Source of the DNA: Desulfurococcaceae archaeon MEX13E-LK6-19
Lineage (GTDB): Archaea; Thermoproteota; Thermoprotei_A; Sulfolobales; Desulfurococcaceae
DNA length: 64,000 nucleotides
Reading direction: 5' to 3'
NCBI GenBank assembly: GCA_029637525.1
Contig: CP072660.1
Coordinates: forward strand, 1,265,612 to 1,329,611
A program made the position numbers and the translations under genes. Of this stretch, positions 1-64,000 are shown one piece after another (positions within the stretch are counted from its first letter, which is position 1; the number at the start of each line of letters is the position of its first letter). Below the pieces are notes generated by a model. That model was given only the letters and a program-made list of their open reading frames with translations, was not told where the DNA came from and did no database searches.

Positions 1-5
1 AAGGG

Positions 6-27
6 CCAATATTAGAAACAATATTGG
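6..27. repeat. Perfect 8-bp inverted repeat
   Basis: CCAATATT at 6-13 and AATATTGG at 20-27 form a perfect stem around a 6-nt AT-rich loop. No gene is visible in the first 217 bases. This could be a terminator hairpin or operator of a gene left of the window; nothing in the sequence decides which. Confidence 0.4.
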
Positions 28-217
28 GATTCTATTTACACTCATTGATATCACCTAACCTGTGTAAAAACATCAAAGAATCATATATAAAGTTTGCACC
101 AAGATTAAGCTAGTATATATAAAGACTATATGAAAATAACTAGCTAACCAGTAAACTAATGAATCAATAAGATGAACTGCTAACTAAAGACAATACCTAT
201 TCCATGTAACAAAGACT

Positions 218-370
218 CTATTTGAGAACAAATTCGTGTCCGCAATAGGGACACTTAACATATGCACATGAGCTCCTTAGTGCTAGTACGGAACATCCTT
301 TGCATGAATAGGCTCTAGCATACATTATATCGAATTCCCCGCCACACTTGGGACACTTAACGAGGCCCAT
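218..370 (-). CDS. Small double zinc-ribbon protein
   Basis: A 50-residue protein when started at the ATG at 370, directly before MGLVKCPKCGG. Reading could start upstream at 412, but the extra 14 residues look like leader sequence and lack the Cys pattern. Two CPxCG knuckles, CPKC near the N-terminus and CPYCG near the C-terminus, flank a CxxC pair (CKGC), as expected for a zinc-ribbon fold. Similar tiny zinc-ribbon proteins are common in archaea and often bind nucleic acid or partner proteins, but no specific role can be assigned. It is divergent from the PEP carboxylase gene. Confidence 0.7.
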   Translation of the reverse strand: MGLVKCPKCGGEFDIMYARAYSCKGCSVLALRSSCAYVKCPYCGHEFVLK

Positions 371-521
371 GTGCACCGCCCCGTCTTCAGCGAAGGCTTC
401 TCTATGTAACAAAAACTTGTTGTCTTGCTAACAAATTTTTCTCTCCCCAAAGGCTCCCACCGACATGGGATTAAATATATTTACGGATGCCAGCAATTAT
501 ACTCGTCTTAGGGCTTCGATA

Positions 522-1955
522 ATGATACCGCGACTAATGGCTACACAACACCCGGACTCCACGAGACATGTTGGTGTTTACGACGAGATTGGCGAGGCTA
601 TTGAAGCGTATACGAAGTATATGTGCGATGAAGTAATGATTGATTATGAAGGAAAGCTCACGCCATATCATCAAGTAGAGTGGATTATCGAGAAAGCTTT
701 CGAGCGCGATGTAAAGGTTGGTGAGAAACTCCTCTTAACCCCACGTGTCCCAAACGATAGTCTTGAAGACTTTAGTAGACACACAATGGCTGTTATGGAG
801 GCTGTTCTAGCCAATGTCAAGGCCCAACGTCTGGGTTTCAAGCAGCCCGTAAAATACGTTATAATACCTATGACAGAGAACGTGAGGGATTCCATACGTA
901 TACAGCGTAGACTCTATAAGATCGAGAAAGTTATGTCTGAAGAATGTGGACTTGATCCAACATGGTTTCTCCTCGTAGTCCCACTGATCGAGACAGCGGA
1001 TAAACAAGTACACTCTGACATGATAGCAGAGGCTTTCCACAGAGCCTTACTAAAAGAAGTATCGTTGTTCGTGAACGAGATAAGAGTATTCCTCGGTAAA
1101 AGCGACAGTGCATTACTCTACGGGCATGTCGCCAGCTCTGTAGCATTAAAAATAGGGTTGAGTAGACTCCATAGGTGGGGTGAAGAGAGGCTTATAAGCG
1201 TTAAGCCTATTCTTGGAATGGGTAAACCACCATTTAGAGGACATCTTACCCCAGAGAACATTGATACATGGACTAACGTGTGGAAGGGATATTCTACAGT
1301 AACAATTCAGTCAGCGCTACGCTATAACACGAGCTACGATAAGTACTTGCACGTAGTCGAAAAACTTAAGCAGGCGTCCAATATCAAGAAGCCCGCTATA
1401 ATAGATGAAGATGTTGAGGCAAAGATACTAAGGATAGTGCCCAAGCTGTCTTTCAGTTATCGTAGATACGTTGTTGAAACAGTTGAGAACCTCTATAGTG
1501 TATTTGACGTGATCCCATCGACTAGGGAGAGAATGCAGTACACCAAGTATCATAGGATCATAGATGGCGTAAAGATTCCTAGGGCAATAAAATTCGTTGC
1601 AGGATACTATACAATAGGCTTGCCCCCAACATTACTGGATATACCTGGTCTAGCTAGTCTAGATGATAAGGAAGTAGAGCTGTTGCTTGAAGTATATCCG
1701 TCTATAAAGCTTGATTTAGAACATGACCTGAAGTACTATAGCCCACTAATAGCAGCCAATTATATTCAAAAGCAATTAATCGAGGAGATCTCTGGTAAAC
1801 TTAAAGTAGTTGCAGACAAGCTGGCACTTGATATACCAGAAGCTGATCCCAGTTATCATAAGCTATTGGGAGAACTTGTTGAAAAGAGAGGCAATCCTGA
1901 GGAATCAAGGAAAATAGTTGTAAAATTAGCTGAATACAGAGGATTCCTTGGATAA
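522..1955 (+). CDS. ppcA: Archaeal-type phosphoenolpyruvate carboxylase
   Basis: This enzyme carboxylates PEP with bicarbonate to oxaloacetate, replenishing biosynthetic precursors. The N-terminus MIPRLMATQHPDS matches the conserved start of the short archaeal PEPC family (about 480-500 residues, only distantly related to the 900-residue bacterial and plant enzyme). Other recognisable blocks are the DEVMIDYEGK stretch, the KPILGMGKPPFRGHL glycine-rich segment and the C-terminal RGNPEESRKIV region. The frame is open from an ATG at 465, but the family start fits the ATG at 522, giving 477 residues. It stands alone, followed by a separate promoter (TATATAAAAT near 1970). Confidence 0.93.
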   Translation: MIPRLMATQHPDSTRHVGVYDEIGEAIEAYTKYMCDEVMIDYEGKLTPYHQVEWIIEKAFERDVKVGEKLLLTPRVPNDSLEDFSRHTMAVMEAVLANVKAQRLGFKQPVKYVIIPMTENVRDSIRIQRRLYKIEKVMSEECGLDPTWFLLVVPLIETADKQVHSDMIAEAFHRALLKEVSLFVNEIRVFLGKSDSALLYGHVASSVALKIGLSRLHRWGEERLISVKPILGMGKPPFRGHLTPENIDTWTNVWKGYSTVTIQSALRYNTSYDKYLHVVEKLKQASNIKKPAIIDEDVEAKILRIVPKLSFSYRRYVVETVENLYSVFDVIPSTRERMQYTKYHRIIDGVKIPRAIKFVAGYYTIGLPPTLLDIPGLASLDDKEVELLLEVYPSIKLDLEHDLKYYSPLIAANYIQKQLIEEISGKLKVVADKLALDIPEADPSYHKLLGELVEKRGNPEESRKIVVKLAEYRGFLG

Positions 1956-2039
1956 CCTGTTCTCCTATGTTATATAAAATTATTTATCTAATCTCTAGGA
2001 TTTCTTATTCAATAAAGGCAATACTTGTGGTGTAGTTTC

Positions 2040-2879
2040 GTGTCTAGTGAAGAACTTGAACGGATATATCGTGTGTTCATATTCCCTGAGGACCCTTTTA
2101 GCGAGGAAGGTAGAGCTAGGTATGAGCGTGCTCTTGAGGAATTCAATAAAATCATTGAGCACACATGGGTTAAGAATATCATGGATACTCGCGATAAAGT
2201 ACATGTACTAGATCTATGCGGCGGGACGGGTATTGGCGGAGTAGCTTTAGCAAAAAAGATAATTGAGGCTGGGAAAAACGTTGAACTAACAATTGTTGAT
2301 CTACGTGGCTCTGCTTTAGAGAAAGCAAAAGAGTTTTGTAGAAGAGAACTCGGGTTTGAGCCGAGGACTGTGGTTTGGGATGCACGTAAGGTACACGAGC
2401 TTGGATTGAAAGTAGACCTCATGCTCATGTATGGTCTTGCCACACCACATTTCTGCCCATGGGATCTACTACGTGTCTACGCTAGTGCATCACTCGCCAT
2501 AAGTGATGACGGGGTTTTTATTGTAGAGGAAAGCGATCGTTTCCAAACAATATTCAGACGCGTAGGCTACAAGGACATTCTCGCAGAACATGTATCGGAA
2601 GATCGTATAGTCTTGACTCTTCATAAAAGCCATGATATACTTACCGGCTATACAACACGTGTAGCAGTAGACTTGGTAACAAAACAAGCATCGCCTATGA
2701 ATGTGTATTTCTGGGACATAGCTAGCTCAGCTACACTCTTATGGATATTCTTCAATGACATAGACTTTATACAGAAACCTGCCAAGCCATCAGGATACAT
2801 AATAGCATATAAGCCTAGAAAAACGATCACGCCACAAAGTTTCATATCATGTCTACCCAAAATACTGCAAAATAAATAG
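2040..2879 (+). CDS. Class I SAM-dependent methyltransferase
   Basis: The protein has a Rossmann methyltransferase motif I, VLDLCGGTGIGG, about 55-65 residues in, followed by an acidic motif II (ELTIVDLRGSALEKA) and a post-I motif with VVWDA. The family transfers a methyl group from S-adenosylmethionine; the substrate cannot be read from the sequence. I prefer the GTG start at 2040, which has GGTG 7 nt upstream, over the TTG at 2025. The C-terminal half is rich in aromatic residues and shows no further domain I recognise. Neighbours do not suggest a pathway. Confidence 0.8.
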   Translation: MSSEELERIYRVFIFPEDPFSEEGRARYERALEEFNKIIEHTWVKNIMDTRDKVHVLDLCGGTGIGGVALAKKIIEAGKNVELTIVDLRGSALEKAKEFCRRELGFEPRTVVWDARKVHELGLKVDLMLMYGLATPHFCPWDLLRVYASASLAISDDGVFIVEESDRFQTIFRRVGYKDILAEHVSEDRIVLTLHKSHDILTGYTTRVAVDLVTKQASPMNVYFWDIASSATLLWIFFNDIDFIQKPAKPSGYIIAYKPRKTITPQSFISCLPKILQNK

Positions 2880-2906
2880 TTTATAAGTTAGTTCAATAAA
2901 TGCGTT

Positions 2907-3695
2907 TTACTTATTTGTTTCAGTAATCTTCTTAATTTCTTCTTCTACTTCTTTCTTTCTTGTTTCTTCCTTCTTGACAGCCTCTATGTGTTCTTTATCT
3001 CCTTGTGGTCCTCGTAGTCTCTTTGTAAGGTTTCTCAGGGTTTCCTCGTGGCCATAGCATATTAGTACATCGTTCTCGAGTATCACGGTGTCTCCACGTG
3101 GTGCTCCTATGAATACTTCTTTGTCATCGAGCTTCCTATAGATCCCTAGGACGAGCACTCCTTCGTCCGCCAGTCTTAGTTCCCGGAGTTTCTTGCCATG
3201 TAACCAGCTGTGTTCACGTACACGGAATTGTGCTATAGCATAGCCGCGACTTAGTCCCAATAGTTGCTCGTAGTCATAAAGCTTTAGGTTCGTGAATTTC
3301 TCAAGGGCTTTCTCGATAACCCAGCTAAGCCCGCGGTCAACGAGTTTAGATCGACTAAAAAGGTAGAGGCCGAAGAGACCAACTGCAAGCCACATACCAC
3401 GAATCATCATTTCCTCCGGCGTTTGCCCAACAAAAGTGAGGACCAGTGAAGCCATAGTAGTCGTTATTCCAGCGCTACCAAGAAGCATCAGTATTCTAAT
3501 GATCTTCCTCCTGACAGGATGAGAAACCACATACTCTGACTCTGATGTAGTGAATCCAACTCCAGAGAAAGCCGATTGTGCCTGGAAAGCAGCTATATCA
3601 CGCGACAAACCAGTCATCTTAAGAGCAATAGTGCCTATCCTAACAACAATAATTGAGAAGAAGACTACAAGCAAAACCATTATCAATGGTATCAA
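2907..3695 (-). CDS. Membrane protein with TrkA-C (RCK_C) domain
   Basis: Two to three N-terminal membrane segments (residues about 1-20, 65-90 and 95-115) surround a conserved-looking block GFTTSESEYVVSHPVRR. A soluble TrkA-C-like domain (about residues 150-235, with the GVLVLGIYRK and GDTVILENDVLICYG strands) and a charged tail follow. RCK_C domains usually sense ligands or ions in K+ channels and transporters, so a role in cation transport or its regulation is likely. The start is TTG at 3695 with GGAGG 9 nt upstream. There is no selectivity-filter signature, so it is probably not a channel itself. Confidence 0.75.
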   Translation of the reverse strand: MIPLIMVLLVVFFSIIVVRIGTIALKMTGLSRDIAAFQAQSAFSGVGFTTSESEYVVSHPVRRKIIRILMLLGSAGITTTMASLVLTFVGQTPEEMMIRGMWLAVGLFGLYLFSRSKLVDRGLSWVIEKALEKFTNLKLYDYEQLLGLSRGYAIAQFRVREHSWLHGKKLRELRLADEGVLVLGIYRKLDDKEVFIGAPRGDTVILENDVLICYGHEETLRNLTKRLRGPQGDKEHIEAVKKEETRKKEVEEEIKKITETNK

Positions 3696-3953
3696 TAATA
3701 CCAGCCTCCATCTAGCCTAGGCAACACCATTAAAATAGCGGCATCCAGCTAGCTAATATTTTTTCTTCAAATAAATTTTAGCCATTAGCAACTATGTAAA
3801 GCCTTGAGATCTCGGGAAACAATTAGTAAAACTATCATGGTTAGGTGGATACCGGAGACAACATGTTGAGAGAGAGCTGGCCGAAAGTATTCTGTTTTAA
3901 TCATTGAAATACACTTATAGTTGTTAACAAACAGTAACTATTGGAGATGTGTA

Positions 3954-4184
3954 ATGGTTAAACTATGTATTGTAGTGAAAAAGATTTTCTTTGAATCAAT
4001 AATGGACTTTGCTATACATGCAAAAAGTGCTGAGGAAGTCTATGAATACATTAGAATGCTTGAAGAAGAGGTAAAGAAGTATCCCAAGGACAATATAGAT
4101 ATCGTCGATGCAAGGAACATTATAAAGACGGTCAATGAGAAATTTAGGATGAAGAAAGCCATGGGAAAGAATGTTGCAAGCTAG
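3954..4184 (+). CDS. Small hypothetical helical protein
   Basis: A 76-residue protein starting at the ATG at 3954, supported by a GGAG ribosome-binding site about 10 nt upstream; the frame is open from 3921. It begins with a hydrophobic strand (VKLCIVVKK) and is then mostly amphipathic helix rich in Glu and Lys (SAEEVYEYIRMLEEEVKKY). It has no signal peptide or membrane segment. I do not recognise the family. It is the first gene of a long plus-strand run of surface genes, but a 150-bp gap separates it from the next. Confidence 0.55.
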   Translation: MVKLCIVVKKIFFESIMDFAIHAKSAEEVYEYIRMLEEEVKKYPKDNIDIVDARNIIKTVNEKFRMKKAMGKNVAS

Positions 4185-4335
4185 ACTATTTTGTTTCAAA
4201 ACTTGTTGAAGCATTTTATTGTTTTCATCTTTTATTGATTTGATGTTTGTATCTTCTAGTTATTATGTATGGCTTGATAACGATATGTTTAAATAATGTT
4301 TGCGTTTTCTAGATTTTATTTCACGGTGATATACT

Positions 4336-4809
4336 GTGTTTAGAAATAGTGTTGTGTTCTTTCCGGTTTCATTAGTGTTAATATTGTTTATCTCGTTCTC
4401 TTATGGAGTATATGCTGATTCTACGTTTAACGTTGATGTAGTAGTTGAGGGAAATACCTATAGGAATGTAAAGATTGTGTGCAATACTAGTATCTTATCT
4501 GTAGGAAAGATCCCTAATGGATTAAGAATTATTGTAAATGAGACTCCTGCTAAAATAGTGTTGTACCTTAATGGAGACCTTCATGTTGGCTATGTGAGGG
4601 GTGATGTGCTATACTATAATGTAGTGACGACTGATACTGGGGCTAGTGCTTTAGAAATATTTGTGTCGAAAACTAGCGGGTTAGCTGAAGTAGAAATAGT
4701 ATTCAGGAGCCCATCATGGTTTCCCAGGATATCACTAATGACATTTATGGAGATAGCATTTATTGCATTGATTATACTTGTGATAGCTATAGTGATCAGG
4801 CGTAAATAG
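4336..4809 (+). CDS. Small secreted, C-terminally membrane-anchored protein
   Basis: A 157-residue protein with a GTG start at 4336 preceded by a GGTGAT ribosome-binding site. Residues 1-28 are a signal peptide ending near YGVYA. A beta-rich extracytoplasmic domain of about 100 residues follows, with N-glycosylation sequons such as NTS and NET. A single membrane helix near residues 133-153 ends in RRK. This in-out topology is typical of archaeal proteins anchored under or in the S-layer. I recognise no family. It shares layout and strand with the next gene and may belong to the same surface assembly. Confidence 0.65.
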   Translation: MFRNSVVFFPVSLVLILFISFSYGVYADSTFNVDVVVEGNTYRNVKIVCNTSILSVGKIPNGLRIIVNETPAKIVLYLNGDLHVGYVRGDVLYYNVVTTDTGASALEIFVSKTSGLAEVEIVFRSPSWFPRISLMTFMEIAFIALIILVIAIVIRRK

Positions 4810-5168
4810 TGTTTAGTATACACGGACACAATATGTTGGTCAGCAACCGGTGCATCGATCATTTACTCTTCGATCACCGACGGAGTTGACTCATCATCCC
4901 ATGCGTAGGCATGTCACAATTATTCTATGAGGTATTTGTTTTAAATCGCTATTTTTACGGTAACTCTCTTTTCTATGCCATAGCTTTTATTTATCGTGTA
5001 TAATAAAGGATGTCTTGATGTTTTAAAGTGATATATTGTTTATAAATTAGTGGGGTCTATAAATGAAATAATTAGCGAGCTTAATGAGTTTGTTAAAGTA
5101 TAACATCGTAGTTACGTTTATGGTAAGTTTTATGTAGGGATGATTACATTATTCGAATTGGTGGAAAA
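4810..5168. other. 359-bp intergenic region
   Basis: No convincing protein gene lies here. The left third holds the antisense C/D-box-like candidate and a small hairpin (CATGC and GCATG around GTAG, about 4900-4914). The right part is AT-rich with several TATA-like stretches (for example around 4990-5005 and 5040), consistent with promoters for the gene starting at 5169. Confidence 0.5.
4836..4901 (-). ncRNA. Candidate C/D box guide RNA
   Basis: On the minus strand an exact box C consensus, ATGATGA (4897-4891), is followed 47 nt later by an exact box D, CTGA (4843-4840). An internal C'-like ATGATCG lies before the last guide, and a weak D'-like GTGA lies farther upstream. GG before box C and CC after box D could close the terminal stem. 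The total size of about 60 nt is normal for archaeal C/D sRNAs, which direct 2'-O-methylation of rRNA or tRNA. The D'-C' spacing is longer than usual and I could not test guide complementarity to rRNA, so this is a candidate only. Confidence 0.4.
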
Positions 5169-6392
5169 TTGAAGCCTATGGTATACAATTATTTAATCTT
5201 GGGTTTCTTCGTAGTATTAGTACTTGCTTCTTCTTTCATAGTATCAGCTAATCCTATTCCAGTACCAGTTATTATTCTCGAGAAAGAATACATTAACATA
5301 GAAATAGAGAAGATAAGTTCTGATGAGCTACATGTTTCTGTAAGGGGTGTTTACCCATTCGAAAACATAATGTATGACCATGTGGTAATGTACTTCCCAA
5401 TACCAAGAGAAGCTGTATACGGCAATATAACAATACTTTACGGTAATGAAACAATAAGAGACTGGACTATTGTAGAAAAAGGCTTTATTAGTGACCATGA
5501 ATTCGAGTACAATACCGTCCTCGGTACACTGCCTATGATAAAATTTAGTATAAATGGTCTCAAAAACGTCTCTAAATTCAATATCACTGTTATATATGAG
5601 TATAATATCAGGAAAACAGATGGTGTATTCGAGACAATATATGCTATGGGTACTGGAAGATACTATTATTCAAAACAATGTACTGCCTACGTAACAATAG
5701 ATCTAATTGGGCTAAAGGGGTACGAGCTAAGCCTCTCTCTGACGCCAGCTGAAAAATTTGAAGGAGGGGTAACAGAGTACTCTATGACCATAGATAGTGA
5801 TCATGATAAAGTAATGTTGGTAGAGTCCAGCAGGTTGTTCCAAGGACTGGAAAGAGACTTGCTAATTAAAGTAATTCCACCAACTAATGTCACAACAAAC
5901 ACTAGTAACACCAATACCACTACTGGCAACAATACTGAGGCCAATGAGTGGGTTCCAAGCCAACCAAGTAGTGTAACAATAAAGACTTCATATGAAGAAG
6001 TCAATGGAACAACTATAGTGTATGTAACCATTGAGATGACTTTCCCTCACCTAGGCTTCCAAGTGGACTGGGGTAATGCTACAGTTGAGGACAACACAAT
6101 AAAAATAAATACAACAGTTCTCGAATGGACGGGACCGTCAGGACAGGCAGTGATGAAGAAAACACATACATACACTATAGTTGGTATTGGCCCGGGAGAT
6201 TATGTTATTGAATTATATATAAACAACAAATTGTATAACCAAACATCGTTGACAGTCAATAGTGGTGGTAATGATAGCAATAGTTCTCCTTCAGAAACAG
6301 TTCAGGCAAACACTAACTCCATGATAGCAGCGGGCTTAATAGTAGTGGTTATCATTGTACTTGTATTAATAGCCAAGAAGATACTTAGCTAA
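5169..6392 (+). CDS. Secreted, C-terminally anchored surface glycoprotein
   Basis: A 407-residue protein with a TTG start at 5169 and GGTGG upstream. A signal peptide covers residues 1-29, cleaved near VSANP. The ectodomain is beta-rich and has many N-glycosylation sequons. Around residues 240-258 an Asn/Thr-rich linker separates two domains, and the second has an Ig-like flavour (GPGDYVIELYINN). A single membrane helix (about residues 384-404) ends in AKKILS. The family is not recognised. It lies upstream of the filament locus on the same strand and may be a surface anchor or adhesin, which is inference from position and topology only. Confidence 0.65.
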   Translation: MKPMVYNYLILGFFVVLVLASSFIVSANPIPVPVIILEKEYINIEIEKISSDELHVSVRGVYPFENIMYDHVVMYFPIPREAVYGNITILYGNETIRDWTIVEKGFISDHEFEYNTVLGTLPMIKFSINGLKNVSKFNITVIYEYNIRKTDGVFETIYAMGTGRYYYSKQCTAYVTIDLIGLKGYELSLSLTPAEKFEGGVTEYSMTIDSDHDKVMLVESSRLFQGLERDLLIKVIPPTNVTTNTSNTNTTTGNNTEANEWVPSQPSSVTIKTSYEEVNGTTIVYVTIEMTFPHLGFQVDWGNATVEDNTIKINTTVLEWTGPSGQAVMKKTHTYTIVGIGPGDYVIELYINNKLYNQTSLTVNSGGNDSNSSPSETVQANTNSMIAAGLIVVVIIVLVLIAKKILS

Positions 6393-6528
6393 TACATGTT
6401 CAAGACGTTGTTAAGCATTGTTTTGGAGTTCATTACTATTTTTGTTTCATTGTCTACAAAAGAAGTAGCTTATTTAATTTTAATATTTGATCGTAAGTGT
6501 GTATCTTAGGTACAGAAGATTTAATACT

Positions 6529-6556
6529 TATGTAACGTATATACTGTCTGTACATA
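6529..6556. promoter_or_regulatory. Inverted TATGTA/TACATA motif before the regulator gene
   Basis: TATGTA at 6529-6534 and TACATA at 6551-6556 form a 6-bp inverted repeat, 22 bp apart, 23 bp upstream of the start at 6579. The same half-sites recur in the promoter region of the filament gene at 7417. A shared operator recognised by the winged-helix protein is possible. Confidence 0.3.
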
Positions 6557-6578
6557 GGCTTCTTAGGGTTGTTAAGTT

Positions 6579-7232
6579 GTGAGAGAAAATACATATCATA
6601 GATCTAGAATAGATATATTGCTGGCTATTCTAAAATTCATAAACAATGAAGGCTACGCGAAGAAAACACACATTCTCTATGCAACGAACCTCAATACACG
6701 TAGCCTCGAGAAGTTCCTAAAATATCTCGTCAACATTAATGCTGTAGAGATTATTGAAGACAATGGAGTAAAGTACGCTTTAACATCGCATGGTAGGCAT
6801 ATACTTAGACTTATAGTGAGATTAAAGACTATCCTTAATAGTCGTGATTATGCTTTAAAGCTTGGTAATGAGGTATTTCTAAATAAGTTGAATTCTGTTC
6901 TCAAAGATTCTGCGAAAGATGTATTAGTTGAGTCGCGTAATGAGAGAATAAAAGGTTACTCGGGATTAACTTATAATGTAGATATACTTGTTGGCATTAA
7001 GTACAAGTACGTTATAATACCTGTGGTAAACGTTGTCAACAACTATTGCGAAGAGATAGATAACGCAATATGTAAGGCCTTATTGTATCTATTTGATACT
7101 GATTATAAATGTATAATGCTGCTTAGCAATGCTAACAACAATAATTGGTCACATGTACTAGGCTCTATTAAGAATTTGTTTAATAAGATCGGTATAGATG
7201 AGGATAGATATTTTTTTGTTAGAGTGAAATAG
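6579..7232 (+). CDS. Winged-helix regulator with unassigned C-terminal domain
   Basis: Residues 5-90 form a winged-helix domain of the archaeal type: a helix-turn-helix around KKTHILYATNLNTRSLEKFLKYL, a wing with EDNGVKYALTSHGRHIL and a following recognition-supporting helix. Residues 100-217 form a separate alpha/beta domain (SGLTYNVDILVGIKYKYVIIPVV) whose strand order is reminiscent of restriction-nuclease-like folds, but no complete D-ExK set is visible. The start is GTG. It lies directly upstream of the filament operon in the same direction with a 184-bp promoter gap, so local transcriptional control is a reasonable inference. Confidence 0.65.
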   Translation: MRENTYHRSRIDILLAILKFINNEGYAKKTHILYATNLNTRSLEKFLKYLVNINAVEIIEDNGVKYALTSHGRHILRLIVRLKTILNSRDYALKLGNEVFLNKLNSVLKDSAKDVLVESRNERIKGYSGLTYNVDILVGIKYKYVIIPVVNVVNNYCEEIDNAICKALLYLFDTDYKCIMLLSNANNNNWSHVLGSIKNLFNKIGIDEDRYFFVRVK

Positions 7233-7298
7233 TCTATGGATGCACTAATAGTATGTATGGTCTGTTCTTAGTTTAGTCTAGATTATTCGAAACAAGTT

Positions 7299-7335
7299 AT
7301 ATGTATAAGTTGTACATATCTGTCTTATGTATGTA
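7299..7335. promoter_or_regulatory. Inverted repeat and TATGTA repeats upstream of filament gene
   Basis: ATATGTA (7299-7305) and TACATAT (7313-7319) form a perfect 7-bp inverted repeat with a 7-nt spacer. TATGTATGTA follows at 7326-7335. The cluster sits 15-50 bp upstream of the TATA box of the gene at 7417. The same half-sites occur before the regulator gene at 6579. It is a candidate operator or activator site. Confidence 0.35.
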
Positions 7336-7348
7336 AGGTAGATACTTG

Positions 7349-7359
7349 TTATATAAATT
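7349..7359 (+). promoter_or_regulatory. TATA box of the first filament gene
   Basis: TTATATAAATT is an archaeal TATA box. Transcription would start about 25 bp downstream, near 7380, leaving a leader of roughly 35 nt that includes AAGGTG (7405-7410), 6 nt before the GTG start at 7417. Confidence 0.55.
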
Positions 7360-7416
7360 TGTCATACAATATCTTCTTATATTACAGAAACAATTATGTA
7401 ACCTAAGGTGTAAAAC

Positions 7417-7980
7417 GTGAAAGCCTTCAGTAAAATACTCGGAATAACCATGCTATCAATAATACTAGTAGGCTTCGGCGCAGCATTGGCAATGTGGAGC
7501 GAGACACTGAGGATAAACGTGTACATCAATACAGGTGAAGTGAAGGTAAAATGGAGCAATTGGTCATGCAGTGACGTAGGGATAGACCCTCAAGCACCGG
7601 GCTTCAATAACACTGAGGAGAAAGATGTGGCTAAATGTATAGTGAAACCAGAATTATATGATGCAGAAGGAAACCCGATCAAGATGAATATAACACTAGA
7701 CAACGTATACCCTGGATATGCAGTAAACATAACACTCATAGTAGATAACATTGGTACAATACCAGTAAAACTATTGTCATACTCTTGGACAAACCTTAGT
7801 GCACAGGATGAAGAGGCACTTAATATAAGCCTCATAATACCCAATAATACGCAAATCGATCCACCAAATGGTACAGGCGTATACATACTCGAAATTATAG
7901 TGACACAACAGGCAAATGAGACAGCTACGTATCACTTCGACTTAGAATTAACGTTTGCGCAATGGAACGAAGTACCATAA
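7417..7980 (+). CDS. TasA/camelysin-like filament subunit (paralogue 1)
   Basis: A 187-residue secreted protein. A signal peptide with an A-x-A type end (AALA) precedes the mature start MWSETLRINVYINTGE. That pattern of aromatic, acidic, beta-strand and TGE resembles the mature N-terminus of TasA/M73-camelysin and archaeal bundling-pilus subunits, in which it is the donor strand. The rest is predicted beta-rich. A Cys pair near residues 52 and 69 is shared with the next gene, as are the NITL-NVYPxY block, a GTIPVK motif, a final QWNE and many N-glycosylation sequons. There is no C-terminal anchor, as expected for a polymerising subunit. The neighbouring signal peptidase fits the TapA-SipW-TasA logic. 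Assignment is by motif and context, not by a search. Confidence 0.7.
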   Translation: MKAFSKILGITMLSIILVGFGAALAMWSETLRINVYINTGEVKVKWSNWSCSDVGIDPQAPGFNNTEEKDVAKCIVKPELYDAEGNPIKMNITLDNVYPGYAVNITLIVDNIGTIPVKLLSYSWTNLSAQDEEALNISLIIPNNTQIDPPNGTGVYILEIIVTQQANETATYHFDLELTFAQWNEVP

Positions 7981-8056
7981 CCATAGTCTAAATAGTATGG
8001 TTTAAAATAATTGTTTTTTAAATCTTTCGTAACCGTATAATCAGGTGTAACTAAAT

Positions 8057-8740
8057 ATGATATATAAGAATATAGTATTAGGTTTAATAATAACGGCACT
8101 AATGTCATCGGCATTAGTAGGCCTAGCTATGTGGTACGATACACTCAAAGTAAACGCGTATGTTGATACAGGTGAGCTTGACTGGGAATTTGTAAATGGT
8201 ACGATAATCTATAATGATGCATGTGGATTAGCCCCAGGCTATGGATTCTTTGCTGGAAATGATTGGAATGCATCATTCTTACCATCTCCAGGCGCACTAC
8301 AGCTTGACAAAGATGTTGGCTGCACAGTCGTGTCATTAATTGATACAGATAGTGACGGCGATTCTGACACGATGAACATAACACTAGTAAACGTGTATCC
8401 ATGGTACTATACGCACATAGCATTCAAAGTACACAATGATGGCACGATACCATTGAAGATATGGCGTGTAAGAATAAGCAATGGAACACATGAGTGGTCT
8501 TATTATGAATTAAATGAACAGGTATTACAACAAGGTGTTTATGTAGACCTCAATAGCGATGGAAAAGCTGACATACTAATATGGTGGGGCGACAACTTTG
8601 GTGAACAGCTTCATCCATGTCAAAGTGCTGACATAAGTCTTGACTTAACAGTACTTCAGGATGCACCAGAGAACACAACATTGACTCTATATATATTCCT
8701 TGAAGCAGTACAATGGAACGAATATACTCCGGGCCCATAA
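8057..8740 (+). CDS. TasA/camelysin-like filament subunit (paralogue 2)
   Basis: A 227-residue paralogue of the previous gene, with ATG at 8057 and GGTG 9 nt upstream. The mature N-terminus MWYDTLKVNAYVDTGE, the Cys pair, the NITLVNVYPWY block, GTIPLK and the terminal QWNE are shared. Two Asp-rich loops, DTDSDGDSD and DLNSDGKAD, match the DxDxDGxxD pattern of EF-hand-like calcium loops and are absent from paralogue 1. It has no C-terminal membrane helix. It could be a second major subunit, or a minor or capping subunit. It is separated by 76 bp from paralogue 1 and by 77 bp from the signal peptidase gene. Confidence 0.7.
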   Translation: MIYKNIVLGLIITALMSSALVGLAMWYDTLKVNAYVDTGELDWEFVNGTIIYNDACGLAPGYGFFAGNDWNASFLPSPGALQLDKDVGCTVVSLIDTDSDGDSDTMNITLVNVYPWYYTHIAFKVHNDGTIPLKIWRVRISNGTHEWSYYELNEQVLQQGVYVDLNSDGKADILIWWGDNFGEQLHPCQSADISLDLTVLQDAPENTTLTLYIFLEAVQWNEYTPGP

Positions 8741-8817
8741 ACCTGCCCCGTACCACACAAAACCCAATATATTTTTTCACCAAATAACTCAATCCGTGGT
8801 TGAGGTAGTAGTAAACC

Positions 8818-10035
8818 TTGAAGAAAATAACTACTACAATAATACTGCTCTTTATTTCTGCATACATGCTTCAAAATCTACAAGTCCTCTATGGGCTAAC
8901 TTTCTACGTAATTCCTTCAATTATATGGATCATAATGTTTGTTACATTCATAGCTACTAATAGTGCACATGATATTTTTGAGCAAAAAGAGTATGCAAAC
9001 GTAATCTCGTTTATGCTCTTAGCAGGTCTTATACCATGGTATGCTGCGGGAATATACTTTGGTTTTGGCTTTAACTTACTAGCGGTAATGCTTTTCCAGT
9101 ATATTGTATACATAGTGTATAGGATTTCATACGTTATTTCATTAGAAGTTCTTAGAAACATCTTTATAAAGAAAATGAGTTATCTCTGGATAAACCAAAG
9201 ATTTCTTCTTCTAGTTTCCTTGGCAACAACATTGCTCAGTGTATCATTATCTAAGCTTGAAGGTCTTGAGATCAAGGACATTCCCGAGTTAATGGTATTA
9301 TTTTCACAAAACCTTATATTAACCATTATTGCTTGGAGATATGGGTTTAAAGCTCAGTTATTCTTCAGTATACCATATACTACTATGATAAAACTTGTAC
9401 CAATAATGCCTGATTTAACTGGAGTAATTAGATGGTTATTACTGGTATTTATATCATTACTCCAAGCATCAATATTCTATGTATATAACGTTGTTGAGAG
9501 AAAGACATCAATAGGCATAGATCAAGTTACGGGCTCATTCTATAAGGCGAAGATAAGTAAGTTCGTTAATATTGTTAACAAGATACTGCTTATCGGAGCA
9601 ATAATATTTATGGTGGGTTTCTTTGTTGGATACCGTGCTATAGTAGTGGCTAGCAATAGTATGCAACCAACACTGAGTAGAGGAGATATTGTTGTAATTA
9701 ATATCAATGATCTAGATGCTAATAAAGGTGATGTCATAGTTTTCATTGTAGGAAATAAAATGATTATCCACCGAGTTATTGCTTCTTATCAGAGAAACGG
9801 CGAGCAAATGTATATAACACAAGGAGACGCAAATGATGCTCCCGATCCATGGGTTTTAAAGAAAGAAAATATTGTTGGTAAACAAGTATTTACTATACCA
9901 CACATGGGATATCCGTCGCTACTTTTTTCTGGAATATTTGAAAGTCCTGTAACAGGTATTGGTGTAACTATAACTTTTATACTGGGTTTATTCATAATAT
10001 ACATACTAAGAGATGTGGTGACTGTTTTTGAATAA
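8818..10035 (+). CDS. Polytopic signal peptidase I (SipW/ER type)
   Basis: This enzyme should remove signal peptides outside the membrane. The first 250 residues contain about seven membrane helices and no recognisable catalytic motif. The catalytic domain follows: ASNSMQPT with nucleophile Ser281, RGDIVVI, GDVIVF, then IIHRVI with His318 in the place of the bacterial Lys, and GDAND (Asp337/Asp340). The Ser-His arrangement is the SipW/eukaryotic type. A last helix lies near the C-terminus. At 405 residues it is about twice the size of typical SipW. The start is TTG at 8818. The next gene overlaps it by 8 nt. Position suggests the filament precursors are its substrates. Confidence 0.85.
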   Translation: MKKITTTIILLFISAYMLQNLQVLYGLTFYVIPSIIWIIMFVTFIATNSAHDIFEQKEYANVISFMLLAGLIPWYAAGIYFGFGFNLLAVMLFQYIVYIVYRISYVISLEVLRNIFIKKMSYLWINQRFLLLVSLATTLLSVSLSKLEGLEIKDIPELMVLFSQNLILTIIAWRYGFKAQLFFSIPYTTMIKLVPIMPDLTGVIRWLLLVFISLLQASIFYVYNVVERKTSIGIDQVTGSFYKAKISKFVNIVNKILLIGAIIFMVGFFVGYRAIVVASNSMQPTLSRGDIVVININDLDANKGDVIVFIVGNKMIIHRVIASYQRNGEQMYITQGDANDAPDPWVLKKENIVGKQVFTIPHMGYPSLLFSGIFESPVTGIGVTITFILGLFIIYILRDVVTVFE

Positions 10036-11077
10036 AAATATCGAGTTAAAGATAATGTTGTACTTTAGGAGATACATCGAGATTATACTCTTGCTTCTCC
10101 TCATAGCATTGGTTGCCTCCTCTATAATAATGGTGTATGCTTACAGGCAGAGAGAATATATTGAGAACAAATATACTATAACGTATGCGTCTCTTAAAGC
10201 AACAGTAAAAAGTGCTGTAAAAGTAAAGCCAGCTCTCATATACGATTACAGAACTGTTATCAATACAAATCAAGTATACTACAATCTAGTTAAAGAAATA
10301 GTGGTGAATATATCGGTAAAAACAGTATTAAATAGCAAAACCAGTTTGGGGAAGATAGTATCCGCAAATACTAGTGTCTCAATGGGTTCAGTAATAAAAT
10401 CTGGTTCATGGGCAAAAAGCTATGATGTAACCTATGTGAAGGTAAAAGATAACCCGCTTACGTATACAATAAGTATTGATGTAAATAAAATATCAAAAGT
10501 AGTTAACGTAATTGATTCCGAAATCAATCAACGTACACGAGAATTCGAGTATGAAATCCCAATAAATATTGTAGTAAGAGTGAAATATAGCAATGGTGCA
10601 TTGAAAACGTATAACCTTAACCCCAAAATAATAATTTCATTTAATAAAGATGCCAATAGAATATCTATTTCTTCAAAAGATTTAAGCAGAGAATACTCAA
10701 GTTATTCGAGAAACGTTAAACCCAATATATTCAACCCCATAGGCATGACTATTGTGGACGCCAGAAAAACATCTCTGTACATGGTACTAGCTTTTACAGC
10801 CCTATTTCTTGTTACACTAGTAACATATGTAAGGAAGGTAAAATTAACAAGTAAACCGCCAAGTTACTTAAGCAAACACTCTTCTCAAATTATTTATGGA
10901 GAACTTGTTGACAAAGGAAGCAAGCCAATAGTATCGTTACAAAATATAGAATCACTGTTTAAACTAGCTAAACACTACAAGAAGCCAATACTGTACAGCA
11001 GGAAAGACAATAGTTTTTATCTAATTCTTAGCGACACAATATACATGTACAATCTACCCGAGAATAAGGAAAGCTAG
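10028..11077 (+). CDS. DUF5305 family membrane protein
   Basis: A membrane helix at about residues 16-37 is followed by a beta-rich extracytoplasmic domain (45-240), a second helix (about 250-270) and a cytoplasmic tail of 80 residues with the typical block IESLFKLAKHYKKPILYSRKDN. This layout matches DUF5305, a family I know as a frequent neighbour of archaeal signal peptidases and SipW-type exported proteins. Its molecular role is not established. The TTG start overlaps the signal peptidase stop by 8 nt, so the two are probably translated together. An assembly or membrane-anchoring role for the filaments is inference. Confidence 0.75.
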   Translation: MNKNIELKIMLYFRRYIEIILLLLLIALVASSIIMVYAYRQREYIENKYTITYASLKATVKSAVKVKPALIYDYRTVINTNQVYYNLVKEIVVNISVKTVLNSKTSLGKIVSANTSVSMGSVIKSGSWAKSYDVTYVKVKDNPLTYTISIDVNKISKVVNVIDSEINQRTREFEYEIPINIVVRVKYSNGALKTYNLNPKIIISFNKDANRISISSKDLSREYSSYSRNVKPNIFNPIGMTIVDARKTSLYMVLAFTALFLVTLVTYVRKVKLTSKPPSYLSKHSSQIIYGELVDKGSKPIVSLQNIESLFKLAKHYKKPILYSRKDNSFYLILSDTIYMYNLPENKES

Positions 11078-11113
11078 ACCTAAACACCACATACTTAGGA
11101 AATATCTAATATA

Positions 11114-11617
11114 TTATGGCTTCTTTTTATACTTCATAACAATGAATAGATAATATATTATACCAATGAGTCCAGTTGCCATACATATCATGTATATTTC
11201 GTCGGTAAGTGATGGATTATACAGGAAGTTATATTGCAATGGAATGAAAGGTTTTATGTCCGGGTATAATGGGGAGTCAAATAGTACGTGTAGTACTGCC
11301 CCCAATATCCCGGCTAGTATATAGCCTTTGAGGGCAACTGCATAATCTATGTTGTCCAGGAAAACACTATAGATCGGCTTCAAATACTTCTCTAGTATAT
11401 ACATTGTATATCCTAGAAGTATACCTATGATTATTGCTGCTAGGAATGTATGTGCATAACCATGGAGTGGATAGTCGAGACCCAGTATGAACACCATTAT
11501 GATAGGCTCTAGGTCGATTATCAGGTTTGCTATGAGGAAAGTTGGTGGATGAATATGTTTTCTCAGTAGCAACCCAAAGAATAACCCTGGACCTATGTGG
11601 AATAGTGTGAATGGCAA
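11114..11617 (-). CDS. Membrane-bound metal-dependent hydrolase-like protein (DUF457/YdjM)
   Basis: A 167-residue protein with four to five membrane segments and conserved polar residues within them: MPFTLFHIGPG at the start, LIIDLEP, HGYAHTF, and VLHVLFDSPLYPDIKP. The spaced His and Asp residues are typical of the YdjM/DUF457 family, predicted membrane-embedded metal-dependent hydrolases of unknown substrate. The start is TTG. It is convergent with the DUF5305 gene and may be co-transcribed with the helicase gene upstream (40-bp gap). Confidence 0.7.
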   Translation of the reverse strand: MPFTLFHIGPGLFFGLLLRKHIHPPTFLIANLIIDLEPIIMVFILGLDYPLHGYAHTFLAAIIIGILLGYTMYILEKYLKPIYSVFLDNIDYAVALKGYILAGILGAVLHVLFDSPLYPDIKPFIPLQYNFLYNPSLTDEIYMICMATGLIGIIYYLFIVMKYKKKP

Positions 11618-11657
11618 TAGGGGTCCCGGGTCTTCTCTTCCTGATGTTTATATGTTG

Positions 11658-13487
11658 TTAACCTGTATTGTCTTTATCGGACGGTGTTTTGTATATGTAT
11701 TTGATGTACTTTTCCGCTGAGAAGATATTTTTGACCACTGTCTCTAGTACTTTCTCGTCTTCTATAGTGAATGTATAATGTAACATTACTTGTTGTAGTG
11801 CACCAGTAGGCAATGGTATTTGGAGGCTTGCTGTTAGTTTGCTTATTTTACCGTACTTCCTTAGTATACTCCTTAGCCTCGATAGTATTGTCTCGTATGT
11901 TCCCGTGATTGCTTTGAGTTCTTTAGTTTCTATGTATGGTTTTATTTTTGCTCTAAGCTCCTTGTTAGGGGTAAGGTATTCTTGATATTGCTCGTTAACC
12001 ACTTCTATATCCTGTGGTAAAGCATAGGTTTTGCCTAGGTGAGTGTATATGTAGAATACAAGTGCTTTTTCTTCTAGTTTCTTCAGAGCCTTATGGACAA
12101 GGTCTATAGGCATGTTCACGATCTCGCTGATCCACTCCGCGGGCATAGGTCTTCCTTCAAGTAGTGCTATTATACGGCTTCTCGTGGTCCTCCTCCATAG
12201 AGACTCTAGCACCTCCTGGTCAACAGGCACATCTACACCAGCTTTTCGGGCAACTTCAAGCGAGTCCAGGAGACTATCCATATCCGGGGTATCTGGTGTA
12301 ACAATGTATGTAACAAACTTCAGCCCCTTGGCGCCGACCAGCCTAAGGATCCTCCCATGCCTCTGTATAAACCTTATTGGACTCGCCACATTACTCCATA
12401 TAACTAGTAGATCCGCCTCCGGGAGATCGATTCCTTCCTCCCCAGCCGAAGTAGACACGATCACTCTCGTGTCCGGCAAACGTGCTTTCTCCAACACAGC
12501 CTTGACATCAGTCTTCATCTTTGCCCGCCCATAGATTGCAACAGGGCTATATTCACTCAGTTCCTCGACAAGAGTCTTAGCTACAATGACTCTATCAACG
12601 AAAATAATAGCCTTATCGAACCCCTCGTGGTCACGGAGAATCCTCTTCAATGCATCGAGTTTATGCAGGGGTCTGACACCAGGGTTTTCAAGCAATGGCT
12701 TGACATGACTTAGTATTCCAGCTAAACTAGTCTCCTTTTCAAGGCTCTCCTTGAGAGCAAGTGCTCCATCACGTACAAACCACCTGATAGCAGTGTTTAC
12801 GAGACCACGCAGTCTCCCAGCATAGTTCATTCTCGTCTCTTCTAGTACGTCTAGAACCTTCTTCTCGGCATCATTGAGCTCGGCTTCATAGATCTCTCCT
12901 ATCCATGGTGGAACATACTTCTTTATCCTCTCGTCTTCCCAGCTCCAAACCCTTATCTCGCCAATATACCCCTTGATCTCATCCCAACGGCTCCTCGGGA
13001 TATACGCTGTTAAGCCGAGTCTGCGTTTAAACCTTGTTTTCTTCATGAACTCCGCGTAAGCATCTTTGCCGGTAGTGTGATGGCATTCATCTACTACAAC
13101 ACCATCGAAACCCTGCTCAACAACAATCTCGTGGTCACTTAACGCTGTCTCGGGAGTCGCGACAGCTATTACGGCCTTCTTCCAGAGCTCAATACGTTTC
13201 CTACGGGGGTACATTCCGTGAATAGGGGTTGCCTCAACGCCCAAGACATTCCTTATATACTTTGCTGTCTGTTCCACCATGATCCTTGTTGGCTCGAGGA
13301 AGAGTATTCTCTTAGCTTCACCCGTCTCCAAGAGCTTCTTGGCCCAGAGAACAGCGATCAATGTCTTCCCGGAGCCAGTTGGCATAACAACTACAGCGCC
13401 CTTCCTCTCAAGAGCCCATTCAACAGCTTCAACTTGGTAATCTCTTGGTTTTACCCGTAGTTTGAACTTGTTTGCCAATACCAACAC
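11658..13487 (-). CDS. Hef/XPF-type SF2 DNA helicase, no nuclease domain
   Basis: The protein has RecA-like helicase domain 1 with Q-like motif (RDYQVEAVEWAL), Walker A MPTGSGKT (residues 35-42) and DECH Walker B near residue 131, and domain 2 with the STSAGEEGIDLP and QRHGRILR motifs. An insertion between them resembles the Hef thumb-like region. After about residue 430 there is a helix-turn-helix-rich tail (PAEWISEIVNMPIDLVHKALKKLEEKALV) in place of the XPF nuclease of euryarchaeal Hef. It likely unwinds or remodels branched DNA during replication fork repair. The start is GTG. Confidence 0.8.
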   Translation of the reverse strand: MLVLANKFKLRVKPRDYQVEAVEWALERKGAVVVMPTGSGKTLIAVLWAKKLLETGEAKRILFLEPTRIMVEQTAKYIRNVLGVEATPIHGMYPRRKRIELWKKAVIAVATPETALSDHEIVVEQGFDGVVVDECHHTTGKDAYAEFMKKTRFKRRLGLTAYIPRSRWDEIKGYIGEIRVWSWEDERIKKYVPPWIGEIYEAELNDAEKKVLDVLEETRMNYAGRLRGLVNTAIRWFVRDGALALKESLEKETSLAGILSHVKPLLENPGVRPLHKLDALKRILRDHEGFDKAIIFVDRVIVAKTLVEELSEYSPVAIYGRAKMKTDVKAVLEKARLPDTRVIVSTSAGEEGIDLPEADLLVIWSNVASPIRFIQRHGRILRLVGAKGLKFVTYIVTPDTPDMDSLLDSLEVARKAGVDVPVDQEVLESLWRRTTRSRIIALLEGRPMPAEWISEIVNMPIDLVHKALKKLEEKALVFYIYTHLGKTYALPQDIEVVNEQYQEYLTPNKELRAKIKPYIETKELKAITGTYETILSRLRSILRKYGKISKLTASLQIPLPTGALQQVMLHYTFTIEDEKVLETVVKNIFSAEKYIKYIYKTPSDKDNTG

Positions 13488-13628
13488 TCCACATCATAGT
13501 TTATTGTTGGAGAAAATATAAAACATGAGTGGCATCAGTTCCATTATTGTTTTAGTGAGTTACGATATAGAACGTTCGTTGTTTAAGAACAGTATTAACT
13601 GTAGGTATATTTCACGTTTTTAGTTTAT

Positions 13629-14666
13629 TCATAGTTCTCGCAGTCCTTGCTCCACAGTTGCTCTTATGCGTGCTTCGTCAACAATGTCTCTGGCATGGGG
13701 TATATCTAAGACTAATCTTATGACAGCATTTTCGTATCCTGTCATGTAGTATGTGGCATAGCTTTTGCTTATTACGGGTTTAATCCATGAATTGTCTATG
13801 TTGAGTAAGTGGAAAGCATTTTTAGTATCAGGTAATGGGAGTATCATTATCTCTTTGGGAATAACTAGGTCTAATACGAATTCTTTTTCTCCACTAACAT
13901 CTAGTTCTCCAATAGTTTTTGTTATATCGAAGAGTTTGTCTCTAGACCTAGTGTAAAGTACTAATCTTGCCGCTCTCGATTTATTCTTGTTGTACTTGAG
14001 CTTGATATAGATCTTATCGTTTTTCTTTTCGATAACAGCTTCAGCGTAGTCATCATCTTTTCTTACTGATAGCACGTTCTTTTCTACATTAATATCAACA
14101 GGCCCTAGTATAGCTAGATAAATACTGTTCTCACCTTCAGTTATCTTCAATGCATTACTTAGTATGTAGAATTGGCTTGCCGTTTTCCTTATGTTGGATT
14201 CATAGGAGAAGTAGATGTATGGAGCGACTAGACTCCTTAACTCTACTTCACCACTACCAGCAATACCTTTCTCTTCAAAAGAGAGAACTTCTTTCTCCGA
14301 TCTCTCACCATAACGATACCTCCCTGCTTCAAGAACCCCGTAGCTAACTCTTGCTCTTGATGGAACTATGATCTTGTCTTTATCGATTTTTATTCTCTCA
14401 AGCATTCTCTTAAATTCAATGTATTTGTTTACAGACCGTGTATATACAATGGGGTAGCCTATAGTTATGAGAAGCAATAATATAAGTGCAGATACCAACC
14501 CAAGATAGGCACTTATGCCTGTTGTAAGTGGCTTAAATAACGTTAAATATACTATGGTGGTAATGATGAGTATTGAAATCATAGTACTAGCAAGGAAGAC
14601 ATGTTTAACATTAGAAGCATAAGTCTTGGATGCAACATTGATAATACGGGCCAAGATGTACACCAA
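13629..14666 (-). CDS. Membrane protein with beta-rich soluble domain, unknown
   Basis: A 345-residue protein with two membrane helices in the first 80 residues (about 24-44 and 50-75), joined by a short loop. Some 260 residues follow with alternating strands and many charged residues, ending in a helix (DEARIRATVEQGLREL). The small loop places the large domain and the N-terminus on the same, probably cytoplasmic, side. No catalytic motif or family is recognised. The start is TTG or GTG near 14660 and uncertain. It stands alone between unrelated genes. Confidence 0.55.
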   Translation of the reverse strand: MVYILARIINVASKTYASNVKHVFLASTMISILIITTIVYLTLFKPLTTGISAYLGLVSALILLLLITIGYPIVYTRSVNKYIEFKRMLERIKIDKDKIIVPSRARVSYGVLEAGRYRYGERSEKEVLSFEEKGIAGSGEVELRSLVAPYIYFSYESNIRKTASQFYILSNALKITEGENSIYLAILGPVDINVEKNVLSVRKDDDYAEAVIEKKNDKIYIKLKYNKNKSRAARLVLYTRSRDKLFDITKTIGELDVSGEKEFVLDLVIPKEIMILPLPDTKNAFHLLNIDNSWIKPVISKSYATYYMTGYENAVIRLVLDIPHARDIVDEARIRATVEQGLREL

Positions 14667-14813
14667 ATAAATACTATCCTGTCTGGAATGTTCTTAACAG
14701 AAAATACGTTGTCTTCCGTTATAAAGATTACTCAAGACTTTTTCTATACAAGTATTTATTATAAAAAATAATTGCTAGCATTTACTTATCGTCATTACTT
14801 TAATCGTAGCAGT

Positions 14814-15695
14814 CTAGAGATGCTGTACGGCACGCTTCATTATCTCTGCATAAAGCATTATAGTGTCTTCATACTTTGTCTCGGGTGGGCCGGTATAGAT
14901 TATATGCATTCTTATTGGTATGTTCTTGCTTCTAACCTCCTGCACCATGAACTTAGCTAGCGCCTCTGCCAACGGCTCTAGGCTTGGGTAGCCCTTGCCT
15001 AGTGGTACACGTTTCTTCAGTAGTCTCCTGCCGAAATATACACCAGTTACTTGGCTGAACCTTAGGCTTAGGAATCCATGGCTTATCTCAAGGTCTTTCT
15101 TGAGTATGTCTAGCCAGAACTCAGGAGTAACCTCCTTGTCGGCTGCTATGAAGTTACCGTGCTGGTCAACCTTCTTCTCGTACATGAATATGTTTTCTAG
15201 CTGCAGACTGGGTATTACACGATCGCTTCCAACAGCCTCTATTATAGCCTTGATCTCATCTAGACTACCTACCTGCCTCCTCGTATAGGTTGTCTCGAGA
15301 CTTATGTACACGTTCTCAGGAGCGGCTTCAAGAAGTTTCTTAACGATATCAGCAACGGCATCAAGGTCTCTTTGATCCATATAGACTCTCCAGCCAAGAT
15401 GCAGGTTGAAAACCTCGGCACCAGCCTTAACGGCTTTCTCTAGGGCGGCCTTCATGATCTTTAGGATCCTGCTTGATATCGCTGGGCTATCACTTATAAG
15501 GTTGTAGTATGGGGCATGAGCAGTAATGGTTGTGAAAGCTTTCTTCCCGAAGTCACTGTAAGCTTCAAAGTATTCTGGTCCACGTGTTCTACGAGAAAAA
15601 TCCCACGGCGGGATCTCGGTAAGCCTCATGCCGAGAGCAGCGGCTTTAGGCAAAGTATTCAATGCATTATATGTACCCCAGTCAAACAATATCAT
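14814..15695 (-). CDS. Endonuclease IV/xylose isomerase-like TIM barrel protein
   Basis: A 293-residue TIM-barrel protein of the AP endonuclease 2 superfamily. Supporting motifs are TEIPPWDFSRR after strand 2, THAPYYNLIS (the HAPY signature), EVFNLHLGW with a metal-type His, VYISLETTY with Glu, SLQLENIF, and RMHIIYTGP near the end. Members are either abasic-site endonucleases or sugar isomerases/epimerases. The HAPYYNL and L(E/L)ET blocks favour a metal-dependent enzyme of the endonuclease IV branch, but one or two metal ligands cannot be confirmed by eye, so the substrate is left open. ATG start. Confidence 0.75.
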   Translation of the reverse strand: MILFDWGTYNALNTLPKAAALGMRLTEIPPWDFSRRTRGPEYFEAYSDFGKKAFTTITAHAPYYNLISDSPAISSRILKIMKAALEKAVKAGAEVFNLHLGWRVYMDQRDLDAVADIVKKLLEAAPENVYISLETTYTRRQVGSLDEIKAIIEAVGSDRVIPSLQLENIFMYEKKVDQHGNFIAADKEVTPEFWLDILKKDLEISHGFLSLRFSQVTGVYFGRRLLKKRVPLGKGYPSLEPLAEALAKFMVQEVRSKNIPIRMHIIYTGPPETKYEDTIMLYAEIMKRAVQHL

Positions 15696-15863
15696 TCAGA
15701 TACCACCACAAAATAACTTATACACGACAACTTAATAAATACAGTGATCATTGACGGAGTATTATTAATGGAGAACATTGATCGAGAGAAAACTATTAAT
15801 TAGATTTTGAATAACAGGGATTGAATGAATGTTTATCGATATAATCGCTATTGTTGTGTTACT

Positions 15864-16418
15864 TTATTCCTTTGCTTGATAGTGTTTTGTTGTAGTAGTG
15901 TATACATTTTTGCCTACATGTAATAATGGTTTTATATCCTCTGGTACAAGCCCGTTTTCGAGCACTCCTTCTTTTGCTTCAGCGTATAGTACTTGGCATA
16001 GTATTAGGTTATGGTCTGTATACTCGATCTCATTTACTACTTTGCACTCCAGTACTGCTAATGCCTCCTCTATAGCTGGTGGCTTAACTTTCTTTGAGGA
16101 TTTTAGCTTGAATCCTGCTTTGACTAGTTTGTCTTTTACATCTCTACCAGACACTGAGCCCACGTAATGGGTTTGGTTCATGTGGTCAAAGCTCATGATA
16201 TTAATTGTTGCTTCACCAGACTCCTTCAACAACTTGTAAGTGTACCTACGTGGCGCCAGAGAGAACGCTACAATAGGCGGGTCAACGTTTACAGGAGTAA
16301 TCCATGATACTGCGCAGCCATTGACTTCACCGTTCTTACTTATTGAAACAACAATAACAGTTGGTCTTGGATGGAGGAGGCGGAAAGCCCATTTTAAGTC
16401 AATAACTCTATGACTCAT
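15864..16418 (-). CDS. Flavin reductase-like FMN-binding protein
   Basis: A 184-residue split-barrel flavoprotein of the flavoredoxin/flavin reductase family. The N-terminal LLHPRPTVIVVSISKNGEVNG, followed by SWITPVNVDPPIVAFSLAPRRYTYKLL and EATINIMS, is the classic FMN-binding region; the middle carries SGRDVKDKLVKAGF. Such proteins reduce or carry FMN with NAD(P)H or ferredoxin-like partners. The gene is monocistronic and divergent from the SDR gene at 16630, with a 210-bp gap that must hold both promoters. Confidence 0.85.
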   Translation of the reverse strand: MSHRVIDLKWAFRLLHPRPTVIVVSISKNGEVNGCAVSWITPVNVDPPIVAFSLAPRRYTYKLLKESGEATINIMSFDHMNQTHYVGSVSGRDVKDKLVKAGFKLKSSKKVKPPAIEEALAVLECKVVNEIEYTDHNLILCQVLYAEAKEGVLENGLVPEDIKPLLHVGKNVYTTTTKHYQAKE

Positions 16419-16629
16419 ACACTATCACCATAATGAAAATAACGTGTTTCCTCCTAATAGCTGTATCAACTCTGTTTGGCTCTGTACTATTGGCTTCTTC
16501 TACACCATGATCTTGTTCTTTTACTATCTATGCATCTCTTAAGATTAATCAATGGGCTTATAGTATTGAGGATGTTTTAGAATAATTATTTTTTCCTAGT
16601 AAGGAACTATATTGTTTTGGTGATTTCCT

Positions 16630-17373
16630 GTGGTTGAAGGGTATGTTCTTGTAACAGGGGGCAATCGTGGTATAGGGAGGGCCATTGTACTAAGGTTTGC
16701 TCGTAGCGGTTACTATGTAGTATACACCTACCATAGTAACCGTGATACTGCTAAGAAGGTTCTTGAAGAGATAAGAAAACTTGGAGGCGAGGGATTCTAT
16801 GTACAAATGGATGTTAGTGATCCTGAGAGTGTTGAGAAAGCGTACAAGGAGATAGCAGATAAGATCCCTTATCTTAATGTGCTAGTGAATAATGCTGGAG
16901 TATTTCATGACAAGAGTATTGATGAGACTACTCTTGAGGAATGGGAGCATGTGATAAGAGTGGACTTGACCGGCGTATTCTTGGTTACAAAGACATTCCT
17001 GCCACTCTTGAGGAAAGCTCCTTGGGCAAGCATAGTGAATATAGCTAGTCTTGCTGGACAAACAGCGGGAGTAGCATCAGCAGCTTACTCTGCAGCCAAG
17101 GGCGGCGTAATAGCCTTGACAAAGAAGTTGGCACTCGAGCTAGCCCCTAAGATTAGAGTTAATGCAGTAGCACCAAGCTTTGTGGCAACAGATATGGTGA
17201 AGAAATACATTGATACACCAGAGAAGCTAGAGAAAGTAAAAGCGCTACACCCCTTGAGAGACATAGCACGCCCCGAGGACGTTGCTGAAGCAGTATACTT
17301 CCTTGCAACACCAGCTTCAAGATTCATAACAGGTGTAACATTAAGCATTAATGGAGGAAGATTTATGTACTAA
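16630..17373 (+). CDS. SDR oxidoreductase (FabG-like)
   Basis: A 247-residue classical short-chain dehydrogenase/reductase. The cofactor motif TGGNRGIG is at residues 9-16, NNAG is near residue 88, and the catalytic Ser140, Tyr153 and Lys157 (YSAAK) are all present. The C-terminus has the usual ITGVTLSINGG block. FabG-like archaeal members reduce 3-oxoacyl or other carbonyl substrates with NADPH; the true substrate is unknown since archaea lack bacterial fatty acid synthesis. GTG start after GGTGAT. Confidence 0.9.
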   Translation: MVEGYVLVTGGNRGIGRAIVLRFARSGYYVVYTYHSNRDTAKKVLEEIRKLGGEGFYVQMDVSDPESVEKAYKEIADKIPYLNVLVNNAGVFHDKSIDETTLEEWEHVIRVDLTGVFLVTKTFLPLLRKAPWASIVNIASLAGQTAGVASAAYSAAKGGVIALTKKLALELAPKIRVNAVAPSFVATDMVKKYIDTPEKLEKVKALHPLRDIARPEDVAEAVYFLATPASRFITGVTLSINGGRFMY

Positions 17374-17731
17374 AGTAGTTAAGACCACAAAATAATCGTG
17401 TATAGACTTATAAAGATATTTTTCTTTAAACACTTGTTTTCATTTACACTTATACACTTATGCAGATGGTGTCTAGTAATTTTTGCAGTTTGTGTAAATA
17501 GAATACGAGTAGATAATTAATTTATTGGAATAAGATGCTTGGAAGTACACGCTTATGGGAAGATCTTTTGGGGAATAAAGTTATCTAGAGATTTGGTAAA
17601 TGTATAAAGAGAAATATATAGTTGGGCTAAAGATTAAAACTATAGTAGATTCATTGAGTCGTAGTGACGAGAAATCCTGAAAACGGCAGTAATTTCGATA
17701 CTCGATTACATTAATAAAAATAGTAGAAACG
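17374..17731. other. 358-bp intergenic region with a long-range inverted repeat
   Basis: No gene is visible. ATTTACAC (17442-17449) and GTGTAAAT (17492-17499) form a perfect 8-bp inverted repeat with a 42-nt spacer, and ACACTTAT is repeated in tandem at about 17446-17459. The rest is AT-rich and probably includes the promoter of the gene at 17741. Confidence 0.35.
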
Positions 17732-17740
17732 GTGACAAGA

Positions 17741-18199
17741 ATGTGTCCACCAAATGGGCGGCGTGTGGTTATAAACAAAAAGAGGGGTTTGTATTATATA
17801 AAAATCAATGATATTGAATGCCGTGTTTCCACTAGAGAGCTTATGAAGCATCTTGCAACATTGCCTTATGACGAGGATAATATAAGTCTCGACGATGTCC
17901 TAACGAATAAGTACTATGTACTCCATGTTCTTGTAGAACTTTGTCTCCTGAAGTCAATGGGGTACAAAATAGGTGAACGGACGTTTAAGGAAGTAGAACT
18001 AGAAGACCTTTGGAGAGCCCACTTAAAAGCTCTTGACATAGAACTTAAGCATGCAGTAAAAGATGGTAATAAAGAGTGGGTTTTGAGAAGGTTGAAAGAG
18101 CTAGAGGAATTTCTCGAAGATACGTCGTTATCTGATGAGATTAGAGAAGAAATACTATTGCTACTCAACAAATGGTTTTACATGGAAGAAAAAGATTAG
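17741..18199 (+). CDS. Hypothetical soluble protein
   Basis: A 152-residue protein using the ATG at 17741, which has GGTG 6 nt upstream; a GTG at 17732 is the alternative. The first 60 residues are beta-rich (RRVVINKKRGLYYIKIN), the remainder strongly helical and acidic (LKELEEFLEDTSLSDEIREEILLLLNKWF). No membrane segment, signal or known motif is seen. It is a stand-alone gene, convergent with the membrane protein at 18230. Confidence 0.55.
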   Translation: MCPPNGRRVVINKKRGLYYIKINDIECRVSTRELMKHLATLPYDEDNISLDDVLTNKYYVLHVLVELCLLKSMGYKIGERTFKEVELEDLWRAHLKALDIELKHAVKDGNKEWVLRRLKELEEFLEDTSLSDEIREEILLLLNKWFYMEEKD

Positions 18200-18229
18200 C
18201 CAAAGTAGACTCTGGTTCAATACTTGTTT

Positions 18230-19321
18230 TCAGCCTATATCCCAGCTCATTACCACTTCCCAGAGCTTGTCTTTTAGTTCTCCTATGTTGTCTTCAGTAG
18301 CGCAAGCATAAATTATAGCGGTTCTATCTTTTACTGGATCGTAGAATGTTATGAAGAACCCTCTTAACCTAACTTCCTCGTATGGCTGTACATCACTACG
18401 TGAAATCATGCCTCCCTCCATGAGCCAGGCATCGTATCCCTTATAGTTTATCTTCGTTATGTTATAGACAACATCAACATATGTATACGGCTTAGGGCAG
18501 CCATGGACTCCTAGCCAGAAATTCTGGTCCCATATTGCAAACTGTGACACGAGACCTACATCAGCGACATCGTGTTTGCCCTGGATCCAATACATTCCTA
18601 TCCATACCTGGTATCCTTTACTGCCACGTTCAAATCTGTCGTGTGGATAATAGTAGTTGTTTATACCCTTCTCACCAAGTGGAAGCCACACGAAATCCAT
18701 TTTTGTATGGAATCTCTGGAGCCAGTCGTAGTCTTTGAATCCTTGTGTGACACTCCACTCGTTATCCAGTACAACGTAGTAGCTTATCCCAATGACTACT
18801 ACTAATATGATGATAGGTATCGTAATATGTTTCATTGAGAAAGAATGTTTCTCGCCAAGTCTTGTGGTAACTTCAGTACATATTCTTACTATAGTTATCG
18901 AGAACAATGCATCCATAATAAGTACTGTAAACCCCTTCATCCTCAGTAAGACCGGCATGTAATCAAGAGTATTCGTCATAACAGCATAGAGTAGAATCCA
19001 TAATATAGCATAAATCAGCGGTGTTATAATAAATGATACATGAAGGTACTTGATTTTCTTAGCAGTAATCCAGTAGGCAAGACCCACGACTACATAGATC
19101 CAAAACGCTATCATGTATACCTTATAGTATAATATAAGTATAGCTGGTATCAATAATGATGCTGCCAGAGCCCATGGTAATGGTAAGAGCTCGTAAGCTA
19201 GCACAACTCCTGTTAGATCATAGTAACCGGGTACATGAAGAGCATCACTAGCAATTCTCGCTGCAATACTTGTTAAAACAGCGAGAATTAAATATGAGAT
19301 CTTAACTCTTGTTGAGCTCAT
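18230..19321 (-). CDS. Polytopic membrane protein with extracytoplasmic C-terminal domain, unknown
   Basis: A 363-residue protein starting at the ATG at 19321, with GGTGG 5 nt upstream. About six to seven membrane helices fill residues 1-190. A 170-residue, Trp/Tyr-rich domain follows, likely outside the cell, with VWLPLGEKGINNYYYPHD and CPKPYTYVDVVYNITK. It has two Cys and no recognised catalytic set. The layout (helix bundle plus terminal soluble domain) resembles archaeal exosortase-type proteins, but the exosortase Cys-Arg-His motif is not seen and I do not claim it. Confidence 0.55.
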   Translation of the reverse strand: MSSTRVKISYLILAVLTSIAARIASDALHVPGYYDLTGVVLAYELLPLPWALAASLLIPAILILYYKVYMIAFWIYVVVGLAYWITAKKIKYLHVSFIITPLIYAILWILLYAVMTNTLDYMPVLLRMKGFTVLIMDALFSITIVRICTEVTTRLGEKHSFSMKHITIPIIILVVVIGISYYVVLDNEWSVTQGFKDYDWLQRFHTKMDFVWLPLGEKGINNYYYPHDRFERGSKGYQVWIGMYWIQGKHDVADVGLVSQFAIWDQNFWLGVHGCPKPYTYVDVVYNITKINYKGYDAWLMEGGMISRSDVQPYEEVRLRGFFITFYDPVKDRTAIIYACATEDNIGELKDKLWEVVMSWDIG

Positions 19322-19489
19322 TTCATCCACCGATCATATCTTATCTGTTGAAAGGAAGTAAAATATTATACTTTCATTTCGGCATACAAAACCTAAAAAC
19401 ATTTAATAAAATAAAGTTTTGTAGTAAATAATTGCCTGTATACTTCTTAGAGAATTTAAAGCACAATTAGCTAAGCATACAAATGTAAT

Positions 19490-20587
19490 TTATCTTTTAT
19501 ATGTAATAAGGTTCATTAGATCATCTATATATGCTTCATAAAATGCTAAAGCTTCAGTGCCTATTCCTGTCGCCATAATTATTTTTCTTCTTTCAACTAA
19601 GGCTCCGCATGGAAGTATTGTTGATGCACGTCTACCGGAGTATACCAATGGATTAGGTGTTAACACTGGCTCTATAGTGCCTCCCAGGAATTCTCCTGTA
19701 TCACTGAGAACAGCTACGTATAGTCTATGAACTCCATAGGGGTCTTCACTATAGTAGAAGAGGAGGTTTTCTCCACGTGATAGCTTGGCTACGAAGCCTC
19801 CTCCTGTTTTCACTTCCCACTTGAGGGGGATAAGTTCTGGTATAACATTAGTGTCCTTGAGCTCTACGAAATTCTCTTTCCTGGGACCAATAAATATTGC
19901 TCCGATGTTTCTTCTTTTTATATATGGTCTAAGGATCATGAACCTATCGTTGAGCGGAAACGTGTCTCTAAGGTCATTATAGGCTTTAGGTTCTCCGCGG
20001 TGCATGAAGAGAACAGGCTCTATTTTAAGTCCCTCCCTTCTATCCACGTAGGCTTTGAAAGTGAAGACAAAGTCTTTATCCCAATAATGGTAGCTTCTCA
20101 CGTGATACAGTAAATTAGGATCAAGTGGGTCAACACGGGGATCTTCAATGCTTTCACCTGGGAGAACCCTATTGATGTATGGTTCTACGACGAGTTCATA
20201 GAATTCCTCATTTATATCAAGAACTGCACGTGCTATGAAGGTCTCCGAAATAGTACTTGGTAATGTGGCGACTCTTATGTAGAGAACAGCTTTCTTGCTT
20301 GATCCAGCTATTGTGGGGTTCGTGGCTATTGATGCTTGTGTAATAATCTCCCCAATACGGATCCGGACTCTATCAGGTGTGATAAGGCTCTTTAATTTAA
20401 AGATCCCTGGCCTACTAGTATAGGGTTTTCTAACGACTAGTTTTTTCTTTTTCTTTGCCTTAATGATCATGTTGTAGAAGTAGGTTTCTAAAGTAAAGTC
20501 AATTATTCTTCTCAATTTAATTAACAGTCTCTCTACGTCCTCAATATTTTCAGCGGATACCTCGTAGCCTCTAACCAAAAACACCAA
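19490..20587 (-). CDS. GH130-like beta-propeller glycosidase/phosphorylase
   Basis: A 365-residue protein whose central and C-terminal parts read as a five-bladed propeller of the GH130 type. SIEDPRVDPLDP is the conserved EDPR block, KTGGGFVAKLSRGENLLFYYSED and YVAVLSDTGEF follow, and TPNPLVYSGRRASTILPCGA ends the fold. GH130 enzymes are mainly beta-mannoside phosphorylases acting on oligosaccharides. The N-terminal 60 residues are helical and rich in Lys. The start (TTG or GTG near 20584) is uncertain. A second GH130-like gene lies 290 bp away in the same direction. Confidence 0.7.
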   Translation of the reverse strand: MVFLVRGYEVSAENIEDVERLLIKLRRIIDFTLETYFYNMIIKAKKKKKLVVRKPYTSRPGIFKLKSLITPDRVRIRIGEIITQASIATNPTIAGSSKKAVLYIRVATLPSTISETFIARAVLDINEEFYELVVEPYINRVLPGESIEDPRVDPLDPNLLYHVRSYHYWDKDFVFTFKAYVDRREGLKIEPVLFMHRGEPKAYNDLRDTFPLNDRFMILRPYIKRRNIGAIFIGPRKENFVELKDTNVIPELIPLKWEVKTGGGFVAKLSRGENLLFYYSEDPYGVHRLYVAVLSDTGEFLGGTIEPVLTPNPLVYSGRRASTILPCGALVERRKIIMATGIGTEALAFYEAYIDDLMNLITYKR

Positions 20588-20873
20588 CTCCAGTCATATT
20601 ACATGTAAGACAATAATGTTTTTACATAGCATGCCGACCTCATAACAATAGTGTATACGGGGTAAAGCTTTATAATATACGGCTCTACCCACGTCTTGAG
20701 CGTAGTCATCATGTTTGTTAGTATGAGTATTTTTAGAGACAAAAACATTTGATTACTCCTCTTTCGGAACACTCTATTACCGTACTTTGTTTTATATCTT
20801 GTCTCTAGATATAATAAACTCTCGGTACCACGCTTTTCATCATTAATTATTTTCTAATGAATACTTTATGTAA

Positions 20874-21983
20874 CTACTTAATATCCTTCATGTGCTCCAT
20901 TATTTTTTCAATGTCTGCCGCAAATATTCCTATAGCGTGGTCGCTTACTCCTCCAACCCATATTATTTTCTCCTTGTATTTCACGAGACCATCTCCGAAT
21001 ATTACGGCTGGCCTATCTCCGTACATCTCCTCTAAACCACGTGGTGCTAGTAGATAATACTTAGATATCATTTGTGGCTCGCCTTCTCTGTTAACAATCA
21101 TTAGCCCGTTTCTGTATATACCGTCGGTTTTCGATACTCCATGCCATCCAACAAGATACTCGTTGGAAGACAGCTCTACAGCGTTTGTTGACCACCCGAC
21201 TTTTCTCTCCCAAGACTCATTGTAGAATATTGGCTCGAAAGTATCTATGTGAGCTGTAGCCTTATCTAGATCGGCTATACAGCGCCAACAAATTTCCTCT
21301 CCGAAAACCATTGGACGTGTAAGCATTGGTCTCTTGATACCACTACCCAGTAATGCAGAGTCTTTCCATACTAAAGGCACGTGGTATCGGCCGTACCCTG
21401 AGATCTTGAAGTAGTCTTTTCTGAGGATATTCATGTCCTTGTCTAGAAAAGCTATTGCCTGTAGACTATACAGTTTACTTATGCCTATGTGTGGTTTATC
21501 GCCTATGTTCTTCTCGGAGAAGGATACGCCAGTATATAGCACTATATACATGTTGTTGTCAATGACAACACGGGGGTCTTCACACCCGAGGGCAAGTTCC
21601 CAGGTCTCAGTAGGGTATATCACGATCCTTGCGTCAATAGGTTCACTCGGTTTTACGCCACTAAGCAGCTCCTCTATGTCCAGCTCGAATACGCCAACAA
21701 CAGATGCGTAATGATAGTATCCAAATATTATCCTTGGAAACACATAGAGCTTCCTTCCAGAAACCACGGCTGCAGGATTGAATGCTGCAACAGGTTTTCT
21801 TCTAATCCAGTTAACTACGTTAAGCATTTCTGGACTAATATAGGCTAGTCTATCAAATATATCAACGACATCGCTGTTCCTGAGGCCAGTGTACTTCCTT
21901 CTATTTCTCAGCATTTTGAAGTATAGTTTCAATTCTATTCTCGTAGACCTTGGGAAGAGCCTCATGAAACAACTACCCTTCAC
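20874..21983 (-). CDS. GH130-like beta-propeller glycosidase/phosphorylase (second copy)
   Basis: A 369-residue protein with GCEDPRVVIDNNMYIVLYTG as the GH130-type EDPR block, HVPLVWKDSALLGSG and NAVELSSNEYLVGWHGVSKTDGIYRNGL as later blades, and a DHAIGIFAAD end. It is only distantly similar to the upstream gene, so the pair is probably old paralogues or two substrates rather than a recent duplication. Mannoside or N-glycan breakdown is the best guess from the family. The start is GTG at 21983 or ATG at 21965. Confidence 0.7.
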   Translation of the reverse strand: MKGSCFMRLFPRSTRIELKLYFKMLRNRRKYTGLRNSDVVDIFDRLAYISPEMLNVVNWIRRKPVAAFNPAAVVSGRKLYVFPRIIFGYYHYASVVGVFELDIEELLSGVKPSEPIDARIVIYPTETWELALGCEDPRVVIDNNMYIVLYTGVSFSEKNIGDKPHIGISKLYSLQAIAFLDKDMNILRKDYFKISGYGRYHVPLVWKDSALLGSGIKRPMLTRPMVFGEEICWRCIADLDKATAHIDTFEPIFYNESWERKVGWSTNAVELSSNEYLVGWHGVSKTDGIYRNGLMIVNREGEPQMISKYYLLAPRGLEEMYGDRPAVIFGDGLVKYKEKIIWVGGVSDHAIGIFAADIEKIMEHMKDIK

Positions 21984-22267
21984 TACTACTTGATCACAAC
22001 TATAAGGCTAGTTGATACCCTGTAGTAGAAAAACTTTACCTAAAACAACTGAAGAAAAACACTAATAAACCTCAATACAAGAACTTTATTGTATACATTT
22101 GTTCGCATTAATTTTATACACAATGGGGGCCGTAATGCCCTACTCATTGGTACTCCATGCTAACATACAGTACGCGGAAATACCTTCAAGTAATATACAG
22201 GATGTCTATGAGTAATCAAACAGACCTGTTATAGAAACCCTGGAGAAAAGCCGTCGTTAGTGTTCCA

Positions 22268-23491
22268 TTAGAATAGCTTGAGGATTTCTATGAGGAGTAT
22301 TCTAAGAACATTGATTAATATACCTATGCTGGTGACTATCAGTGCTGATACTGTTCTCTGTAACTGGATGAGAGTACCAAGGCTGTGTATCTGAGTTATC
22401 AGCGTCTCACCTGTATCTGATACTGCTTCCCTTAATCCTCTCACGTAGTCAAGTATCTTCTCGTTAACATACATTAATGCACGAGACTCTGCTTCAACTA
22501 TACTGCTTGGCTTTTCTTCCTCCATAATAGGGGCAGATATATGGGTCTCCATGGCCTTAGTCTCGTGTATAAACCTGTCGAGATAAGATATTGCGTCAGT
22601 ATAGCTTGGATACATTTTAACCATTTTCTTTAGTATATTGCTTGTAATAAATATGTTCATAAGAGGTTTCTCGTAAAGCATTGCTATAGTGCTGGTATAC
22701 AGGTTACGGGCACGCCTAAACACATCTATGAACATGTCAAAATAAGTTCTAACAGATGCTAGCAAGGAGTTGAGTAGGAGTATGTTTAGAGCAATGTGTA
22801 TGTCTTCGGGTCTAGAATGTATTTTCATCACATAGGTATCCAGACCTCTTGATATAGATGAGGAATGCTCTACAGACCAGCCCTTGATTCTAGGTATTCT
22901 TAGGAGCCTATAGAAGTACATTTCACGACGTGGTATGACAAGCCCTATCTCGGTTATAGCGTCAGGTTTCCTGATTATATCGCGGAGGTCCTCTATTTCG
23001 TCTATAGTCTTTAAGTATACGATGTTCGTGAAAACGAAACTGCGTGCAATAACTGATGGATTACCTTCTATTATATGGTTTGTAACAATGTTATTCATGT
23101 CAACTCTATATTCATCGGGAAGCATGTAGAGTGCGAGAAGAAGTTCTCGTACAAACCTTGGTGCTTTGACAACAATTTCTCTCTTCACCTCTGATAGCGG
23201 TGTCTCGCCTTTAATAGGAATATTCTTGTCGAAAACAATCATGTGGGGCAACTTATTATTAACAGAGCAGGCAACGGTTTCATCGTCAATAGTCTCAAGG
23301 AATACTCTACTACAATTAACTAAATCAGATTCTAATATGTAGTCGAAGAAATCAGTTTCACGGTTCTCAAGACGTTTTACAAATAATCTTACCTGCTGGG
23401 TTTCCAGGGGAAGACCTTTCTCTATAGAATCTTCATAGAGTTTGATAAGCCATGGGGGCAGTGTTACGCCTAGAAAACATAGCGTAAACAT
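22268..23491 (-). CDS. Unknown protein with C-terminal membrane anchor
   Basis: A 407-residue protein starting at the ATG at 23491, preceded by GGAGG at 4 nt; a TTG at 23512 extends the frame. The N-terminal 200 residues mix strands and helices (PHMIVFDKNIPIKGE), the middle is helical, and a coiled-coil-like stretch around 345-385 precedes a hydrophobic C-terminal segment (about 385-407) ending in EILKLF. The last segment makes it a tail-anchored or monotopic membrane protein. No signal peptide or known domain is recognised. Confidence 0.5.
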   Translation of the reverse strand: MFTLCFLGVTLPPWLIKLYEDSIEKGLPLETQQVRLFVKRLENRETDFFDYILESDLVNCSRVFLETIDDETVACSVNNKLPHMIVFDKNIPIKGETPLSEVKREIVVKAPRFVRELLLALYMLPDEYRVDMNNIVTNHIIEGNPSVIARSFVFTNIVYLKTIDEIEDLRDIIRKPDAITEIGLVIPRREMYFYRLLRIPRIKGWSVEHSSSISRGLDTYVMKIHSRPEDIHIALNILLLNSLLASVRTYFDMFIDVFRRARNLYTSTIAMLYEKPLMNIFITSNILKKMVKMYPSYTDAISYLDRFIHETKAMETHISAPIMEEEKPSSIVEAESRALMYVNEKILDYVRGLREAVSDTGETLITQIHSLGTLIQLQRTVSALIVTSIGILINVLRILLIEILKLF

Positions 23492-23639
23492 GTTTCCTCC
23501 ATTACTAGACAATGATCCTTACACCTACTCTGTATACTTACTCTCTCACGGTATTATAGTGGAATAGTTCTTAGTATATTTAAAAACAAGACCATGTAAT
23601 TAATATTATTCAAGTGGTAGAGGGGAAGGTGTACTTGTT

Positions 23640-25307
23640 TTGAAAGACAAAAGGAAGATCAAGATGGAGTTTAGTATCCCCGTTACGAGGAAGGGTAAAG
23701 CAGCATTTATTGTTACAACAATAATGGTGCTGTACATCATCTTCTATTTATCTTACGGATTCATTGCAATAGTATCAGGGTTTGCTGAATGGTGGGCGTC
23801 ATTATCAATTAGTGTAAAAATAGGTGTTGTATTAATTGTCGTAGGCTTGATCCTAATGATTATATGGAGTATATGGAAAATAAAGACTGTCACCGAGGTT
23901 CTCAAAAATCCTGACCTAAAGCCTATTCTTGCAACTAAACCCGTACATAGAGTAATGGTTTTAGTGGCGCTAGGGCTTATTGTAGCTGGGTTAGCGTTTT
24001 CTATTGTTGCTCAATTAAGAACTCTTGACGCGAGTCCCTATGAGATAAATATTGTAAGGTTAGACACACCAATAAATACTAGTACTGCCAGACTTGTCCC
24101 GCTTCATACTGCCTACGCGTATGCTGTCTCGATGCTACAAACGCCGACACATACGATCTATGAGGAGGAGACCTATGTTTATTATCTTAACGGTAGTATC
24201 GTCTATAATTGGATTATTGAGCCTGAGGGATTTTGGAACGCTATTAAGTACTCACCTCAAGGAGTTATATTCGTAAATGGCTCAGTGTATCCACCTAAGG
24301 TGGAGATTATTAACCGTAAACTAGTGTGGGGTCTCCATAATTTACAGGCAACGCCCTTCTACTTAAACAATCTCTATAGAGAAATAAAGGTACGTGTTGG
24401 TTTTGATAAAAGAGTGCTTATGGACTGTAATATAGAGATCATGTATAACGATAAGATATACATATTAGTACCAATAGCTACCTGGAGAGTAACAATGTTT
24501 ACATCAGTGCCAGTACTTTATGGATATGCTGTTGTAAGCGAAGACGGTAACATAGAGATTCTCAATGTAGACCAGGCAAGAAACGATCCGAGATTCAAGA
24601 ACATACCCTTGGTCCCCGACGTCATAGCGCGTGAATGGACTGAGATATACAAGTGGTACACTGGTGTTGGAGAAGTCATACTACGCCATAACACCTATGA
24701 GATAAGAGATGTTGGAAGAAACCCACAGCCCTATCTCATGGTAGATGAGAAAGGCAGACCATACTGGGTGTTTATAGTCGAGCCACCGGGCCAGACCTAT
24801 GCGGCAAGATACATATTCTATGTTGATGCAAGCAACCCCGAGCCACATATAATGATATATACTCTCCCCGAGCCAGTCATGGGTATATCCAAGGTTGAAT
24901 CAATAATAAAGCAGGCTCACCCCACATATGACTGGGAGCAGTTCGAGATCGCTGAGCCGTTGCCCATACTAATCAATGGTAAACTGTACTGGAAAGTAAC
25001 AGTAATAACAAAAGATGGTAGAGGACTAGTGTCAATAGATCTTGTTGACACAGAGACAAATCAAGTATTGAGTCTAACGCCGACAGGAAAAGTAACAATG
25101 ACCAAAGTGCTTACTGAGTTCCAGATCATAGAAATACCCGAGAATGTAACAAAGCCGCCGACAACACTGCAAGAGATTATAGAACGTATAGAACAGATCA
25201 AACAGAAGATCAAGGAGTACCAGCAAGAACTAGACCAGCTATACCAGGAGCTAGACCAGCTTCAACAGATACTAGAAGAAATAACGACAAACGAGACAAA
25301 AACATGA
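23640..25307 (+). CDS. Membrane protein with PepSY-like repeats and C-terminal coiled coil
   Basis: A 555-residue protein with a TTG start. Three membrane helices lie at about residues 17-45, 57-80 and 103-125. A large extracytoplasmic region follows. Residues about 420-480 (SKVESIIKQAHPTYDWEQFE, then GKLYWKVTVIT and GLVSIDLVDTETNQVL) have the W-x-V and DxxTG flavour of a PepSY domain. The last 50 residues form a heptad-rich coiled coil of Gln, Glu and Leu. PepSY domains often inhibit peptidases or bind small ligands outside the cell. Function is otherwise unknown. Confidence 0.6.
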   Translation: MKDKRKIKMEFSIPVTRKGKAAFIVTTIMVLYIIFYLSYGFIAIVSGFAEWWASLSISVKIGVVLIVVGLILMIIWSIWKIKTVTEVLKNPDLKPILATKPVHRVMVLVALGLIVAGLAFSIVAQLRTLDASPYEINIVRLDTPINTSTARLVPLHTAYAYAVSMLQTPTHTIYEEETYVYYLNGSIVYNWIIEPEGFWNAIKYSPQGVIFVNGSVYPPKVEIINRKLVWGLHNLQATPFYLNNLYREIKVRVGFDKRVLMDCNIEIMYNDKIYILVPIATWRVTMFTSVPVLYGYAVVSEDGNIEILNVDQARNDPRFKNIPLVPDVIAREWTEIYKWYTGVGEVILRHNTYEIRDVGRNPQPYLMVDEKGRPYWVFIVEPPGQTYAARYIFYVDASNPEPHIMIYTLPEPVMGISKVESIIKQAHPTYDWEQFEIAEPLPILINGKLYWKVTVITKDGRGLVSIDLVDTETNQVLSLTPTGKVTMTKVLTEFQIIEIPENVTKPPTTLQEIIERIEQIKQKIKEYQQELDQLYQELDQLQQILEEITTNETKT

Positions 25308-25335
25308 TACATAATCTCTTATTAGACCCTCAAAA

Positions 25336-25379
25336 CAATTTTTCACTTCTTTGATAAACAATTATAACAATATTTTTTG
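25336..25379 (+). terminator. T-rich stretch between convergent genes
   Basis: TTTTT runs at 25339-25343 and 25372-25377 follow the gene ending at 25307 and precede a convergent minus-strand gene. Archaeal termination usually occurs at such T tracts. No stem is needed and none strong is visible. Confidence 0.4.
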
Positions 25380-25415
25380 TCTAAAACCGCATCAGCATAA
25401 ATTGATTACCATAGG

Positions 25416-25850
25416 TCATCGGCTTCTCGCTAAGACAATCACTACAAGTATTCCTACAAGTACAGAAATCGTTAATCCCACAAGCGATCCTTCGATAAAC
25501 CAAGTTACCATACCTAAGACAACTATCAATAATAATAGTGCCAAAGGTATATGCGGTAGAGACAACAATCTCCGTATAATATTCTTATCGCCAATACCTT
25601 TAGTATAGACAAGTCTTTGGATACATGAGTAACCTGCATACAAGGCAATAGCTAGATAGACAAGATACTCTATGCTCCCGATTCTATAAGATGCAATAGC
25701 AGTTGTTACGAGGAATAATGTCGCTGAGAAAAGAATCAGCGTCACAGTGTATTCCTTCTTTTTCTTAGCATACAATACGTATCCTGCTATGAGAGAAACC
25801 AGTGCCGCTGCCATAAGTACTCCTTGTACTACATCAAGTACTTCTGTCAT
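25416..25850 (-). CDS. Small polytopic membrane protein, unknown
   Basis: A 144-residue protein with about five membrane segments (residues 8-26, 36-54, 58-80, 97-115 and 118-140), short charged loops (AKKKKEYT, KGIGDKNIIRR) and no conserved polar motif. Its ATG start lies 11 bp downstream of the DUF89 stop, so it is probably co-transcribed with that gene, with a GGTAAAGG ribosome-binding site. No function can be read from the sequence. Confidence 0.55.
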   Translation of the reverse strand: MTEVLDVVQGVLMAAALVSLIAGYVLYAKKKKEYTVTLILFSATLFLVTTAIASYRIGSIEYLVYLAIALYAGYSCIQRLVYTKGIGDKNIIRRLLSLPHIPLALLLLIVVLGMVTWFIEGSLVGLTISVLVGILVVIVLARSR

Positions 25851-25861
25851 AACCTTTACCC

Positions 25862-26752
25862 TTACTTTCTTGGTTTAGACAGGAGGGCAACATAGGTTCC
25901 TTTCTTTCCTCCGGATACGAGTGCTATAATATCGCATTTAGGCATCAGTAGGAATACAGTAGGTTTACCAAGATCTATTTCATGCAGGTACTCGAAATGA
26001 GCCATTCCTTTTGCTATAACGATGTCTGCTTCTTTCAGCTCTTTGAGTAGATCATTTGATACCCTGTTTAGGTGTATACTTGACCCCATGTATCCTGTTG
26101 ATATTAGTTTATCGAGATACTTGTCGAGTCCAGCGTACTCGGCATCACTTATCGTTAAATCGTTCTGGAATCCTGGGTCTTCTTTTGCGGCGCCAACAAC
26201 CTTGTTGCCCATTTCTCTTATAATGCCTATGAGTATGGTATCAAGCACGGCCTCGCCGGCGTTGTCAAACAACCAAAGTATCCTGTGTCCTCCTTCTTTA
26301 AGTAGATTATAGATCTCTCTGGTGTGGTCAACTGTTATGGGTGTTGAGAGTATTGTTTCTTCACTGATCTCTTTAGGGGGTTCGTGTCCAGCAACACCTG
26401 TATCCATTGCATTACCTGCTATGGAGATCTTCACGGCAAGCCTGAACTTGTCGTACCCGTCAAGCCCCTCTATGAGCTTCTTGTACTTACTTATCATCTT
26501 CCATGAGTCATCTATAGCTCTCCTCTTAATGATCCTGTAGTGCTCGACTACTTCTGGCATGATTTTTGTCAATCTGTAGAAAATCCTTGAGGCAATCATA
26601 GTGAGCTCGCCGCCGCGGACAAATTCGTTGCGTATCACACTCAATAGCTCAAGTTGTTTCTCAATAGCTTCATCTGGGTCGGCAGCTGCTGATCTGATGT
26701 CGCGGAGCCTAACGTCGGTGATACATTGTATGCATGGCGGGTATGTTCTCAT
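25862..26752 (-). CDS. DUF89/ARMT1-like metal-dependent phosphatase
   Basis: A 296-residue protein that matches the archaeal DUF89 family. The N-terminal CIQC pair (CxxC), the GNAMDTGVAG block, the LWLFDNAGEAVLD motif that carries the metal-binding Asp, and the late KGMAHFE block are all present. Family members are metal-dependent phosphatases acting on damaged or overflow metabolites such as sugar phosphates. The ATG start is preceded by GGTG. It leads a two-gene operon with the membrane protein downstream. Confidence 0.85.
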   Translation of the reverse strand: MRTYPPCIQCITDVRLRDIRSAAADPDEAIEKQLELLSVIRNEFVRGGELTMIASRIFYRLTKIMPEVVEHYRIIKRRAIDDSWKMISKYKKLIEGLDGYDKFRLAVKISIAGNAMDTGVAGHEPPKEISEETILSTPITVDHTREIYNLLKEGGHRILWLFDNAGEAVLDTILIGIIREMGNKVVGAAKEDPGFQNDLTISDAEYAGLDKYLDKLISTGYMGSSIHLNRVSNDLLKELKEADIVIAKGMAHFEYLHEIDLGKPTVFLLMPKCDIIALVSGGKKGTYVALLSKPRK

Positions 26753-26859
26753 GGTTATTCACCCTATACTGTATCTTCTTGGTTTTAGTTAGATCAAGAG
26801 TGGTTTTCTCTAAAAATTGTTTTGTATAGATTTGTTATAGACAAGGCATGTGAAAAACT

Positions 26860-28239
26860 TTAGTTCTCCACGTTATCGTTTTTAGTGAGTTCTTTAACAC
26901 CCATGGCTTCTAGTATTTTCTTCTTTACATCAACTATGTCTATCACACCTTTGTCGCCTGACTCAATAGTGCCTTCGGGGTCATATATTGTGAACACACC
27001 GTACCAGTCATGGACAGCGTCATCGGGGCCTTTATCGTTTTCCTCTAGGTAAGGTGTTGGCCAGCCTATTGTTCCTGCTGCACGCCAGTTCAGATCGTCT
27101 AGATACACTAGTGTGTCAGGTGCATCACCATTGACGACAGGGTAGAGTTCCTGTGGTGTATAGAGCATGTTCTTCCATTGCTCACCACTTGGTCCACGCA
27201 GCTTCTTCAGCTCGTCACGTAGTTCTGCTATGACGTCCGGAACCTTCTCGGGGGGCACTATGCCCTTGGGTTCTCTGCCCTTGATGTTTATGAATATCCT
27301 AGAGTAGTAGCCTCCCCAGCCCCATGCCTTGGTGTGCTCCCAGTCAACCATATCGGGCTTCAAGTCGGTGCATGGTTTCTCTGGTTTCCTCTTTAGCTTC
27401 AGGAACCCTATTTCTTCTAGCCACTGGTTTACAGCGAAAGCACCCTTCATAGCCTTGGCTCCATGATCCGAGACTACTACTAGGAGAGTGTCCTTCGGCA
27501 GCTCTTGGAGAAGCTCCCCGATCTTCTTGTCTAGGAACCTATAGTACTCCGGTATGACATGTTCATACTTGTTACCAGGCTCATACTTAGGGTGTTCTTT
27601 GTCCCAGTACTTCCAGAAAGCATGATGTACACGGTCAACACCTATCTCGACGAACCACATGAAATCCCATTTCTTGTTCTTCACGAGATACTTTAGTACC
27701 TTGAAGTGCTGCTCAGTCATCTCCCATAGTTCCTTGACAATCTTGTCTTTCTCATGGCTCCTATAGACAACGTCGAAGATGTATGGGCCGACAAGCCCTT
27801 CTATCTCCCTTTTGAGGCCTGGAGGCCACGTATACATTTTTGTCGCATCAGGTGTTATGAAGTCGCTTATAAGATACCCCTTGATCGGCTTGGGCGGATA
27901 GCTTGGGGGAACACCAACGACTATACTATGGTAGCCTAGGCGGCCAAGCTCAACCCATATATGGGGGTGGCGTACTAGCCTAGAGTTAGCAATATAGATC
28001 TCGCCGTAGGACCCAGGTTTCCTATGCCTAAAACCATAGAGCCCGAGCTCGCCGGGCGTCTTCCCGGTGGTCATAACAGCCCATGCGGGTATAGTTATAG
28101 GAGGGTGGCTTGACTTCAACACATATCTCTCGCCATCACCAACGATCCTGCCGAGATACTCAAGCTCGTTTTTCATCTCATCATAAAGTATCCTCGGGGG
28201 AGCACAATCAAGACCTATGACAACAGTTTTCCTCAACAA
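26860..28239 (-). CDS. Alkaline phosphatase superfamily phosphodiesterase
   Basis: A 459-residue enzyme of the type I phosphodiesterase/nucleotide pyrophosphatase branch. VVIGLDCAPP supplies the first metal Asp, HPPITIPAW the nucleophile Thr, GKTPGELGLYGF follows as usual, and FVEIGVDRVHHAFW and LVVVSDHGAKAM provide further metal ligands (Asp-His). This copy belongs to a distinct subgroup, since the residues around the nucleophile differ from the two copies in the glycan cluster. It hydrolyses or transfers phosphoester groups; the substrate is unknown. TTG start after GGGTG. Confidence 0.85.
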   Translation of the reverse strand: MLRKTVVIGLDCAPPRILYDEMKNELEYLGRIVGDGERYVLKSSHPPITIPAWAVMTTGKTPGELGLYGFRHRKPGSYGEIYIANSRLVRHPHIWVELGRLGYHSIVVGVPPSYPPKPIKGYLISDFITPDATKMYTWPPGLKREIEGLVGPYIFDVVYRSHEKDKIVKELWEMTEQHFKVLKYLVKNKKWDFMWFVEIGVDRVHHAFWKYWDKEHPKYEPGNKYEHVIPEYYRFLDKKIGELLQELPKDTLLVVVSDHGAKAMKGAFAVNQWLEEIGFLKLKRKPEKPCTDLKPDMVDWEHTKAWGWGGYYSRIFINIKGREPKGIVPPEKVPDVIAELRDELKKLRGPSGEQWKNMLYTPQELYPVVNGDAPDTLVYLDDLNWRAAGTIGWPTPYLEENDKGPDDAVHDWYGVFTIYDPEGTIESGDKGVIDIVDVKKKILEAMGVKELTKNDNVEN

Positions 28240-28447
28240 TTATACACCCTATCATATACCTGCTCTTTTTTGCTTGTAAAGCTATACAACCAGAGGTTTA
28301 TAGAATTGACCTACTCTGTCTAAACCTAGCTAATAATGGTTTTCATGGCTCTAATTGGGTAGACTACTCTCCACATATCAGGTGGATTTGCTTCTACAAG
28401 AGGTTTATGCTTGTGGAGAAGCCTTATTGTTAGAAACGGGTGGCACA

Positions 28448-29347
28448 GTGGTTTTAGAAGCTGTTGTAGCTGAGGGTCTTGGGAAGAAGTATAAGAACGG
28501 TGTTTGGGGCGCTGTTGACGTGTCTTTTAGTGTAAGAGAGGGGAGCATAGCGGTACTGCTGGGGCCTAATGGCGCCGGCAAAACTACTACCATAGGCATG
28601 CTTACAACAATACTCAAGCCCACTCGTGGACGCGGTCTTGTCGCCGGCTATGACGTGGTGAAACAGGTACGTGAAGTACGTAGGAAGATAGCGTTATGCC
28701 CGCAGGATGTACACATAGACCCTAACTGGACTCCATGGGAAGCTGTTGTAGGCTACTTGTGGGCACGCGGGATACCTAAGTCTGATGCTAGAGTCTATGC
28801 AAAGAAGTGGCTTGAAGAACTAGAGCTATGGGATGTAAGGAATAGGGTTGCATACTCACTTAGTGGTGGCCAACGCAAGAGAATAGCTGTCGCGATGGTG
28901 CTTGCTAGCGAAGCCGATGTAATATTCCTTGATGAGCCTACAGCTGGACTTGATGTCGAAGGGAGGTATAAAGTATGGAAGGCTCTACGAGAAGCTGTTA
29001 GGGATGGCAGGACGATACTCCTTACAACACATGATATGAATGAAGCCGAGACTGTTTCTGATAAATTAGTACTTATACATAAGGGTAGAGTAGTTGATGA
29101 AGGAAAAACTAGTGAGATCAAGAAGAAGCTACCTTATACGCACAAGGTGGTGTTGAAGAAACCTAGAATGAAACCAAGTATAGATAATGATAGGATTCTC
29201 GAGCTAGGAGACACATTGATCATCTATACGAACAGTTATAGAGAAGCATTATCAATAGCTTCTGACTCTATTGCCGAGAGCGTGTCTATACAGACTGTTT
29301 CTCTTGAAGACGTCTACCTGTATATTGTGAAGAATATATCGGGGTGA
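28448..29347 (+). CDS. ABC transporter ATP-binding protein
   Basis: A 299-residue ATPase starting at the GTG at 28448, which has GGGTGG 6 nt upstream; the frame is open from 28355 but the added 31 residues lie before the family start. Walker A is GPNGAGKTTT, the signature is YSLSGGQRKRIAVAM, Walker B is VIFLDEPTAGLD, and the H-loop lies in TTHDMNEAE. It resembles the DrrA/CcmA subfamily of drug or lipid exporters. It is followed by its permease 6 bp downstream. Confidence 0.92.
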   Translation: MVLEAVVAEGLGKKYKNGVWGAVDVSFSVREGSIAVLLGPNGAGKTTTIGMLTTILKPTRGRGLVAGYDVVKQVREVRRKIALCPQDVHIDPNWTPWEAVVGYLWARGIPKSDARVYAKKWLEELELWDVRNRVAYSLSGGQRKRIAVAMVLASEADVIFLDEPTAGLDVEGRYKVWKALREAVRDGRTILLTTHDMNEAETVSDKLVLIHKGRVVDEGKTSEIKKKLPYTHKVVLKKPRMKPSIDNDRILELGDTLIIYTNSYREALSIASDSIAESVSIQTVSLEDVYLYIVKNISG

Positions 29348-29353
29348 CTTGTT

Positions 29354-30091
29354 ATGTCATTTAAGGGCGTAGCTTACCTTACAAGTAGATGGATCATAAG
29401 ACAGCCTACATGGCTCTTTCAGTCAGTAATGTTCATGCTAGGCTTCATAGTAATAATGTATGCTTGGGGAGGAGTTGAGGGTCTCAGAAATCTTATCATA
29501 GCATGGCTGATAATGGGAGGCTGGTCTACAGGCATAAACCTTATTGCACAAGAGATTGGTTGGAGCCGTGTTGGTAGAACACTACACATGTACATAGCAA
29601 GCTCGATCACACCATTCAGCTACATACTAGGCAGCTTCATCAGTAGCATGATGTTCCTCGGTGTAGAACTAGTAGTCGTTGGCTTCATGGCGTATATGTT
29701 AGGGTTCTTCACAGAACTACTAGTCGGACTACTATTATCAATACCACTAATATTCATATCAATGCTCCTCGGGATAGCAATAGTGATGAAGCTTCGTGAA
29801 GGAGTAAACGTCTCGGCGATAACAAACCCTATTGCAAACATATTCTCGATCCTGCCTCCAGTACTTTACCCAGCAAAACTCGTGCCCAGTCAAGTAGTGG
29901 TATTAGGGATCGCCATACCGCTTAGGAAAATAGCACTACTAGTCCCCACGGCAACAGCAGCTGAACTAGCAAGACAACTAGCGGGCCTCGGTGTCTCAGA
30001 ATCACTTACATACGTAGCAACAGTATTCGCAACATGGATTATAATAAGCATAGTAATTGCATTATATGCAATAAAATGGGGTCATGAATAA
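29354..30091 (+). CDS. ABC-2 type permease
   Basis: A 245-residue membrane protein with six predicted helices and the usual ABC-2 arrangement: an amphipathic N-terminal helix, paired helices around residues 22-55 and 80-140, the conserved LPPVLYPAKLVP loop, and a final helix. It probably dimerises with the ATPase encoded upstream to export a drug, lipid or glycan-like compound; the substrate cannot be told. ATG start with the ATPase stop 6 bp before. Confidence 0.88.
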   Translation: MSFKGVAYLTSRWIIRQPTWLFQSVMFMLGFIVIMYAWGGVEGLRNLIIAWLIMGGWSTGINLIAQEIGWSRVGRTLHMYIASSITPFSYILGSFISSMMFLGVELVVVGFMAYMLGFFTELLVGLLLSIPLIFISMLLGIAIVMKLREGVNVSAITNPIANIFSILPPVLYPAKLVPSQVVVLGIAIPLRKIALLVPTATAAELARQLAGLGVSESLTYVATVFATWIIISIVIALYAIKWGHE

Positions 30092-30236
30092 AACCAGGAG
30101 GTCTTTTAATGGCTTTTCTTTTATAACCGTTTTTACTCATGTTTCCTAAAAAACTATTTAGTTCCAAGAGAAGAAAAATAAAATATGTATTAGGTAAACA
30201 TTATTTACAAGCCAATAGGTTTCTTGGAGTGATATC

Positions 30237-30638
30237 ATGGGCAAGCTTGCACATGGTATAGCTGTTAAATTTCCTGTAGGATTTGACAACATAGTACAGG
30301 CTGTTGCCAGTATTAATATAGCCTCTAACGTATTCGGCGAGATCTATAGTACAAAGCCGCGTATGGCCGTATTTGTTGGAGAAAAATACTACTTTAGAGC
30401 CAAGAGCGGCTTAGTAGCAACGACTATAGTTGTAGAGAGCAGCCAAGGGACAATAGTCAAGGTAATTACTAGTGGCGGGCGAGAAAGTTTCATAGACTTC
30501 TTCGACCTAGGTGCATCAAAATCTTATGCACACAAAATCATAGACGAGCTCTCCAAGAAACTGGGTGTACAGCCAACAATTATAGCTGAAGTAAACAGGC
30601 TAGACTACCTGAAAGCAGAAAGTCTTCACGGCATGTAG
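30237..30638 (+). CDS. Small hypothetical protein (DUF6054-like)
   Basis: A 133-residue alpha/beta protein. Strands such as RMAVFVGEKYYFRAK and ATTIVVESSQGTIVKVITSGG alternate with helices, ending in a helical stretch (KSYAHKIIDELSKKLGV). The pattern of a sheet followed by a C-terminal Ser/Tyr-His helix and short strand is like the small DUF6054 family, but the match is by impression only. It has no membrane segment or signal. ATG start preceded by GGAGTGAT. Confidence 0.5.
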   Translation: MGKLAHGIAVKFPVGFDNIVQAVASINIASNVFGEIYSTKPRMAVFVGEKYYFRAKSGLVATTIVVESSQGTIVKVITSGGRESFIDFFDLGASKSYAHKIIDELSKKLGVQPTIIAEVNRLDYLKAESLHGM

Positions 30639-30877
30639 ACAAACCCTTACCACAAATACTAGGCGATATTTTTCTCTTCATTGTTTCATCATTCTAAGTT
30701 TACGTTAAAACTATGACCTATACTACTATAGCCTAAGTCCAAACAATGAAATAGTGTTTTGTACTAGCTTCATGCCAATACAGTTCTTGCCGCATTAGTT
30801 TTAGGAATTGGAGGGATTCCAGCAAATTAATAAAATGAGTAATAAGTCTATTCAAAACAAATACTTGGAAATATTAT

Positions 30878-30900
30878 TTTCCCGGGAAATTATTTTTATA
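30878..30900. promoter_or_regulatory. 12-bp palindrome overlapping promoter
   Basis: TTTCCCGGGAAA (30878-30889) is a perfect palindrome that directly abuts TATTTTTATA (30891-30900), a plausible TATA box for the gene starting near 30938. GC-rich palindromes of this kind are rare in this AT-rich intergenic DNA. It may be an operator or the BRE region. Confidence 0.3.
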
Positions 30901-30937
30901 GCCTATGTATGTCTATGGTAATGGGGATATTTTTACC

Positions 30938-32398
30938 ATGATTGAGAACAGGGAGATTTTACTTAAGTGTATTGTATATGGTGTAATGCTCCTCCTTCTA
31001 GCCATCTATACATACCTGTACGTCACGCCGATAATGTACTTTATAGTTTTTATAGTAATCATGACAGCTATACTTATGCTTATACAGGTAGTTGTGAATA
31101 GATCAACTATTTTGGGTATAGTTAACACGTATTTATTCATAAGCATACTTAGTTGTCTCACGCTTTTGAGACCGAGAACAGCAAAGATCGGTGATCCAAT
31201 TATCTTATGGACTACCTATAGTGTTTTCATATTTATTTCAGCTCTCATATGGGTTGTTTCATCGGCGATTATAACAAGTAACTTATCATTTGAGTATAGG
31301 CGGGTGAAGAACCTAGTCAAAATACTATCATCTATAGGTATACCATTATCTGTTGTTGTCTACCTGCTTGTCGTACCATTTAACTCGTTGAATATCTATG
31401 AAGTACTAGTAATATCCACAATATCATCGCTAATGGCCTCAGCTCTACTATTTTTCGACCAGTTATTATTTCATAAAGCTATCAGACTAGCTAAGCATGT
31501 TCGTACACATGATGCAGACCAGTTCATCTACACACTAATACTCATCATAATGTTCTACTCGTTAGCTCTAGTAACCACTATGTTGCCCGGATTTCACCCA
31601 AGTGAACGTCCTTTCCTAGCACTTGGTATAGCCTACATCTACTACTATTCTGGACTAGCAATAGCTTTTGTAGCACAACTCTTTCTCAACCATGGACTTG
31701 TTGTTGAAGAAATAAACGACTCTAAAACAGTATTTCTAGAGAGATCTCTAACAGACTATTATAGACTAAGATATTTATCTTCTCTCGTGAACCTATTCAA
31801 TCATCTAGAGTATATTGGGCCTAAAGGAAGATCCCTTTTAAGCCAACCACTCAAAGAGGCTTTAAGTAAGGGCTATAATAACCTACCGGGTCATGTGAAG
31901 AAGATAAGGGTTTTCAAGAAAATACCTGAGCTTATCGAGGAGGCGGATAATGTATATGTTGTTAGATTAAAGAAGGAAATCTATGACTATCTAACGCAAC
32001 TAGAGGATCATGGTAAAGCTGCTAAAACCGTTGAAACATTCATCCTAGAGTTATATAAGAGCATAATCAGTAAAGAGAACTCCAGAGCATCAACTAAGCA
32101 GTTTAGAGGAGAACTAAAGCATATAATTAGGCAGTTAAAAAGTGCTGGATTACCTGTAGATCCCATTGAGAAGCTATTAAGTAACCTACAAAGGCTTTCA
32201 AGAGAAGAACTTGAACAATACATTGAGTTCAATAGGCTGACTCTTCGCGATCTAAGGAACTTTATTGTACATGGTAGATTGAGTAGAGAACTAGTAGTTT
32301 ACAAAGGTAAAGTATCCGAGCTTATACCATTTACTGTTGAGCCCGATAAACTATATCTTGTGACAACATGTCTCTTAGCGTTGGTGGGTGGACATTAA
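30938..32398 (+). CDS. Polytopic membrane protein with helical cytoplasmic domain, unknown
   Basis: A 486-residue protein with eight predicted membrane helices in the first 270 residues. A helical soluble domain follows (VFLERSLTDYYRLRYL to the end), with a DLRNFIVHGRLS segment near residue 450 reminiscent of HEPN-type motifs, though one motif alone is not proof. The frame is open from 30905, but the TATA box at 30891-30900 would put the transcript start around 30925, favouring the ATG at 30938. No known family. Confidence 0.5.
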   Translation: MIENREILLKCIVYGVMLLLLAIYTYLYVTPIMYFIVFIVIMTAILMLIQVVVNRSTILGIVNTYLFISILSCLTLLRPRTAKIGDPIILWTTYSVFIFISALIWVVSSAIITSNLSFEYRRVKNLVKILSSIGIPLSVVVYLLVVPFNSLNIYEVLVISTISSLMASALLFFDQLLFHKAIRLAKHVRTHDADQFIYTLILIIMFYSLALVTTMLPGFHPSERPFLALGIAYIYYYSGLAIAFVAQLFLNHGLVVEEINDSKTVFLERSLTDYYRLRYLSSLVNLFNHLEYIGPKGRSLLSQPLKEALSKGYNNLPGHVKKIRVFKKIPELIEEADNVYVVRLKKEIYDYLTQLEDHGKAAKTVETFILELYKSIISKENSRASTKQFRGELKHIIRQLKSAGLPVDPIEKLLSNLQRLSREELEQYIEFNRLTLRDLRNFIVHGRLSRELVVYKGKVSELIPFTVEPDKLYLVTTCLLALVGGH

Positions 32399-32464
32399 GC
32401 TGATATTATTTGGCTTCTCAGTAAATCATTGGCTAATAGTTATTTTTATCTCTTGGACATTATT

Positions 32465-33061
32465 CTAGTAGTCGTTGATACTAGTTATGGTGTTCAAGAA
32501 ACTTAACGTTGTTTTTGCTGCTTCTGCCTCCTGGATTATTCTTATAGTCTCGTATAGTTTGAGCATTGTTTCGATGAGATGTAGTCCTTTTGCCAGGTTT
32601 TCGCTGGTGTATGGTCTGTTGACGGTAACTTTGATTCTTGTCACACCATCATAGTCTCTTATGAACTCAAGGCCGTGTTCTCTAAGCAGGTTGTTAACAA
32701 GTTCTTGGCCGTGGAACCATTCAAGGAATCCTCCATAACTGGTCTCAATAGCTCCGTCAACTGTGTAGTAGAGTACTAGGTCTGTTCTAAGACTCCTCGT
32801 GATGTCTCTATAGGTTTGCATCAACTTGTACAAGACATCATCTAGTCTTGGCAGAGCCTCAAGGAGCTCATTATAAACATCTTCCAACAGATCTTTCTCA
32901 GGCTTATAGACTTCAAGTACAACGTGTTTAAGGAAACGGACAACTTTATCTCCATAGTCAACCCAGTTGCTCTCGGCAAAACTAATGTCAATACCTTTCT
33001 TCTTGTACTCGTCTTCAATAGCTGGCGCCCTAATAAGAGAACGAACTTCAATCCAGTGCAT
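32465..33061 (-). CDS. Hypothetical helical protein
   Basis: A 198-residue soluble protein. It is largely helical, with a middle Tyr/Trp patch (TSYGGFLEWFHGQELVN) and a C-terminal helix (EAAKTTLSFLNTITSIN). A GGTG site 8 nt before the ATG supports this start. No domain is recognised. It is convergent with the membrane protein gene ending at 32398. Confidence 0.5.
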   Translation of the reverse strand: MHWIEVRSLIRAPAIEDEYKKKGIDISFAESNWVDYGDKVVRFLKHVVLEVYKPEKDLLEDVYNELLEALPRLDDVLYKLMQTYRDITRSLRTDLVLYYTVDGAIETSYGGFLEWFHGQELVNNLLREHGLEFIRDYDGVTRIKVTVNRPYTSENLAKGLHLIETMLKLYETIRIIQEAEAAKTTLSFLNTITSINDY

Positions 33062-33213
33062 ACTACATGCACCCTAGCTCCAGCAAATCTAGCTATTAGG
33101 TTATGGTTTAAATCACTTAGGAGGTAAGGGATATTGTGATGAAAATAAGGTTGATTAAAATGAGGAGGTATAGGAAAAATACATAATTCTAGTCATGGTG
33201 TTAAACATGTTCT

Positions 33214-35178
33214 CTATGTGGTCTTGCTTTTGTCTTCTTGTTCTTGAAGGTATTTCTTGAACCATTCTAGTATGTGTTTTAGTCTCTCGGCTCTGTGCTT
33301 TGGTTTGCCTCGACGGGATAGATCGTGGTTTTCTCCGGGGAAGATTACTAGTTTTGCTTCTTTCCCTAGTGTTTTTAGTGCTGTGAATAACTGTATTGCT
33401 TCTACGAGATGGCAGCGGTAGTCTTCTGTGCTATGGATTATCAGTAGCGGTGTTTCCACGTTCTCTACGTACCGGAGAGGGCTTTTCTCCCAGTACTTGC
33501 CTGGTATCTGCCATGGATAACCCCCGATCTGGTCAACGTCGAAGTAGTAGCCTATGTCTGTGGCTCCGAAGCTAGTGAACCAGAGGCTTATGCTTCGCTG
33601 TGTTACGGCTGCTTTGAATCTCTTTGTATGTGTGACAATCCAGTTTGTCATGAACCCGCCGTAGCTCCCACCTATAACGCCAAGTCTATTCTCATCAACT
33701 TCACCACTATACCTAGCTAGAATAGTGTCCATGAACTCCATGAGGTCCATATAGTCTCTCTCGCCCCAATGCTCCCTGATGTCGGCGAAATCCTGAGTAT
33801 ATCCATCGCTTCCCCGTGGATTCGAGAACACTACGTAAAAGCCATTACTGGCAAGCATGTGGAACTCGTACATAAAGCCTTCTCCATAAGCAGTCTTCGG
33901 GCCTCCATGGATCTCTAGTATCACTGGGTGTTTACCGCCATTGCTATTATAGGGTTTTAGAACCCATCCCTCAACCTCCACGCCATCGCTTGCCCGGAAA
34001 ACTACTTTCTCTGGTCTACGTAGCCCCCACTCCTTGACAAGCCTGTCATTAAACCCAGTGAGCTTTACCTGTCTTCCATCAATATACATGTAGACCTCGT
34101 TCGGGTGATCAAAAGTCATGAACGTGTATGCTACCCTGTTGTTGGAGACACTAAACTCGTCTACAACACCTCCACGTATAATCACCTCGGGCTCGTTTCC
34201 GGGACGAGTTCTCACAAGCCATACTTCTCCTCCAACAGCCAATGGATAGTAGATGTAGCCGCTAGTATCCCACCACAAGTCATCCTGGCACATGGGTCCA
34301 CGGCTATCACAGTTCATGCCATTACCATGGTTTCTATCAATGTTGTCCAGGAGAACAGGATCCTGGTTTTCCTCGCGGGAAGAAACAATCCATACCTTGT
34401 AGTGTGTAGCTGTACCCCGCTCCCTGTGATGTCCCCTGAAGACGATTTTTCCTCCATCAGGACTCCACTTGGCTTCAATAACACGCATGGGTTTCCTAAG
34501 GAGGCTAATGTCCTCGCCTGTATCGAGATCGTATACATGAATCTCGTTGTCAAGAGGCTTAAGGTTATCTCTCCTCAGCACATACAGTATCTTCTTGCCG
34601 TCAGGCGATGGCTCGCCAAAGATAACACTAGCCTTGTCATCAATAGGTAGTTGTAGTTCCTCAACCTCGCCATTATCAGTATAGACTATGTACAGCCTAG
34701 GCTTCAAGCCGTAAACGTATCCCACACCGTTAAACCACACTGGTATCTCGTCAATTACCTTGACATCCTCATGGATCTTCCCTTTAGCTGAAGAGACAAG
34801 TATTCTCCTTGAATCACTAAACCAGGAATACCTGTTTACACCATTCTCAAACCACGCTATAAACCAGGGTTCACCACCGGGCTTAACAAGCCATAGACCA
34901 TTACCTTTCTCGTTTTCCTTCTTGCCAGGTCTTTCATCAGATAAGAACGCTATAGTCTTCCCATCAGGACTCCATTTACCACAAACAGCTTTCTCGCCAC
35001 GAGTAACAGGATATACTTCGCCGTCGAGCTCAGCGATCCATAGCTGGCTAAAATACTTGTCTTTATCGAGATCAGCCCTAGTCCTGACAAACAATACCTT
35101 GTCTTCTCTTGGATGAATACTTGGTGACGAGATAAAGACTATCTTAGAGAAATCTTTCGGCTCAAGTTTCTTGGTCAA
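33214..35178 (-). CDS. S9 family prolyl oligopeptidase/acylaminoacyl peptidase
   Basis: A 654-residue enzyme with an N-terminal propeller (repeated WSPDGKTIAF, PSPDGKKILYV, KWSPDGGKIVF blades) and a C-terminal alpha/beta hydrolase domain. The catalytic triad is Ser505 in GGSYGGF, Asp586 in STEDYR and His618 in GENHDLS, counted from the TTG at 35178. That TTG has GGGTG about 9 nt upstream, better than the GTG at 35190. Such peptidases trim short peptides from the N-terminus in the cytoplasm; no signal peptide is seen. The gene is monocistronic. Confidence 0.9.
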   Translation of the reverse strand: MTKKLEPKDFSKIVFISSPSIHPREDKVLFVRTRADLDKDKYFSQLWIAELDGEVYPVTRGEKAVCGKWSPDGKTIAFLSDERPGKKENEKGNGLWLVKPGGEPWFIAWFENGVNRYSWFSDSRRILVSSAKGKIHEDVKVIDEIPVWFNGVGYVYGLKPRLYIVYTDNGEVEELQLPIDDKASVIFGEPSPDGKKILYVLRRDNLKPLDNEIHVYDLDTGEDISLLRKPMRVIEAKWSPDGGKIVFRGHHRERGTATHYKVWIVSSREENQDPVLLDNIDRNHGNGMNCDSRGPMCQDDLWWDTSGYIYYPLAVGGEVWLVRTRPGNEPEVIIRGGVVDEFSVSNNRVAYTFMTFDHPNEVYMYIDGRQVKLTGFNDRLVKEWGLRRPEKVVFRASDGVEVEGWVLKPYNSNGGKHPVILEIHGGPKTAYGEGFMYEFHMLASNGFYVVFSNPRGSDGYTQDFADIREHWGERDYMDLMEFMDTILARYSGEVDENRLGVIGGSYGGFMTNWIVTHTKRFKAAVTQRSISLWFTSFGATDIGYYFDVDQIGGYPWQIPGKYWEKSPLRYVENVETPLLIIHSTEDYRCHLVEAIQLFTALKTLGKEAKLVIFPGENHDLSRRGKPKHRAERLKHILEWFKKYLQEQEDKSKTT

Positions 35179-35317
35179 ATAAAGGCACACCCTTTACCAA
35201 GTTAATACATGACGATACTAGTTATCCACGTGCTTAAATAATAAATCTTTATTGACCACATAATACAACAATCTTGCATATGTGTAGAAAATATTGATGA
35301 GATCACATGGTGACTGT

Positions 35318-37897
35318 CTATTGTTGGCTACTGAAGTTTATCTCGATGCATGTTCCCTCTAGGATCAAGTATCCTTTGTAAAGGACAGCATTAACTCCAA
35401 GGATAATTTCTTCACCGTCTACTCTCCCGGTGAATTCTCTATCGCCTATGTATATTATCCATGTTCTAGACCTATCACTGATTATAGAGAACGTGTTGTT
35501 GCTTCTTGATGTAATCACTGTTCCCGATGTATTGTTGAAACCAACTAGTATTGGGCAGGTGTCATTGACTGTATAGAGGATTGCCACATAGGGGAATACG
35601 TCGTTTGACGCGGGCTTAAGCTCCTTGATCCCATAGGGGTATATTATGAATCCATTGTACTTGAATAAGAACACGCTATCATCTATACGTTGCCTTATTA
35701 TAATTGCGTTGCCCGTATAGGTGAGGTTCATGAGTGTAAAGTAGCCGTTGGGTCTACCGTTGTCGTTTAACGCTATTGGGTAGAGCCATAGCATCCAGTC
35801 TGGTGCCCAGGTACCAATGTGTAGGCTGATGAGTGGCGAGATCGTCCACGCGAACATGTCGTGTCGTGCAAGAGTTTGTTCACGTATATACGTCCTCAGG
35901 AAACCATAGTCTTCGTCCACAAACTCCTCCAGAAGGATTCTAGCCATTTCTCGCGCCAACTCAAGGTATCTGGTATCGTTTGTAGTGTAGTATGCAACTA
36001 TATTGGCTTCAATAAACTTGGCGGCATTAGAGATCTCTTCATGTAGTGCCTGGTTGAAGGGTGTCATTGTTCCCAGGTAATAGCTTGCTTCATCCCAGTA
36101 CCATGTATCACCTGTTATCACAAATAACCATATGTGGAGCCATATGCCGAACCAGGCACTCCAGTAGCCAAGTCCTTTCCAGTAGTTATCGTGGTTGAGA
36201 AGCCTTGCATTAAGAGCTATGGCATCAAGTAGCTTCTGGTCTCCGGTCAATATGTATAGTGGTATCATACTTACAAGAGTTTCCTCGAGACTAGCATAAT
36301 TAATAACTCCACGACGAGGTATTGTCAACACACCTACATCGAGACGCTCCTTGTCCCAGTAAAGGAAACTCCATCTCTTATCCGGTGGATAAAACATTAC
36401 ATCGGTTCTCCATTGATATATTTCATTTAATGCTTTTGAAACCCATTCCACCACGGTATCCCGCATCCATGGCCTATAGTGGAGAAGTGCTGTAGCCAAG
36501 GGCCCTATGGAGTCTCCCCAGAACCAGTAGGATGGTATAATACCTCTTACACCAAGGTTTGGAGTAGCAACTATCCCTATTCCTCTTATCCTCAACTTGA
36601 CTGTAATAGTGTTTGAGGGAGACACAATTATCTTGACATGGTATGCTCCGCCACTATTCTCATCCACGAATATGCTTCCCATGGTTATGTTCACATACTC
36701 GCTTGTAGGGCGTAGACGTGGGAATTTGAGGATGTACTCTTTCATATCGTTGTATATGATCATCGTTATGTTTACATCATCGCCTGTATTGAGCAGGTTT
36801 AGTACGAAACTATAAGCGGCATTACCTTTCAGCAAAACAGTCTTGTTGACGACGACGTAGGTTCTCCTGGTTTGAAGTATATCGAAGTCAAACACGATCT
36901 CGTCATTGTCACGTGAAACATAGGGACCGAGCGTTACCGATGACGCGTTGAATATGTATGCGTAGGGAGCATTGTCCAGCCACCATTTATGGTCTATCCA
37001 TGAGTGCACGAAACTCATGAATGATCTCTTGTATTTCTCGTACTCGCTTGGAGGACCATAATGTACTATTTCCCAGGGAGTAAACCAGTACCAGTCGTAT
37101 CTTGGGTCATACCATGCTGTATAGTTCCAAGCATGCCATGTACTTTCATTAAACCAGTCGTCATACCACCAGGAGATCTGGCTTTGAGTATACCATGTCA
37201 GTAGCTTCCATCTAATAACGTATTTCCCCAAAGATTCATCATATACTATTGGATCTGTTACCCCCCAACAACCACCGAGGGGAACATAGTCTACACTCCA
37301 GTACTTGACAGCGTCAACGCTATACTTTGTTAGGTTAAGCCATGTAGTGTTTCCTGTAACCCAGTATAGCCAAGCATAAATCCATGGGAGTTCTGCCGAG
37401 AACTCCGAGACCTCAAGACTATACGGGCTAAAGTAGTACAGGATCTCATCAGGGCGAAGTGATACAAGCGGGATTAACCCATGTCCTCCATACTTATCGT
37501 AGAGAAGCTGTGCTCTATACATGTACTCGGCGGAAACAAACACTGGTCTAAGGAGAGTCGAGTTGTACGGGCTTACCAGGCTAAAGTTGTTTCTGATAAG
37601 TCTGTCTATGAGTTGTATGACTTGAAGATACTTTTTCGTAAGATTTGTTGCTGAAGGAGGTGTTGTGGTCTGTGTTGTATACGTTGTATATGTTGTAGTC
37701 GTTGTTGTGGTTACAGTGGTTGTCGTTGTTAATATTGTTGTGGTAAGGGAAGGTGTTGTCTGTACATGAGTTGTGGTTATTGGGCTGCTTGTCGTTGTTG
37801 TCGGGTTTTCTAGACCTGGTAGGGTAACTATGAGTAAGGCAATAATTATTGATGCGATAAGCAAAACGGCGACTATGTAGTAAATGTTCTTGTTCAC
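35318..37897 (-). CDS. Large membrane-anchored, Trp-rich surface protein with Thr-rich stalk
   Basis: An 859-residue protein. An N-terminal membrane helix (about residues 6-29) is followed by a Thr/Ser-rich stalk to about residue 84, then a very large extracytoplasmic domain with many Trp, Tyr and N-glycosylation sequons. Repeated helices (WIYAWLYWVTGNTTWLNL, WLHIWLFVITGDTWYW) suggest an alpha/alpha toroid like that of glycosidases or polysaccharide lyases, though no family is recognised. It could bind or cleave glycans. GTG start with GGTGATTTA upstream. Confidence 0.6.
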   Translation of the reverse strand: MNKNIYYIVAVLLIASIIIALLIVTLPGLENPTTTTSSPITTTHVQTTPSLTTTILTTTTTVTTTTTTTYTTYTTQTTTPPSATNLTKKYLQVIQLIDRLIRNNFSLVSPYNSTLLRPVFVSAEYMYRAQLLYDKYGGHGLIPLVSLRPDEILYYFSPYSLEVSEFSAELPWIYAWLYWVTGNTTWLNLTKYSVDAVKYWSVDYVPLGGCWGVTDPIVYDESLGKYVIRWKLLTWYTQSQISWWYDDWFNESTWHAWNYTAWYDPRYDWYWFTPWEIVHYGPPSEYEKYKRSFMSFVHSWIDHKWWLDNAPYAYIFNASSVTLGPYVSRDNDEIVFDFDILQTRRTYVVVNKTVLLKGNAAYSFVLNLLNTGDDVNITMIIYNDMKEYILKFPRLRPTSEYVNITMGSIFVDENSGGAYHVKIIVSPSNTITVKLRIRGIGIVATPNLGVRGIIPSYWFWGDSIGPLATALLHYRPWMRDTVVEWVSKALNEIYQWRTDVMFYPPDKRWSFLYWDKERLDVGVLTIPRRGVINYASLEETLVSMIPLYILTGDQKLLDAIALNARLLNHDNYWKGLGYWSAWFGIWLHIWLFVITGDTWYWDEASYYLGTMTPFNQALHEEISNAAKFIEANIVAYYTTNDTRYLELAREMARILLEEFVDEDYGFLRTYIREQTLARHDMFAWTISPLISLHIGTWAPDWMLWLYPIALNDNGRPNGYFTLMNLTYTGNAIIIRQRIDDSVFLFKYNGFIIYPYGIKELKPASNDVFPYVAILYTVNDTCPILVGFNNTSGTVITSRSNNTFSIISDRSRTWIIYIGDREFTGRVDGEEIILGVNAVLYKGYLILEGTCIEINFSSQQ

Positions 37898-38075
37898 TAA
37901 ATCACCTCAATAGGAAGATAAGCAAGTCATGCCTAGATTAACTTAACCTTATTAAACATATTAACATGTCCTGGACAGGCATCATAGTAGAATACCAAAG
38001 GAAAATAGGATACAATGTCTTTATTACTCTCTATATGAATACAATAGTTTGTTGAAATGAGGTGTTTTGTACGAT

Positions 38076-38495
38076 ATGTCCTTGAGGAGGCTAGGGCCGG
38101 TTCAACTGGCTATAGTAACGTTGGTCAATAAGGGTGTTAAGGATTTTGATGAGATAGTGAAAATACTTTCCTCGTTATCGATACCGAAGAGCAGTATATA
38201 CACGGCTGTCGATGAGCTTCAGAAGAAGAATATAATAGTTGTCACAATAGCTCCCGATGGCAGGAAGATAATTAGGCTACAGAGAATAGACACTAGGGGT
38301 CTTATTGGTTTAAAGAAGAAACTTGTGGACAGGCTGAAGAATATAATGTTGCTTTTGAGTATTGTTGCAGAAGAGCCAAGTGACTATAGTGGACTTGACC
38401 CGGCTGTTCTCGAGGGCTACAAGAGGTTTCTAGAAAAAGAACTTGAGAAAGTAGAGAAAGCACTTAGTAAATGGAAAAAAGTTTCTATTGAATAA
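38076..38495 (+). CDS. PadR-like winged-helix regulator
   Basis: A 139-residue protein from the ATG at 38076 (a TTG at 38067 is the alternative). The N-terminal winged helix has LGPVQLAIVTLVNKGVK, a second helix DFDEIVKILSSLS, a recognition helix SSIYTAVDELQKKNIIVV and a wing APDGRKIIRL, the layout of PadR regulators. The C-terminal half is a helical dimerisation arm ending KWKKV. It is convergent with the Hsp20 gene, separated by 8 bp. Target genes are unknown. Confidence 0.65.
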   Translation: MSLRRLGPVQLAIVTLVNKGVKDFDEIVKILSSLSIPKSSIYTAVDELQKKNIIVVTIAPDGRKIIRLQRIDTRGLIGLKKKLVDRLKNIMLLLSIVAEEPSDYSGLDPAVLEGYKRFLEKELEKVEKALSKWKKVSIE

Positions 38496-38503
38496 CACTA
38501 GTG

Positions 38504-38908
38504 TTACTCCACAGAGATTTCTCTTGTGGCAGTCTTCTTTGGTGCATCGATGATTAATATGCCGTTAATGTACTTGGCCTTGGTGTTCTCGAGATCAATG
38601 TTCTCTTCAACCTCGATTTTCACTCTGTATTCTCTCGGCAGATACTTTGTCTCAACAGCATTTTTTGCCTGCACATAGATAGTCTTTGGCTGAGCATAGA
38701 TCTTTATGTCCTCCTTGTTTGCTCCAGGGATCTCGACTATGATCCTGTACTTGTCCTCTTTTTCTTCAATATAGTACCTGCCATAGTACCCCTTGATGTC
38801 GACGAGCTTTGGTATAGATGATGTTATTACTGATACTATCGCCGGGATTCTTGTCTCAACTATTTTCCTTATCCTTTCACCTATGTCGTCGTCTCTATAT
38901 GCGACCAT
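38504..38908 (-). CDS. Small heat-shock protein Hsp20/alpha-crystallin
   Basis: A 134-residue protein whose central part fits the alpha-crystallin domain: KYRIIVEIPGANKEDIKIYAQ, REYRVKIEVEENIDLENTKAKY and NGILIIDAPKK, the last being the GILxI strand with an A instead of the usual V. It ends in REISVE, close to the I-x-I/V motif that docks in oligomers. It holds denaturing proteins during heat stress. ATG start. The family is short here (about 130 residues) but complete. Confidence 0.85.
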   Translation of the reverse strand: MVAYRDDDIGERIRKIVETRIPAIVSVITSSIPKLVDIKGYYGRYYIEEKEDKYRIIVEIPGANKEDIKIYAQPKTIYVQAKNAVETKYLPREYRVKIEVEENIDLENTKAKYINGILIIDAPKKTATREISVE

Positions 38909-38985
38909 TGTTCGTCCCCGAATGTATAATATACGGAATAGAACAATATATAGTTTTTGCCGAATAGCATGTTTAGCCGAAAGCT

Positions 38986-39027
38986 TTAATTACATTTAAT
39001 TACATGGTTATTAATTAGATTTAATTA
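38986..39027. promoter_or_regulatory. Phased TTAATTA operator-like repeats
   Basis: TTAATTA occurs at 38986-38992, 38996-39002, 39011-39017 and 39021-39027, spaced 10, 15 and 10 bp, with the last copy inside the perfect palindrome ATTTAATTAAAT (39019-39030). The core TAATTA is itself a palindrome. The spacing near one helical turn fits cooperative binding by a dimeric ribbon-helix-helix protein. The array ends 19 bp before the start of such a gene (39046), so autoregulation is likely. Confidence 0.45.
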
Positions 39028-39045
39028 AATGGGATCGGGTGCGAA

Positions 39046-39282
39046 GTGTTGAGCAGCGAGGAGAAGAAAGGCAAGTACACAACGGTATCGATACCAGTAA
39101 CTCTCTACAACCGTATAAAGAAGCTCATTGAGGGCACTGGGTTTACAAGTGTATCACAGTATGTGACCTATGTTCTCCGTGAAGTAGTTGCTGCTCATGA
39201 GGAGGCACGATATGAGGAGCCGTTTACTGAAGAAGATCGTAAGAAGATTATTGAGAAACTAAAGAGGCTAGGGTATATCTAG
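39046..39282 (+). CDS. Ribbon-helix-helix DNA-binding protein
   Basis: A 78-residue protein. The strand KYTTVSIPVTLYNRIKKLIEGTG and helix SVSQYVTYVLREVV form a CopG/Arc-type ribbon-helix-helix fold. The tail FTEEDRKKIIEKLKRLGYI is shared with the paralogue at 40942. GTG start, with GGGTG 4 nt upstream (TTG at 39049 is also possible). It leads a run that includes DUF2061 and ATP sulfurylase and probably binds the TTAATTA repeats just upstream. Confidence 0.75.
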   Translation: MLSSEEKKGKYTTVSIPVTLYNRIKKLIEGTGFTSVSQYVTYVLREVVAAHEEARYEEPFTEEDRKKIIEKLKRLGYI

Positions 39283-39307
39283 CAATAATGCCTGAAGGGT
39301 GTTTCTA

Positions 39308-39568
39308 GTGGTTCTGATTTCATTGAAGAACAGATTCAGGGAATCAAACAAAAGATCTCTTGTGAAATCAATTACCTATAGGGTTTACCAGAGTTTCCTG
39401 GTAACTCCTCTCATAGCTTATTTTCTCACACAGAACCTAGTGTTGTCGCTCAAGTTTAGTGTAGTCGAGTTTTTCGTGAAAATACCTGCATACTACTTGT
39501 TTGAACGCTTATGGGCTCTTATTCCTCATGGGTACAAGATCCAGACCAATATAGATCATGATCGTTAA
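39308..39568 (+). CDS. DUF2061 family small membrane protein
   Basis: An 86-residue protein with the DUF2061 signature: ESNKRSLVKSITYRVYQS, a helix pair through LVTPLIAYFLTQN and LSLKFSVVEFFVKIPAYY, and the ERLWALIPHG end. In other organisms this family is associated with sulfate activation genes, sometimes as part of APS kinase proteins, which agrees with its position 15 bp before ATP sulfurylase. The start is GTG at 39308 with GGGTG upstream; an upstream GTG at 39299 is possible. Confidence 0.75.
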   Translation: MVLISLKNRFRESNKRSLVKSITYRVYQSFLVTPLIAYFLTQNLVLSLKFSVVEFFVKIPAYYLFERLWALIPHGYKIQTNIDHDR

Positions 39569-39583
39569 CGGGGGTGTGTTTGT

Positions 39584-40732
39584 ATGGTTTCTAAACCTCA
39601 TGGAGGCCGGCTTGTGGATCGTGTCGTGAAGGGTAAGAGAAGAGAACACCTGCTTGAGGAAGCCCGTGAACTACCCAAGATAGAGTTGTCGTTCGATAGA
39701 GCAGTTGATGTAGAGGATATAGCTCATGGAGTCTATAGTCCTCTAGAGGGATTTCTTGTACAGGAAGACTACCTCCACGTACTCTATGATATGAGGCTCA
39801 GCAACGATATTCCATGGACTATACCAATAGTCCTCGACGTAGACCCCACCGAGATCGAGGGTGTTAAAGAAGGTGACGATGTAGCACTGACATACAATGG
39901 CAACGTGATCGCTGTAATGAAGATCGAGGAGATATACGGGTGGGATAAGAAAGAGTATGCAAGGTATGTCTACAAGACAACAGATCCCGGTCACCCTGGT
40001 GTAGCCAAGGTATACAGTATGAAGGAGCTACTGATTGGTGGGCCTGTAGACTTAGTGAATAGTGTTCCGAATCCTCTAGACAAGTACGTGCTATGGCCTA
40101 TTGAGACACGCATCTTGTTCAGAGAAAAGAAGTGGAGAACAATAGCAGGATTCCAGACAAGAAACGTGCCACACCTAGGGCACGAGTATGTGCAGAAAGC
40201 AGCATTGACGTTCGTCGATGGATTGTTCATAAACCCGCTTATAGGCTGGAAGAAGCCTGGCGACTACCGCGACGAAGTCATCTTTGCTGCCTATGAAGCC
40301 TTGATCAAGAACTACTACCCCAAGGACGTCGTGGTGCTAGCCGGGCTACGAATGAACATGAGGTATGCTGGGCCCCGTGAAGCAGTACACCACGCTATAG
40401 TCCGGAAGAACTTCGGCTGCACGCACTTCATAGTAGGACGAGACCATGCTGGCGTAGGAGACTACTACAAGCCATACGAGGCATGGGAGATCTTCCAGGA
40501 ATTCCCAGACCTAGGGATAACCCCGCTGTTCATAAGGGAAGCATTCTACTGCAAGAAATGCGGTGGAATGGTCAACGAGAAAATCTGCCCACACAGCGAA
40601 GAACACAGGATCAGGATAAGCGGAACAAAGCTAAGGAAAATGCTTCAGGAAGGAAAGACCCCGCCAGAATACATGATGAGACCAGAGGTAGCACAAGCAA
40701 TACTAAAATTCGACAACCCATTCGTGACATAG
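39584..40732 (+). CDS. sat: ATP sulfurylase (sulfate adenylyltransferase)
   Basis: A 382-residue enzyme making adenylylsulfate (APS) from ATP and sulfate. It carries QTRNVPHLGHEYVQ (the QxRNPxHxxH-type nucleotide motif), GRDHAGVG, and a C-terminal zinc-binding block FYCKKCGGMVNEKICPHSE with ISGTKLR. This is the monofunctional archaeal/dissimilatory length, without an APS kinase domain. ATG start after GGGGGTG. A 5-bp hairpin and T tract follow (40747-40773). No APS kinase or APS reductase gene is visible nearby. Confidence 0.95.
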   Translation: MVSKPHGGRLVDRVVKGKRREHLLEEARELPKIELSFDRAVDVEDIAHGVYSPLEGFLVQEDYLHVLYDMRLSNDIPWTIPIVLDVDPTEIEGVKEGDDVALTYNGNVIAVMKIEEIYGWDKKEYARYVYKTTDPGHPGVAKVYSMKELLIGGPVDLVNSVPNPLDKYVLWPIETRILFREKKWRTIAGFQTRNVPHLGHEYVQKAALTFVDGLFINPLIGWKKPGDYRDEVIFAAYEALIKNYYPKDVVVLAGLRMNMRYAGPREAVHHAIVRKNFGCTHFIVGRDHAGVGDYYKPYEAWEIFQEFPDLGITPLFIREAFYCKKCGGMVNEKICPHSEEHRIRISGTKLRKMLQEGKTPPEYMMRPEVAQAILKFDNPFVT

Positions 40733-40746
40733 AGGAAAACAGCTGG

Positions 40747-40773
40747 GATCTAAGGGAAAGATCTTTATTTTTT
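40747..40773 (+). terminator. Hairpin plus T tract after sat
   Basis: GATCT (40747-40751) pairs with AGATC (40759-40763) around a 7-nt loop and is followed at once by a T-rich run. It resembles an intrinsic terminator and is 15 bp past the sat stop codon. The T run also borders the anchor fragment on the other strand. Confidence 0.45.
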
Positions 40774-40894
40774 ATATCCACCGCTTTTCTCCACGTCTAA
40801 TAAATACCACCAATAGAGCAATTATGGCTAAGACTATAATCGCTAGGATGGTGTAACCCGTTGAAACCAGTAGTTGTGTTTCTGGTGGAAACTC
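40772..40894 (-). pseudogene. C-terminal membrane-anchor fragment of a surface protein
   Basis: On the minus strand, 40 codons are open between an in-frame TAA (40895-40897) and a TAA at 40772-40774. They read PPETQ, then a hydrophobic helix of about 20 residues (TILAIIVLAIIALL), then a positive tail RRGEKRW. This is the classic end of an archaeal surface protein, but the reading has no start codon and the rest is missing. It is most likely a remnant of a deleted gene. A protein-coding function is not expected. Confidence 0.55.
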
Positions 40895-40941
40895 TTAACT
40901 ACTCTACTGTGGATACAGTGTAGGCAAGAACCTAAGCGGGT

Positions 40942-41169
40942 GTGAGTGGTTTGTCCGAAAAGATAAAAGTCGAGGTAGAATTGCCCAAGAAGCTCTATGA
41001 GGAGGCTATGAAGAAAGCTGAGGAAGCAGGTTTCAGCAGTTTCAGTGAGTTCGTTGTTTTTGTGTTGGAGCAGCTTGTGAGCGAGGAAGAAGGTGGCGGC
41101 GAAGTATTTAGTGAAGAAGACGAGGAGAAGGTCAAGGAGAGACTAAGAGCGCTAGGTTACATAGAGTAA
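40942..41169 (+). CDS. Ribbon-helix-helix DNA-binding protein (paralogue)
   Basis: A 75-residue paralogue of the gene at 39046: EKIKVEVELPKKLYEEAMKKAEEAGFSSFSEFVVFVLEQLV is the ribbon-helix-helix, and FSEEDEEKVKERLRALGYIE repeats the distinctive tail. The strand residues differ, so it may bind another site. It follows sat by 210 bp and ends that run. GTG start at 40942. The TTAATTA repeats of the first copy are not present upstream here. Confidence 0.75.
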   Translation: MSGLSEKIKVEVELPKKLYEEAMKKAEEAGFSSFSEFVVFVLEQLVSEEEGGGEVFSEEDEEKVKERLRALGYIE

Positions 41170-41220
41170 CCCTAGATCGCTACTAGTGTTTAATCTGGGG
41201 CATGCTTTTCTCTTCAATAC

Positions 41221-42753
41221 CTAGGTGCTGGCACGCCCCTGTAAATAATATTTTAGTGATTTTTTCACGAAAGCTCTTGTCCAAGGCGATAACAGGTATA
41301 GTACTACAGCATATATGGCTATTCCGATGAGAACATCTTTTATTAGGAGTGGAGAGTCAGCCCAGAAGCTCTTGATCACGAAGCTCGTTACGCCAGTCAT
41401 GAACAAGTATAGTGAAGCAACTACGCCGGCTATCAGTGTTGAGAATAGTTCTCTCCACGGTATACTGAACTCTATTTTCCTACGTGCTTCACGGTATGTA
41501 TAATAGAGGAATGGTATTGACGAGGCTAGCCATGCAATAGGGTAGGGAAGAGTTATAGTTATCACGTCCTTAACTCCAGAGATTATCAGCAAGTACATTA
41601 CGATAACTGCTGTGACCAACGATAGCGTGTTACGTATAAGCCTGATAAATGGTATCCTGAACAAAGGTGTTGAAGCAAGAGCTAGTCCCTCGAAGTACAC
41701 GTCTTTCCTCTCGACAGCCATAGCTATTGACGCCATTATATTTGCCAATGCTACAATAATTGATTCAACAACAAATAACACAAACAATGGTTGTGCATTA
41801 ACATACTCTTCCCTAAACAGGCTGAGCACTGGTACCGATAGCGTTAAGAGGAAGATGTTCATGCCGAAAACTAGGATGAATGTTATACGGAGAACATCCT
41901 CTATATCAACGCGATTAGGTTTCCTAAGGAGTTTCGCCGAGAGACCCGATGCCAGTGCCTGAGCGCTCTTAAACACTATGTTACGTGGAATATATGAGAC
42001 ACCCAGGTACGCTGCTGCTACCGTGCTCACGGTTATAACTGTAAGCAATGGTCTCTCGAGATAACCCATTAGCCCCGAGAGAACCACTAGTAATGGTATA
42101 TAGCTGTTTTTGAAAATACGTTTAAACTCTCTCCTAGAAACCATAGGCTTTGGAACGTGGACTCCATAGTACCTTAACAGTATATAGTATGAAGCAGAGG
42201 CGATAAAGCCAGCAATAATAATTGCTGCAACAGCTCCTACTAACTTGTATAAAAGAATTACAACAAATACATAAGCCATCGCTACTCTCATAGTACCTCT
42301 GACAATCAATACTTTACCATTAATAAACGGTTTAGAGCCTAGTGCAACTCCACGCAAATACCTATTCAAGGCTTCTGATACAATAAGAAGACTTGCCAGA
42401 GTAAAGGCTGATAAACCAAAGCCTAGTAATGCATTATACTCAAGACCGATAATGATCATTATAGCAACTCCTATGGGAGTATACAACAGGCTTAATGCAA
42501 ATGCCGAAGAAACGTTTTCATAGAGCCCCCTAGCATAGGCACGTGGAACCCAGAAGATCCAGAGATTGTACATAAGCACTATTATGTTGAATACAGCCAT
42601 TATAGTTGTAAACAAACCGTATTCTTCTACAGAAAGCTTGCGTGTCACAATTATTGTGAATAATATTGACATAACAAGCCAGTATAATTGACCAATATAA
42701 TTAACAATAGTGGAGTATCTGACTCTAACACCTAGCTCGTCATTACTGTTCAA
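41221..42753 (-). CDS. Polysaccharide flippase (Wzx/MVF-type)
   Basis: A 510-residue protein with about 13-14 membrane helices and the polysaccharide transporter layout: the N-terminal YIGQLYWLVMSILFTIIVTRKLSVEEYGLF is characteristic of the family. It likely flips lipid-linked sugars to the outside for surface polysaccharide or N-glycan assembly. It sits at one end of a glycan cluster, next to an alkaline-phosphatase superfamily gene. TTG start with GGTG 8 nt upstream. Confidence 0.85.
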   Translation of the reverse strand: MNSNDELGVRVRYSTIVNYIGQLYWLVMSILFTIIVTRKLSVEEYGLFTTIMAVFNIIVLMYNLWIFWVPRAYARGLYENVSSAFALSLLYTPIGVAIMIIIGLEYNALLGFGLSAFTLASLLIVSEALNRYLRGVALGSKPFINGKVLIVRGTMRVAMAYVFVVILLYKLVGAVAAIIIAGFIASASYYILLRYYGVHVPKPMVSRREFKRIFKNSYIPLLVVLSGLMGYLERPLLTVITVSTVAAAYLGVSYIPRNIVFKSAQALASGLSAKLLRKPNRVDIEDVLRITFILVFGMNIFLLTLSVPVLSLFREEYVNAQPLFVLFVVESIIVALANIMASIAMAVERKDVYFEGLALASTPLFRIPFIRLIRNTLSLVTAVIVMYLLIISGVKDVITITLPYPIAWLASSIPFLYYTYREARRKIEFSIPWRELFSTLIAGVVASLYLFMTGVTSFVIKSFWADSPLLIKDVLIGIAIYAVVLYLLSPWTRAFVKKSLKYYLQGRAST

Positions 42754-42886
42754 CTACTTCACACCATAACATCGATATTTACTTAATATATCATTATACT
42801 TGCAATCACTATTACAACAATAAGGGTGACACAAAAATTTTTCTCAATAATTCACTAGCGGAGAGCTAAACTAACCATTAAATCAA

Positions 42887-44338
42887 CTATATTCTCCTCA
42901 GTTTCATCATAAGCTTGTATTTCGCTAGATAATTCTCTTTACTAATATTCTTAAGCATTTGTAAGAGGGCACTATCTGTATCATTGGGTAAGGGTAGCCC
43001 GAGAACATAGAGTGCTAGTGGAACTATATCCCATAACATTAGCTTGTCAAGTTTATCCAAGACTTCCCTAGCATCACTGTTGTTGTCATCATGGTTTAGG
43101 ATGAAGATACCGTCTCTACTATGCATGGACGCTTGCTTTGTAATGTATTTTTGTGTTGAAGTACCTATACAATAATCGTGAACAGGCTCTATGATTAAAT
43201 CAGGTGCTTTATCAACATAGGGCCCCCAATACAGGTCTCTTGGCTCGTACACGTTCTTTATCTCAGGATCTCTTAGGAGAAGATTCTTGACTTCATCCTT
43301 GTACCCGGGTGCGACATAGATTATACCTGCATCAGGGACAATAGTTTTTGTTTCATGATAAGGAATTTCTCTCCTACGTTCTCTACTAGAACTACTCGAC
43401 GTCTTGAACAACAGTTTTCTCATAAACGCTTTCAGCTTCTTATGCTTCCTAATGAACCTCATTATTGTTGGTGGTACACGGAGTTTCTTCCCCTTAATCT
43501 CTAGCATCATTGTTTCACTAAACTTGTACTCAGAAGCAAGTCCATGCTGTTTGAGAATGTATCCAGGATTTACTATGTAAGGGCAAAGTGTAAAACCGTG
43601 GTCACTTACAATGATGATGTTGTCCGTGTAGTCGAGTACTTTCCTAACAAACCAGTCTATTTTCTGGAAAACCCTTCTTGACTCGGGCGTGAAATCTCCT
43701 CTAACAATCCTTGTATTACCATGCATGCTCCAGTCGGGTTCCGAGAATACTACGAACAATAAATTCCAGTCAATATTATCCATTAGCTCCAGTAATCCCG
43801 CCGATATGTGTTCTACTCTTTCAGCCATTATCCTGAAGGATTCTTCACTACTACCCTTCAGGTCCAGTGCTTCTAAACCCTTGTTAAAATAATGGAGATA
43901 CCTGTTCTCCAGCTCCCTAGGATGCATTCTTATCTCGGGGGCCATCCAGTCATTTATTACAATACTATGTTTTCCACCGGCAACCCATGGAGGGTATGTT
44001 AATGGTAAATTACAGACTATACTCTTCATCTTATGTACTTCAAGCATATCGTGGATACGAGGATACTTTACATCTAGTGCAGTAGCTATCCTTGATAAGA
44101 ATCCCGTGCTCGTCTTCTTTACTATGTGGAAATCGAATACCCCATGTTTCCCCGGGTTAACACCTGTGGCAATACTGGTCCAGGCGGGTGGAGTGTATGG
44201 TGGTAATATCGAATACAATAGCTTGTGTACTCCCTTACTGGCAAGCATGTACACGTTAGGCATTAGATCTCTGGCTAAATTAATGAAGTTATAAGGTACT
44301 CCATCAAGCCCTATTATCGCGACTCGCTTGTTTACCAA
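42887..44338 (-). CDS. Alkaline phosphatase superfamily enzyme, glycan cluster copy 1
   Basis: A 483-residue protein: IIGLDGVPY provides metal Asp12, LPPYTPPAW the nucleophile Thr49, and IATGVNPGKHGVFDF the following block. WSMHGNT and IIIVSDHGF give further metal ligands, and DKAPDLIIEP precedes a late His-rich region. It is about 500 residues like its partner at 49125, and closer to it than to the copy at 26860. In a glycan cluster it may remove or transfer phosphate or phosphodiester groups on sugars or lipid carriers, which is inference. TTG start. Confidence 0.82.
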   Translation of the reverse strand: MVNKRVAIIGLDGVPYNFINLARDLMPNVYMLASKGVHKLLYSILPPYTPPAWTSIATGVNPGKHGVFDFHIVKKTSTGFLSRIATALDVKYPRIHDMLEVHKMKSIVCNLPLTYPPWVAGGKHSIVINDWMAPEIRMHPRELENRYLHYFNKGLEALDLKGSSEESFRIMAERVEHISAGLLELMDNIDWNLLFVVFSEPDWSMHGNTRIVRGDFTPESRRVFQKIDWFVRKVLDYTDNIIIVSDHGFTLCPYIVNPGYILKQHGLASEYKFSETMMLEIKGKKLRVPPTIMRFIRKHKKLKAFMRKLLFKTSSSSSRERRREIPYHETKTIVPDAGIIYVAPGYKDEVKNLLLRDPEIKNVYEPRDLYWGPYVDKAPDLIIEPVHDYCIGTSTQKYITKQASMHSRDGIFILNHDDNNSDAREVLDKLDKLMLWDIVPLALYVLGLPLPNDTDSALLQMLKNISKENYLAKYKLMMKLRRI

Positions 44339-44438
44339 GATATTGCACCATAATGTTGTCTCACTAGACAGTTGTAGAATAGGTTAGGTATTTTATATCT
44401 CCTCAGTTACTACTAGAATAGGCTACTGATCTTGAGAG

Positions 44439-45527
44439 ATGACTAGTATGCCTGTAGACATAGTATACTTGACTACGTGGAGACAAGATGTTTCCGCCGA
44501 GGAAATCAGGGCAAAGTACTTCAAGAAGGCATTAGTCGAACAAGGCTTTACTGTCAAGGACTATAAACTAAAGGTGACAAGATACAATAAATACATATTA
44601 TATTTACTAAGGAAACCACCTAGAGACCTTGTTTCTCTTGCAGGAAAAGCCGAGTTAATAATAACAACTTCTCCCCCATTGATAAACACTATCATTGGGC
44701 ACAGTGTTGCCAAGAAATACAACATACCATTAGTTGTTGATATAAGAGATATCTGGGAGGAATACGCCAAGACCACATGGAGATTATTCACGAAACTCAA
44801 TGTAATAGACTTGATAACAAAATACTATTATCAAGCACTTGAATACGCTAGCGCCATCACTGTTACAACAGACAAGATGAAGGAATACTATAGCAGCAAA
44901 CTAGGAAAAGAAGAAAAAATACATGTCGTAAGTAATGGCACCGACCCCGATGTCATAAAGTGCATTGATGGCGAGAGAGATAAAGACCTGGTTTACCTGG
45001 GGAATTTCAACAACCCGAATCAAGCTCTCGAATTCCTCTTACATACACTCCCCAATAACGACTTGAGCCTAATAGTTATTGGTGGTGGAAGATACCTAGC
45101 TGAGTTAAAGAGAATCGCTGAAAAGGAAGGCGTTAGTGATAGAGTAGAGTTTGTAGGCGAAGTAAAGTATAGTGATTTACCGAGATACTTGTGTAGAGCA
45201 AGAGTAGGAGTTGTAGGAAGACCATTCATAAGAAATCCTCAGTATCTGTACACAATACCAGTTAAGATCTATGACTACCTTGCTGCAGGCCTACCTGTCG
45301 CTGGCTACGGGCCTAAGGGATCTGCTTATGGAGAGTTTATTACGTCAAATAATATTGGCGTCTATGTATGGGATAACGATACGAAGATGTTTTCTAGGAA
45401 ACTAGTAGAGCTTGTTGAGAGATCTGACGGGTTGAGAAAGAATGCTAGAGAGCTCGCGCTCAGGTATGATAGAAAGAAGTGGGCTAAAGTATTCTCTGAA
45501 GTCGTTGCAAGTGTTTTATCAAAATAG
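44439..45527 (+). CDS. Glycosyltransferase family 4 enzyme
   Basis: A 362-residue GT-B enzyme. The N-terminal domain has PLVVDIRDIWEEY and ASAITVTTDKM. The C-terminal domain begins with VVSNGTDPDV and continues with KDLVYLGNF, LIVIGGGRYLAEL, VEFVGEVKYSDLPRYL and the family end IPVKIYDYLAAGLPV. The E of the usual EX7E is not obvious. It transfers an activated sugar to a glycan. It is the only plus-strand gene between the two minus-strand blocks. The start could be ATG at 44439 or 44448. Confidence 0.88.
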   Translation: MTSMPVDIVYLTTWRQDVSAEEIRAKYFKKALVEQGFTVKDYKLKVTRYNKYILYLLRKPPRDLVSLAGKAELIITTSPPLINTIIGHSVAKKYNIPLVVDIRDIWEEYAKTTWRLFTKLNVIDLITKYYYQALEYASAITVTTDKMKEYYSSKLGKEEKIHVVSNGTDPDVIKCIDGERDKDLVYLGNFNNPNQALEFLLHTLPNNDLSLIVIGGGRYLAELKRIAEKEGVSDRVEFVGEVKYSDLPRYLCRARVGVVGRPFIRNPQYLYTIPVKIYDYLAAGLPVAGYGPKGSAYGEFITSNNIGVYVWDNDTKMFSRKLVELVERSDGLRKNARELALRYDRKKWAKVFSEVVASVLSK

Positions 45528-45535
45528 CTTGTAGT

Positions 45536-46879
45536 CTACAAGCTATGGCTACCTAGTCCTATTGCATAGAACTTTATGCCCTCAGCGATAAACTCTAATG
45601 GATCATATATTCTTCTACCATCAATTACCACGGGGTTCCGCATAAGGTCCTTGAAGACCCTTGGCTTGAGGCTCTTGTAGACATCCCACTCTGTAACTAT
45701 CACTACGGCATCACTATCCTTTATGGCTTCTTCAGGAGTGTTGCAGTACACTAGTTTGTCTCCATAAATCCTCCTGACATTATCCATGGCTTTAGGGTCA
45801 TGTACTTTAACTGTGGCTCCTAGCTCAAGAAGCTTGTTTATTATTTTTAGTGAAACAGCTTCCCGTATATCATCTGTATCAGGCTTAAATGCCAGTCCAA
45901 GAATAGCAATGGTCTTACCCTTCAGACTGCTGTATTCTCTCATGAGATACTCTATAGCCTTAAATGGCTGTCTCTCATTAACTTCATCAACAGCTTTTAT
46001 TAATATAGGATCGTATCCTTTCTCTGTTGAGTAATGTATTAAGGCCTTAACATCCTTGGGTAGACAAGAACCGCCATAGCCCAGCCCTGGCCTCAAGTAC
46101 TTACTTCCTATCCGGGGATCTAGGCCAGTTGCTTCAAGTACTTTCATTACATCACAATTCGGCGTTAGTTCGCATATGTTTGCAATAGTGTTAGCGAAAC
46201 TCACTCTCATAGCAAGAAATACGTTGCTAGCATACTTAACAAGCTCTGCTTCCTCGGGGCTCATAACTAGTATTGGAGGGATCTTGCCTACTTTTCTGTA
46301 GAATTCCTCCCAGAGGTTTTTCACAATACTACATGATTTCTCGTCAGTACAGCCTATTACAACACGGCTTGGATAAAATGTGTCATAGAGGGCTTTTCCT
46401 TCACGTAGAAACTCTGGGTTCATTACGAATCCTAGATTTTCACCCAGCACCAAGCCTGATTCTTTTGATGCAATCGAGGCGAGTCTTCTCGTTGTACCTG
46501 GGACTACAGTGCTTTTAATCACTACAACCTTATAGCCATTGGCTCTCTTCCATGTTCTAGCGAGAGACCTTACAGCGTCAACAATATATTTTTGCTCCTG
46601 GCTACCATCGGGTCTCGGCGGTGTACCAACAGCTATAAATACAAGATCAACATCACGTAGTAGGCTGTAATCGTTTGACACAACGAGATGTTTACCAATA
46701 ACACTCCTTAAGATCTCTTCCAAGCCCTCTTCATGGAATGGAGCTATGCCTTTCTTTATCTTATCAATCTTGTCAACATCTAGATCTATGCCGACAACAT
46801 CGTATTCTTTTGAAGCAAGTGCTGCAGCAAGAGTTAACCCAACAAATCCGAGCCCTATAACACCTATTTTCATAGGCAT
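45536..46879 (-). CDS. UDP-glucose/GDP-mannose dehydrogenase family
   Basis: A 447-residue protein that oxidises a nucleotide sugar at C6 to a uronate using NAD. GVIGLGFVGLTLA is the NAD-binding motif, NPEFLREGKALYD and GYGGSCLPKDVKAL (catalytic Cys) are present, and the C-terminal GLAFKPDTDDIREA ends the usual three-domain layout. The ATG at 46879 is preferred, having GGTG 9 nt upstream. With galU immediately downstream (46897), UDP-glucose to UDP-glucuronate is the natural guess. Confidence 0.92.
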   Translation of the reverse strand: MPMKIGVIGLGFVGLTLAAALASKEYDVVGIDLDVDKIDKIKKGIAPFHEEGLEEILRSVIGKHLVVSNDYSLLRDVDLVFIAVGTPPRPDGSQEQKYIVDAVRSLARTWKRANGYKVVVIKSTVVPGTTRRLASIASKESGLVLGENLGFVMNPEFLREGKALYDTFYPSRVVIGCTDEKSCSIVKNLWEEFYRKVGKIPPILVMSPEEAELVKYASNVFLAMRVSFANTIANICELTPNCDVMKVLEATGLDPRIGSKYLRPGLGYGGSCLPKDVKALIHYSTEKGYDPILIKAVDEVNERQPFKAIEYLMREYSSLKGKTIAILGLAFKPDTDDIREAVSLKIINKLLELGATVKVHDPKAMDNVRRIYGDKLVYCNTPEEAIKDSDAVVIVTEWDVYKSLKPRVFKDLMRNPVVIDGRRIYDPLEFIAEGIKFYAIGLGSHSL

Positions 46880-46896
46880 AAAGTGGTTCACCTGTT

Positions 46897-47748
46897 CTAC
46901 TTATTCTCCTGGACAAAAACCTTTAGTGCTTCTAGATAATACTCTGGAGTACCAAGATCCAGTCTCTTCCCCTTTACTCTTAATGCATGCACTTTTTCTC
47001 CTTTCTTCAACAAGAACCTTATAGCATCGGTTAATTGATGTTCTCCTTTACTAGGCCTTGTTGATTCAAGGGCTGAGTAGATGTCTTTATCGAAGACGTA
47101 TACGGCAACAATAACTCTGTTCGATGGGGGTCTACGGGGTTTCTCGATAACATCTTCAACAACAACGTAATTGTCTTTTTCTTCACCTATCACAACACCG
47201 TATCTCTCGGGGTGATCTGAGTAATCGTACAAGAATACTATTTTCGGCCTATGTTTCTCGTAGTGGCTTAGAAGGTTCTTGATGTTTTCAACGTGATTAG
47301 GGTATATGATGTCATCGCCTGCATGGACGATAAATACATTGCTTGTCATGAAAGATTTTGTCTTAAGAACAGCGTCTCCAAACCCTCTTGGCAGAGGCTG
47401 GTTGACCATTATTATTTCACTGTTTTCTATGCGTTCATAAAACCTTTTGAGAATAGAGGCTAGTTCTTTTTTACCTAGATTCTCGAGGAACTCAACATAC
47501 TGGTAATCAGGCGTAAAATAGTCTTCGATAACACGTTTACCCTTGCCGACAATGAAGTAGTATTTCCTGATACCGGAATCATAGAGTGCTTCGAAAATAT
47601 ACTGGAGAGCAGGCTTAACGTGAACCTCATTGCCCTCTTTCACTATTATTGGTAGCATCTCCTTAGGGATGCCTTTTGTGTAGGGTAGTAATCGTGTACC
47701 CAATCCTGCGGCTGGTATGACTGCTGTATCTATGGGCAAAACAATCAT
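46897..47748 (-). CDS. galU: UTP-glucose-1-phosphate uridylyltransferase
   Basis: A 283-residue nucleotidyltransferase making UDP-glucose from UTP and glucose 1-phosphate. The N-terminal AVIPAAGLGTRLLPYTKGIPKEMLPI is the typical GalU signature, followed by VHVKPALQYIFEAL, PRGFGDAVL and the FIVHAGDDIIY metal site, and RLDLGTPEYYLEALK near the end. It lies directly upstream of the UDP-sugar dehydrogenase gene in the same direction (about 17-bp gap), probably one operon. ATG or TTG start. Confidence 0.92.
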   Translation of the reverse strand: MIVLPIDTAVIPAAGLGTRLLPYTKGIPKEMLPIIVKEGNEVHVKPALQYIFEALYDSGIRKYYFIVGKGKRVIEDYFTPDYQYVEFLENLGKKELASILKRFYERIENSEIIMVNQPLPRGFGDAVLKTKSFMTSNVFIVHAGDDIIYPNHVENIKNLLSHYEKHRPKIVFLYDYSDHPERYGVVIGEEKDNYVVVEDVIEKPRRPPSNRVIVAVYVFDKDIYSALESTRPSKGEHQLTDAIRFLLKKGEKVHALRVKGKRLDLGTPEYYLEALKVFVQENK

Positions 47749-47886
47749 CTACCTTATTTCGTTTTCTATATAAGCTACTATAGTCTGTGTGTTTTCAAAA
47801 ACTTTATGGTATACAATCGAGTACTATAATAAGTTGATATATCGTTAAGGCATTATTGGATATGGATACAGTGGAGATGAAGCCTA

Positions 47887-49101
47887 TTGAATATACTGGT
47901 GCTCACACATAGACCACTATATCCGCCAGTCTACGGTTACTCCAGGGTTATCACTGATACATACATGGCTATTGCCGATAAGGGTCACCGGGTGTGTATA
48001 GTATCTATTGTTCCGAAGAAAAAAGTTGGGCAGAAGAACCTTGATGGACTAGATTATATCGAACTTAATGAGCCTCTGAAGGTTTTCTTGAAGTTAGCTA
48101 TTACAAGAACACTATTGAGACTAGGCAAGGGCGAGTTCTTGTTTTATCACTTGTTGTGGCTTGCAAAAACTTATGCTTCGCAAGAGGTGGTAGAGAATAC
48201 AATAAAGATCGCTAGGGAACACTTAGGGGAACCTGATGTAGTTGTTGCAGAAACTATCTACCCTGGGTTTCTCGCCGAAAAAGTGGCGGAGAAACTTGGT
48301 GTAAAACATGTTGTCCGTATACACAATATTGAAGCACAGTACATCAGTAGTTTGGTAAAACTATTAAAAAAGAAGGCTGTAAAAACCATAGGCTTGCTTG
48401 AAGAAAGTGTTCTTAAAAAAGCATGTAAAATATATGCATTATCATATAATGACTTCCTAACCGTAAAAACGCTCTATGGCAATATTAACGCAGTATACAT
48501 ACCACCAATACTAATATCGAGAACACCAATGCAAGAAGATGTCCTTGAGAAAATCGGTATCGAGAAGAATAACTACTACTTCTATATCGCCTCTCCACAT
48601 AAACCCAATATATTCTTCTTAAAAAAGATCCTAGAATGCTGGATACATATACGAGAGCATGGATACAAGCTAGTCATAGGAGGTAGTATATCACCTATTG
48701 CTAGAAAACTACTAGACAAGTATACCACCAAAGAGAACAACATTGTTATAGCAGGTCTTTTGTCGAGAGAAGAAGTAACAGCAATTACCAAAAACGCCTA
48801 CGTATGTATAGCTCCTCATCACGGCCATGGTGTTCCAATAAAACTTGTTGAAGCATTACAACTAGGTGTACCAGTAATTACCACAGTAAATGCTCTGAAT
48901 ACATTAAAGGGTCTCAAGAACAAATACAACATATACGCCATTGATAATGTAAACGAATTATGTGAAGCAATAACATTACTCATGCATGATAAAGAGCTGT
49001 ATAATAAGATAAAGTATGGTGCCGTAGAGTTCTCGAAAGAACTAGATCATGATAAGCTGGCTAGCCTGTTTATCAACGAGATATATCAAATCATAAGATA
49101 G
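47887..49101 (+). CDS. Glycosyltransferase family 4 enzyme (second)
   Basis: A 404-residue GT-B enzyme. The start reads ILVLTHRPLYPPVYGYSRV, the donor side carries RIHNIEAQYISS, and the C-terminal domain has YFYIASPHKPN, KLVIGGSISP, NNIVIAGLLSREEVTAI and VCIAPHHGHGVPIKLVEALQLGVPVITT (the EX7E end of GT4). It is rich in Lys near residues 155-175. TTG start supported by GGAGATG 8 nt upstream. The acceptor is unknown; it belongs to the glycan cluster. Confidence 0.9.
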   Translation: MNILVLTHRPLYPPVYGYSRVITDTYMAIADKGHRVCIVSIVPKKKVGQKNLDGLDYIELNEPLKVFLKLAITRTLLRLGKGEFLFYHLLWLAKTYASQEVVENTIKIAREHLGEPDVVVAETIYPGFLAEKVAEKLGVKHVVRIHNIEAQYISSLVKLLKKKAVKTIGLLEESVLKKACKIYALSYNDFLTVKTLYGNINAVYIPPILISRTPMQEDVLEKIGIEKNNYYFYIASPHKPNIFFLKKILECWIHIREHGYKLVIGGSISPIARKLLDKYTTKENNIVIAGLLSREEVTAITKNAYVCIAPHHGHGVPIKLVEALQLGVPVITTVNALNTLKGLKNKYNIYAIDNVNELCEAITLLMHDKELYNKIKYGAVEFSKELDHDKLASLFINEIYQIIR

Positions 49102-49124
49102 GAGAATAGGTTTCATTACAATTT

Positions 49125-50618
49125 CTATCTTGGTTCACGTCTCCTTAATCTCTTAATCTTCTTGATTAACATCAACTTTCTTGATAGAGGAGCTCTTCTG
49201 ACACTACAGTCAAATACAGACATGCAATCCCCGTCCATATCATCCGGCAGAAGACCCGTTAGTAAACCATGGATTGTTGCACCTATATCCCATGGTTCAA
49301 CATAGTCTCTATCTTTTCGTAGATTCTCCTTATTGCTCACAACCACGAGCAGTCCATCAGGATAATGGTCTCTTCCCTTTGTTTCAAAGATTTTCTTGCA
49401 TACAGGGTTATTCAATAGTCCATAGGATTTACTTAGACTCTTGAAGTCTATTAGAAGATCTGGAAGTTCTTTAAGGTAAGGACCCCAAAAGACCTCGCTA
49501 GGAGTATAGACTCTTAAGCCTAGTTCACTACGATAAAGATCTTTTAGCTCATTGATATTCTTTTTAATATCAGGTGCCATGTAAAGACCTATGTTCTCTT
49601 CTGCGACAAAGACATTCCTATACTTTACACGTCCATGAACTAGCTTGGCTATTGAAGAAATCAATGCTTTTCTGAGTATTATCGTTGACAATGCTACTCG
49701 TCTATACACACTGATATTAATGAACTTGTTTAAGACATGTATTAATGGAGTAGTTGCATCTTTGTTTTTCTTATTCTTGACTTCAATATACATTTCTAGA
49801 AGATTCTCTTTAACTAGTGGGTAGATTATGTTGTAGCATGCAGTATAAGTATGGTGGTCGTGGTCAGACGTTATGAATACATAGTCATACTCATCAGAGA
49901 CGTGTTTCAGGAAATCATCTATCATACCCAGTATATCGGCTATTGTGCTGTATTCTTCAATATCTGCTTTGGTTCTTACAACGAGATGTTGGATCCAATC
50001 TGTTTCAGAAATGATTAAAGCTAGTAGTTCATGTTCAAATCTACTCATTAGCCTCTTCAATGCATTGAGCCTAATGTGGAGAGCCTTCTTCAATCTGTCC
50101 AAATAGCTTTTTACATATTTTTCATTGTTTTTAACAAGAAATCTATCCCATTTGTGCTTACCTACTACGAGGAGACCAGGAAAACGTTCAGCTACATTAC
50201 TTGGATGTGCTTCAATCCGGGGCGAGTCCCATCCGGGGACGAGTACAACATTATTGTCAAGATACATTGCGTTAAATGGGTATGTTAGTGGAAAATTTAC
50301 CACTATACTTCTTTTATTCAGTAAGGATAGATACTCCCAGATCCTAGGATACCTCACATTAAAAGAATTGGCGGCATGAAGAACAAACTTATTACCAGTA
50401 TACTTCACCTGGGTGAAACCTATTACACCATGTTTTCCCGGGTTCACGCCTGTAGCTATAGACGTCCATATTGGTGGAGTGTACGGCGGCGTAGTATTGA
50501 TTTTAAATACAGGGCTATGTCTGACGAGGTTTTTAAGGAATGGCATATAATCAGAAAACATTCCAAGAGCATCAAGGCCAACGCCATCAAGACCCACTAA
50601 AGCAATCTTGGTTACCAT
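49125..50618 (-). CDS. Alkaline phosphatase superfamily enzyme, glycan cluster copy 2
   Basis: A 497-residue protein starting at the ATG at 50618, preceded by AGGTG at 7 nt; the frame is open to 50654. ALVGLDGVGLDALG holds metal Asp, NTTPPYTPPIW the nucleophile Thr, and IATGVNPGKHGVIGF follows. WIQHLV and VFITSDHDHHT add ligands, with SDH as in the family. It is a paralogue of the gene at 42887 and may act on the same or a related substrate. Confidence 0.82.
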   Translation of the reverse strand: MVTKIALVGLDGVGLDALGMFSDYMPFLKNLVRHSPVFKINTTPPYTPPIWTSIATGVNPGKHGVIGFTQVKYTGNKFVLHAANSFNVRYPRIWEYLSLLNKRSIVVNFPLTYPFNAMYLDNNVVLVPGWDSPRIEAHPSNVAERFPGLLVVGKHKWDRFLVKNNEKYVKSYLDRLKKALHIRLNALKRLMSRFEHELLALIISETDWIQHLVVRTKADIEEYSTIADILGMIDDFLKHVSDEYDYVFITSDHDHHTYTACYNIIYPLVKENLLEMYIEVKNKKNKDATTPLIHVLNKFINISVYRRVALSTIILRKALISSIAKLVHGRVKYRNVFVAEENIGLYMAPDIKKNINELKDLYRSELGLRVYTPSEVFWGPYLKELPDLLIDFKSLSKSYGLLNNPVCKKIFETKGRDHYPDGLLVVVSNKENLRKDRDYVEPWDIGATIHGLLTGLLPDDMDGDCMSVFDCSVRRAPLSRKLMLIKKIKRLRRREPR

Positions 50619-50763
50619 TAGATCGCACCTTTTTGCAAGAATTACCTTTAACACTTATCACTTTTGCTTACTTAATTAGTTTTATTACTAAAAATGTTTA
50701 AATCACTAAAAAAGAATAGGGCTGAAAAATAAATCCCTCTATAGCTGGATGGGTGCAAAATTC

Positions 50764-51696
50764 ATGAAAATGAGTGTATCAGTAGTGCTAGTAGTCCATA
50801 ACAGGCATAAGGATGCTTGCGAGACCATAGAGAGTTTATTGAAGCAGAGAACTCCTCCTGATGAAATAATAGTTATTGATGATTACTCTAAAACACCATT
50901 TGTAATCAACGATGATATAAGAAATCTTCTTGAAAAAGTGAAAACTAGGATCAGGGTTGTGAGGACGCCCCGGGAACTAGGGCTAGGGCTTGCGCGTTCA
51001 TTAGGTGTGAAGCTGTCGAGAAGTAGTATTGTAAGTTTTATTGACGATGATGCAATAGCTGATAGTTCTTGGATTGAAGAATTAATGAAAAGCCATTCAA
51101 CTGGATGCGATATTGTTGGTGGCCCCGTTTATCCTCTCTACGTAAAAGAACCGCCGGAGTGGTGGGATGAGAGAATATTCGGTAGCTTTGTATCGATAGG
51201 CAACTACTATCTAGCCAATAAATTAAGGACGAGAAAAGATATAATACAATACCTGGTATGGGGTACAAACTTCTCTGTAAAAAGAGAGGTCTTTGAGAAA
51301 ATAGGTTACTTCAATCCCAACTTAGGACGTATTAAAGGCACGTTGTTGTCGGGTGAGGAAGCAGAGTTTGTAAGGAGAGCTTACAGAAACGGCTTTACGA
51401 TATGTTATAACGATAAAGCTGGAGTGTATCATAAAGTGTATCCCTATAGGTTTAGGCAAGACTACTTAGTTAGGCGTGCTTGGAGTCAAGGAGCCACGGA
51501 GTTTTTCATAAAATACTATGTTGAGAAAAGGAAATTTACTGCAATAGCTAGTGCTTTCCGGAAAATATTATCTCTACCAAAACATGTTTTGAAAGCAACA
51601 AAGTACAGGCTACAAGGCAGAAAAACAACTGCTTCGATCTACTTGAAAATAATGACTAGTTACCGTCTAGGATACATACTCGATCGTGCTAAATAA
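50764..51696 (+). CDS. Glycosyltransferase family 2 enzyme
   Basis: A 310-residue GT-A enzyme from the ATG at 50764 (GGGTG 8 nt upstream; the frame opens at 50749). SVSVVLVVHNRHKDACETIESLLKQ starts the fold, IVIDDYSKT and VSFIDDDA give the DxD-type motif, and SGEEAEFVRRAYRNG near residue 205 supplies the catalytic acid region. The C-terminal 90 residues, basic and without a membrane helix, are variable. It belongs to the surface-glycan cluster. Confidence 0.88.
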   Translation: MKMSVSVVLVVHNRHKDACETIESLLKQRTPPDEIIVIDDYSKTPFVINDDIRNLLEKVKTRIRVVRTPRELGLGLARSLGVKLSRSSIVSFIDDDAIADSSWIEELMKSHSTGCDIVGGPVYPLYVKEPPEWWDERIFGSFVSIGNYYLANKLRTRKDIIQYLVWGTNFSVKREVFEKIGYFNPNLGRIKGTLLSGEEAEFVRRAYRNGFTICYNDKAGVYHKVYPYRFRQDYLVRRAWSQGATEFFIKYYVEKRKFTAIASAFRKILSLPKHVLKATKYRLQGRKTTASIYLKIMTSYRLGYILDRAK

Positions 51697-51839
51697 CGTT
51701 GGCTAGTAAATTAGTTCATATAATTCTTGGAATGCTAAACTATTTCCCGGCAACTATTATAGCTATAGACACCATGTTTTTTACATAGGTGCCTACTCTA
51801 TTATTAAGGTGAATAGGTATCTTCGGCAGGTGGATATTC

Positions 51840-53219
51840 TTGGGTACATTAATTATAGAAGGAGGTTTCGTTATTCCTGTTAGACCTCGTGGCAAGATAA
51901 TTAGGGACGGCGCTGTTGTCGTTGAGGATGATAGGATTGTTTTTGTTGGCAAGAGAGATGAAGCCAAGAGGAAGTACCATAGCGACACGGTGATCAAGGC
52001 TTATCGTCACGTAATCATACCAGGGCTTGTCAACGCCCATAACCATTTGTTCCAGAGTATACTCAAGAACATTGGTATTGACATGGAGCTTGTTAGCTGG
52101 CTCCGAACCAGTATCCACCCAACACTAGCTAGTTTCACCGATGAAGACTTCTATGTCGCTGCGAAATGGGGTCTCATAGAGAACATCAAGAGTGGTGTAA
52201 CAAGCATTATTGAGAACCACTATGGTCCACGTGGACATGAGGCAGTCATAAAAGCCCTCATAGAATCCGGGCTAAGAGCAGTTCTTGCTAGAGGCATATA
52301 TGAGCTAAACGTGTTAATCGACATGCTCCGCGAGACACCAGAGGAAGCATTGAATCACGTCGAGAACCTTGTTAAGAAGTATCACGGCAAGGAGAATGGT
52401 AGAATAATGATTGCTGTAGCTCCAATGCACCCATACAATGCTAGCAAGGAGCTATTGCTCAAAGCCAAGGAGCTCTCCGATAAATACGATATAATCTATC
52501 ACACCCACACAGCCGAGTCCAAGAAAGACCAGGAACTCGTTGTACAGCTACATGGTAAAACCGATGTAACGCTGCTATATGAGCTAGGAATCCTTGGGCC
52601 AAGATACCATGCTGTCCACGCTGTTAACGTTAGCCCACAGGAAGTAAAGTACATCGCGGAGACAGGAGCTCACGTCATACATAATCCTGAGAGCAACATG
52701 TACCTAGGCTCTGGCATCGCCCCGATACCAGATTACCTTGAGGCAGGAGCCAACGTTGCACTGGGTACTGATGGCGCTGGCAGCAACAATAACAACGACA
52801 TGATTGAGGCCATGAGGTTTGCTGTACTATTACACCGTGCAGCAAGAAGCCATCCATCAATAATAACTGCCTGGGATGCACTAGAAATGGCTACTATAAA
52901 CGGTGCTAAAGCGCTTGGTCTCGAGAAAGAAATAGGGAGCCTAGAGCCAGGCAAGAAAGCTGACATAACCATTATAAGACTTGACGCACCACATACAGCC
53001 CCAGTCCACGACCCACTTGGAGCCATAGTCTACTGTGCAACAGCCCAGGACGTCGACACAGTTATCGTCGACGGCAAGATCATTATGGAGAACCGTGTAG
53101 TCAAGGTATTCGATGAAGAAAAAGTAAAGGAAGAAGCAGAGAAGACAGCACAGAGAATACTCGATAGAGCAAGAGAAAAATTCGGAGCAAAATTCCCGTT
53201 CGAAAAATTCCTTGTCTAA
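51840..53219 (+). CDS. Amidohydrolase (SAH/MTA deaminase-like)
   Basis: A 459-residue metal-dependent hydrolase of the MtaD/SsnA/AtzB branch. The H-x-H motif is in IPGLVNAHNHLFQ, followed by the lone E in GVTSIIENHYG, AVHAVNVSPQE and HNPESNMYLGSGIAPI with metal His, and ALGTDGAGSNNNNDM with the catalytic Asp. Typical substrates are adenosine-derived deamination substrates or related heterocycles; I cannot choose. The TTG start is supported by GGTGGA 7 nt upstream. Confidence 0.87.
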   Translation: MGTLIIEGGFVIPVRPRGKIIRDGAVVVEDDRIVFVGKRDEAKRKYHSDTVIKAYRHVIIPGLVNAHNHLFQSILKNIGIDMELVSWLRTSIHPTLASFTDEDFYVAAKWGLIENIKSGVTSIIENHYGPRGHEAVIKALIESGLRAVLARGIYELNVLIDMLRETPEEALNHVENLVKKYHGKENGRIMIAVAPMHPYNASKELLLKAKELSDKYDIIYHTHTAESKKDQELVVQLHGKTDVTLLYELGILGPRYHAVHAVNVSPQEVKYIAETGAHVIHNPESNMYLGSGIAPIPDYLEAGANVALGTDGAGSNNNNDMIEAMRFAVLLHRAARSHPSIITAWDALEMATINGAKALGLEKEIGSLEPGKKADITIIRLDAPHTAPVHDPLGAIVYCATAQDVDTVIVDGKIIMENRVVKVFDEEKVKEEAEKTAQRILDRAREKFGAKFPFEKFLV

Positions 53220-53229
53220 CCCCAAGCAC

Positions 53230-53258
53230 TTTTTCTTTTTCTCTTTACTTCTCTTCTT
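53230..53258 (+). terminator. T/C-rich run after the amidohydrolase gene
   Basis: Directly past the stop codon, TTTTTCTTTTT and further T-rich runs occur on the sense strand, as expected for archaeal termination. Confidence 0.55.
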
Positions 53259-53440
53259 GATATTCTCTAAACGTATCTAGAGATTAATGTAAAGGGATTT
53301 GAAGAATTCCGTAGACAACTAGATAAAAACTCGAAGAATAATGATCTTAGATTATGTAAATACAACATATTGTTACTCCATAGCTGGGGAATGAGAATTT
53401 ACTAAGAAATACTATAGACAATTATATTGGGGTTTAAACT

Positions 53441-54133
53441 ATGTACCCTCGTAGTCTTTCTTGGATTGAACTTAAGGAGTATATAGAAAGTGGTAGGGGT
53501 CCTTTGGTGCTTCCTATAGGTTCTGTTGAGGCCCATGGTGTTCATCTTCCTATAGATACGGATACCTTAATCGCAACATTCTTGGCCGATAAGCTTGCTG
53601 AAAGAAATAACTGGGTTTCGCTCCCACCTATAACCTATACCATAGCTGTCCCCGTAAGACCTGGAAACGTGCATATACCACCTGAAATCTTTAGAGACTA
53701 CTTAAAGGCTGTTCTCGAACATTTTATATCATTTGGTCAAAGAATGTTCATCATAGTTATGGGACATGGAGGCCCTGATATGAAAAAATCTGTTGTCAAT
53801 GCATGTAATTATCTTTGCAGAAAGTATGATGCAACAATAACGGTCTTCCATATATCACAGATTCTTAAAGATCTACATCTAGTCGATACATCCATAGATA
53901 AACATGCAGGTATGTGGGAAACAAGCATTATCATGGCCATAGACAGTAATCTCGTTAAGAATCTAGATCTCTATAGGAAATGCAGAGACCCCCGTAGGTA
54001 TGGAGTTGCTGGAGATCCCTTAAAAGCCTCGCCTAACCAAGGATTAAAGCTCATTGAAGCTGTAGTAGGCTATATTGAAGATTTTATCAGGAACCCTGCA
54101 TATAGTAAATGCTATTACAATTGGTTAAAATGA
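53441..54133 (+). CDS. Creatininase family amidohydrolase
   Basis: A 230-residue protein. LPIGSVEAHGVHLPIDTDTL is the creatininase metal-binding block (Glu, His, Asp), VIMGHGGPD follows, and KHAGMWETSII carries the last ligand pair. The family includes creatininase, 2-amino-5-formylamino pyrimidine formamide hydrolase (ArfB) and MftE; the archaeal ArfB role in riboflavin/F420 synthesis is the leading guess but is not shown. ATG start. Confidence 0.8.
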   Translation: MYPRSLSWIELKEYIESGRGPLVLPIGSVEAHGVHLPIDTDTLIATFLADKLAERNNWVSLPPITYTIAVPVRPGNVHIPPEIFRDYLKAVLEHFISFGQRMFIIVMGHGGPDMKKSVVNACNYLCRKYDATITVFHISQILKDLHLVDTSIDKHAGMWETSIIMAIDSNLVKNLDLYRKCRDPRRYGVAGDPLKASPNQGLKLIEAVVGYIEDFIRNPAYSKCYYNWLK

Positions 54134-54143
54134 TGCTTAAAGA

Positions 54144-54275
54144 ATGAAGATTTTTACCGTACCTAAAATAAACGCCGGTAAAGATATTATTGAATTGGCT
54201 AGAACATGTGTAAGAACAGATCTGCTGGTAGGCTATTCTAATAGATGTAGATTAGCTGAACATGTTTCGGTGTAA
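54144..54275 (+). CDS. Possible 43-residue small ORF
   Basis: An open frame (MKIFTVPKINAG... to SVSV) follows the creatininase stop by 10 bp. The composition looks protein-like (RTCVRTDLLVGYSNRCRL), but no ribosome-binding site is clear and no family is recognised. It could be a real small gene, the N-terminal remnant of a lost gene, or chance. Confidence 0.25.
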   Translation: MKIFTVPKINAGKDIIELARTCVRTDLLVGYSNRCRLAEHVSV

Positions 54276-54352
54276 TGCTTTATATAGTTTCTATGTAGTG
54301 AGTCTAGTTAATGTGGTTTATACAGGGAAACAATAGTGATGGAGGAGGTTTC

Positions 54353-55186
54353 GTGGCGGGAGCAGGAACCAGGAAGACGCCGGTCATACAGATCATACTG
54401 GTGTTGGCGTTATCGCTCTTGGGAGGGATTGTGAAAGTACTTGGTGGAATACTCTATGGCTCCAAAGCACTCTTCGTTGATGCAATGACTTGTATAGCGA
54501 ACTTCGTGGCCTTGGTGGCTACAATACACTACTATCGTATAAGCCTCATACCACCTGATGAAGACCATCACTTCGGGCATTCCAGACTAGGTTTCGGGGG
54601 AGCACTTGTATCCATTCTAGCTTATTCTTTTGTAGCAGGCGTGGTTATAGTGGATCTCTTGTTTACACGCGAATACACTGTATCGATACTAGCACCAGTA
54701 TTCGCTGGACTAGGCTTCATACTATACCTGGGAGCAATACTTGTCGCGAAAAGGATAAGCTACTTCTTCGGACCCTACGCCATGTTCACGTACAGTGAAT
54801 TAATCGAGAGCATTACCGTTATAGCGGCTTCTCTCGGCGGTGCACTATACTCTTTCTACATAGACTTCGCGGGCGCGATAATACTCACAGCATACATTTT
54901 CTACGAGGTATACGATGTTGCGAAAGACATGTTCTACTACCTAAGCGATATGGCTCCGCCACCAGGGCTACTAGAGGAGATCAAGAACATTATCGAGTCT
55001 AGGGGGTATAGTGTTGAGCGGCTACGTATGAGAACTATCCTAAAAGGGCTATACCATGGTGAAGCGATCATTGTAGTCCCCCGGGATATGAGTGCAAATG
55101 AAGTGGCTAGAATTATAGAGGAGATTGTTGAGAACGTGAAAAGGAAATACAATGTGGACTTGATTATATCAATAAAAACAAGGTGA
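54353..55186 (+). CDS. Cation diffusion facilitator (CDF) transporter
   Basis: A 277-residue protein from the GTG at 54353, which has GGAGGAGG 3-6 nt upstream; the frame is open to 54311. About six membrane helices are predicted. SKALFVDAMTCIANFVAL contains the two Asp/Asn positions of the first metal site, DEDHHFGHSRLGFGG the His-rich loop, and a C-terminal alpha/beta domain (about residues 205-277) the cytoplasmic part. TM5 carries SELIESITV, where the usual H-x-x-x-D is S-E and E, so metal specificity is unclear. Zn, Mn or Fe export is likely. Confidence 0.82.
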   Translation: MAGAGTRKTPVIQIILVLALSLLGGIVKVLGGILYGSKALFVDAMTCIANFVALVATIHYYRISLIPPDEDHHFGHSRLGFGGALVSILAYSFVAGVVIVDLLFTREYTVSILAPVFAGLGFILYLGAILVAKRISYFFGPYAMFTYSELIESITVIAASLGGALYSFYIDFAGAIILTAYIFYEVYDVAKDMFYYLSDMAPPPGLLEEIKNIIESRGYSVERLRMRTILKGLYHGEAIIVVPRDMSANEVARIIEEIVENVKRKYNVDLIISIKTR

Positions 55187-55257
55187 AACACCTAAATAAC
55201 CATTTTAGACAATATTATTTTGCTACAACACAATAGTCTAGGCGGGTAATTGTAGCT

Positions 55258-57141
55258 GTGCCAGGCATCTACACCGACATAGTGGAGTTTATATTGTTTC
55301 TATCGATAGCAACGATATTCATATCCCTAATTAGGAGAATCCATGTCTACGTGCCATTACTCATATCAATATACTTGTGTATAACAGGAGTTTTGTCCAT
55401 AGACGCTATTATGAATAATGTCTCTACGGAACTACATATAGCTATAACGGATTCTCTTGGGAGAGGTATCATCATAAACTTCAATCTTAATCCATTGAAT
55501 GCTGTCTTCCTGCTAGCTTTCACACTAATAGGTATACCAGTAGCATTCTATAGCCTAGAATACCTGGTACATCATCATAGACACGAGGATCCCAGGCATT
55601 ACTGGCTCTACTTGAGTCTATCATACTTCTTCGTCTTGGTGTTCTTGCTGTCAGACAACTTCTTGGTCTTCTTGTTCTCACTCGATGCATTGATAATATT
55701 TCTTGGTCTCTTGATAGCTTTTGATCGAACATATGTGAAAGCTAGGGCGGCTGCTAGAATATACATTATAATGGGCTTGCTTGCAAGTGCTTTGATAATA
55801 ATGTCCTTGTCGATCATATACTTTGAGGTGAATGCTTATAGTTTCAGTGAACTAAGGGGCATTATGAGGTATAGTACCGTAACAAGAACTGCATCACTTT
55901 TCCTAGCATTACTCCTGGGGATAACTGGTTTCTCCATAAAATCGGGTATAGTACCATTCCATTCTTGGCTTCCTCGTGCACACGCTGAAGCGCCAACACC
56001 TATCTCTGCTCTACTAAGCGGATTCATTGTTAGTACTGGTGTCTATGGGTTGCTTGTGCTCTTAACTAGCATAGGTGTTGTGTTTGATACAATAGTTTTG
56101 CTAACAATGGCTATTGGCATGATCTCGGTGATCTATGGTGCTATCATGGCTTTGGCGCAGGATGATATAAAGAGGCTTCTAGCGTATAGCACCATTAGCC
56201 ATATGGGCTACTTGTTCATGATGACCTCAACCATGTATAGTAACATAGGCTCCGAAAACATGTACCATAAAGTACTTGGTGTAGTAATGCTTTCCTCAAT
56301 ACTATTGTATATGTTGAGTCACTCCGTGGCAAAAGCTACTTTGTTCCTCATAGCTGGCAACATAATATCGCATATAGGTACACGTGACCTCAATAAAATG
56401 GGTGGTTTAGCTAAAGAGATGAAGCTTGACTACATAGCTGTTGTCCTAGCCTCAATAGTAATGATAGGTCTCCCGCCGGCAATAGGGTTCCAAGCAAAGA
56501 CTCTATACCACTTATCGATCCTGGGGATGGAGCCGGGGGCTCTTGTATTTGATGTCTCGATAGCAGTATTCTCCGCTGTAATAACTACGAGTTATCTACT
56601 GAAAATAATCTACAAAGGGTTTGTTAGAGAAGCTCCTCATACGGAGTACTATGGGATAATTACCAGACATAAAGAAAAAATCCCCGAACTAATGACTTAC
56701 CCGCTCTACCTCCTCATAGGGACAACTATGTTCCTCGGCTTATGGACGGGGTTTACATTCTCCTTGATAAATAGTGTCTCGAGCCACGCTGGGGTCCTGA
56801 AAGAAATTATGCTGGAGCATCTTGTTGTAACACCTATACTAATATTATATCTCCCGCCCTGGGCCAACATGATATCTAATGTTTTAGCTGTTGTAGCAGC
56901 TATTGCTATAACCCCGTTGTCCATTATTGTTGGCTTTTGGTTCTGGACGCATATAGAGGTGATTAGCTACGAGTTTCACAAGATAGCTGATCTGGTTTAC
57001 CACGCGTATTTCCTTAGGTATACAAGGAGGACACTATATGGTATAGTGGCTAAGCTGGAGGTCATAGAAGACAATTACTGGCTTACACTACTAGCCTCGC
57101 TAGCATTACTGCTGTTCATGTTAGTAATGCTTTTAAGGTGA
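55258..57141 (+). CDS. Mrp/Mbh-type antiporter-like subunit (NuoL/MrpA-like)
   Basis: A 627-residue protein with about 14-16 membrane helices, starting the antiporter module. The proton/cation channel family shares HSWLPRAHAEAPTPISALLSGF around residue 240 with MrpA, MrpD and NuoL/M/N. In TM5 the aligned acidic residue is Asp (NFLVFLFSLDALIIF) where NuoL has Glu; the TM7 Lys (SIKSGIVPFH) is present. The C-terminal tail is longer than in MrpD. It probably moves H+ or Na+ with the next three subunits. GTG start. Confidence 0.85.
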   Translation: MPGIYTDIVEFILFLSIATIFISLIRRIHVYVPLLISIYLCITGVLSIDAIMNNVSTELHIAITDSLGRGIIINFNLNPLNAVFLLAFTLIGIPVAFYSLEYLVHHHRHEDPRHYWLYLSLSYFFVLVFLLSDNFLVFLFSLDALIIFLGLLIAFDRTYVKARAAARIYIIMGLLASALIIMSLSIIYFEVNAYSFSELRGIMRYSTVTRTASLFLALLLGITGFSIKSGIVPFHSWLPRAHAEAPTPISALLSGFIVSTGVYGLLVLLTSIGVVFDTIVLLTMAIGMISVIYGAIMALAQDDIKRLLAYSTISHMGYLFMMTSTMYSNIGSENMYHKVLGVVMLSSILLYMLSHSVAKATLFLIAGNIISHIGTRDLNKMGGLAKEMKLDYIAVVLASIVMIGLPPAIGFQAKTLYHLSILGMEPGALVFDVSIAVFSAVITTSYLLKIIYKGFVREAPHTEYYGIITRHKEKIPELMTYPLYLLIGTTMFLGLWTGFTFSLINSVSSHAGVLKEIMLEHLVVTPILILYLPPWANMISNVLAVVAAIAITPLSIIVGFWFWTHIEVISYEFHKIADLVYHAYFLRYTRRTLYGIVAKLEVIEDNYWLTLLASLALLLFMLVMLLR

Positions 57142-57203
57142 TTTTTCAGCTACTACACACAGAAGTCTCTTCTCTGCACAAGAAGGCTCTTTGATACAGT
57201 GTA

Positions 57204-58010
57204 ATGGCTGATAGTATGTATGTAAAAAAGTGGATTCAAGTAATGGTATTGGTTGCGATCGTGGTCACGGTGTCTATAGTGCTTACAGTAAACAACATGA
57301 CGCTTATCCCTGTATACAGTGACTTAAAGCCCTTGTCCAAATGGATTCTCTACTTCTCATATAATCCAGCATACCCATTATTCACGTCGCTAACACCAGC
57401 CATAGTTAATGCCGTCGTATGGGATTACAGAGGGGTTGACACGTTCTTCGAGACAAGCGTGTTGTTTGCAGCAGTAATAGGCTCTATAACAATATACTAC
57501 GAGTACTTCTACGAGAAACCACGTAAGGGCAGGGGGTTGTCGCTTATCATCAGGACTATTGTTAAACTAACAATGTTTATAGCCATAGCACTAGGACTAG
57601 CCATAGCATTGAAGGGGCATATCACTCCAGCGGGAGGATTCCAGGGAGGAGCTGTTGCGGCAGCAATAGTATACGTTATGGCTATGGCTTACTCTCTATA
57701 CTGGCTCTACATCCGCGGTATTACACAAACGAGAATGCTTGTACTGAGGACGAGCGGTCTCCTTGGAATAACTATGGTGGCATTGATGCCGGTGCTACTG
57801 GGTCTACTACTTGGCTCTAATGGCTATATTCTGCAAAACCAGCCTAAAGAGGACGCCCCCATAGGGTATAGCTATCCGATAGAAGACTATAGAGTATCTC
57901 TGACAATACTATTGTTCAACGTATTCGAGTTCTTGACTGTACTAGCAGCATTCACGTTGTTGTTAATGATCCTCTATACTGCTGGGAAGAAAGAGGTGAT
58001 TATAGAGTAA
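57204..58010 (+). CDS. MbhE-MrpB fusion subunit
   Basis: A 268-residue protein with two parts. Residues 1-105 resemble the MrpA C-terminal/MbhE domain (PAIVNAVVWDYRGVDTFFETSVLFAAVIG). Residues 115-260 are the MrpB/MnhB family (TIVKLTMFIAIALGLAIALKGHITPAGGFQGGAVAAAIVYVMA). In bacterial Mrp the first part is the end of MrpA; here it is attached to MrpB. The ATG start follows the previous gene by 63 bp. The next gene overlaps its stop by 1 bp. Confidence 0.82.
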   Translation: MADSMYVKKWIQVMVLVAIVVTVSIVLTVNNMTLIPVYSDLKPLSKWILYFSYNPAYPLFTSLTPAIVNAVVWDYRGVDTFFETSVLFAAVIGSITIYYEYFYEKPRKGRGLSLIIRTIVKLTMFIAIALGLAIALKGHITPAGGFQGGAVAAAIVYVMAMAYSLYWLYIRGITQTRMLVLRTSGLLGITMVALMPVLLGLLLGSNGYILQNQPKEDAPIGYSYPIEDYRVSLTILLFNVFEFLTVLAAFTLLLMILYTAGKKEVIIE

Positions 58011-58438
58011 TGGATTCAACGCTATTGTTCATCAACATACTGGTTGTATCACTAGTGACAAACTTGTTTATAGCTCTCTATGGCCTCATATTCAAGCCTA
58101 ATATGGTGAAGAAGATTATATCACTTACAATATTCAGTGATACAGCATCAATCACGGCAGTCCTAATAGGCTATAGGATAAAGGTAGTTCCATGGCCGCC
58201 TGTTTATCTCGAGCCCTCTAACCCCAACTACGTGTATGAGCTCCTGGAGAAAAGTGTTGACCCAGTACCACAAGCCCTGGTGATAACAGCTATCGTGATT
58301 AGTCTCAGCTTCATAATATTCTTGTCCGTGATAACGCTGAGGCTCTACGAGGTGTTTGGGTCGGTTAACCTGCATTTGGCGTTGAAGAGAGAGGCTATAG
58401 AGCATGTTGAGAGCGAGTACGAAGTCTATGAGGAGTAG
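58010..58438 (+). CDS. MrpC/MnhC subunit (NuoK-like)
   Basis: A 142-residue protein with three membrane helices (about residues 4-25, 33-55 and 88-112), the NuoK fold. KPNMVKKIISLTIFSDTASITAVLIGY contains the typical start of helix 2, and the loop PNYVYELLEKSVDPVPQALVITAIVI leads to helix 3 as in MnhC. The ATG overlaps the stop of the previous gene (TAATG), so expression is coupled. The C-terminal tail is long and charged. Confidence 0.88.
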   Translation: MDSTLLFINILVVSLVTNLFIALYGLIFKPNMVKKIISLTIFSDTASITAVLIGYRIKVVPWPPVYLEPSNPNYVYELLEKSVDPVPQALVITAIVISLSFIIFLSVITLRLYEVFGSVNLHLALKREAIEHVESEYEVYEE

Positions 58439-58453
58439 GGCATGGTGTAGAGC

Positions 58454-60061
58454 ATGGCTGTTGAAGTATCTATTGTTCTCGGTTTATCCTCGATAGCCCC
58501 AATGGCTTTTGCTTTCAGTCTCCCTCTCCTCGGCAAGATCGTTAAGAACAGGGTTATCGAAACCATATACTTCATAGTCGCGACTGGAATCGTATTTATA
58601 CTCAACACGATTATTGCCTACAAGGTGTTTGTAGAAAACATAATCCTTGTCTACCCCTTTGGTGGATGGCCTCCTCCATTGGGTATAGCGTATATTGCTG
58701 ATAAGCTGAGTGCATTACTGGGCTTCATTACTGCTTTAACGATATTTGTTGTCTCGCTATATATACAATGGTATAGTAGGCATATGGAGAACTACTTGAT
58801 GCTCTATACCCTCGTGCTAATTCTTGAAGCAGGGTTCATGGGGTTCCTGTATACTAGTGATGTATTCAATATTTATGTGATGCTTGAAGTAATTGGTCTC
58901 TCGACATATCCTCTCGTCGCCTTCTATAGTCATAAGAGGAAAGCTCTTGTGGCAGCGGCTAGGTACGCTATCCTAGCGGCTACGATAACAGCACTGTACT
59001 TCTTCTCCACGGTACTTCTCTATGGTGTTGCCGGGACACTGAATATGGGTTGTCTTGCTCTTAAGGCGAGGAACATTACTATGGGATCTATAGGTGACCC
59101 GTTTTTCAATAACGAGGTTTATGGCCCAATGTTTTATTTCACGTTCTACCTAGCAATGGCTCTATGGACATCGTTCCTTATATCAGCGTTGTTTCCGAAT
59201 CATTTCTGGCTACCTGATGCACACTCCGAGGCTCCATCGCCTATAAGTGCTATATTGTCTGGTCTCGCTGTGAATATGGGAGTATACTTCTTCATGAGGA
59301 TCACGTATACTGTCTACAATGGTGGTGTTTTCGCCAGGGAACTGGTTAGCGTCCGTGATATAACTCTCCTACTGGCATCCATAGCGACATTCTATGGGGC
59401 GTTGATGATGGGGTTTGAAGACGATGTAAAGAGGATACTGGCCTACAGCACGGTCATGAATATAGGCTTCATATACATGGGTATAAGCCTTGGGACAATA
59501 CTAGGAGTCACAGCTGGATTATACCACTTGATGAACCATGCTATTGGGAAAACACTAGCCTTCATAGCCATCGGTGTCTTCGTTAGGAGATATAGGACGA
59601 GAAACATCAGGGCTCTCGAGGGAGTTGGGCACGTCTACCCGCTCGCCATGTTTGCGTTGATAGCAGGGTTCTTGCATCTTATTGGTCTCCCGCCTTTCGG
59701 CGGGTTCTTCAGCAAAGTACTATTATTCCAAGCACTAGTTGAAGCAAACAATTATGCTGTAGCATCTGTTCTAATAGTTTCTACAGTTGCTTCATCATAT
59801 GGTTACTTGAGGGTACTCGAGCATCTATGGCATATGCCTTTCCCATCAAAAATAATCAAGAAAGAAAGACTCTCTCTCAGCGTCAAGACTGTTATCCTTG
59901 TACTCATTTTATGGATAATAATGCTGGGTTTCCTACAGTCAACACTAGTAGACATTCTCAACGATACTAGCAGACAATTACTAAGAGACTACACTACATA
60001 CATAACAGCACTCTACACACTCTACAAAAACATGATACCACCAGGTATTACACTACCATAG
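58454..60061 (+). CDS. MrpD/MnhD-type antiporter subunit (NuoM/N-like)
   Basis: A 535-residue protein with about 14 helices. NHFWLPDAHSEAPSPISAILSGLAVNMGVY is the typical core; VFNIYVMLEVIGLSTYPL supplies the TM5 Glu. The TM7 position usually holding Lys appears as Ile/Ser (SFLISALFPNH), which differs from most family members. The remainder matches MrpD: GFLHLIGLPPFGGFFSK and a long C-terminal helix. ATG start 15 bp after the MrpC stop, closing the four-gene run. Confidence 0.87.
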   Translation: MAVEVSIVLGLSSIAPMAFAFSLPLLGKIVKNRVIETIYFIVATGIVFILNTIIAYKVFVENIILVYPFGGWPPPLGIAYIADKLSALLGFITALTIFVVSLYIQWYSRHMENYLMLYTLVLILEAGFMGFLYTSDVFNIYVMLEVIGLSTYPLVAFYSHKRKALVAAARYAILAATITALYFFSTVLLYGVAGTLNMGCLALKARNITMGSIGDPFFNNEVYGPMFYFTFYLAMALWTSFLISALFPNHFWLPDAHSEAPSPISAILSGLAVNMGVYFFMRITYTVYNGGVFARELVSVRDITLLLASIATFYGALMMGFEDDVKRILAYSTVMNIGFIYMGISLGTILGVTAGLYHLMNHAIGKTLAFIAIGVFVRRYRTRNIRALEGVGHVYPLAMFALIAGFLHLIGLPPFGGFFSKVLLFQALVEANNYAVASVLIVSTVASSYGYLRVLEHLWHMPFPSKIIKKERLSLSVKTVILVLILWIIMLGFLQSTLVDILNDTSRQLLRDYTTYITALYTLYKNMIPPGITLP

Positions 60062-60165
60062 AGAAGGGTGTTGAGGAGAGGAAGCCCGGTATCATCCAGA
60101 GCCTATGCGGCTACGTCAACCGGGAGCGGGGGACCCAGTTAATTCTCTGATTAAGCCGGGTGTAA
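60062..60165 (+). ncRNA. GC-rich hairpin island, possible structured RNA
   Basis: The 100 bp after the antiporter operon are much richer in G+C than the other gaps. CCCGG (60085-60089) pairs with CCGGG (60120-60124) and encloses AGCC (60100-60103) and GGCT (60109-60112), a second stem around TATGC. A further CCGGG (60156-60160) could pair with the same 5' arm. In AT-rich hyperthermophiles such islands are a common sign of structured RNA. No known RNA family (tRNA, RNase P, SRP) matches; the strand is uncertain. Confidence 0.3.
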
Positions 60166-60284
60166 TAATGCTTATCTTGCTATTGTAGAAACACTTACAA
60201 CTAAATGGTTAATATCCTCTAAAGCAATAGTTTCAACACAAGACAGAGGAAACAATGTCTCGTAGGGAAGGTGTCTAGTAGGCA

Positions 60285-61136
60285 TTGAAGGAGCCTAGTT
60301 TTATCACCTATAGAAACCCGTGGGAGCTAGCATTCGAGTGTAGTAAGGAGAGATGCGATATCGAAGAGATTACCCGGGTTCTGAGAAGAATATTCATGGA
60401 AAGCGATGTAAAGTCTAGAGAGTATTTATGGGCACTAGAGTTCATCAAGGCGTTCAAAGCTAATGCCAAAGAAGACAAGGTACTCGAGCTTGCATTGAAG
60501 ATGTTCACGAGAGAAGTTAGAGGCAAGTTATTGAGGGACACGAGTCCAACAACAATAGTTTCTGTTCATGAAGAAAACTTCTACTTGTCAATGGGTCTCC
60601 TAACTATATGGGAGTATCTCGCCATAGTTGGAGTTCATGATAGTATAGGAGCCTATATATCAAGTCTAATTGATGAGCTGTGGGATGATATTGCTTTAAA
60701 CTACAATAAAGTAAGGGATCTAGCTAAAGCAGTTATTGAAGGACCTCTATCTATGTTGCCGGAAAATATAGTCTTTAACGTAGTGAAAGAGATCATGGGG
60801 AAAAGCGATAAAGAGGATACATTATTGTTTAAGATAGAGCTACTTTACTCGTTAACAGAGTGGTATAACCCAAAGATACTGCTTTACGATGACAAACATA
60901 GGGAACTACTCATAAAATCTATGAAGAATATCTTGAAGAAGATCATTGAGCTAACCGGGAGGAATCCTGAGAAATCAATTTCCCTAATGAAGGAATTCAT
61001 GGTTACTCTAGGAAGGATAGACAAGTTGTGTCTAACACAACTTATGGATACAAAACCGTGTGATACCATTAGAGAATCGATAGTCAGGGAAATGATGATG
61101 TTATTTACTGTAGCTAAAGAGAAAGGATACATCTAA
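60285..61136 (+). CDS. Unknown helical repeat-like protein
   Basis: A 283-residue soluble protein made almost only of helices of about 20 residues in sequence (SREYLWALEFIKAFKANAKEDK, EKSISLMKEFMVTLGRIDKL), a pattern like HEAT or ARM-type solenoids, though no repeat consensus is fixed. It has four Cys and no signal. The start is TTG at 60285 with GGGAAGGTG 12 nt upstream. No family is recognised and neighbours give no clue. Confidence 0.5.
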   Translation: MKEPSFITYRNPWELAFECSKERCDIEEITRVLRRIFMESDVKSREYLWALEFIKAFKANAKEDKVLELALKMFTREVRGKLLRDTSPTTIVSVHEENFYLSMGLLTIWEYLAIVGVHDSIGAYISSLIDELWDDIALNYNKVRDLAKAVIEGPLSMLPENIVFNVVKEIMGKSDKEDTLLFKIELLYSLTEWYNPKILLYDDKHRELLIKSMKNILKKIIELTGRNPEKSISLMKEFMVTLGRIDKLCLTQLMDTKPCDTIRESIVREMMMLFTVAKEKGYI

Positions 61137-61162
61137 GAAACATACTAGCAACGCTGAATCAT

Positions 61163-63061
61163 TTAAGATTCTAGTTCAATGAGTTTCAATAAGTTCTTAG
61201 TAAAACTTGATGCAGACGGGCATACGTGTATACATTTTCTACAGCTATCACATTTATCTGGCTCTATTTCTCCTGGCTTGATTGCTCTTCTTGGACACGT
61301 TATCTGGCATAGGCCGCAGCCGTAGCATAGGCTGATCATGAAGATCATTGGCGCCACTTTCTTAATGATACTCTTTACCACCTTGGGGTTTCTTGTGCAC
61401 ACTTCTATTCTTCCATCATTATAGACTCTAGCCTTGTGTTCTCCAATACTAACTTCTACATAGTTGTCTTTCCTGGTTCCCTTTAACCCTGTGATCTTGA
61501 GGTATTTCACGTATTTGTCTAAGTCTACTCCACGTATATTGTGTAGATGTATTATCTTGCATAACTTGTTCTCTGTCGAGACTTCTATTGCTAGCGAAGC
61601 GTAGTGGGATACACTGGTTTCGATGATATCTCTTGCTTTGAGCCCTAGTTTTTTGACCAAGAATATTATCTCGCTGGGGTACCCGAATCTCCACCTCCAT
61701 AAACCATAGTCTACCCATGGACGTGGCAGTCTCGTTTCTCTAGCATAGCGTGAGAGGTACCTGTACCATCTATCCCATAGGCTTCTATGTGTCTCTCTCA
61801 CTGCATCTATTTCGGCGAGCCTGCTTGTCGGGCAGAGATAGCATCCTATTCTCTCATAGCCCATTTTATACAAGGGGTTCAGTGGGAGTCCACGGTACTC
61901 AATGTACATGAATACCTCTAGGCTAGTCCAGTTCTGTATAGGAGCGGCAATGTAGTCGAATGCTGTTGACCCACTTGGCGCTAGTCTCCCTGCTAGTGCT
62001 CTCGAGGTGCTCTCGTATCTCCTCTGACCAACAATACTGACAATCCTGTCGAACTTCTTCTTGAGTACGCGGGCTACGAAACTAAGCTTGATTACTTTGC
62101 AGCACCACCTATAGTCTCTCGCTGGGGGCCCGTAGACGCTTAATGCTCGCCAGAAAGTGTCTCCCGCCTCGATCCTAATGAGGTCGAGACCTAGCTTCTC
62201 GACAACCTTCTCCACGGTCTCTATGGTCTCGGGGAACTCTATCCCTGTGTCCAGGAAAACAGCTTTGTTGTAGCCTGCTAGAACAGCTGTATATGCTGCC
62301 GATGTGCTGTCCTTGCCTCCGCTGATGTTTATGAGTGGTGTTCCATACTTGTCTATAGTCTTGAGGAACTCGATTGCGTCTCTCTCAAGAGCATCCAAGT
62401 GCTCACTGTTGGCTTCCACCAGATCCCTTAGAGTCTTCCTCTCGGGTTCGAAGTAGAAGTCTCTAGAAAGTCTCCACACCTTGGCAACCCTGATCCTTCC
62501 GTCCCTCATGTTTTTACCTAGCCCGTAGACATCCTGGTTCCTAGAAGCTATAGGGATCCATTTCAAGTCGCTTGGCGGTTTTCCTCTATAGTCTCCTTGG
62601 CTGAGCACATCGTCTTCGTGGATAGTCTTCGTAGCAACTATGAAGGGGGCTAGCTCCTCGTCAGCAATAAGTTTCACTCCATAGTACATTGGCTTGAAAA
62701 CCCATTTTCTAGAATAGATATCGTACTCACGGATCCCAATACTATACCCGGACACTATCACTTCATCCGAGGCATCAATAGACTGGACCTTGTTGAGCAG
62801 TACAAGAGGTTGTTTCCCGAAAACCCTGTCCGCAAGCTCTCTACCATAACTCTCCTCTACAGCCCTACGAGTAACCTCGACATCCTTCTCAAAAGCAGGC
62901 CTAATATCACCAGGGGGTACAAGCTTTATCCTAAAGAGCTCGCCATACCTCCTCCTATCATAACTGAAAACAGGTACTCCAAGGTCACGCGACCAATAAA
63001 CCAGAGGGACTATGCTCCGGAAAAGCCTTGTAGCCTCAAGCCCCTTAAGTCTCCTACCCAT
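61163..63061 (-). CDS. PP-loop ATPase with PUA and ferredoxin domains (PAPS reductase family)
   Basis: A 632-residue, multi-domain protein. Residues about 95-165 resemble a PUA RNA-binding domain, residues about 245-430 are a PP-loop ATPase (SGGKDSTSA at 247-255, then FLDTGIEFPET), with RWCCK and GCYLCPTS Cys motifs, and the last 80 residues hold two [4Fe-4S] ferredoxin sites (CYGCGLCQITCP and CDSCRKCIHVCP). The assimilatory PAPS reductase end-motif ECGxH is missing. It may insert sulfur or modify RNA with a redox supply. The ATG at 63061 with GGAGTGG upstream is preferred over the GTG at 63070. Confidence 0.85.
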   Translation of the reverse strand: MGRRLKGLEATRLFRSIVPLVYWSRDLGVPVFSYDRRRYGELFRIKLVPPGDIRPAFEKDVEVTRRAVEESYGRELADRVFGKQPLVLLNKVQSIDASDEVIVSGYSIGIREYDIYSRKWVFKPMYYGVKLIADEELAPFIVATKTIHEDDVLSQGDYRGKPPSDLKWIPIASRNQDVYGLGKNMRDGRIRVAKVWRLSRDFYFEPERKTLRDLVEANSEHLDALERDAIEFLKTIDKYGTPLINISGGKDSTSAAYTAVLAGYNKAVFLDTGIEFPETIETVEKVVEKLGLDLIRIEAGDTFWRALSVYGPPARDYRWCCKVIKLSFVARVLKKKFDRIVSIVGQRRYESTSRALAGRLAPSGSTAFDYIAAPIQNWTSLEVFMYIEYRGLPLNPLYKMGYERIGCYLCPTSRLAEIDAVRETHRSLWDRWYRYLSRYARETRLPRPWVDYGLWRWRFGYPSEIIFLVKKLGLKARDIIETSVSHYASLAIEVSTENKLCKIIHLHNIRGVDLDKYVKYLKITGLKGTRKDNYVEVSIGEHKARVYNDGRIEVCTRNPKVVKSIIKKVAPMIFMISLCYGCGLCQITCPRRAIKPGEIEPDKCDSCRKCIHVCPSASSFTKNLLKLIELES

Positions 63062-63267
63062 ACTATCCACTCCACAAAAACAAGTCCAACAACCCTAATA
63101 ACACTTCCTCAAATCCTATAAAACACAAAGACACTTAGCGTAACATACGAAGAAATAAAGTGATATACTTGTTTGACTTAAGACTACTTCTCCTTCCTAG
63201 ATAAGAAGCATTGGTTTACCCAACTGTTTATTAATTGGTTTACCTAAATGTATACCTTGGTGATTAC

Positions 63268-63498
63268 ATGAGTGTTGTTAGTTTTAAGGTAAAGAGGGAA
63301 ATCAAGGAGAAGATGGAGAAGTATAAGGATAGAATCAACTGGGCTGAAGAGCTTAGAAGGTTTGTTGAAGAGAGAATTAGAGAGCTTGAAGCCGAGGAGA
63401 ATATGAGGAGAGTTATTGAAGAGCTTGAGAAAATACCCGTACATGCTCCACAGGGTTTCTCGAAAACTTCTGTGAGGGAGGATCGTGATAGTAGTTGA
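63268..63498 (+). CDS. vapB: VapB-type antitoxin
   Basis: A 76-residue protein from the ATG at 63268, with GGTGATT upstream; the frame is open from 63235. SVVSFKVKREIKEKMEKYKDRINWAEELRRFVEERIRELEAEENMRRVIEEL forms a DNA-binding ribbon-like strand followed by long charged helices, as in archaeal VapB. The tail APQGFSKTSVREDRDS is probably the toxin-binding part. Its last 14 bases overlap the toxin gene, so the two are translated together. Confidence 0.8.
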   Translation: MSVVSFKVKREIKEKMEKYKDRINWAEELRRFVEERIRELEAEENMRRVIEELEKIPVHAPQGFSKTSVREDRDSS

Positions 63499-63892
63499 TG
63501 CATCCGCTCTTTCAGCATTTATACTCAAGGAACCAGGGTGGAGGGCTCTATCAAAATATCTCATAAACTCTGTGTCCGTAGACCATATTGTTAAGGAGGT
63601 TACTAACTCCATATGGAAGGCATGTGTGCTAAAGAAGATCATGAGTATTAATGAAGCATTAAAGCTTTACATGATTATGTCGTCTATGATAGGCGTGAAT
63701 ATAGTCCTTGAGCCCGAGGACAAGTATATAGAAAAAGCACTCAAAATAGCGCTAAACCATAAGATCACTGTCTACGATGCACTATATCTCGCTCTAGCCA
63801 AGGAAAAGAACTTGCCGTTGTTAACATTAGATGAAAAGCAAGCTCAAGTAGCTGAAAGATTGGGCATAGAGATAATACATTTTAAAACATAA
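63485..63892 (+). CDS. vapC: VapC-type PIN-domain toxin
   Basis: A 135-residue PIN-domain ribonuclease. The acidic metal ligands are visible: Asp5 in VVDASALSAFI, Glu near VKEVTNSIW, Asp in TVYDALYLALA and Asp in LTLDEKQ. GTG start with GGAGG 4 nt upstream, inside the end of the antitoxin gene. VapC enzymes cleave tRNA, rRNA or mRNA when not bound by VapB. No other gene follows before the window end. Confidence 0.87.
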   Translation: MIVVDASALSAFILKEPGWRALSKYLINSVSVDHIVKEVTNSIWKACVLKKIMSINEALKLYMIMSSMIGVNIVLEPEDKYIEKALKIALNHKITVYDALYLALAKEKNLPLLTLDEKQAQVAERLGIEIIHFKT

Positions 63893-64000
63893 TAGAATCA
63901 TGTAAAGAGACAAACCATAAAATATTGACTATGAAAAGATTCATATAATCGTATTGAAAAACACTTTTCTTCAATAAAATAAAACCCAATACAAACCTTA

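Follow-up and report, generated by a model that had tools for sequence, protein, structure and literature searches.

The locus at positions 6579 to 11077 of the window (the 64,000-nucleotide stretch of the thermophilic Desulfurococcaceae archaeon MEX13E-LK6-19 genome analyzed here), which is known here from its genes, probably encodes, read as a whole, a two-subunit system for thread-like surface filaments of the recently discovered AbpX type and not a type IV pilus. As the first-pass annotation had proposed, five open reading frames on the plus strand form the unit: a winged-helix (HTH) gene (6579 to 7232; HTH_45, PF14947, E = 1.7e-16), the filament subunit genes 1 (P0002, 187 amino acids; 7417 to 7980) and 2 (P0003, 227 amino acids; 8057 to 8740), both predicted from homology to AbpX, a dedicated polytopic signal peptidase (P0004, 405 amino acids; 8818 to 10035), and a DUF5305 protein (P0005, 349 amino acids; 10028 to 11077; PF17231, E = 1.9e-13), whose gene overlaps that of the peptidase by 8 bases. 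The HTH protein consists of an HTH_45/Sso10a-like N-terminal domain and a C-terminal domain, and scored 55 bits against the Sso10a family, slightly below the cut-off of 60. It is likely to be a local regulator, which would probably control the genes of the locus, and its gene is the less constant part of the arrangement, as 18 of 32 loci have it ahead of the subunit genes.

Neither subunit matched a Pfam or NCBIfam family. By sequence, subunit 1 is clearly homologous to AbpX, a donor-strand filament subunit from Pyrodictium abyssi whose structure has been solved (phmmer against PDB AbpX, E = 1.9e-9; profile E = 1.8e-11 over residues 27 to 162). Subunit 2 also matched AbpX (E = 3.6e-4; profile E = 2.1e-7), and for both proteins the homology spans the mature domain, which supports the earlier assignment of the locus, together with a signal peptidase of its own, to the archaeal bundling pili. 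Each subunit has a single N-terminal hydrophobic segment followed by MW(S/Y)(E/D)TL...TGE. The signal peptide of subunit 1 (7417 to 7491, plus strand), predicted by homology to AbpX, would be cut at A-L-A/M-W (residue 25/26), where A23, A25, M26, and W27 are invariant among nine orthologues. That of subunit 2 (8057 to 8128, plus strand) is predicted to be cut at G-L-A/M-W (residue 24/25), a motif as in subunit 1 and AbpX, with A24 and W26 invariant in the subunit 2 orthologues.

Directly after the signal peptide, both subunits carry the motif W(S/Y)(E/D)TL...TG. In the PDB AbpX construct 9rhp, QWSETLSLSATISTG is found at the C-terminus behind a GGGG linker, and this shift of the strand from the N-terminus to a position behind a glycine linker marks WSETL...TG as the donor strand. 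The homologous stretch of subunit 1 (MWSETLRINVYINTG; 7492 to 7536, plus strand) is the predicted donor strand of this protein; W27 and G40 were invariant in 53 diverse sequences, and in both subunits conservation is strongest in this N-terminal strand of the WSETL...TG type. The locus of one relative encodes a mature product that matches the PDB AbpX chain letter for letter, with the cut at ...TYA/QW, and its next gene is a polytopic peptidase of the P0004 type; we infer from this identity that the genome is that of P. abyssi.

Subunits 1 and 2 are paralogous (hhalign E = 3e-38) and share the full subunit layout. In a quick tree they fell into separate clades of 54 rows (subunit 1, support 98) and 45 rows (subunit 2, support 99), placing subunit 2, on its sequence, as a separate and ancient paralogue, with both clades retained together. 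An AF2 model of subunit 2, built on nine sequences, was beta-rich (pLDDT 74), its N-terminal strand being unresolved (pLDDT < 50), and a fold search with this nine-sequence model returned generic beta-sandwiches only, with TM-scores below 0.45. The preservation of two ancient clades side by side would fit a reading in which subunit 2 acts as an initiator or tip in the manner of TapA, donating a strand without accepting one, on a filament that is a homopolymer of subunit 1. There is precedent for this in TapA, which starts TasA filaments, and one of the two Bacillus cereus camelysins has been proposed to be TapA-like (PMC10151520). We consider this a serious possibility, but lean against it: subunit 2 has the complete layout of subunit 1, and in B. 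cereus TasA and CalY, from the sipW locus, coassemble into mixed filaments (PMC13082335), a known case of two paralogues sharing a filament. Subunit 1 would probably be the main, AbpX-like subunit, with subunit 2 as a co-subunit or an initiator.

The order subunit 1, subunit 2, peptidase, DUF5305 is kept across many archaeal genera. A search with subunit 1 found 40 archaeal loci, of which 38 had at least two subunits; the peptidase was the next gene in 31 of the 32 loci testable for it, and DUF5305 followed the peptidase in 27 of the 29 testable for this. In addition, DUF5305 and subunit 1 occurred in the same genome in 23 cases (5.9 expected among 398 genomes of the phylum). Because of these counts of order and co-occurrence, the arrangement of the locus is not due to chance, and the linkage of subunits, peptidase, and DUF5305 on which the earlier proposal relied does hold in archaeal relatives. 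One Bacillota locus also combined a subunit, a polytopic peptidase, and DUF5305. Kin loci included ones from Desulfurococcales, in agreement with the Desulfurococcales-like host suggested before the origin of the DNA was known. Two genes for secreted proteins further upstream (4336 to 4809 and 5169 to 6392) were considered as cluster members and rejected, being without relatives at the other loci. Inspection of the clusters in the window and its relatives showed no pilus ATPase or platform gene. A type IV pilus was rejected because these genes were not found there, the signal is of class I type and precedes an AxA-like site, and the peptidase is an S26 enzyme.

P0004 matched Peptidase_S26 (E = 4.1e-6), the archaeal signal peptidase I model TIGR02228 above its cut-off (E = 8.7e-25), and SEC11A (E = 1.1e-9), while the SipW equivalog model gave 60 bits, below its cut-off of 190. 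The S26B catalytic domain (9553 to 9930, plus strand) contains Ser281 (9658 to 9660), His318 (9769 to 9771), and Asp337/Asp343; S281, H318, R319, D337, and D343 were invariant in nine orthologues. P0004 is thus predicted to be an ER-type Ser/His enzyme, and the annotation as a Ser/His signal peptidase stands. It resembles eukaryotic SEC11 in this catalytic domain and differs from it by a fused polytopic N-terminal membrane domain (8818 to 9552, plus strand), which is absent from SEC11, from SipW, and from the short peptidase of 148 amino acids that is the other signal peptidase of the genome. G78, E110, R113, and P195 of the membrane domain are conserved. The domain aligned with a separate Rce1-like protein (hhalign 75%, E = 2.5e-5), which adjoins a short peptidase in two lineages, and it is possibly related to the CPBP/Rce1-like membrane proteins. 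The set of substrates of P0004 is probably narrow.

The DUF5305 protein scored 50.8 bits against PF17231 (curated cut-off 29) and is composed of a transmembrane helix, an outside beta domain, a second transmembrane helix, and a small inside domain (helices at 8 to 41 and 247 to 271). In its AF2 model (mean pLDDT 91.8), stalk-like strands carry the outside beta domain, which is long. A fold search with this model gave no PDB match at E ≤ 0.001; TldD and perforins were dismissed as fold kin, with TM-scores near 0.1. A diverged subunit or a TapA-like paralogue was likewise dismissed, as profile comparison aligned the hydrophobic N-termini only. DUF5305 is not mentioned in the literature searched, in line with the earlier remark that its role is undescribed; the original AbpA and AbpX papers, which lay outside this search, may show it among the neighbors. 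The family occurs in Bacillota also, and in other archaea DUF5305 and the peptidase lie beside camelysin/TasA-type proteins (PF12389, E = 9e-13 and 2e-11; TasA model, 4.9e-9). A subunit and the peptidase with no detectable DUF5305 were found in P. abyssi, in three of the four Pyrobaculum-like genomes, and in four genomes sampled from a single family, and the protein is therefore not essential to every such filament.

An assembly or anchoring factor had been suggested for DUF5305. As a mere membrane anchor or base, its beta domain would cap the last subunit, it would not act with the peptidase, and the pairing of the two genes would reflect co-expression. The two transmembrane helices and the long outside domain on stalk-like strands would fit an anchor; DUF5305 adjoins the subunit genes, and in a few loci it is separated from the peptidase (in one the two genes are divergent, and several distant loci have no peptidase gene within 1.5 kb). 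Against this, peptidase and DUF5305 genes overlap or abut in most loci (spacing of −20 to +19 in 24 of 27), DUF5305 is related to the subunits neither by sequence nor by profile, and peptidase-DUF5305 fusion proteins are encoded in three genomes, all of one genus-level group. The fusions argue for joint action with the peptidase, and a role as a mere anchor appears unlikely. We conclude that DUF5305 most likely acts at the membrane together with the peptidase.

In the proposed mechanism, both subunits would be exported by Sec with ordinary signal peptides ending AxA or GLA before MW. The membrane-embedded dedicated Ser/His peptidase would then cut in front of MW, a specificity that we infer, leaving an aromatic residue at P2′, the feature for which TasA requires the ER-type SipW (PMC10269814). 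DUF5305, lying next to the peptidase in the membrane and exposing its beta domain to the outside, would most likely receive, hold, or position the newly cut subunit and thus couple cleavage to assembly; taken alone, this step is close to an even call, falling a little short of it. The freed W(S/Y)(E/D)TL...TG strand would enter the next subunit by donor-strand exchange, and the thread would grow. Nonpolymerizing surface glycoproteins or S-layer-associated proteins, for which nine and five N-glycosylation sequons in subunits 1 and 2 of an organism known from its genes could speak, are very improbable given the dedicated peptidase, the conserved pair of paralogues, and a homology to a structurally solved filament subunit that extends to its donor strand.

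What initiates donor-strand filaments (TasA, AbpA, AbpX, threads) in single-membrane cells and keeps them attached to the membrane is an open question, and the assembly pathway of the Sulfolobus thread has been stated to be unknown (PMC9715654). DUF5305, which is conserved, is fused to the peptidase in some genomes, and serves as a marker of TasA-type and Abp-type loci across the archaea and in some Bacillota, is a concrete candidate for the missing step. More tentatively still, and with doubt prevailing, it may be the partner subunit of a filament-dedicated peptidase in archaea and some Bacillota, catching the cut subunit and handing over its donor strand. The usual view of TasA/Abp-type filaments is that their assembly is spontaneous or helped by a soluble starter. 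If the partner role is true, signal-peptide removal and donor-strand polymerization would be one coupled step, carried out by an assembly machine for such filaments.

AbpX, AbpA, and TasA are described as donor-strand fibers (PMC11952670; PMC9674648). P. abyssi AbpX (PDB 9sj2, 9rhp) shares with this locus the mature homology, the donor-strand motif, the A/xW cut, and the polytopic peptidase neighbor, and differs in having one subunit instead of two paralogues and no detectable DUF5305. Pyrobaculum calidifontis AbpA is, according to the literature, a filament of the same kind (PMC9674648); its chain gave no match in the profile search, nor via Pyrobaculum-like relatives, by which only AbpX was found. 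One Pyrobaculum-like genome encodes a polytopic peptidase and two relatives of the subunits, and these genomes differ from the present locus in lacking DUF5305 in three of the four searched. The Sulfolobus thread (Saci_0406) is likewise donor-strand complemented and glycosylated, with a class I signal peptide (PMC9715654), features that are predicted for the present locus too; the thread chain was not matched in the subunit profile search at E ≤ 1. The resemblance to TasA/camelysin noted initially received indirect support only. The camelysin/TasA models (PF12389, NF046066) matched neither P0002 nor P0003 at E ≤ 1, nor any subunit 1 orthologue at E ≤ 0.1, and TasA chains stayed below threshold (8aur, the closest, E = 0.062; 5of1, profile E = 0.35; hhalign probability 13%). 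Conserved N-x-G and QWN motifs of the subunits do align with TasA, and the DUF5305 and peptidase genes adjoin true camelysin/TasA-type proteins in other archaea. Secreted beta subunits, an aromatic P2′, and an ER-type peptidase in the locus are common to the TapA-SipW-TasA and SipW-TasA-CalY systems, whereas subunit similarity to them is subthreshold, the peptidase here has a large extra membrane domain, and DUF5305 is not named in published descriptions of the Bacillus operons (PMC9674648, PMC10151520, PMC13082335). The locus goes beyond the known systems in its processing pair, a polytopic Ser/His enzyme that is the genome's second signal peptidase and a DUF5305 protein encoded by an overlapping gene.

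The first-pass annotation had read five adjacent plus-strand genes as one unit, and all five were found where it had placed them. A winged-helix protein (6579-7232; HTH_45, E 1.7e-16, with the Sso10a model slightly under the cut-off) is directly followed by two secreted proteins, subunit 1 (187 aa, 7417-7980) and subunit 2 (227 aa, 8057-8740), and then by a signal peptidase (405 aa, 8818-10035) and a DUF5305 protein (10028-11077), whose gene start overlaps the peptidase gene by 8 bases. The two subunits matched no Pfam or NCBIfam family, but their mutual similarity clearly marks them as paralogues (hhalign E 3e-38, 186 columns). The genome (one contig, 1.91 Mb) contains no second full copy of the cluster; outside the window and unlinked to the cluster, a gene some 114 kb further downstream encodes a distant third Abp-like secreted protein, cysteine-rich and with a PWN motif at its C-terminus (L095:5581-6189, at about 1387580-1388188 of the same contig, G000:C1). 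Upstream of the cluster, two proteins (5169-6392 and 4336-4809) have hydrophobic segments at both termini, the first with 14 glycosylation sequons; neither the other loci nor Pfam yielded a relative of either protein.

When searched against the PDB as single queries, both subunits matched AbpX, the solved donor-strand filament subunit of Pyrodictium abyssi (PMC11952670), with E 1.9e-9 for subunit 1 and 3.6e-4 for subunit 2. A profile of 53 diverse relatives reached AbpX at E 5.8e-28 over almost its full length; because one sequence in that alignment (L111) turned out to be AbpX, the independent test of homology is given by the nine-orthologue profiles (E 1.8e-11 for subunit 1 and 2.1e-7 for subunit 2). 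The mature part of a protein encoded in one genome, G248, agrees letter for letter with the PDB AbpX chain, and from this and the published source of AbpX we infer that G248 is P. abyssi. In the precursor of this protein, the mature chain starts directly after the cut TYA↓QW, a site that the window subunits share (ALA↓MW in subunit 1, GLA↓MW in subunit 2). In the AbpX construct 9rhp, the N-terminal strand was removed and QWSETLSLSATISTG was placed at the C-terminus after a GGGG linker, indicating that the depositors regarded QWSETLSLSATISTG as the donor strand. The W and G of this stretch were invariant in 53/53 relatives.

The annotation's view of the locus as a filament system was right in kind; the kinship to TasA was weaker than it had suggested, and the subunits are better described as AbpX-like and remotely TasA-like. 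Camelysin and TasA models gave no match with the subunits. TasA chains appeared in the 53-sequence profile search at E 0.062 (8aur, whose N-x-G and QWN motifs aligned with the conserved ones) and E 0.35 (5of1), and hhalign gave TasA a 13% probability. Subunits of Bacillota relatives have the same layout, and one of them matched camelysin below threshold. Proteins that do pass the camelysin threshold (PF12389, E 9e-13 and 2e-11) adjoin the DUF5305/peptidase pair in two other archaeal genomes, and one of these proteins also matches the TasA model (4.9e-9); the processing module is therefore common to Abp-type and TasA-type loci.

The locus is real and well conserved. Of the 43 loci found in a scan of 85,000 species genomes, 40 were archaeal (Desulfurococcales, Pyrodictiaceae, Sulfolobales, and others), and 38 of these 40 had at least two subunits. 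The peptidase came next in 31 of the 32 loci with enough sequence and was followed by DUF5305 in 27/29. In one of the two exceptions the peptidase is frame-broken and DUF5305 comes immediately after it, and in the other DUF5305 is divergent; genes overlapped or nearly abutted across loci. Among 398 genomes of the phylum, searches for DUF5305 and subunit 1 were both positive in 23, compared to 5.9 expected (p = 2e-11, a value inflated by genome relatedness). The Pfam DUF5305 model misses members, and a wider profile found the protein in six further genomes of the same family. In a quick tree, subunits 1 and 2 formed two separate clades (98 and 99% SH-aLRT), which points to an old duplication with both copies retained together, and subunit-like proteins formed a third clade. 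Some loci have an additional, long third subunit of about 420-470 aa, which has an Abp-like head and is possibly a tip adhesin: L018:1724-3115 (SdrD B-like domain after the head), L020:10877-12133 (Thr/Pro linker and a further domain), and L039:6399. Three Bacillota loci (L065, L066, L067) hold Abp-like subunits and a polytopic signal peptidase, with DUF5305 too in L065. In L128 (genome G348), DUF5305 and a peptidase are accompanied by a small secreted protein (about 175-184 aa) that is present in three near-identical copies.

The catalytic part of the peptidase is an ER-type Ser/His enzyme (SEC11A, E 1.1e-9), with Ser281, His318, Asp337, and Asp343 invariant among orthologues. It is preceded by a membrane domain of ~245 residues, kept in relatives including Bacillota and P. 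abyssi and found neither in SEC11 and SipW nor in the genome's only other signal peptidase, an ordinary enzyme of 148 aa. In two lineages, the peptidase is separate and short, and an adjoining membrane protein (270-291 aa) matches the Rce1-like/CPBP family, next to DUF5305 and several subunit-like proteins (L117:8179-9607, L122:6392-7814, L133:11060-12389). The adjoining protein could be the counterpart of the fused N-terminal domain, a suggestive match only (hhalign 75%, E 2.5e-5). In TasA, an aromatic P2' residue is one of the reasons why the common peptidase does not suit it, and its cleavage falls to SipW, an ER-type enzyme (PMC10269814). W at P2' was invariant in all subunits of the loci described here, which would fit a dedicated peptidase for the same reason. 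Signal peptidases with a C-terminal extension were seen at L121:3029-4027 and L134:8896-9924; the former extension includes a second signal sequence, of the camelysin/SipW type (TIGR04088), which suggests that a single chain holds both peptidase and substrate.

DUF5305 is confidently predicted to have an N-terminal transmembrane helix, a long β domain (44-232), a second transmembrane helix, and a small domain (pLDDT 91.8, 49 sequences), with both ends predicted inside from positive charges. The predicted fold had no PDB match at E ≤ 0.001, no relation to the subunits was seen, and the protein was not named in the literature searched. Three genomes of one genus-level group encode fusions of 516-528 aa, in which a signal peptidase (about 6-180) precedes a complete DUF5305 (180-515): L125:7138-8691 (G281), L135:6913-8499 (G286), and L138:1483-3033 (G413). 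Together with the overlapping genes, these fusions argue that DUF5305 and the peptidase act together. DUF5305 was undetected in P. abyssi, in three of the four Pyrobaculum-like genomes, and in the four genomes sampled from family f6. Each of these has subunits, with the polytopic peptidase as well in the loci that were inspected. This argues against an essential role, and DUF5305 is therefore an accessory whose task may be fulfilled by other means elsewhere.

Homology, gene order and fusions were observed directly; the cleavage specificity, the part played by DUF5305 and strand exchange in this organism are proposed. Most likely, the subunits would leave by Sec export, the dedicated peptidase, accompanied by DUF5305, would cut at A↓xW, and the cut would free the donor strand for insertion into the next subunit. 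Subunit 1 would be the main subunit and subunit 2 a co-subunit or starter, for which there is precedent in TasA fibres started by TapA (PMC10151520) and in the coassembly of Bacillus cereus TasA and CalY (PMC13082335). The locus is best read as encoding a variant, with two subunits and an undescribed membrane partner, of the known AbpX-type donor-strand filament. The cut site A↓xW and the polytopic peptidase are shared with the P. abyssi system, in which DUF5305 was not detected. The membrane domain of the window peptidase was not found in SipW; an aromatic P2' residue and an ER-type peptidase are common to TasA/SipW and this locus.
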